Origin: a virus
IMG/VR virus record: IMGVR_UViG_3300025732_000251
Span: 1-24,911 of that record
Length of the DNA: 24,911 bases
Strand: one strand, 5' to 3'
The notes below the pieces were generated by a model. The model saw only the letters and a program-made list of their open reading frames with translations. It had not been told where the DNA came from and did not search any database. Below are positions 1 through 24,911 of the stretch, in pieces. A program made the position numbers and the translations under genes. The stretch's first letter is position 1. The number at the start of each line of letters is the position of its first letter.

Positions 1-883
1 GAACATAATAGTCTCCAGATTCGTCAAAAGTTCTTTTTGCGAATTCATCATATATGATGTTATACTGTGATCTTTCTCTATACTCTTCAATATTACCATC
101 TCTAAGAGTTAGTAATAATACGAAATCCGGATCAGCGAAAGCAGCATCGTAATTTTTTACAGTCAGTACAGGGTCAAGAGAAAATCTATGCGCTCCAGGA
201 GCGTTTTCGTTGTAAGACCCAAGAGCGTTATCTAACAGAGTTTCGTCTTGAAGATCAGTTATAAGATTTTCTTCAACTTTAAACCCAACAGCAGCTGTTG
301 GTGTATTATCATATTTGTCTACAATAATTGTTTGTTTTGGAAAAGCTGCAAAAAACCCTTTAGTATATATAACACCAGAACCAATAGAAAATAGAGAACC
401 AAACCCTGTTGGGCTGTCTGAAATTGTAGTCATAGTTAGAGCTGCGTTAGAAGAAGATATACACTGCTCATCTTCAACAAAAGCCCCAATAGCACCAACA
501 CCACCATCAGTATAACGTAGATAAAATACATGGAGGTCTAGATTTACATCATATTCGATTTTGGTCACAACAGCTTTTACGCCGTTTTTCTGACCAACTA
601 TGGTAGTATTTAAAAAAGAATCTATCGTATCGATATCGTCGACGATACATTTTACATACGGAACCTTTAATTGCAGATCAAACTGACCAGGAAGAACTAT
701 ACTGCCATCTTTAAATACGTGTGTGCCAAATCGCTCAATCTGTTTCTGCAGAATAGTCTGCATTTGATTGAGTTCTCTTGCTTGTATTGCAGTAGAAGGT
801 CTGAAAAGAATCTTATAAAAATTCTTAGATTCAACATAATCATCAAAATATGGAGAAATGCTGAAATTGGTATTAATTGGCAT
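1..883 (-). CDS. DUF4815-type tail/baseplate structural protein (C-terminus cut by window edge)
   Basis: The frame is open from an ATG at 883 to the window's left edge, giving 294 complete codons without a stop. The N-terminus (MPINTNFSISPYFDDY, then a segment with FRPSTAIQARELNQMQTIL and QIERFGTHVFKDGSIVLPG, residues about 28-65) is the signature of the DUF4815 family found in T4-type marine and related myoviruses, usually annotated as virion structural or tail fibre proteins. A ribosome site (AGGATC) lies just upstream, 18 nt after the gp8-like stop. Its position downstream of the gp8-like gene fits a baseplate-attached or fibre-proximal protein. The exact role is not known. The rest of the gene lies outside the window. 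Confidence 0.8.
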   Translation of the reverse strand, partial: MPINTNFSISPYFDDYVESKNFYKILFRPSTAIQARELNQMQTILQKQIERFGTHVFKDGSIVLPGQFDLQLKVPYVKCIVDDIDTIDSFLNTTIVGQKNGVKAVVTKIEYDVNLDLHVFYLRYTDGGVGAIGAFVEDEQCISSSNAALTMTTISDSPTGFGSLFSIGSGVIYTKGFFAAFPKQTIIVDKYDNTPTAAVGFKVEENLITDLQDETLLDNALGSYNENAPGAHRFSLDPVLTVKNYDAAFADPDFVLLLTLRDGNIEEYRERSQYNIIYDEFAKRTFDESGDYYV

Positions 884-901
884 ATAAAATGATCCTATAA
901 T

Positions 902-2470
902 TTACATCTGAATTATCAGTCTGAACGACTCAGTTTGAGTATTTGATCTTTCAACATTATTTATATTCTGAACATATAAAGGTCTAATCTCTTTATTATA
1001 AATGTCACCTCGAGTAACAAAAGAATTCGAAGTTGTAACATATGTTAAAGTATCATCTAATAGCCTTTCACCTTCTTCAAAAGACTTATCGCCTACAAAT
1101 CCGATGTGAGATCCATTAGAAAATACAATTCTTCCTCTTGCACCACTAGATTCGCCCACAATCAAGTCATCATACGCAAAAGTAAAATTAGGGGATATAG
1201 AAGTTATAAATCTCTGGTCGAAAGTATTTGACCAGAATCTGCCTCCTCTGTCGCCATTTTCATCCATCACATATGGGTTTTTTATCAGAGCTATCTTATT
1301 ATATGTTATATTAATAGGAATAGTGCTGTTAGTGTTATTAGCATATTTACCGAATTCTGTATTTGAGAAAGAAAATGCAATACATAATCCTCTCATATTT
1401 AATTCCGAAGCAGGATCAAATCCGTGACCACCGGGAGGAGGCACGATAGCATAAAGGTTTGCTCCTGAACCTACTGAACTGTCAATAGAAACTTCGGCTC
1501 TATTAATTCCCGAACCGATATCAAGCATCGTAACCGAAAATATAGAATTATTGTATGGATTTACTGTAGAATATGCTTTAGGATTAATACCATCTGTATT
1601 AAAAACAACTCTCGGACTTATCTTATAAAGAGTTGTACCTTCGATGATAATTTCAGAGTTTACTTCGCTATCAACTTTTATGAACCTTCCTTTACTATTA
1701 GCAACATATTGACTAATAGTTCTTAATTGAGAAGTGGTTTCACCAGTATTATAGATATATATTGCACTGTTTGTGTAAAACTCTGGAGTAGAAGATGCAT
1801 TAGCACTAATTTGAACTAGAGTTGTGTTGACTACAGATTCCACAATTCCGCTATGATAGGTGTCATAATTAAAACCGCCGTTACTTACAACAACAACATC
1901 TATTCCAGAATAATTATTAGCTGTAGCTTTTACAGTAGCATTTTCAGGGCATGGTACATAATCCGAAGTCGCAAATTTATCATAATTTTTGCTCGAAATG
2001 GAAGTTATAAATCTCCACTTATAATTGTCTGGAAAGGTTGTAAATGTTACTAGAGAAGTAGGATCACCAACAGAACTTGGGTCAACAGTAGAAACAGAAT
2101 TATTTGCATTATCGATACATTTATAGATGTTATAATTACCACCAACTATTCCTGGTTGGCATATAACATAAAAATTGTTCGTATCATTCATAGTTGTTGA
2201 TTTGTCATCATATCGATCATATACCGTATTACCAGACCACATGTTTTTATCGATAATTGGTATTATATCGTTGTTTGATATTTTTTTACCAAAAATCATA
2301 GACCATATATGATAATTGGTTGAATAATCATCGCTCGTTACATCAGGGGCTGTTCCTGGATATTCTGTAGGGTTTGACGCTACAGCGTAATAATGAGAGG
2401 TGTTGGATATAATATTATCCAACATCTCATCCAAAACAACCTTTTTATATTCCGGAAGTATTTTTCCCAA
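902..2470 (-). CDS. gp8: Baseplate wedge protein, gp8-like
   Basis: A 522-residue structural protein. The N-terminal third carries a pattern resembling T4 gp8 and its cyanophage relatives: a Tyr/Trp-containing 'YYAVASNPTEYPG' segment, 'IWSMIFGKKI', 'MWSGNTVYDRYDD', 'YNIYKCIDN' and 'YKWRFITSI' (residues about 27-150). T4 gp8 is 334 aa, so this version has extra beta-rich, Ser/Thr/Asn-rich sequence in the middle and C-terminus, as in other marine T4-type phages. gp8 joins gp7, gp6, gp53, gp10 and gp25 in the wedge. The position two genes after gp6, separated by gp7-like and fibre-like genes, supports the call. Assignment rests on motif memory plus synteny; the C-terminal half could be a separate adhesin-like domain. 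Confidence 0.7.
   Translation of the reverse strand: MGKILPEYKKVVLDEMLDNIISNTSHYYAVASNPTEYPGTAPDVTSDDYSTNYHIWSMIFGKKISNNDIIPIIDKNMWSGNTVYDRYDDKSTTMNDTNNFYVICQPGIVGGNYNIYKCIDNANNSVSTVDPSSVGDPTSLVTFTTFPDNYKWRFITSISSKNYDKFATSDYVPCPENATVKATANNYSGIDVVVVSNGGFNYDTYHSGIVESVVNTTLVQISANASSTPEFYTNSAIYIYNTGETTSQLRTISQYVANSKGRFIKVDSEVNSEIIIEGTTLYKISPRVVFNTDGINPKAYSTVNPYNNSIFSVTMLDIGSGINRAEVSIDSSVGSGANLYAIVPPPGGHGFDPASELNMRGLCIAFSFSNTEFGKYANNTNSTIPINITYNKIALIKNPYVMDENGDRGGRFWSNTFDQRFITSISPNFTFAYDDLIVGESSGARGRIVFSNGSHIGFVGDKSFEEGERLLDDTLTYVTTSNSFVTRGDIYNKEIRPLYVQNINNVERSNTQTESFRLIIQM
958..965 (-). promoter_or_regulatory. Candidate T4-type late promoter (TATAAATA) for the DUF4815 gene
   Basis: An exact TATAAATA lies on the minus strand inside the 3' part of the gp8-like gene. 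By T4 geometry (-13 to -6) transcription would start near 952, about 69 nt before the ATG at 883. It is AT-rich coding sequence, so chance is possible; an almost identical distance is seen before gp6. Confidence 0.45.
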
Positions 2471-2473
2471 AAT

Positions 2474-3388
2474 TTATACTCCAATCGCTATCCAACGAAC
2501 ATTAGTAGAGGTAACATTAGCTGTTCTAATATTGGTGTTACCAAGGTTCATAGCTGTTACGCCTGCTTGATATGTAGCAGTAGCAGTATTACTGGTTGCA
2601 ATTACCGAATACACTGCAGTAGAAAAAGCACTAGTAAACACAGCATTACCATCAGTGCTATTAGCAGATACCCAACCCCAGTTCATCTTTAGACCATTTG
2701 GTAAATGCGTATAACCGTTACCAGCTATAGTATAAGACCCAAGCCCTAAACCAGAGTTAGCTGTAATATTAACTGATGGTGTAGTAATAATGGTAGTGTT
2801 AACAATGACGTTAGCACCAACAGTAATTTTACCTGGTTCGACATTTGCTCTACCGGTACTAGTATTAGCAATAGTTAGAACACCGGCATCGATTGTTGTA
2901 TTAGAAATAGTATTAGTTACTGCTATAGCTAACACGTTAATAGTGACATTCGCCGTTCCACCACCGATAGCCATTCTAGTTGGTAGAATTTTAGTATTAC
3001 CTTGAGTATTGGCTAAATCTATAGATGTCTGTAAATGCACTACATTTTGTTGCGAGTTTCCTACAAATATTGAAGTAGTAGTCAATATAACATTAGCACC
3101 AACTTTTGCCGTAGTTGCTGATAAATTTGATGAAGTAGTGCCATCAGTAATATCAATTACAGCACTATTTGCTACAAATCTATTTCCAGCACTATTTCCT
3201 GCATAAAATCCTGCAGTGTTTGACATTGAACTGTTAATAGTAGAGTTACCTACTGAAACTGATGTAGTGAGAACTGCGTTGGTATATAACTCAGTGAAGT
3301 TCTCGTTAATTTTAATCATGGCGGTTCTTAGCGGATCGCCAGTACCGTCATTAGCTACTACGCCTACGTCTACTGTTTGTTTTGCCAC
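2474..3388 (-). CDS. Fibre-like virion protein with gp53-like C-terminal fibre domain
   Basis: A 304-residue protein using a GTG start (3388) preceded by AGAGAGGAAAT. Residues about 7-36 (DVGVVANDGTGDPLRTAM, then KINENFTELY) are a recurring N-terminal motif of fibre and structural proteins in T4-type marine phages, probably a baseplate-attachment segment. The middle is a Thr/Asn/Ser/Val-rich beta-repeat with recurring 'NTTI' and 'ANVI' units, typical of trimeric fibre shafts. The C-terminus (LPNGLKMNWGWVSANST, then about 60 residues ending WIAIGV) resembles the gp53-like tail-fibre C-terminal domain that follows a shaft and can bind receptors. No methionine-rich collar or protease was seen. 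A short fibre or baseplate-anchored adhesin is most likely; receptor unknown. Confidence 0.65.
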   Translation of the reverse strand: MAKQTVDVGVVANDGTGDPLRTAMIKINENFTELYTNAVLTTSVSVGNSTINSSMSNTAGFYAGNSAGNRFVANSAVIDITDGTTSSNLSATTAKVGANVILTTTSIFVGNSQQNVVHLQTSIDLANTQGNTKILPTRMAIGGGTANVTINVLAIAVTNTISNTTIDAGVLTIANTSTGRANVEPGKITVGANVIVNTTIITTPSVNITANSGLGLGSYTIAGNGYTHLPNGLKMNWGWVSANSTDGNAVFTSAFSTAVYSVIATSNTATATYQAGVTAMNLGNTNIRTANVTSTNVRWIAIGV

Positions 3389-3403
3389 TTTTTATTTCCT
3401 CTC

Positions 3404-6352
3404 TTAATAAGCTATAATATCTGAAGTTATATAACTGGTGTTGCTATCCGCTCTCAAATAACGATTTATATCTCCTGACGCATTATTAGACATGTCTGCC
3501 GAAACAACAATATAATCAGAAAGAATATAGGTATTGCTACTAACAACACTAACAGTATCTGCATCAACTGTTATTGTTGGTATATTTGTATACTGGTAGT
3601 AGTCATACACATAATCATCAACGGTTAATTCGTCCTCGTCGCATGTTATAAATGTTTCAGAAACAATTGTATATAGTGTAACAGGATCAGTGTTTGCTTC
3701 GTATTGTTCGTCAGCGACTAACTCTAGAAGAGTCTGATTCAAGTCTGTCTTTAGATATTTACCAAACAATTCGGATCCAGCCGAATGGAAGGTGTTATAT
3801 AAAATGTCTTTGTATTCGGATAAAACTCTAGCAGTTCTTACTTCATATGAATAATCTTGATAATAATAACTGTCCTGAATGTATTTATCAGAATCTAAGA
3901 AACTTCTTGTTGTTGCCCAATAACCTCTAGCTATACCAGAACCTGATTTTTGGACTGTGCCTGAAATCTCAATCTGAGTATTAAATTCAGCAATTTCTGC
4001 TTCTAGAAAAGCCCCTTTACCATTTATAGTTTGAATAAAAATATCCGGAGGCTGTTCATAACCAGAGCCGCCATAAGTTATGGTGACTTCATTAATTACC
4101 CCATTAGCACCAGTTCTGACGAATCCTGCTGCAGGAGAACTAGGGTTTCCTCCAGCAAATACCAATTTTTCATTATTAGCATATCCTGAACCGCCGGAAA
4201 CAATTGTAACTGTATCAGAGACAGAACCATACAAATATGCATTTATGTCTTCGCCATCAACATAGCCTATTCCAGAATCTAGAATTTTGACTGCTGTGAT
4301 GGTGTTATTTCCAGAACTAGGAATAGCTGAAATAAATTCGTTTTTACCATTAATACCTTCTTCTGAAACCATAGGAGATTCATAAGTGGCAAAACTTGCA
4401 GGGACGATAACAGAAGTCATAGAGTAAAATGCATTGGCATTAGATGTGTAAGTTGTTGGCCCATATAATAATAATAAAGAGTTGTTCACAACTTGTCTTA
4501 TCATTTGAGTTTCGCCAGTATTAGCATCAGCGCTATTTGCCTGAAGGTATACTGCATCATTATTAGCTAAAAATGTTGTAAATTGAGTTCCTGTGCCTGT
4601 TACTGCGCAAGCAAATGAGGTTTGTAAATTGGCACCAATACCTGAGGTTGTAGCAATAACAACATTAGGGTTTTGTGTTATAAAATTCGAACCTCTGTTT
4701 GTTATAGTAAAAGATAAAGCTCCGCCAGAACTATTAGTCGTAATAGTAGCTGTTGCGTTTGCACCAAAAGGATATTGAGTTAATGCTACATGACTATTAT
4801 TAACAAAATTTATATAATAATTTCTATTACCTGTTAGACCTCTTACTGCTGTTCCGCCCTCAGGAACATAATACAAAACTTTGTCGCTTAACGAAAAAAA
4901 AGTATCAGCGTCAAAAAAGTAAATAGTATCATTTGTATTACTTACATTTAAACTGTTAGCATAAAATTCAAATTCAGCATTATTAGAAGACAGTATTAAA
5001 GCGTGCGTTTCTCCAGGACTAGATGTTCTGTTGTCTGTTATATTGACATTGGATCTTTGATTCAAAACGGTAATAACTTCGCCGTTTGAATATGAAGTAG
5101 ATGTTAAGCTATTATCTTTAATATTATAGAGTTTTAAACTTTGAGGAGAATATTCTACATTACCAGCTAATGGTATGGATTTAATTAAAGATCTTGTAAA
5201 TGTATTAGCTGGTAATGTATAATTATTACCGACTTTAATGCCTCTTAGAGAAAGTATTCTACCAAAAACATTAGTTTGATATGTTAAAGTTTGTTCTAAA
5301 GTTTCGTAAAGATTACCTGGAGAATTACCTGGAAATTCATAATTTAAATCGTCTAATGTAGTCGAAATAAACCCTGCTATGATATCAGTATTATAAGTTA
5401 AAGATCTTTTTGCATATAAAGATCTTATCTTGTAACTCCCACCAAAACCTGTTTTGTCATAAGGATTGTTGTATACAAAAGTAAGAGCATTAGCTGTATA
5501 ACCAAAACCGCTTTTTTGAACTTTAAAATTCAAAACCCCTGTTGATTTTGCAACATCAAAAACTTTTAATAATCCCTCTTTACCATAAGAAATAATTTCA
5601 TCAGTAAATGGGCTTTTATGGGCAATCTTAACAACATCACCAATTCTAAAATCCTGACCACCACTAGTAATAACTAAAGAATTTAGAGAACCTAAATTAA
5701 CAGGAGTTTCATATGAAATATTTTCATTATCTATATCGCTTATAAGAAGTAAAGGTTCTCCTACGCTAAAATCTGCACCATTAGGTAAAATGTTTTTAAT
5801 ATAAACAATATTAACTATATCGTTATTATATGCTTTTTGAATATAACTTTCAACAGTAGCAGATGTTCCTGACATTTTACCAATAATTGTTTTACCAACA
5901 AAATCACCAATAACAGGCGTGTCAGTAATTTCCAAATATTTTGGTCTTATCCAGTTGCCATCAGAAACTCTTAATACATCATTACCTGGTAGATAAATTT
6001 CTACATCTTCATTATAGATTAATCTAAACAAAAGTCTATAACATTGTATAGCACCTTTTGAACGATAAACATCTAGAATGTGTTTTAGAAGAAATCTCTT
6101 ATTAGATATGATATTGAAAGGAATACCGTAAAGATATTTTTTCTGGAAATATTCTAAGAATTTTTCTAAAGTGTTGTCAATATCTCTATAATCAAATAGA
6201 GATCTAGCCTCTCTTAGAGGGTTTCCTGTTTCTTCTAACCATTCATAATATGCTTTAACGAATAGAATAAAATTCGGGCCATCTTCCTCATAAAAACGAG
6301 GAAATTGGCTTTCAACAAAATTAGAAATATATTTTTCTGTTAAAAATTCCAT
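3404..6352 (-). CDS. gp7: Giant baseplate wedge protein, gp7-like
   Basis: A 982-residue protein lying directly after gp6 (stop and start share TAATG), the slot of T4 gene 7 (1032 aa). The N-terminal 130 residues are charged and aromatic-rich (FPRFYEEDGPNFILFVKAYY, YRSKGAIQCYRLLFRLIYNE), a pattern I associate with large baseplate proteins of T4-type marine phages. The centre is beta-rich. Residues about 680-810 hold repeated glycine-turn units (SGIGYVDG, GGSGYANNE, GGSGYEQPP), each followed by a hydrophobic strand. The last 120 residues are rich in Tyr/Asp/Thr. gp7 is the outer wedge backbone that binds gp10, gp8 and gp53. Assignment is by size, position and N-terminal style, since gp7 diverges strongly. 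Confidence 0.65.
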   Translation of the reverse strand: MEFLTEKYISNFVESQFPRFYEEDGPNFILFVKAYYEWLEETGNPLREARSLFDYRDIDNTLEKFLEYFQKKYLYGIPFNIISNKRFLLKHILDVYRSKGAIQCYRLLFRLIYNEDVEIYLPGNDVLRVSDGNWIRPKYLEITDTPVIGDFVGKTIIGKMSGTSATVESYIQKAYNNDIVNIVYIKNILPNGADFSVGEPLLLISDIDNENISYETPVNLGSLNSLVITSGGQDFRIGDVVKIAHKSPFTDEIISYGKEGLLKVFDVAKSTGVLNFKVQKSGFGYTANALTFVYNNPYDKTGFGGSYKIRSLYAKRSLTYNTDIIAGFISTTLDDLNYEFPGNSPGNLYETLEQTLTYQTNVFGRILSLRGIKVGNNYTLPANTFTRSLIKSIPLAGNVEYSPQSLKLYNIKDNSLTSTSYSNGEVITVLNQRSNVNITDNRTSSPGETHALILSSNNAEFEFYANSLNVSNTNDTIYFFDADTFFSLSDKVLYYVPEGGTAVRGLTGNRNYYINFVNNSHVALTQYPFGANATATITTNSSGGALSFTITNRGSNFITQNPNVVIATTSGIGANLQTSFACAVTGTGTQFTTFLANNDAVYLQANSADANTGETQMIRQVVNNSLLLLYGPTTYTSNANAFYSMTSVIVPASFATYESPMVSEEGINGKNEFISAIPSSGNNTITAVKILDSGIGYVDGEDINAYLYGSVSDTVTIVSGGSGYANNEKLVFAGGNPSSPAAGFVRTGANGVINEVTITYGGSGYEQPPDIFIQTINGKGAFLEAEIAEFNTQIEISGTVQKSGSGIARGYWATTRSFLDSDKYIQDSYYYQDYSYEVRTARVLSEYKDILYNTFHSAGSELFGKYLKTDLNQTLLELVADEQYEANTDPVTLYTIVSETFITCDEDELTVDDYVYDYYQYTNIPTITVDADTVSVVSSNTYILSDYIVVSADMSNNASGDINRYLRADSNTSYITSDIIAY

Positions 6353-8211
6353 TATCTTTTAGCTTCGATTACTTTTATGTCTACGTCTGTAGGATCTATG
6401 ATAATGATATTATTCAATTTAGCATAAACATCAGAATCTTTATTATTTAAATATATTGAAATATAGTTTGCGTAATAATTGATAAGTATATTATTTAATT
6501 CGAAAGATCCAACATCATAATTTATAGTTCCTACTACAGTTAATGGTATAATTGATTTATTGGATCCAAATGTATATACTTTTATATTACCTTGCCCATC
6601 ATCAGCAAAATAGCTGCTTTCATATAATTTTCCACCGTAATTATACACAAACTTTGAAGAAATTAACGAGGCGTGTTCAAAGTGAGTTTCATAGTTATTT
6701 AAATACAACTCTGTATGAGGCACTCCAACGTCAATTGTTGGAGTCTCATAAAACAAAGGATTACCAGTTTCAAACTTATAAGAAGTATCTCTGTTAAAAA
6801 GAGGATTAATTCTTTTAATAAACCTAATATGAGTTTGATTGCTTATAATAGTGGTTTCTGAATTGTCAATATCTGTAGTAATCTGACTATATCTTAAATC
6901 ATTATTAAATTTTTCTAGAGTTTCAGAACTGTGTTTTAAAATTGTATTTAAAACTATATTCTTAATTTCTGAAAAAGATTTATTACTTGAGTATATGTCC
7001 TGTTGTACAACAGTATCTAATTTTATATAGATGTATTCTGGGTCAGATATGATAATTCTATTTGGTAAAGATATATACTCTAAAAGAAAATTAGATATTC
7101 TATTTTTTAAATATTCTGGAGTTATTGTCCCGATTACTGGTTTTAAACAGAGAATTACTCTTCCATATAGTTTTGGTTGAACTTCTTGACCACCATAAAC
7201 AGTAACGTCAGAAATTTCTCCACCAAAATTATTTAAAACTAGTGCTGCGTAATCGTCAGATGAAACTGCTCTTTGTTGTGTTGCAAAATATCTTGGAGCA
7301 GAAAATTTTACAGAAGATAACGATTCTTGATTTGCGCCGGATCCAGAAGCTGAAACTGTTATTACTTCTGAAGAATCAGCTATACCCCCATTTACTGGCC
7401 CTAAATCGTCAGTAAGAGTAAAACTTTCAACTTCGTTACCATCAGATCCATTAGTAACGATATAATCAACATAAATTGTTGAATTATTCTTTGGTTTTCT
7501 TCCAAAGAAACCATCACCAAAAACGACTTCATATTTGTTACTTTCAGAGCCTTGTAAAAAGAAAACTTTCGAAGTATTATTTAAACCAAAAAGAGTTTCT
7601 GAAAACGTAAAATCTAGAGGGTTGACAAAATCATTATTTTCTATAACTTGAACCGATACGCTATTAACATCAATATTTTGATTTGATAACACAAATTTTT
7701 GATCTTCTATATCATTATCTACAACAAACGAATCTCTGAAGTAAGATCCTTCGTATATTTGTAGATTATCTACTGCATATACAGAGTTACTTGACGTATA
7801 TGTGTTTATCTCGTTTGTTACGAAAGAAAAAGTTCCTTTAGAATTAGTTCCAAAAAATCTTGTTCCTTTTGGAACAGTAAATCCCCCTTCAATTCCAGAA
7901 GTTTCAACAGTAAAAGAAACGTTGGCGACAGAAGAATGAGAACTTCTAGGGAGATAATTTAGTTCTTTAGCATGAGAAACAACAGAATCATATTTCTGTG
8001 CTGAATCTAAAAACATTTCAGAGGCGACCATATTCAGGTAAAAAGAGTTCAAATATGAATTATACGCCATGACATCCAACAATACCGACATGTTAGAACC
8101 ATCGAAATTATAATCTTTAAGGACTGACTGTGTCTTTAAGAATTCTTTGAAGTTGCCTTTTAAGGTATCAAAATCTAGAGAACTTAAATTTAATGAACTA
8201 TTAGCTGCCAT
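6352..8211 (-). CDS. gp6: Baseplate wedge subunit gp6 (baseplate J family)
   Basis: A 619-residue protein, close to T4 gp6 (660 aa). The N-terminus is characteristic: 'LDFDTLKGNFKEFLKTQ', 'NMSVLLDVMAYNSYLNSFYL', 'NMVASEMFLDSAQKYDSVVS', 'AKELNYLPRSS' (residues about 12-92), followed by a beta domain with 'FTVPKGTRFFG'. 'APRYFATQQRAVSSDDYAAL' (around residues 305-325) is typical of the baseplate-J core. gp6 forms the continuous ring that ties the wedges together. The gene starts at an ATG next to the gp25 stop (8212) and ends overlapping the gp7-like start, so gp25-gp6-gp7 are likely translated as a unit. Confidence 0.92.
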   Translation of the reverse strand: MAANSSLNLSSLDFDTLKGNFKEFLKTQSVLKDYNFDGSNMSVLLDVMAYNSYLNSFYLNMVASEMFLDSAQKYDSVVSHAKELNYLPRSSHSSVANVSFTVETSGIEGGFTVPKGTRFFGTNSKGTFSFVTNEINTYTSSNSVYAVDNLQIYEGSYFRDSFVVDNDIEDQKFVLSNQNIDVNSVSVQVIENNDFVNPLDFTFSETLFGLNNTSKVFFLQGSESNKYEVVFGDGFFGRKPKNNSTIYVDYIVTNGSDGNEVESFTLTDDLGPVNGGIADSSEVITVSASGSGANQESLSSVKFSAPRYFATQQRAVSSDDYAALVLNNFGGEISDVTVYGGQEVQPKLYGRVILCLKPVIGTITPEYLKNRISNFLLEYISLPNRIIISDPEYIYIKLDTVVQQDIYSSNKSFSEIKNIVLNTILKHSSETLEKFNNDLRYSQITTDIDNSETTIISNQTHIRFIKRINPLFNRDTSYKFETGNPLFYETPTIDVGVPHTELYLNNYETHFEHASLISSKFVYNYGGKLYESSYFADDGQGNIKVYTFGSNKSIIPLTVVGTINYDVGSFELNNILINYYANYISIYLNNKDSDVYAKLNNIIIIDPTDVDIKVIEAKR

Positions 8212-8640
8212 TTATCGAACTCTTTTTAGTAAAATGTTTAGAGTTATAGGTTCTGGGTTGTTTATCAGATTATATTTAATAACTATATTTATAGAGTTTT
8301 CATTAAGGCCATCTGGCTCCGCCATTACCTCTATTATTTGAGCTCTAGGTTCATTATATTTTACTGTATTTCTTATAAATTGATCAACTAAATCTAAATT
8401 TTCAGAAAGGTTGTGTTCGAACAATAAATTGTATATATCTGATCCTATGTTTGGTTGAAACAACCTTTCCCCTAAACTTGTTTTGATGAGATTTCGTAAA
8501 GATTGATTCACAGCATTTTCATTAACTACTCTACCAATTTGGTCCCCATATGGTGTTTTATCCATATCGTTTAAAAAATCAGAAAAGAATTCTTTCTGTT
8601 TTAGGGTGCCAGTTAATGTGTCTGCTCTTGTAATTGCCAT
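8212..8640 (-). CDS. gp25: Baseplate wedge subunit gp25 (GPW/gp25 family)
   Basis: A 142-residue protein matching T4 gp25 (132 aa) in size. It shows the family's core: 'NENAVNQSLRNLIKTSLGER' then LFQPNIGSDIYNLLFE (residues about 38-76) and the conserved EPR motif in 'YNEPRAQI' (about residues 95-102), followed by the beta-hairpin 'NSINIVIKYNLI'. gp25 sits at the inner wedge, binds gp6 and gp53 and nucleates sheath assembly. It is placed between the spike gene and gp6, an order common in T4-type phages outside enterobacteria; in T4 itself gene 25 lies elsewhere. Confidence 0.95.
   Translation of the reverse strand: MAITRADTLTGTLKQKEFFSDFLNDMDKTPYGDQIGRVVNENAVNQSLRNLIKTSLGERLFQPNIGSDIYNLLFEHNLSENLDLVDQFIRNTVKYNEPRAQIIEVMAEPDGLNENSINIVIKYNLINNPEPITLNILLKRVR
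8286..8293 (-). promoter_or_regulatory. Candidate late promoter (TATAAATA) upstream of gp6
   Basis: Exact TATAAATA on the minus strand inside gp25. The predicted start near 8280 lies about 69 nt before the gp6 ATG, nearly the same spacing as the candidate before the DUF4815 gene. The site falls in gp25 coding sequence, so it needs 5'-end evidence. Confidence 0.4.
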
Positions 8641-8650
8641 TTATTTTCTC

Positions 8651-9574
8651 TTATGGTACTGTGAATGGAGGAGAAGAAGGTCCACCACCATTGAAGTTTA
8701 ATGGATGACCTTCAAGAGCATTAGAACCTGAAGCCTTAACTTCTATCTGAGTGGCTTCTATAGTTATCTTGCTACTGGTAATTGTTATTTTAGAACTTCC
8801 TACTTTTATAGTGATTTTAGAGTCGCTTTCTATGGTCATATCGCCTTTAGAGTTAAAGTTTCCTTTGGCCTCTGAATGCATAGTCATATCTTGTTTTGAC
8901 CAGGTATCAAAAGTGCTGTCCGTGTTTGCTATGAAAGCATCTTTAGAAAATACATGATATTTTTTATCAGAATAATAATCTTGATTACCACCACTATGGA
9001 TGCCCAATTCTTCTTGAACTACTTGAACATAGTTCTTTTCTGACATACGAACATCATGACCTTTGATATGCACTTGATTATCGCCATCAACAGTTTTTCT
9101 TTGCGTGGCTTTATCAGTTGTATCGTTAGTGCCTAAAGAAGAACCTTGATGACCTCTGGTAGTTCCCTCTTTAGTATACTTTATTTCTTTACCGTTTGTT
9201 CCGATATATCTATCACCTTTTATAGCATTCCCATAATCTTTAGCTGTTTCTATTCTAAATGTTGCCTCATGGTTGCTATCTGTATGTCCGTCTACGTGTG
9301 TAGATTTTCCACCTTTAGTATATCCTCTTGTTTCACCAACATTTAATTCTGTTACCAATTCTTTCTTTTTATCATTATGTTCAATTGTTTTATATTTTCC
9401 GCTAGGAGACAATACCTGATGATACGTTTTTGTATCTTCTTCTGGATTTCTATAGGTAAAGTTATGACCTCCACAAGCATCCCATTCTCCATGAACATAC
9501 CCATATTTTGGATCTATCTGGTTGTTACTAATTGGATCTTGTGGTAATTTACAATTATCTCTATCTTGGGCCAT
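8651..9574 (-). CDS. gp5C: Tail spike/needle protein, gp5 C-terminal beta-helix type
   Basis: A 307-residue protein with an N-terminal region containing 'FTYRNPEEDTKTYHQVLSPS' followed by GKYKTIEHNDK (about residues 39-70), as in gp5/VgrG-type spikes, then a long run of short strands. Residues about 245-285 are a regular alternation (MTIESDSKITIKVGSSKITI, SKITIEATQIEV) expected for a triple-stranded beta-helix. No lysozyme domain is present, unlike T4 gp5 where lysozyme (about aa 174-342) precedes the helix. It would form the cell-puncturing needle beneath the hub. The gene starts in a TAATG overlap with the Gly-rich gene. The Pro-rich C-terminus (GGGPSSPPFTVP) may be the tip or a PAAR-binding end. 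Confidence 0.8.
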   Translation of the reverse strand: MAQDRDNCKLPQDPISNNQIDPKYGYVHGEWDACGGHNFTYRNPEEDTKTYHQVLSPSGKYKTIEHNDKKKELVTELNVGETRGYTKGGKSTHVDGHTDSNHEATFRIETAKDYGNAIKGDRYIGTNGKEIKYTKEGTTRGHQGSSLGTNDTTDKATQRKTVDGDNQVHIKGHDVRMSEKNYVQVVQEELGIHSGGNQDYYSDKKYHVFSKDAFIANTDSTFDTWSKQDMTMHSEAKGNFNSKGDMTIESDSKITIKVGSSKITITSSKITIEATQIEVKASGSNALEGHPLNFNGGGPSSPPFTVP

Positions 9575-11064
9575 TATGATATTCCTATAAGAGTCAGTAA
9601 CTGACTGATGTTTGTTAAACCAGTATTAGATACTCCTCCTCCAGAATAACCTCCTCCTGAAGTAGAACCACCAGAACCTCCTGTCGGAATACCTGAACCT
9701 ATTCCTCCACCACCGCCACCAGATTGACCTCCAAACCCACCAAGGCCACCTAATAAACCACCCATGCCTCCAAATCCTTGACCGCCAAAAGCTCCTAATA
9801 TACCAGATTGTCCTCCCATGTTTCCAAATATATTGCCGTTTCCTCCATCACCAAATATCTGTTCACCATAGGTTTTAATTTTATTATTCAAAGACATATC
9901 TTGTGTATAAAGTTGTGTTGTTTTTTTCATTTTTTGTTGATCAAGAACAGAATTTGGTAATTGCTTTTGTTCAAAATTTCCAATCAATTGTTTTAAATTA
10001 CCACCAAGCATACCTTGCATCATACCCATCATGCTGCCCATACCACCAGCACCACCTCCACCTCCTCCTCCATTTTGTGCAGGGTTTTGGTTTTGATTTC
10101 CTTGACCTCCTCCAGCATTGTTACCTAATGCTATATCAAGAACGTCAGCATCAACTCTAAGACAATGTTTTTCTAACAAGTCATTAAGTATTTTCGCTGT
10201 TAGTAATAGAATAGTATCTAATTGAAAATATGGATCTAGATCTGCAGCCAATGCTGTTTCTGCTAATGAAAAAATTTCTTCGTTAGAATTATTGAAACGA
10301 TATGAACCTGTTTCTTTTCTTGTCCATACTCTTGTGGTTTCATCAGGAGATAACCATTCAACGTATCCTGGATATGGATCTTCTTCTAGAGTATAGTATT
10401 GTTTCATATATAGATTAGGAACAACAGTCACAACTGGATCTGGTACTATATCTCCAAAAATAGTATCATCATATTGAGAAACTGGGATATTTAATGGTCC
10501 ATAGTATAAAGCCAATCTTATCAAATTAGATATTGCGTTTATTACAATATTTTTAAATCTTGTGTTTATTAAATTGATACCATTGCCTTCTAATGCCAGT
10601 AATAATACGGATATTACACGCTCAAATCCATATCTTCTAACCATTATTGCTAGAGCGCCAGTAAAGGCTTCTTCCACAATTACATTTGTTGCAGCATTAC
10701 CAGCTGGGTTTTGATTATCTCCACCACCAGCGCCTGCTCCTCCACCAGAAGCAGCACCAGCATTCATAACGTTTTTCATTTTATTCATCTGCTCATAAAG
10801 CTGAGGAATAACTTGTGCTTTTTTCTGAGGATCAACTTTTTTCAGAATATCTGGTAAATTCTTTTGTTGTGGGTCTGCAGAAGCTGTAGTTGGTTTATCC
10901 GCATTAGGAGCAAATTTATCACGAACATCTGACAGCTTTTTGCCCTTATCTGTATCGACAAATGGAGCATCAGCATATTTGGCTTTTTCTAAATCTGGTT
11001 TTTCTTGCTGTAAAACTGCTTTATTATTAAAAACAGTTTTTTTATCTTCAAAAGCCTTAGTCAT
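9574..11064 (-). CDS. Glycine-rich structural protein inserted in the hub operon, function unknown
   Basis: A 496-residue protein between the two gp5-derived genes. Residues 1-100 are charged and Lys/Asp/Pro-rich. A compact, hydrophobic folded part spans about residues 128-310 (IMVRRYGFERVISVLLLALE, LIRLALYYGPLNIPVSQYDD, EWLSPDETTRVWTRKETGSY). Low-complexity Gly/Asn/Gln and Met-Gly segments lie at about 106-122, 325-360 and 405-480. There is no signal peptide. It overlaps the OB-fold gene by ATGA and the spike gene by TAATG, so it is co-translated with the hub and probably part of the hub or spike complex. I do not recognise a family. No lysozyme or peptidase motif was seen in it. Confidence 0.75.
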   Translation of the reverse strand: MTKAFEDKKTVFNNKAVLQQEKPDLEKAKYADAPFVDTDKGKKLSDVRDKFAPNADKPTTASADPQQKNLPDILKKVDPQKKAQVIPQLYEQMNKMKNVMNAGAASGGGAGAGGGDNQNPAGNAATNVIVEEAFTGALAIMVRRYGFERVISVLLLALEGNGINLINTRFKNIVINAISNLIRLALYYGPLNIPVSQYDDTIFGDIVPDPVVTVVPNLYMKQYYTLEEDPYPGYVEWLSPDETTRVWTRKETGSYRFNNSNEEIFSLAETALAADLDPYFQLDTILLLTAKILNDLLEKHCLRVDADVLDIALGNNAGGGQGNQNQNPAQNGGGGGGGAGGMGSMMGMMQGMLGGNLKQLIGNFEQKQLPNSVLDQQKMKKTTQLYTQDMSLNNKIKTYGEQIFGDGGNGNIFGNMGGQSGILGAFGGQGFGGMGGLLGGLGGFGGQSGGGGGGIGSGIPTGGSGGSTSGGGYSGGGVSNTGLTNISQLLTLIGIS

Positions 11065-11495
11065 TGTGTTTTTCCATCGCTAGCTGGATTATCAGGTCCT
11101 GCTTTTTTAATTTTTCCACCAGAATTTTTTTCAGAATCTTGAGATTCTTTTGCAACACCACCATTACTTTTATCATTACCTTCGGGTTTATCACCACGAG
11201 CAAGAGAACCAAGAATAATAGGATATTGTCTAGCAGTATCCTCTGGTAGAAAACAACATAATACTCTAGATCCGACTTTTAATCCAGATGGTGAAATACC
11301 GACTTTAGCTGTGGCAGCAGAAGTTATGGGGTGCAACACGCTCGCCCATGGCAAATCGTCATCTTTAATTTCTTGTTCGTCATTATGTTGATTATAAATC
11401 CTAACTTTACAACGGCCAGATTTAGTAGGATCTTCTTTAAATTTTCTGACTTCAGCTATACAAAGGCTACTAAAAATATCATCTTCGTGTCTCAT
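11061..11495 (-). CDS. gp5N: gp5 N-terminal OB-fold protein (baseplate hub)
   Basis: A 144-residue protein from ATG 11495, preceded by AAAGG; an in-frame TTG at 11501 overlaps the previous stop and is less likely. It contains the OB-fold pattern of gp5/VgrG proteins: 'GRCKVRIYNQH' (residues 27-37), 'DDDLPWASVLHPITS' (45-59) and 'GLKVGSRVLCCFLPED' then QYPIILGSLARG (73-103). In T4 this domain is the N-terminus of gp5 and binds the gp27 trimer; here it is a stand-alone gene just after the gp27-like gene (2 nt gap). The C-terminal 40 residues are Lys/Ser/Gly/Asp-rich and probably flexible. The lysozyme and beta-helix parts of T4 gp5 are missing from this product. Confidence 0.85.
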   Translation of the reverse strand: MRHEDDIFSSLCIAEVRKFKEDPTKSGRCKVRIYNQHNDEQEIKDDDLPWASVLHPITSAATAKVGISPSGLKVGSRVLCCFLPEDTARQYPIILGSLARGDKPEGNDKSNGGVAKESQDSEKNSGGKIKKAGPDNPASDGKTQ

Positions 11496-11497
11496 GA

Positions 11498-12760
11498 TCA
11501 ACCTTTCTTATCAGAATTTTTCTTAAATGATGCTTTAGCAACTCTTAATACCATTGTGCAATGAGGCGGTTCATTAGCTACTCTGTATTTTGTTCGAATT
11601 GCAACAACCATACATTTACCGTTCCAATGAGCCTCTCCCTGTTCGTTTTCCTGATCTGATTTTCTAGGGATATCTAATTTTATCATACAACCAAGTTTAA
11701 TTTTAGGATTATAATAACATTCTAACTCTGCTGAATTTTGAGCAAGATGAGAAAGAAAATCTGCTCTGTCTACTCTAGCTTTCGAAGTTCCGTGTTTATC
11801 TTTATTATTAGCCTTGTCATGAATATATGGCATCTTAATTGGTTTTTGTTCAATATAAGATGGAGCCTCTTCGTATACAGGTTCCCTATCAGCAAATTTA
11901 AATTTATTTTGATCTTTTTTGTCCGCAGCAATAACTTTATGCGTGGTCAAATCTATAGCATGCTCGCTTGTTTTACTGAGAGCTCTTGGTTCAGTAGTAA
12001 AAGAAGAAGATGGCTTAAACCACATTATTGAATTTTGTCTTTCTTCTTGATTATCACTAGAAAAATTTAAAGTTGTGGATTGTTTTAAGGTTACAACTTC
12101 TTGTTGCTCAAATAATTCTTCAAAGGTCTTGAACACATATTTGTGTTCTCCTTGGTCGTCTCCTTGCTGGAATAAAGCAAAAGTAGATGACTTATATTTG
12201 TCTGAAACATGTTCTGTGTTCATCATTTTAATAACATCAAGAGGATGAGATCTAGGAACAACAATTCTTCGTTTTCCTTTTGTCTCTGATATATCCATTT
12301 GTTTTTTAGTCTTGAAACCTTTTTCAAGAACATGTTTTATGACTTCGCTTGTTTTACCATTAAAACTTTTTTCTATTTGATTCCCTTGAGCGTTTAGTAA
12401 CTCAGGAGAAACACATCTCATATCGTATTGCTTATGTTTACCTGAACCAGTATTATGGATAGACTGATCGTTTAGGTTTACATTTTTCAGCATTTTCATT
12501 TTTAACTTGCATGACCCGCTAACTCCTTTAATATTATCATCAGGAGAAAACTCGATCTCTACGTCTTTATCAAAAGAACCATTAATTTTCTTTTCACCAA
12601 GAGCATCTTTAGGGTCAACAACCCTTACCTCTGCTACCGGACCATATGGATTCAATATATCTTCAAATATGTTAAATCCAGCGACAAAGACTCCATCTTT
12701 GCCACTGACATCCATGTCTCCAATTTTTAAAGTTTTAATACTAATATCGCCAATAGCCAT
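11498..12760 (-). CDS. gp27: Baseplate hub subunit, gp27-like
   Basis: A 420-residue protein starting 'MAIGDISIKTLKIGDMDVSG', with an early pattern 'FNIFEDILNPYGPVAEVRVV' and 'DKDVEIEFSPDD' typical of the first tube-like domain of gp27/VgrG-type hubs. 'HPLDVIKMMNTEHVSD' (about residues 197-212) matches the region linking the tube domains. The C-terminal part holds 'IKLGCMIKLDIPRKSDQ' and 'WNGKCMVVAIRTKYRV', a second barrel. gp27 forms the trimeric ring between the tail tube and gp5. Length is near T4 gp27 (391 aa). It lies between gp53 and the gp5 OB-fold gene with 1-2 nt contacts. Confidence 0.82.
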   Translation of the reverse strand: MAIGDISIKTLKIGDMDVSGKDGVFVAGFNIFEDILNPYGPVAEVRVVDPKDALGEKKINGSFDKDVEIEFSPDDNIKGVSGSCKLKMKMLKNVNLNDQSIHNTGSGKHKQYDMRCVSPELLNAQGNQIEKSFNGKTSEVIKHVLEKGFKTKKQMDISETKGKRRIVVPRSHPLDVIKMMNTEHVSDKYKSSTFALFQQGDDQGEHKYVFKTFEELFEQQEVVTLKQSTTLNFSSDNQEERQNSIMWFKPSSSFTTEPRALSKTSEHAIDLTTHKVIAADKKDQNKFKFADREPVYEEAPSYIEQKPIKMPYIHDKANNKDKHGTSKARVDRADFLSHLAQNSAELECYYNPKIKLGCMIKLDIPRKSDQENEQGEAHWNGKCMVVAIRTKYRVANEPPHCTMVLRVAKASFKKNSDKKG

Positions 12761-13656
12761 TATTCTCTCAATAACTCCTCAAGATTATCTGCAATAATTT
12801 GTTTAAAATTACTATCAAGAACATTCACAGTTTTATTAAATTCGTTTCTTTCTTGTTCATACTCAAAATAAGTTACAGGAGCCCAATACGATATAACTTC
12901 TTCTGCTAAATTGTTAGCCATAGCTTGAACGTCTGTAAAATAAGTATTTACATTACTTTCGTTTCCATACAAATAGCTGGTGTTAGATATCTGTACCGTA
13001 TCACTGGTAAAAAATGCACCAGAAACATGTTGTAAATGAACTTCACTATTAGCAGTATTAGCTGAATCTCTATTAATAGCTAAGACTTGTCCTCTTCCGG
13101 AATTATAATCGTCAAAAATGACAGTGCAAATTTCATCGATTATAAAATTTGTATTACTAACTTTATATTTAACTATCTTATTGGTGTTAGCTTTCCAGTC
13201 AGTTTGTCTTCTTTTGTATGCTTGAACTCTACCACCAGAACCAAAAACAGGTTCCCAATATATTTGCATATTTGGTGTCAGAGCGTTATATCCGCTGACA
13301 TCTAAATTATCAGTATTTTCCCATTTGTTTCTATAATACTTTATTTTTCTATATGCATTGTCTAGAGATTCGTATTTTTTAACCAAAAAATCATTAAATT
13401 CGTTTTCTGACAAATACCATTCATAATAGGGATCCGTGATTTTATTTGTTAGGTAAAAAATCCAACTACGAAATGGATCATTATAGTATCTAGAACTTAA
13501 CTGGTCTGCTCTTTCATTAGTAGTTATCTCGTATGGGTAGTAAACATAAGGATTGCTCACAACCCTATCAAGAGCAGCCACTCTTCTAGTTATATCTACA
13601 ACTTGAGTGTTACTATAAGTTGTTACCGGAAACTTTTCGAAATATTTTTGGGGCAT
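12760..13656 (-). CDS. gp53: Baseplate wedge subunit gp53
   Basis: A 298-residue protein with the gp53 core near the N-terminus: 'ERADQLSSRYYNDPFRSWIF', 'YLTNKITDPYYEWYLSENEF' and 'FLVKKYESLDNAYRKIKYYR' (residues about 49-108). T4 gp53 is 196 aa; the additional sequence here includes a Ser/Asn/Thr-rich beta insertion (about residues 155-235). The C-terminal 'YWAPVTYFEYEQERNEFNKT' returns to a conserved style and 'LEELLRE' ends the protein. gp53 links the inner wedge core to gp25 and the sheath. It shares a 1-nt overlap with the hub gene. Confidence 0.88.
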   Translation of the reverse strand: MPQKYFEKFPVTTYSNTQVVDITRRVAALDRVVSNPYVYYPYEITTNERADQLSSRYYNDPFRSWIFYLTNKITDPYYEWYLSENEFNDFLVKKYESLDNAYRKIKYYRNKWENTDNLDVSGYNALTPNMQIYWEPVFGSGGRVQAYKRRQTDWKANTNKIVKYKVSNTNFIIDEICTVIFDDYNSGRGQVLAINRDSANTANSEVHLQHVSGAFFTSDTVQISNTSYLYGNESNVNTYFTDVQAMANNLAEEVISYWAPVTYFEYEQERNEFNKTVNVLDSNFKQIIADNLEELLRE

Positions 13657-13669
13657 TGATTATTCCAGC

Positions 13670-14419
13670 TTATAAATCGTCGTTTTTAGACCAGAGCTCT
13701 ATCTCTTTTAATTGTAATGTTAGATTAACAATAGTAGGAGCTCCAGATTTAAAAAATGATGGCATACCAGCACCAGTATAATCTACTTGAACAGATATAA
13801 TAGCACATGGTTTGAATTTGAATAGATATTTGTCATTAGCTTCACCAGCATATAACTTGATATTTGCTATTTCAGGATATTCCATAAAAGCGCCAGAGGT
13901 AGTAGGTAAAGCAGCCCTTTTACATTTTTTTATTATTTGATCTAATGAATCTGACTCTCTTTGAGAATTTGGAGCCAAAGACCACTGAAGGGTAAATTCT
14001 TTGAATGCAGGTCTTTTAAACATCATAAACATAAAAGGGTTAATTGTGGATCCAGTAAAAACCGAACTCATTTGATAACCTGAAACTGCAGCTGCACCTA
14101 CTCCGCCAGCAACACGTGCAATATTTCCTGCTATCCCTGGTAAATAATTACTTAAAGTTTGAGCTCCTTGAACTATCTCATTAGTTCCAGAAAACTCTTC
14201 CCATATCATAACTTCATTGTCGTTCAGTTTTCTTGGCATAGGTAATTTTATATTACCACCAAAACTTAGATTAGCAAAACCACTAGCAAAAGAATATCCT
14301 GTATATTTCGCAAAAGATATACTCGTGTAGAATTTTCTATCTCCTGAGATCAAATCTCCAGGAAAAGAATCGTTAGAAAATCCTCTTTGTGGTGGTTGCG
14401 GAAAATTTGGAACGGCCAT
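13670..14419 (-). CDS. gp48: Baseplate tail-tube protein, gp48-like
   Basis: A 249-residue protein whose C-terminal two thirds match the gp48/gp54 tube-like family: 'NPFMFMMFKRPAFKEFTLQW', 'LAPNSQRESDSLDQIIKKCK', 'YLFKFKPCAIISVQVDYTGA' and 'GAPTIVNLTLQLKEIELWSK'. gp48 caps the hub and begins the tail tube. It is shorter than T4 gp48 (364 aa), as in other distant T4-type phages. It is the first gene of the minus-strand baseplate operon, with an AAGGGAAG ribosome site before the ATG at 14419 and a putative late promoter at 14449-14456. Confidence 0.82.
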   Translation of the reverse strand: MAVPNFPQPPQRGFSNDSFPGDLISGDRKFYTSISFAKYTGYSFASGFANLSFGGNIKLPMPRKLNDNEVMIWEEFSGTNEIVQGAQTLSNYLPGIAGNIARVAGGVGAAAVSGYQMSSVFTGSTINPFMFMMFKRPAFKEFTLQWSLAPNSQRESDSLDQIIKKCKRAALPTTSGAFMEYPEIANIKLYAGEANDKYLFKFKPCAIISVQVDYTGAGMPSFFKSGAPTIVNLTLQLKEIELWSKNDDL

Positions 14420-14428
14420 GGCTTCCCT

Positions 14429-14436
14429 TATAAATA
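14429..14436 (+). promoter_or_regulatory. Late promoter TATAAATA for the plus-strand operon
   Basis: Exact TATAAATA on the plus strand in the divergent intergenic gap. The predicted start is near 14442, giving a 27-nt leader before the ATG at 14469. It lies in the only non-coding gap that can serve the gp4-to-tape-measure gene group, which supports it beyond sequence match. Confidence 0.75.
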
Positions 14437-14448
14437 TTGTTTTACATT

Positions 14449-14456
14449 TATTTATT
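14449..14456 (-). promoter_or_regulatory. Putative late promoter (AATAAATA) for the minus-strand baseplate operon
   Basis: AATAAATA read on the minus strand, one base off the T4 consensus but within the NATAAATA form reported for marine T4-type phages. The predicted start near 14443 leaves a 24-nt leader to the gp48-like ATG. It faces the plus-strand promoter, with the two -10 boxes 12 bp apart. Confidence 0.5.
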
Positions 14457-14468
14457 CTAAATAAAAGA

Positions 14469-14903
14469 ATGGCTACAAATAAAGGTTACTTTAAACCTAA
14501 AAATCCGCAGAAATACAAAGGCGATCCAACTAACATAATATACAGAAGTTGGTGGGAATGCCTATATATGATGAAACTAGATTCTGATCCTGAAGTGATT
14601 TGGTGGCAGAGCGAGGAAACGATCATACCATATCGTTCACCGGTAGACCAAAAAATTCACAGATATTTCGTAGACTTTACCGTAAAATATAGTTCAAAAA
14701 CTGAACTGATCGAGATAAAACCTTTTAAACAAACTCAGCCACCAATCATAACTGAGAGTAAAAAGAAATCCCGAAAATACTTAAATGAAGTCTTGACTTG
14801 GGGAGTTAATTCCGCTAAATGGAAAGCTGCTCGAGAATACTGTAAAGATCGAGGATACGTGTTCAAAATCTTAACCGAAAACGAACTAGGACTTAAATTT
14901 TAA
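14469..14903 (+). CDS. gp4: Head completion protein gp4 (PD-(D/E)XK nuclease fold)
   Basis: A 144-residue protein, same size as T4 gp4 (150 aa), also called gp50/gp65. Matching features are 'KYKGDPTNIIYRSWWE' (15-30), 'EVIWWQSEETIIPYRSP' (42-58), 'RYFVDFTVKY' (65-74), 'ELIEIKPFKQTQPP' (79-92) and 'LTWGVNSAKWKAAREYCKDR' (109-128). E50, D69 and E82-x-K84 fit the PD-(D/E)XK nuclease active-site arrangement, as in TnsA-like and Holliday-resolvase-like folds. gp4 acts late in head completion so that the tail can join. Start at ATG 14469 is preferred to an upstream in-frame ATG at 14418 because the latter precedes the late promoter and adds non-homologous residues. No strong ribosome site is visible. 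Confidence 0.92.
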   Translation: MATNKGYFKPKNPQKYKGDPTNIIYRSWWECLYMMKLDSDPEVIWWQSEETIIPYRSPVDQKIHRYFVDFTVKYSSKTELIEIKPFKQTQPPIITESKKKSRKYLNEVLTWGVNSAKWKAAREYCKDRGYVFKILTENELGLKF

Positions 14904-15481
14904 TGGCAACAAATAAATTTGACAGCTTTATTAAAAAAACTGCCAGAGAAATTGCATCTTCTCAGAAAGACTCTATAGATTGGTTCAAAGACTCTGTTGA
15001 AGATATGGGTAAAAAAGAAAAGAGATCAGACCCTAATAAAATTTTTAAAAAATTCTCTGCTCCACAGATAGGATCTATGTTTCTGTTTTTCTATGATGCA
15101 AAGTATAAAGCAATCCTTCCTTTCTATGACATGCATCCTCTAGCGATACCGATAGAAATGTATATCGATGGGTTTCTGGGTATAAATTTACATTATTTAC
15201 CTCCAATGGCTAGAGTTCAATTATTAAAAGCTCTTGATGATACTAAAAATAATGATAAATATAATGAAACAACGAAACTAGCGATATCATACGAATTATT
15301 AAAAAGATATGCTAATCAGTTCAAAGGTCATGAACAGTGTATCAAGAGATATTTGTTTTCTCATGTAAGAAGCTCTTTTCATTTAGTAAACCCAGCAGAT
15401 TGGGAAAAAGCTGTTATGTTACCTCTACAAAGATGGTCTGTGAATCCTAACAAGAGATATGCTGGCTCGCCGCCATACTAG
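14903..15481 (+). CDS. Conserved T4-type assembly protein, possibly gp2-like DNA end protector
   Basis: A 192-residue protein whose ATG overlaps the gp4 stop (TAATG), so the two are coupled. Residues about 56-100 (GSMFLFFYDAKYKAILPFYD, PLAIPIEMY, DGFLGINLHYLPPMARVQLL) form a strongly patterned block that I recall from T4-type phages next to gp4. T4 gene 2, encoding the DNA end protector packaged with the genome, neighbours gene 4, so that is one candidate, but gp2 in T4 is longer (274 aa). The N-terminal 50 residues are Lys-rich and helical; the C-terminal part contains several Trp and Arg. Not assigned with certainty. Confidence 0.7.
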   Translation: MATNKFDSFIKKTAREIASSQKDSIDWFKDSVEDMGKKEKRSDPNKIFKKFSAPQIGSMFLFFYDAKYKAILPFYDMHPLAIPIEMYIDGFLGINLHYLPPMARVQLLKALDDTKNNDKYNETTKLAISYELLKRYANQFKGHEQCIKRYLFSHVRSSFHLVNPADWEKAVMLPLQRWSVNPNKRYAGSPPY

Positions 15482-15489
15482 GAGATAAA

Positions 15490-16206
15490 ATGGCATTAGG
15501 AATTATAGATGTTAAAAGAAGTTCTCAGACTTCTGGATTCAATATTGAAAAATTTAGATCTCAGTTAGCCAATCATGGTTATCTAGATAATAATTCTTTC
15601 GAAGTTTTTGTTCAACCTCCTAGAATTTTACAAAATTCAAGTTTATTGAACCAAGGCACGCCCTCTAATATTTCAGATATTACTAAAAATTTAGCTTTCA
15701 GAATAGATCAGGTAAGAGCTCCTGGTATATCTATAATGAATTCCGATATTAGTAGATATGGTGTTGGACCAACTCAAAAAATACCATATACCGCTGCCTT
15801 TGCTGAAGTAAATATATCAGTATTGGGCGATCATTTCTGTGAATTTTGGCAATTTTGGTATCAATGGACAAGAGCAGTTTTTGAATTCAATTCTTTAAAT
15901 TCTTCTATAGCTCCTTCATACAGCGCAAATTACAAAGAAGATTATTCCTCAATAATAATGATTGTTATATACGACCATTATGGTAATGCCGTTCAAAAAA
16001 TCAATTTATTCCAAGCATTCCCTACAGGGGTCAGGGAAGTTCCATTGTCTTGGGGAGACTCTAATTTAATGAAAATAAATGTATCAATCGCTTTTACAGA
16101 ATATAATATAGAAGGATCTTCTGTAGAAAGAAACGCCCAAACTCAATCTAACGGTTTAGTAAAATCAAGAGAATTAGAAAGTATAAATTTGGGAATAACA
16201 CCTTAA
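15490..16206 (+). CDS. gp54: Tail tube initiator-like protein, gp54-like
   Basis: A 238-residue protein with a good ribosome site (GGAG) 7 nt before the ATG. The pattern 'NLAFRIDQVRAPGISIMNSD' (about residues 67-86), followed by a segment reading GPTQKIPYTAAFAEVNISVL (94-113) and 'FWQFWYQWTRAVFEFNS', is the beta-barrel plus helix arrangement of tail-tube and gp54-type proteins. The C-terminal strand region 'SSIIMIVIYDHYGNAVQKIN' then EVPLSWGDSNLMKINVSIAF corresponds to gp54's tube-interface strands. gp54 sits on gp48 and starts polymerisation of gp19. It could alternatively be another tube-fold baseplate protein; the neighbouring gp26-like and tape measure genes keep it in the tail start module. 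Confidence 0.65.
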   Translation: MALGIIDVKRSSQTSGFNIEKFRSQLANHGYLDNNSFEVFVQPPRILQNSSLLNQGTPSNISDITKNLAFRIDQVRAPGISIMNSDISRYGVGPTQKIPYTAAFAEVNISVLGDHFCEFWQFWYQWTRAVFEFNSLNSSIAPSYSANYKEDYSSIIMIVIYDHYGNAVQKINLFQAFPTGVREVPLSWGDSNLMKINVSIAFTEYNIEGSSVERNAQTQSNGLVKSRELESINLGITP

Positions 16207-16222
16207 TACTATGGAGTAAACT

Positions 16223-16936
16223 ATGTCTGGCTTGCCTAAAATTGACTATCCTATACATAAAATAAAAATACCTTCTCTCAAAAAAGATTATTCATTTAGA
16301 CCCTTTCTTGTTAAAGAAGAAAAAATATTATTGATGGCAAAGGAAAGCGACAACGCTTCTGATATCCTTTCTGCAATCAAACAAATCATTAACAACTGTT
16401 GTCTAGACACAAAACTTGATATTAACAAATTAGCTATTTTTGATCTAGAGTATATCTTTCTTAAACTACGAGCTATCTCTGTAGATAACAATGTCAAAGT
16501 AACATATAAAGACAACGAAGATCAGAAACTATATGATTTTGATATAAATTTACAAAAAATAGAAATAAAATATCCTGATAAAATCAATAACAATATTAAG
16601 ATCACTGATAAGTCTGGTATCGTTATGAAATATCCATCAGCAGCTTTATACGATGATGAAGAGTTTCTCAATCTACAAAAAGATTATATGTTTGAACTTA
16701 TAATTCGTTGCATAGATTCTGTATATTACGAAGATCAAGTATATCAGTGTAAAGACTATAAGAAACAAGAACTAATAGATTTCTTGGAAAGTTTAGACAT
16801 CAAGACTTTTGAGAAAATACAAAATTTTCTAGTAAATGTTCCAAAAATGGAATATGTGATCAAATATAAAAATTCTTTAGGAAACGATAGAGAAATTATA
16901 CTGAGCTCGTTAAATGATTTTTTTACTTGGCGCTGA
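16223..16936 (+). CDS. gp26: Baseplate hub assembly chaperone gp26-like (0-frame product, 237 aa)
   Basis: A 237-residue protein of the T4 baseplate-hub gp26 family (T4 gp26, 208 aa). Supporting segments are 'IKIPSLKKDYSFRPFLVKEE', 'KILLMAKESDNASDILSAIK', 'IFDLEYIFLKLRAISVDN' and a C-terminal 'QELIDFLESLDIKTFEKIQN' then FLVNVPKMEY. Upstream lies GGAG, 6 nt before the ATG. gp26 and gp51 act as assembly helpers in T4 hub formation, analogous to lambda gpG/gpGT before the tape measure. The last codons of this ORF run through a T7 tract (16918-16924), and the 0 frame stops at 16934-16936; a -1 shift there would extend it to 292 residues. Confidence 0.85.
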   Translation: MSGLPKIDYPIHKIKIPSLKKDYSFRPFLVKEEKILLMAKESDNASDILSAIKQIINNCCLDTKLDINKLAIFDLEYIFLKLRAISVDNNVKVTYKDNEDQKLYDFDINLQKIEIKYPDKINNNIKITDKSGIVMKYPSAALYDDEEFLNLQKDYMFELIIRCIDSVYYEDQVYQCKDYKKQELIDFLESLDIKTFEKIQNFLVNVPKMEYVIKYKNSLGNDREIILSSLNDFFTWR

Positions 16937-16987
16937 GTCATAATACATTGGTGAATTATTATTCTTCAATATTTTCACTGGCTCAGC
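16918..16987 (+). promoter_or_regulatory. Programmed -1 ribosomal frameshift cassette
   Basis: A heptamer T TTT TTT (16918-16924) sits exactly in the X XXY YYZ register of the gp26-like frame (codons GAT TTT TTT). After a 7-nt spacer, 16932-16940 pairs with 16979-16987 (GCTGAGTCA with TGGCTCAGC) to give a 9-bp stem with one G-U pair and a 38-nt loop. The -1 frame is closed just upstream (TGA at 16915-16917) and open from 16918 to TAA 17098-17100, so the shift window contains the heptamer and is only about 19 nt wide. Confidence 0.82.
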
Positions 16988-17100
16988 ATCATAAATATTC
17001 GATTAGTGAAGTTGAAAATTTAATACCCTTTGAGAGAGATATCTATGTTCAAATGTTAGTTGATCATCTAAAAGAATTAGAAGAAGCTAAAAACAAGTAA
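16924..17100 (+). CDS. gp51: gp51-like C-terminal extension of the gp26-like chaperone, made by -1 frameshift
   Basis: Fifty-eight codons in the -1 frame, beginning YLALSHNTLVNYYSSIFSLA and continuing QHHKYSISEVENLIPFERDI, YVQMLVDHLKELEEAKNK. It is helical, acidic and charged like the gpT half of lambda gpGT. The style (aromatic NYY, QHHKYS, PFERDIYV) is what I recall of short genes found after gp26 in T4-type phages. A GTG at 16951 (or TTG at 16948) could initiate separately, giving 49-50 residues, but no ribosome site precedes them. Fusion with the first 234 residues of the gp26-like protein gives 292 aa. The tape measure ATG follows 8 nt after the stop. Confidence 0.75.
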   Translation, partial: YLALSHNTLVNYYSSIFSLAQHHKYSISEVENLIPFERDIYVQMLVDHLKELEEAKNK

Positions 17101-17108
17101 GGTAAAAA

Positions 17109-19346
17109 ATGGCGGTAGAAACACAGGAATTAGCAGTCATAAAATCTGGAATATCTTCAGCCATGGCTGAATCTGCTGGTCAGTTTAGACAAGCAGCAAC
17201 TGCCAGCGCCGCCAGTATTACTAAAGTTGTAAAAGATATATCTAACATCTTCGCTGCGCAAAGAAGAGACTTGGCGGATCTTTCTAATAGTATAAACGAA
17301 GTCGTCCATGAATTAGAACAGACAAATTCTAAATTTGATAATCTAGAAAGAGTGTTTGAAGAATCGCTATCGATTCAAACTGCCATGCGTGGTGATATAA
17401 AAACCATGGCTATATCTATAAAAAATATGACTGATGGTATCTATCAATTAGATAGAAATATGCAAAATACAATGGTTGGTCCAAATGGTCTTCTTAGTGG
17501 ATTGACTGCTGGTTTGACTTCTGGATTTGGTGGCGTTACTAGTAAACTTGGCGATATTCTTTTAAAAGTTGGTGGAGGCGCTGTTCTAGGAGGAGCCGCC
17601 GTAGCTGGTGCTAATTATTTGTCAGGAGGAGGCGTAGGAGCTGGAGGAGGAGCTGTTCCAGGAGGAGTATACGAAGGATCCACTCAATTCAGTTTACAAA
17701 CTAAAGAAGGTAAAAATTTAAATATATCGGAAGGAGATATCCAAAGATTAGCCAAAATATCTGCTCTAGAGGCTGGCTCTTTAGGAGAATCAGGAAGACA
17801 AGCAGTTGTTGACACAGTTCTGAACAGAGCAATGTCTGGTAAATATGGTGGCTCTGATATAAAAAGCGTATTGAGTTCTCCTAAACAATTCAGTCCTGTA
17901 AACCCTTATGGAGATATAGATAGAACTCCTGGTCCAAAAAATATGGAAAAATATGTTGATGAAGTTAAAAAATATTTAGCAGCTAGAGCAGGTGGTGCTA
18001 AGTCTCAATTAGGCTCTTCCCAATATACTATGTTTTTAAATCCAAACATATCCGGACAACATGCTCTAAGCACTTGGTATCAAGATATGTTAAAATCTGG
18101 AGGCGTAAAACAATATGGTTCTGGTAGGGATGTGCATCAACACGGTGTTGGAAAATATGCTGTCCCAGAATATACTGTTTCAGCAACAGGAATTAAACCG
18201 GATCAATATGCAAACCAAGGTCCTTCTGATCAAGATGCAACTCCTGCAGCCATGCCAACTGCTCCAGCTGGTAGTGCCTCAACTCCTGCTGACACCCACA
18301 ATCATAAAGAAGAAACGCTAGGAAAAGATGCTGATAAAGTAAAAGGTCAAGGCGCAACAGGCAGTTTACCTGGTGGAGATATTGTTGCTCTTGGTAGAGC
18401 ATTACAACAAAGAGGAATACGAGTCTCAGAACATCCATTATTTGGAGGCGTTCATCGCGTTCATGGACCTAACAGCGCACACTATCAGGGTCAAGCAATA
18501 GATATTAATGCAACATCAGGAAATTCAAAAGAAGCAGATGATCCAGTAATGGGTCCAAAGTTTGATAAACTTGCACAAGAATTACAAGCAGCAGGTTATA
18601 CTGTTCTGTGGAAAGTTAGAAATCATTTTAACCACATACATGCTCAAATAGGCGGTCAAGGTATCAGAGGAGGCAAATCTGCTATAGGTGGAGCATCTAC
18701 ATCAGACTACACAGACACCACTAAAGCAGCTGTTACTCCAGGCGCAACTCCTACTGCTACTTCTGTACCAGGAGTTTCTGAAACAACTCCATCAGCTATG
18801 GTTCCAACACCAACCACGCCTTCCTCTGTTATGTCAGAGCCTTCTACTGAACAAGCAACTCCAGTAAGACAAGAGGCAGTTACTCCAGGAGTTTCTGCTC
18901 CAATGTCAGGAGTGGATACAAGCGCAATGATGGGAATGATGGGTGGTATGTTACCTGGAGGATTGGGTGGAATACTAGGAATGATTGGACCTATGTTAGA
19001 ATCTTTATTAGGTTCTCTTGCTCCAACAGAAGCATATGCTCAACAAGTTGAACAACCACAAAACGCTGAGATGTTACAAGCATTATCTAATTCTATGCAA
19101 GCCACACAAATGATTAATCAAGCAGCTGTTCAAACTCAAGCGCAAACCGAACAACAAGATATGTCACAATTCAGTATTCCTGGAACAGCTCCAGATGCTG
19201 GTGTAAATCCAAATCAAATGTCATATCAACAAGCAGGTTATTCTTACAATTATCCATGGGATGTAAGTTGGCCAGATTGGGCTTCTATGATCGGTGGTAA
19301 CCACTGGTCAGAAATGAGAAAAATTAAAAAGAATATGTGGGCGTAA
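17109..19346 (+). CDS. gp29: Tape-measure-like tail protein with SleB-type and M15-type peptidoglycan hydrolase domains
   Basis: A 745-residue protein with N-terminal helical/coiled-coil sequence (about 1-120) and an Ala/Gly-rich hydrophobic stretch (about 130-175), as in tape measures. Residues about 205-345 fit a SleB-like cell wall hydrolase: 'IQRLAKISALEAGSLGESGR' with catalytic-type E221, 'AVVDTVLNR' (232-240), 'KQFSPVN'. Residues about 420-515 fit a zinc peptidase of the M15 type: H458-x6-D465 in 'SAHYQGQAIDI' and H509-x-H511 in 'NHFNHIHAQI'. Pro/Thr/Ala linkers surround both domains; the C-terminus has Met/Gly-rich (about 615-645) and Gln-rich stretches, ending in a Trp-rich tail. Position right after the gp26/gp51-like chaperone matches T4 gp29 or lambda H. 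It may cut host peptidoglycan during DNA entry. A separate hub lysin is the alternative. Confidence 0.8.
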   Translation: MAVETQELAVIKSGISSAMAESAGQFRQAATASAASITKVVKDISNIFAAQRRDLADLSNSINEVVHELEQTNSKFDNLERVFEESLSIQTAMRGDIKTMAISIKNMTDGIYQLDRNMQNTMVGPNGLLSGLTAGLTSGFGGVTSKLGDILLKVGGGAVLGGAAVAGANYLSGGGVGAGGGAVPGGVYEGSTQFSLQTKEGKNLNISEGDIQRLAKISALEAGSLGESGRQAVVDTVLNRAMSGKYGGSDIKSVLSSPKQFSPVNPYGDIDRTPGPKNMEKYVDEVKKYLAARAGGAKSQLGSSQYTMFLNPNISGQHALSTWYQDMLKSGGVKQYGSGRDVHQHGVGKYAVPEYTVSATGIKPDQYANQGPSDQDATPAAMPTAPAGSASTPADTHNHKEETLGKDADKVKGQGATGSLPGGDIVALGRALQQRGIRVSEHPLFGGVHRVHGPNSAHYQGQAIDINATSGNSKEADDPVMGPKFDKLAQELQAAGYTVLWKVRNHFNHIHAQIGGQGIRGGKSAIGGASTSDYTDTTKAAVTPGATPTATSVPGVSETTPSAMVPTPTTPSSVMSEPSTEQATPVRQEAVTPGVSAPMSGVDTSAMMGMMGGMLPGGLGGILGMIGPMLESLLGSLAPTEAYAQQVEQPQNAEMLQALSNSMQATQMINQAAVQTQAQTEQQDMSQFSIPGTAPDAGVNPNQMSYQQAGYSYNYPWDVSWPDWASMIGGNHWSEMRKIKKNMWA

Positions 19347-19370
19347 AAAAAGGGGAGCTTGGCTCCCCTT
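19345..19370 (-). terminator. Rho-independent terminator after gp32
   Basis: A 9-bp perfect stem AAGGGGAGC/GCTCCCCTT (19350-19358 with 19362-19370) and 3-nt loop; on the minus strand it is followed by a run of seven T (19351-19345). It ends the gp32 transcript 3 nt after that stop codon. On the plus strand it follows the tape measure stop but has no T run, so it is probably weaker that way. Confidence 0.9.
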
Positions 19371-19373
19371 AAA

Positions 19374-20267
19374 TTATTCATCAGCAAGTTTCTTAAAGAA
19401 TTCCAAAGACTCATCATCGTCATCATCACCAGAGTAATTTGGTGCATGAGTTGCCTTGAATGATGGCGCTTCTTCGGTATCAGCCCATGGGACTTCCTCT
19501 GCCTTAGCACGCTTGGCTGGAGCAGAATCTTCAGCAAGAACCTTAGCAAGACGATTACGTAGTTCCTCTTCAGACTTGAAGTTCTTAGGATCAAGAAATT
19601 CTTGAAGAGAATATTCTGACTTCCAGATTTCTTCTAGCTTTTCGTCATCTTTAAGAAGTGGTCCTGACTTATCAAACTCAGACTTATCATAATTACGATA
19701 ACCCTCAACCTGTCGAATCTTTAGCTTGAATGGTGCGCCAGCCCAGAGATCAAACGGATTAATTGCCTCTTCATCAGCGAACTGAGGCTCCATTGCTTCC
19801 TTCAGCTTATCAAAGATCTTCTTACCATACTTGAATAGGAAAACCTTTCCTTCATTAGCGGGATTACCTGGATCAGAAACAACATAGATATTACTGATAA
19901 AATGAAGACGACGCTTCTGCTTACGAGCAATTTCCTTGTTTGCTTCGATGCCAGAGTTCCAGAGCTTAGAATTATACTCAGAAACTGGATCGTTCTTACC
20001 TAGAGTTGTTAGTGAGTTCTCGATGTACCATCCACCAGGTCCTTGAAAACCATGGTCAAAGATTCGAACAAAAGGTACATCTTCATTAGCGGGAGCAGGG
20101 AGAAAACGAATAACAGCATATCCATTACCAGCCTTGTCTACAGTCGGGGTCCAGAAACGGTCATCAGAGGACTTACCTTCTCCGCCCGACATTTTGTTTA
20201 GTTCTGAAGTGAGAGTTTCTAGCGACTTCTTACCAGAAGATGCTTTGAGTGCTTTAAAATCTACCAT
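19374..20267 (-). CDS. gp32: Single-stranded DNA-binding protein gp32 lacking zinc cysteines
   Basis: A 297-residue protein close to T4 gp32 (301 aa). The basic N-terminus ('MVDFKALKASSGKKSLETL') is the cooperativity domain. The core has 'VIRFLPAPANEDVPFVRIFD', 'HGFQGPGGWYIENS', 'ARKQKRRLHFISNIYVVSDP' and 'NEGKVFLFKYGKKIFDKLKE'. The acidic C-terminus (DDDDDESLEFFKK) is the partner-recruiting tail. The T4 zinc site uses one His and three Cys; this protein contains no cysteine, and the equivalent segment reads 'KNDPVSEYNSKLWNSG'. It coats ssDNA in replication, repair and recombination and binds gp59. Codon usage looks more GC-rich than neighbouring genes, suggesting high expression. An 84-nt gap upstream may hold its promoter; a terminator follows. 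Confidence 0.96.
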   Translation of the reverse strand: MVDFKALKASSGKKSLETLTSELNKMSGGEGKSSDDRFWTPTVDKAGNGYAVIRFLPAPANEDVPFVRIFDHGFQGPGGWYIENSLTTLGKNDPVSEYNSKLWNSGIEANKEIARKQKRRLHFISNIYVVSDPGNPANEGKVFLFKYGKKIFDKLKEAMEPQFADEEAINPFDLWAGAPFKLKIRQVEGYRNYDKSEFDKSGPLLKDDEKLEEIWKSEYSLQEFLDPKNFKSEEELRNRLAKVLAEDSAPAKRAKAEEVPWADTEEAPSFKATHAPNYSGDDDDDESLEFFKKLADE

Positions 20268-20305
20268 ATGTATATCTCCGTATGTTTTGTATTACAATGT
20301 ATAAC

Positions 20306-20334
20306 AGTGTATGATGGGCATTTGTATCACCCAA
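20306..20334 (-). promoter_or_regulatory. Weak sigma70-like promoter candidate before gp32
   Basis: In the gap between gp59 and gp32 the minus strand reads TTGGGT, 17 nt, TACACT. Both hexamers match consensus only in part (3/6 and 4/6). No TATAAATA is present in the gap. A ribosome site CGGAG precedes the gp32 ATG by 9 nt. Confidence 0.3.
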
Positions 20335-20351
20335 CATTATTTAGTATACTT

Positions 20352-20927
20352 CTATTCGCTGAAGAAGTCAAGCAATATTTTCTTGAATTTATCTTTATCA
20401 TATTCTATAAAAGGAGTATATTTTACGATCTTCATTTTATATTCATCCCAAACAGGATCGTATTCCATTTGAGAATCCCAGTATTGAATGGCTCTTGTTA
20501 GATCTAGTATAATACACATAGTTTCTAAACAAATTTCACCACCAAGATAAGTTTTAAACAATATGGGATGACCTTCTTTACAAGCCAAGTTCTTATTGAA
20601 CTTAGGATCCAGTTTACCAAGGTCGTTTTTGAAAATATATGAAAGGGATTGTTTTCTTTTCTTCCAATCAAGATAAGTCTTGTCAGAAGATTCTTCATAG
20701 GCCAAAGGTCTAGCCCACAATTTTCTATTGTCTGAAAGATTAGCTACTAGAAAGTCATGTATGTTTTCTTTTTTTGCCAGCTTCTCAAAGAAGACTTTAT
20801 CTTTACGTTTCTCAAAAGAAGCTGGCGATATTCCTATCTTGCCACCATATTTAATGTAATCATAGTCATGTTTGTTAAAATGACTTTTAAGAGCAACATA
20901 TTCTTTATATGTTTCATACGCAGACAT
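20352..20927 (-). CDS. gp59: Replicative helicase loader gp59
   Basis: A 191-residue protein similar to T4 gp59 (217 aa). The N-terminus holds 'YDYIKYGGKIGISPASFEKR' then KDKVFFEKLAKK (about residues 22-53), the family hallmark, followed by 'FLVANLSDNRKLWARPL'. The C-terminal half contains 'GEICLETMCIILDLT' and 'DPVWDEYKMKIVKYTPFI', corresponding to gp59's C-terminal helical domain. gp59 recognises fork DNA, displaces gp32 and loads helicase gp41. Its neighbour on the right is a SprT-like gene (TAATG overlap) and on the left gp32, its binding partner. Confidence 0.9.
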   Translation of the reverse strand: MSAYETYKEYVALKSHFNKHDYDYIKYGGKIGISPASFEKRKDKVFFEKLAKKENIHDFLVANLSDNRKLWARPLAYEESSDKTYLDWKKRKQSLSYIFKNDLGKLDPKFNKNLACKEGHPILFKTYLGGEICLETMCIILDLTRAIQYWDSQMEYDPVWDEYKMKIVKYTPFIEYDKDKFKKILLDFFSE

Positions 20928-21400
20928 TATATAAGACCAAGTTCCTCTTCTCTGAGAATATTCAGAAATTTATAGTATAATCCTTTTTCACGACCATACG
21001 CCTCAATTTCCCAAGGCTGTTCCCAATAATCAATCTCGTTGATCTCATACTTTTCACCCAACCATTTAACAATATGAGCAGGGCGGCGCATATCTTTCAT
21101 CTCGCCTTTAGCGTACTGTTTCACATGAACCATCTCATGCGCCAAGGCAAGTAACATTTCTTTTTTGTTCAAACGTTTTTCTAATGTTATGTGAAAAAAT
21201 TTAGGACTACAATTTTCTTCTACATAATCGCAACAACCATATTCATCAGAACCTCTATCAAATTTATCAAATTGTATGGTCAAATGAATGTTATTATATA
21301 TTCTAGTTGATTGAAGGAGATATTCTCCATAAAAATTAGCAGCTTTTTTTACTATTGGCAAAGAAACATGATCTGGGCGACCTATAGTCTCTATTTGCAT
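20927..21400 (-). CDS. SprT-like zinc metalloprotease-fold protein
   Basis: A 157-residue protein with the zinc-binding helix 'ALAHEMVHVKQYAKGEM' (HEMVH at residues 88-92, Glu89 as the catalytic base) and a downstream acidic helix 'QPWEIEAYGREKG' that may give the third ligand. Residues about 36-75 are beta strands as in SprT/WSS1-type domains. Phage SprT-like proteins are frequent in T4-type genomes, but their substrates are unknown; cellular relatives process DNA-protein crosslinks, and location beside gp59/gp32 makes a DNA-repair role reasonable but unproven. A strong ribosome site (AAAGGAGG) and TATAAATA lie just upstream, so it may be expressed late. Confidence 0.8.
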   Translation of the reverse strand: MQIETIGRPDHVSLPIVKKAANFYGEYLLQSTRIYNNIHLTIQFDKFDRGSDEYGCCDYVEENCSPKFFHITLEKRLNKKEMLLALAHEMVHVKQYAKGEMKDMRRPAHIVKWLGEKYEINEIDYWEQPWEIEAYGREKGLYYKFLNILREEELGLI

Positions 21401-21426
21401 AGATAGCCTCCTTTTCTTTAACCGAA

Positions 21427-21434
21427 TATTTATA
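21427..21434 (-). promoter_or_regulatory. Late promoter TATAAATA before the SprT-like gene
   Basis: Exact TATAAATA on the minus strand straddling the gp33 stop codon. The predicted start is near 21421, leaving a 21-nt leader with AAAGGAGG before the ATG at 21400. Spacing is ideal for a gene promoter. Confidence 0.7.
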
Positions 21435-21648
21435 TTGGTAGTCTAGCTCCACGTTTTAGAATATTCAGGTTTTCAGCTTCTGCTTGAACCTTTGATTTCA
21501 TTGCTGGGTCTTTTTTGATCCAATATGCTGCAGTTTCTACTTCGAGATTATTTTTCTCACACCAGAAGACAATAGCGTCGATATATTCAATATTTTTGTC
21601 TCTACAAAGTATCTCTACTTCCTCTACGAAACTTGAGCTCTTAAGCAT
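21430..21648 (-). CDS. gp33: Late transcription coactivator gp33
   Basis: A 72-residue protein matching the conserved part of gp33: 'FVEEVEILCRDKNIEYIDAI' and 'FWCEKNNLEVETAAYWIKKD' then SKVQAEAENLNIL, parallel to T4 gp33's C-terminal helices (112 aa; 'IEKMVEEFGMSYLEATTAFL'). gp33 binds the RNA polymerase beta flap together with gp55 and the sliding clamp gp45 to switch on late promoters, which fits the TATAAATA boxes in this window. The N-terminal leader of T4 gp33 is absent. The start overlaps the previous gene by 25 nt. gp55 is not in this window. Confidence 0.85.
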   Translation of the reverse strand: MLKSSSFVEEVEILCRDKNIEYIDAIVFWCEKNNLEVETAAYWIKKDPAMKSKVQAEAENLNILKRGARLPI

Positions 21649-21812
21649 TCTTTTTCTTCTTCCTTGAGTTCTCTCACTCTTTGCTCGAAATAGTTAATAA
21701 CTCTAAAAAACTCCTGTCTATCCTCAAACACCAAGATATTATTTAATTCGTATTCAAAAGCAGTTTTCATCATATAAACTTGGGAAAGAGAAGGCGAACG
21801 AGAGTTCTTCAT
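21624..21812 (-). CDS. Small helical protein upstream of gp33, unknown function
   Basis: Sixty-two residues from ATG 21812, chosen because AAGGA lies 8-10 nt upstream; a longer frame reaching back to 21848 adds residues that overlap the L,D-transpeptidase end. It has an N-terminal Ser-rich part, 'MMKTAFEYELNNILVFEDRQ', and a charged coiled-coil-like end 'YFEQRVRELKEEEKECL'. In T4, a small DNA-binding protein (dsbA) is beside gp33, but there is no visible similarity, so no name is given. It overlaps gp33 by 25 nt, indicating coupled translation. Confidence 0.65.
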   Translation of the reverse strand: MKNSRSPSLSQVYMMKTAFEYELNNILVFEDRQEFFRVINYFEQRVRELKEEEKECLRAQVS

Positions 21813-21816
21813 GAAA

Positions 21817-22218
21817 CTAATCCTTAATTGTGATTGTTGTGGGTTCACCTTTCGTCATATTATAAAGTTCTGAAGCATGTGTTGGATGAAGACGTACGCA
21901 CCCATGGGAGGCAGGGCGACCAAGATTGCCGATATGAGGAGTAGCATGAATAGCATAACCCCCTGTAAAAAATATCGAATGTGGCATAGGCGCATTATCG
22001 TACTTCTTAGAAAAATGCATTAGTTGATAAGCATATGGTCTATAAGACCCAGTTGGTGTATAATAACCTTTTCTGGCAGTAGAGACTGGCCATATATCCA
22101 TGAGTTGTCCATTCTCATAGACACTCATGGTCTGGTGTCGTTTACTAATAACGACATTGTAGTCGGCCATGGAAGAAGTTGAAAACAAAGCAATCACAGC
22201 AATCATAAACTTATTCAT
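21817..22218 (-). CDS. Secreted L,D-transpeptidase (YkuD family)
   Basis: A 133-residue protein from ATG 22218. An upstream in-frame start would give 155 residues but would put 22 extra residues before the signal peptide. 'MNKFMIAVIALFSTSSMA' is a Sec signal peptide with cleavage likely after Ala18. The YkuD catalytic motif is complete: H91 in 'GYAIHATPHIG' and S-H-G-C-V-R with nucleophile Cys107 and R109, followed by 'LHPTHASELYNM'. 'YYTPTGSYRPYAY' is the usual substrate-side segment. Such enzymes make or exchange 3-3 peptidoglycan crosslinks or attach proteins to the wall. A phage copy exported to the periplasm could remodel the host wall; role inferred only. No cell-wall-binding domain is present. 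Confidence 0.9.
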   Translation of the reverse strand: MNKFMIAVIALFSTSSMADYNVVISKRHQTMSVYENGQLMDIWPVSTARKGYYTPTGSYRPYAYQLMHFSKKYDNAPMPHSIFFTGGYAIHATPHIGNLGRPASHGCVRLHPTHASELYNMTKGEPTTITIKD

Positions 22219-22219
22219 T

Positions 22220-22375
22220 TTATACTTTCTCAACTTTGATATTATCACGAATTTCTTTGATTTTAGCATGGACAAAATTTTCAAATTGCGGGTCTTCTTT
22301 GAAGTGTTCTACCATTTGTTGAACTGAAATTTGTTCAGACATAAAACATTCCCAAAGAAGTTCATAATTTTTCAT
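22220..22375 (-). CDS. 51-aa conserved-looking small protein
   Basis: Begins at ATG 22375 with an excellent ribosome site (GAGGAT, 7 nt). Sequence starts MKNYELLWECFMSEQISVQQ and ends in a Lys/Glu-rich helix. No signal peptide or membrane segment. Its stop codon lies 1 nt before the transpeptidase start, so the two are coupled. Function unknown. Confidence 0.75.
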   Translation of the reverse strand: MKNYELLWECFMSEQISVQQMVEHFKEDPQFENFVHAKIKEIRDNIKVEKV

Positions 22376-22384
22376 AATATATCC

Positions 22385-22498
22385 TCAGTGGTTGTGATTC
22401 TGCTTCTTCCAGATCCATGATGTTAGATTTAACAATTTTTGATGAACTACATCGACCAAAGAACTATTCCAAAACCAGTGATTATGACGGTCTGACAT
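22385..22498 (-). CDS. 37-aa Trp/His/Asn-rich small protein
   Basis: Begins at ATG 22498 behind a near-perfect ribosome site (AAGGAG, 7 nt). It reads MSDRHNHWFWNSSLVDVVHQ then KLLNLTSWIWKKQNHNH. Three Trp and five His in 37 residues is unusual. Its stop overlaps the ribosome site of the next gene, a typical operon contact. It lies directly 3' of tRNA-Arg. Function unknown; too short for a family call. Confidence 0.65.
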   Translation of the reverse strand: MSDRHNHWFWNSSLVDVVHQKLLNLTSWIWKKQNHNH

Positions 22499-22518
22499 TT
22501 TAGTTCTCCTTAGAAAGA

Positions 22519-22595
22519 TGGCGGTCCCAGAAGGACTCGAACCTTCAACCTACCGCTTAGAAGGCGGGTGCTCTATCCTGTTGAGCTATGGAACC
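22519..22595 (-). tRNA. tRNA-Arg (anticodon UCU) with encoded CCA
   Basis: Seventy-seven nucleotides that fold as a cloverleaf: acceptor strands GGTTCCA and TGGGACC (one G-U pair), discriminator G and an encoded CCA; D arm around GCTCAACAGGATAGAGC; anticodon stem CCGC/GCGG around loop CTTCTAA, anticodon TCT; T arm GAAGG-TTCGAGT-CCTTC. It reads AGA, the arginine codon that dominates in the genes of this window, so it probably tops up a tRNA that is scarce in the host. Confidence 0.95.
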
Positions 22596-22597
22596 AA

Positions 22598-22632
22598 TAT
22601 TTATATTATATATGATAGGCGTGAAAAAGCAA
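22598..22632 (-). promoter_or_regulatory. Promoter of the tRNA-Arg operon: sigma70-like with overlapping TATAAATA
   Basis: On the minus strand TTGCTT (22632-22627), 16 nt, TATAAT (22610-22605). The consensus -10 places the start a few bases before the tRNA 5' end at 22595. TATAAATA (22605-22598) overlaps by one base, but its T4-type start would fall near 22592, inside the acceptor stem, so the sigma70-like element is the better tRNA promoter. Confidence 0.6.
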
Positions 22633-22660
22633 GTCTTTTCTGTTTCGAGGTAAGACTTGC
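22624..22660 (-). terminator. Rho-independent terminator after the 61-aa gene
   Basis: A 9-bp perfect stem GCAAGTCTT/AAGACTTGC (22660-22652 with 22637-22629) and 14-nt loop, followed on the minus strand by TTTTTC. It separates the tmRNA-61-aa transcript from the tRNA operon; the -35 of the tRNA promoter overlaps its base. Confidence 0.85.
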
Positions 22661-22675
22661 AGAACCCTAATAAGA

Positions 22676-22861
22676 TTATTTAGAGTCTACGAAATTTTTA
22701 AAAGATTCCGCTAATTCAAAAATATCTTTATCTGTTGGGAATGATGGACATTCGCCTTTCGTTTCTTTAGCAAAATCAACTTCTGAATAATATTTTTGCA
22801 TCAAATGTTCTCTTGCTAAATTTAAAAGATCAAATCTAATTTCAAATGGTGTTTTAGTCAT
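22676..22861 (-). CDS. 61-aa protein downstream of tmRNA
   Basis: Starts at ATG 22861 with AAAGGA 8 nt upstream. An in-frame upstream start at 22915 would run into the tmRNA tail and is rejected. The sequence 'MTKTPFEIRFDLLNLAREHL' then MQKYYSEVDFAKE resembles small conserved proteins of T4-type phages without known function. No signal peptide; largely helical. Its leader overlaps the 3' end of the tmRNA coding piece, so both are probably on one transcript that is then processed. Confidence 0.75.
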   Translation of the reverse strand: MTKTPFEIRFDLLNLAREHLMQKYYSEVDFAKETKGECPSFPTDKDIFELAESFKNFVDSK

Positions 22862-22890
22862 TTTGTTTTCCTTTGTGTTTGTGTTGTGTG

Positions 22891-23188
22891 TTGTAACTTT
22901 TCTGTTTCTAGGCAAGTCACCAGCCCAATGAACTTACGCTGCTAGAGCGAAGTCAAATGGTGCGTAGTTATCGTTTGCACCTATACTTGCCTTTGGTCTC
23001 CTTGAACCCTTACTACACCAGTCGATCCTAGTTCGCCCCCATCATAAACATTCTGGTAGGACGCTCATCCCTACTGTCTGCTTTCCTTGAACATCAAAGT
23101 CCACTATGCTCAGAATGTTTATGGTGGAGGCGGTGGGAGTCGCACCCACGTCCTCAGTGTCTATGTCGTTCCTCTCAACGACCTCGGC
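22891..23188 (-). ncRNA. ssrA: Circularly permuted two-piece-type tmRNA (ssrA)
   Basis: Acceptor piece first (about 23188-23122): stem GTCGTT/AACGAC, T arm GTGGG-TGCGACT-CCCAC (23149-23133), acceptor strand CGCCTCC, A, and CCA ending at 23122. The coding piece starts at GGGGGCG (23040-23034) and pairs with that strand over 7 bp, with the third pair G-U, the alanine identity element. Its tag ORF runs from GCA at 22978 to TAA at 22936-22934 and encodes ANDNYAPFDFALAA. GGCAAGT/ACTTGCC (22991-22985 with 22917-22911) encloses the tag. The intervening segment forms a 13-bp stem (23123-23111 with 23055-23043) that stacks on the acceptor stem and is presumably removed by processing. The 3' end of the coding piece is approximate. 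Confidence 0.95.
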
Positions 23189-23192
23189 AATC

Positions 23193-23200
23193 TATTTATA
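23193..23200 (-). promoter_or_regulatory. Late-type promoter TATAAATA for the tmRNA
   Basis: Exact TATAAATA on the minus strand, containing the TAA stop codon of the 97-aa gene. T4 spacing predicts a start near 23187, at the first bases of the acceptor piece. A run-on transcript from the upstream cluster is the alternative source. Confidence 0.65.
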
Positions 23201-23489
23201 ACGGAGCAAATGTTTTTGTATGTCCGTCAACTGATAATGTCACCGCTCCAACATAAGAGCAGTCTTTTGTTCCTGGTACGGCGAACTTACCTTCACCATG
23301 CCAGTGGAATGAAGGAGCGTTACACTCACCACCATTAATACTAACCAGCGAAACATCCATCACCTTCTTTGTCTTACAGTGAACAATGTGATCCTTCTTG
23401 ACATCCTTTTCGCAAGTGATATCATCCGAAGCATATGCTATATTAGCAAATAACAGACTACTTGTCAAGAGTATTTTCAAAGTCTTCAA
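23196..23489 (-). CDS. Secreted Cys-rich 97-aa protein (TTG start)
   Basis: Start TTG 23489 is preferred over an in-frame ATG at 23510 because AAGGAG lies 7 nt before it and the product then opens with a clean signal peptide (MKTLKILLTSSLLFANIAYA, cleavage after residue 20). The mature 77 residues carry four cysteines (26, 38, 56, 77), allowing two disulfides, and look beta-rich ('DVSLVSINGGECNAPSFHWH', 'GAVTLSVDG'). It should be periplasmic. No known family recognised. It starts 11 nt after the lipoprotein stop and ends inside the tmRNA promoter. Confidence 0.75.
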   Translation of the reverse strand: MKTLKILLTSSLLFANIAYASDDITCEKDVKKDHIVHCKTKKVMDVSLVSINGGECNAPSFHWHGEGKFAVPGTKDCSYVGAVTLSVDGHTKTFAPL

Positions 23490-23500
23490 TCCAAGGCTCC

Positions 23501-23623
23501 TTACTGGCACGGTCTATTAGAACTGTCCCGTACAGAGCACTTGACGACCGTTGCCAGTTCTGCACACCCAACCAAGCTAAGAAAGGATAACCCCGCTAGG
23601 ATTACTAGTAGATACTTCTTCAT
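23501..23623 (-). CDS. 40-aa lipoprotein
   Basis: Starts at ATG 23623 with GGAGG 6 nt upstream. Sequence MKKYLLVILAGLSFLSLVGC places a lipobox (LVGC) with Cys20 as the lipidation site, giving a 21-residue mature peptide (CAELATVVKCSVRDSSNRPC plus Q). The start lies 47 nt inside the end of the upstream 94-aa gene. A small o-spanin or a superinfection-exclusion lipoprotein are possible roles; it lacks the usual Pro-rich linker of o-spanins, so neither is asserted. Confidence 0.75.
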   Translation of the reverse strand: MKKYLLVILAGLSFLSLVGCAELATVVKCSVRDSSNRPCQ

Positions 23624-23861
23624 TCTTTACCTCCGGATTAAAATCGTGTTTTTCAGTTTCATGAATAGCAACAGAGAACCATTCGTCTGATCCCTGACGC
23701 TTATACTGTAAATCCTGCATAGGAACCATTACCATCTGCTTTGTTTCAGGATGAACCATCATCTTTGGGAACATAACCATACGAATATCTTCAATTGGGT
23801 TTTTCTTTGTTAATCCACCTGTGGGGAAAGACACCCCACCATCTGGTCCTAGAATACTCAT
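23577..23861 (-). CDS. 94-aa protein of the secreted-protein cluster, unknown
   Basis: Start ATG 23861 overlaps the upstream stop as ATGA. No signal peptide or membrane segment. It is Met/Pro-rich in the middle ('MVMFPKMMVHPETKQMVMVP', then MQDLQYKRQGSDEWFSVA), ending in an acidic tail. The only gene in this cluster of small products without an export signal between signal-bearing neighbours. Function unknown. Confidence 0.7.
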   Translation of the reverse strand: MSILGPDGGVSFPTGGLTKKNPIEDIRMVMFPKMMVHPETKQMVMVPMQDLQYKRQGSDEWFSVAIHETEKHDFNPEVKNEEVSTSNPSGVILS

Positions 23862-24208
23862 ACTTTTTGCCCTTTAGACTTTTCAAGAAGATTGTAAAGA
23901 AACTCTACAACAGAATCATTAAATGTGATACCAGTCAAAATATTAGTAATACAATACTGCTTTGCTCCTAGAGCATTACCATCTGCCATCTTATCATATT
24001 CTACAGTAGCAAGACGGCGATCCTTAGTCATAAGGATATCATTCATTTTTGTATCTGACTTGTGACCATTATATACTGTAACAAGGTCCATGTCATCGAT
24101 AATCTTCATAAACTCTTTGTTCTCATAACACTTCAATTCCAGGTCTGCTGCAAGAGCAGACCCAGATAACATTGAAGCAACGATCACACCAAACATAATC
24201 TTCTTCAT
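23858..24208 (-). CDS. Secreted 116-aa protein, unknown
   Basis: Start ATG 24208 (AAGGA about 7 nt upstream); a GTG at 24214 overlaps the previous stop and is less likely. 'MKKIMFGVIVASMLSGSALA' is a Sec signal peptide, cleavage after residue 20. The mature protein has two cysteines (27, 86) that could pair, with 'DMDLVTVYNGHKSDTKMNDI' and 'ADGNALGAKQYC' between. Likely periplasmic. It overlaps the 94-aa gene as ATGA. No family recognised. Confidence 0.78.
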   Translation of the reverse strand: MKKIMFGVIVASMLSGSALAADLELKCYENKEFMKIIDDMDLVTVYNGHKSDTKMNDILMTKDRRLATVEYDKMADGNALGAKQYCITNILTGITFNDSVVEFLYNLLEKSKGQKV

Positions 24209-24210
24209 GT

Positions 24211-24402
24211 TCACTTCCTTGTGGTTACTTCCTGAACCTTCTGAGCAACCTTCTGATTATCGATTCTACCGAAATTAGTAGGACGCTTTGGAGGCAAAGG
24301 AGCCTCAACATACTTTGTAATTGGCGGTGCAATAACATCGCCAGCAATTGCACTACCACCCATAAGCATGGCAGCGACGGTTGATAAGATAAACTTATTC
24401 AT
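24211..24402 (-). CDS. Secreted proline-rich 63-aa protein
   Basis: Start ATG 24402 with AAAGGAAAT upstream. Residues 1-20 (MNKFILSTVAAMLMGGSAIA) form a signal peptide; the mature 43 residues are Pro/Lys-rich ('VIAPPITKYVEAPLPPKRPT'). An extended periplasmic peptide, possibly bridging envelope layers. Function unknown. Directly follows the 53-aa gene (16-nt gap). Confidence 0.75.
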   Translation of the reverse strand: MNKFILSTVAAMLMGGSAIAGDVIAPPITKYVEAPLPPKRPTNFGRIDNQKVAQKVQEVTTRK

Positions 24403-24418
24403 CTTATTTCCTTTCTTT

Positions 24419-24580
24419 TTAGTTTACGATGTTCTTCAATAAAGCAACATCATATCCTGAGATACGAGAAAAAGCGTCTAATGCTTCTTCTCTCGATACT
24501 CCTTCTTTCTCAAGAAGGAACTGTGCTACGATCTTTATATCATTAAAGTCTTCGTAGAATTCTATTTCGTTTGAGTTCAT
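24419..24580 (-). CDS. 53-aa acidic helical protein, unknown
   Basis: Starts at ATG 24580, overlapping the TGA of the upstream gene (ATGA). Sequence opens MNSNEIEFYEDFNDIKIVAQ and has 'EKEGVSREEALDAFSRISGY'. No signal peptide. Highly acidic N-terminal half, then a helix-turn-helix-like pair of helices without clear DNA-binding signature. Function unknown. Confidence 0.7.
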   Translation of the reverse strand: MNSNEIEFYEDFNDIKIVAQFLLEKEGVSREEALDAFSRISGYDVALLKNIVN

Positions 24581-24909
24581 GTTATGACCCTCAACAAGAT
24601 TGTATTTTCATTGATACGATACGCCAGAGGCTTCTCGGTTTTAAAATCGTCAAAGATCTTTCTTAGTACAAGCTTGCCACCCTCGAGTATGCGCTTAACA
24701 ATTTCGTTCGGGTCTTTTCTCCCCATGGACCTCGTTGTAGAAGTACTCTCACAATAGTTTGAAATGCTCGTTCCTTTAACCTGTAACCCGCCACGATCGA
24801 TCGCAACAAGCCTCGTGATCGTCTTATACTTTGTATTGAACGTCCATAGTTCCATCGCCCCGATGATTTTTTCAGGAGAGATTGATGCAATTTTATAAGT
24901 CTGATCTTC
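24577..24909 (-). CDS. Conserved-looking protein of unknown function, N-terminus cut by window edge
   Basis: The frame is open from 24909 at the window edge (EDQTYKIASISPEKIIGAME, then LWTFNTKYKTITRL) to a stop at 24577, at least 110 residues. An internal ATG at 24855 is not the start, since coding-like sequence continues upstream. 'LQVKGTSISNYCESTSTTRS' is followed by 'PNEIVKRILEGGKLVLRKIF'. It is compact and beta/alpha mixed; I recall similar segments in T4-type phage hypothetical proteins but cannot name a family. It is coupled to the 53-aa gene by ATGA. Confidence 0.7.
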   Translation of the reverse strand, partial: EDQTYKIASISPEKIIGAMELWTFNTKYKTITRLVAIDRGGLQVKGTSISNYCESTSTTRSMGRKDPNEIVKRILEGGKLVLRKIFDDFKTEKPLAYRINENTILLRVIT

Positions 24910-24911
24910 TT

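Follow-up and report, generated by a model that had tools for sequence, protein, structure and literature searches.

In phage lambda, the tail assembly chaperone gene is subject to a −1 frameshift close to its 3' end, which leads to a short and a long form of the protein, G and GT (PMC5009743). Vladimirov, Gautam and Davidson (Virology 2022) identified tail assembly chaperones in T4-like phages, as two papers that refer to their work report: PMC12846349 does so in connection with polyT slippery sites in the TAC-N genes of these phages, and PMC10885494, the PRFect paper, in connection with T4-like phages in which a short gene occurs alongside a fused long one. Another myovirus chaperone gene with a −1 frameshift at a polyT site is the TAC gene of the Vandenendeviridae phage Adele, although this phage belongs to a different family and has the motif GTTTTT (PMC12846349). 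The E. coli dnaX cassette, in which both an upstream Shine-Dalgarno element and a downstream stem act as stimulators (PMC5009743), is also relevant to what follows, even though it concerns a different gene and a different slippery site, A_AAA_AAG.

The situation in T4 itself is rather particular. As the preliminary description of the present locus had correctly said, gp26 and gp51 are products of separate genes; these lie on opposite strands (gene 26 on the minus strand at 115802–116428, gene 51 on the plus strand at 116479–117228), and no frameshift is needed. Both proteins are members of phrog_150, the match of gp26 ending at position 235, while that of gp51 covers positions 13–280 of 282 (E 2.6e-84) and includes a C-terminal extension. 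A single ORF of T4, that of gp51, therefore supplies both a gp26-like part and the extension; the long form thus occurs there as one continuous protein, and T4 makes its short and long forms from two genes. The abstract of the Virology study reportedly describes frameshifting as conserved in several T4-like groups. The suggestion that a fused version would be a clear regulatory departure for a T4-type phage is not supported, since T4 gp51 is itself the long form and polyT sites in T4-like TAC-N genes have already been cited (by PMC12846349, in its account of that study). Chaperone frameshifting in T4-type phages is, in short, already described, and the locus considered here adds another, uncultured member.

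This locus lies within a viral sequence of 24,911 nucleotides (referred to in its entirety as the window), and the genes and elements of the gp26 region described below are on its plus strand. The gp26-like gene, coding for the short tail assembly chaperone (TAC-N), runs from 16223 to 16936 (237 aa) and has a Shine-Dalgarno site, GGAG, at 16213–16216 ahead of its ATG; it contains the gp26 domain (Pfam T4_baseplate, PF12322, E 1.7e-56) and matches the baseplate hub family phrog_150 (E 7.2e-60). Its 3' end reads AAT GAT TTT TTT ACT TGG CGC TGA, with GAT at 16916, and the heptamer T_TTT_TTT at 16918–16924 thus stands in exactly the X_XXY_YYZ register with respect to the gp26 frame. It lies close to the 3' end of this gene of 238 codons, soon before the 0-frame stop TGA (16934–16936) with which the short form ends. 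The −1 frame is closed directly 5' of the heptamer by a TGA at 16915–16917, because of which a −1 ORF could not start any further upstream, and is then open from 16918 to 17100, terminating at TAA (17098–17100). The C-terminal domain specified by this −1 ORF is gp51-like (phrog_634, E 4.9e-24), and tblastn finds matches to it in 593 phage records; a fusion following a slip at the heptamer would have 234 + 58 = 292 residues, the last 58 contributed by the −1 frame. In all these respects (the position and register of the heptamer, to the base, the limits and coding character of the −1 frame and the length of the fusion) the preliminary description proved accurate. The window record contains only one gp26 match, gp51 is confined there to the −1 frame, and an uninterrupted long-form gene of the T4 kind is not found within this 24.9-kb fragment.

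Immediately 5' of the gp26-like gene there is a tail-tube-like gene (15490–16206; phrog_45 tail tube, E 6.7e-25), while the next gene on its 3' side (17109–19346, 745 aa) has a Shine-Dalgarno site, AAGG, at 17099–17102 ahead of its ATG. The latter is a candidate for the tape measure protein, an identity weakly suggested by its position together with partial, domain-level matches, of which that to the tape measure family phrog_13339 (E 1.4e-15) extends over residues 423–519 only. The same product contains a cell wall hydrolase domain of the SleB type (PF07486, E 5.6e-7). Elsewhere in the window, at 11061–11501, a 146-aa protein matches gp5-type hub/tail lysozyme families in its N-terminal part only.

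Judged from these sequences and those of relatives, the gp26/gp51 region most probably represents a tail assembly chaperone gene whose decoding involves a programmed −1 frameshift of the ribosome, a reading to which we assign a probability of roughly 0.93. Most ribosomes would stay in the gp26 frame and terminate at the TGA at 16934, giving the short form of 237 aa, while a minority would slip back by one base with UUU UUU of U_UUU_UUU in the P and A sites, aided by a 9-bp stem beginning 7 nt downstream; the slipped ribosomes would then continue in the −1 frame as far as 17100, giving the 292-aa long form with its gp51-like C-terminal domain. The slip at 16918–16924, its rate and the role of the stem are all things that we infer from the features described, while analogy with the lambda and T4-like homologues suggests that the products are chaperones; the two forms would jointly chaperone the tape measure protein and start tube assembly, as in lambda G/GT. 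The TAC-N/TAC-NC logic and the polyT slippery site are shared with the T4-like chaperones of Vladimirov et al. (2022), as reported in the papers citing them, and the likeness to lambda G/GT considered here is one of arrangement, the slippery site in the window being T_TTT_TTT. Two further points favour frameshifting, namely that the gp26 and gp51 matches are two parts of one known chaperone family, and that the gp26-like gene and the 17109–19346 gene have Shine-Dalgarno sites while the −1 ORF of the window has no visible one. Against it must be counted the fact that U_UUU_UUU promotes shifting less strongly than A_AAA_AAG in E. coli (PMC5009743).

The arrangement at 16918–16924 goes beyond what chance would give. 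Among the 7016 codons of the 20 window genes there are 50 heptamers of the X_XXY_YYZ type in register, and this is the single one behind which the −1 frame stays open for 60 codons or more, a distance to which only about 1% of in-gene −1 positions stay open. An open −1 frame passes the end of the gene for just two of the 50, the other being AAATTTG near the end of the 15490–16206 gene, with 26 open codons.

For the study of conservation, relatives in IMG/VR were fetched through gp26 alone and then tested for a gp51 match; loci L262–L341, for which the search pattern had contained the heptamer and part of the stem, were excluded from every conservation count. In all 155 gp26-ascertained loci with a gp51 match (five more without such a match being left out of this count) gp51 lies in the −1 frame, and the same is true of all 84 other loci tested. 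The site T_TTT_TTY occurs in 116/116 distinct gp26-ascertained junctions, as T_TTT_TTT in 56 and T_TTT_TTC in 60, even though the share of TTT among Phe codons is only about 0.7, while the codon preceding the two Phe codons varies (GAT, AGT, AAT, TCT or GCT). Both the heptamer and the −1 frame are therefore conserved in the way that the preliminary description had envisaged, no case being seen among the 116 junctions in which the heptamer is lost while both reading frames are kept, and this conservation strongly supports its central proposal of a −1 frameshift in the style of lambda G/GT joining gp26-like and gp51-like parts. An open −1 frame together with a T_TTT_TTN site is found in named phages of several groups (Kyanoviridae, Schizotequatrovirus, Emmerichvirinae, Emdodecavirus, Pootjesviridae, Menderavirus, Busanvirus, pf16 and Cr30).

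A few individual records deserve separate mention. In an example from the Ackermannviridae, Escherichia phage FEC14 (3200–3400), gp26 ends GAG ATT TTC ATT TAA, and the −1 frame is open after this end without a canonical heptamer. Vibrio phage Va1 has a single-frame gene of 229 aa (1464–2153) matching the C-terminal part of the gp26 family as well as gp51, in which the two parts are apparently already fused. The gp51 reading frame is unannotated in S-WAM1 and AS-szw, and in Aeromonas 65 it is annotated solely as a truncated ORF.

Whereas the heptamer, its register, the open and conserved −1 frame and the homology of both parts can be read directly from the sequences, as can the stem within the near clade, the wider distribution of the stem is more restricted. 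In the window the stem is formed by arms at 16932–16940 and 16979–16987, separated from the heptamer by a spacer of 7 nt, just as had been described, and it is the core of a predicted fold of −21 kcal/mol (z −3.6, with 0/200 shuffles as stable). Eight or nine of its nine pairs can form in 71 of 162 distinct junctions, while the remaining 91 form fewer than eight, so that a universal downstream structure is ruled out; the conservation of the stem, which was to be checked alongside that of the heptamer, thus holds for the near clade but not generally. Thinned relatives with a gp51-domain identity of 55% or more (82 in all) form on average 7.62 of the 9 stem pairs, as against 5.64 (sd 0.13) after synonymous recoding, a statistic that ignores relatedness. 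In an alignment of 69 of these relatives 89.9% of stem cells pair, a figure that falls to 36% or less once the partner is slid, while covariation is modest (three pairs, with eight cells changed on both sides, a score matched by 8/500 shuffles) and RNAalifold predicts no consensus structure for these 69 near relatives. It must be remembered that this alignment omits the 13 more distant rows of the 82, 11 of which are without the stem, so that the slide, covariation and RNAalifold tests are tilted towards the stem, although the recoding test is unaffected. Taken together, the comparisons indicate that the near clade has kept the stem and that covariation within it is modest.

A deep branch that includes the marine cyanophages is without the window's stem, and its members mostly have instead a Shine-Dalgarno-like element 9–10 nt 5' of the heptamer; GGAGGG or something similar is seen at this distance in S-PM2 (L082), L083, L084 and other relatives, and is missing in most of the window's clade. 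In the T_TTT_TTC junctions the upstream region is predicted to pair with the tail of the 16S rRNA at a mean of −6.9 kcal/mol, compared with −4.9 (sd 0.16) after synonymous recoding. Of the 62 junctions whose predicted pairing is strong (−5 kcal/mol or below), 59 have a core ending 9 or 10 nt ahead of the heptamer, a distance falling inside the range of 9–14 nt given for upstream Shine-Dalgarno elements in −1 frameshifting (PMC5009743). While dnaX has both stimulators, most T4-like relatives apparently have just one of them. These two states lie for the most part on two deep branches of the gp26 tree, with exceptions in each, and a trade-off between them, despite a raw Mann-Whitney p of 1e-14, found no backing in independent pairs on the tree, which gave no correlated change; since there is mainly one deep split, the contrast amounts to a lineage difference and not to a proven trade-off. 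The chances seem to us evenly balanced that a single frameshift site is served by different stimulators according to lineage, a downstream stem in the branch that contains the window and, in that of the cyanophages, an upstream Shine-Dalgarno element like that of dnaX, the stimulator having been replaced once or more. An earlier description of such lineage-specific stimulators was not found in the literature searched, which took in few subscription papers.

There are other ways in which the −1 frame might come to be expressed. Ribosomes ending gp26 could restart at a nearby −1-frame start, by coupling or re-initiation, and so make free gp51: a TTG at 16927 lies in the −1 frame just ahead of the gp26 stop, several relatives (e.g. 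Cr30, RL2RES, Vibrio V05, Ps15 and phiM7) have TGATG or TAATG at the junction, and gp51 is annotated in records as a separate gene. However, TTG 16927 is without a Shine-Dalgarno site, and the only other early −1-frame starts in the window, TTG/GTG at 16948/16951, likewise have no visible ribosome site, the first ATG coming at 17053. Among relatives a −1 start is unconserved, the first ATG, GTG or TTG being found at scattered offsets and often lying 45–102 nt into the conserved domain, and the upstream Shine-Dalgarno-like element can be dismissed as a ribosome site for gp51, there being no −1-frame start 3–14 nt after it in 62/62 cases. The preliminary description had regarded a separate start with its own ribosome site as the observation that would tell against frameshifting; none is found in the window, although starts at the junction do occur in those relatives having TGATG or TAATG, and in these groups re-initiation may take place. 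Since it would also leave the invariant heptamer unexplained, we consider re-initiation very improbable as the general explanation.

Slippage might alternatively occur during transcription, inserting a base at the T run so that the fused product would come from an altered mRNA. The window does have a run of seven T, but 60 of the 116 junctions have just six followed by C and still keep the heptamer pattern, and the cases documented in bacteria involve some nine consecutive A or T (PMC5009743). Transcriptional slippage would in addition give no obvious role to either the downstream stem or the upstream Shine-Dalgarno element, and appears to us more improbable still. Some sequencing methods readily make errors in homopolymer runs, which could be held to favour a sequencing error, or a disruption, that has split one gene in two; but an identical frame relation and heptamer recur in more than 150 contigs and also in finished isolate genomes, and this conservation contradicts such an origin, which must be the least credible explanation of all.

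Programmed −1 frameshifting thus remains much the most probable reading, and the comparisons support the view that the gp26–gp51 frameshift occurs very widely across a large group of T4-like phages, the greater part of them uncultured; in some public records gp51 is split or left out. The contrast in stimulators between lineages, meanwhile, supplies natural matched sequences with which the effects of upstream rRNA pairing and of downstream structure on the ratio of short to long chaperone could be tested.
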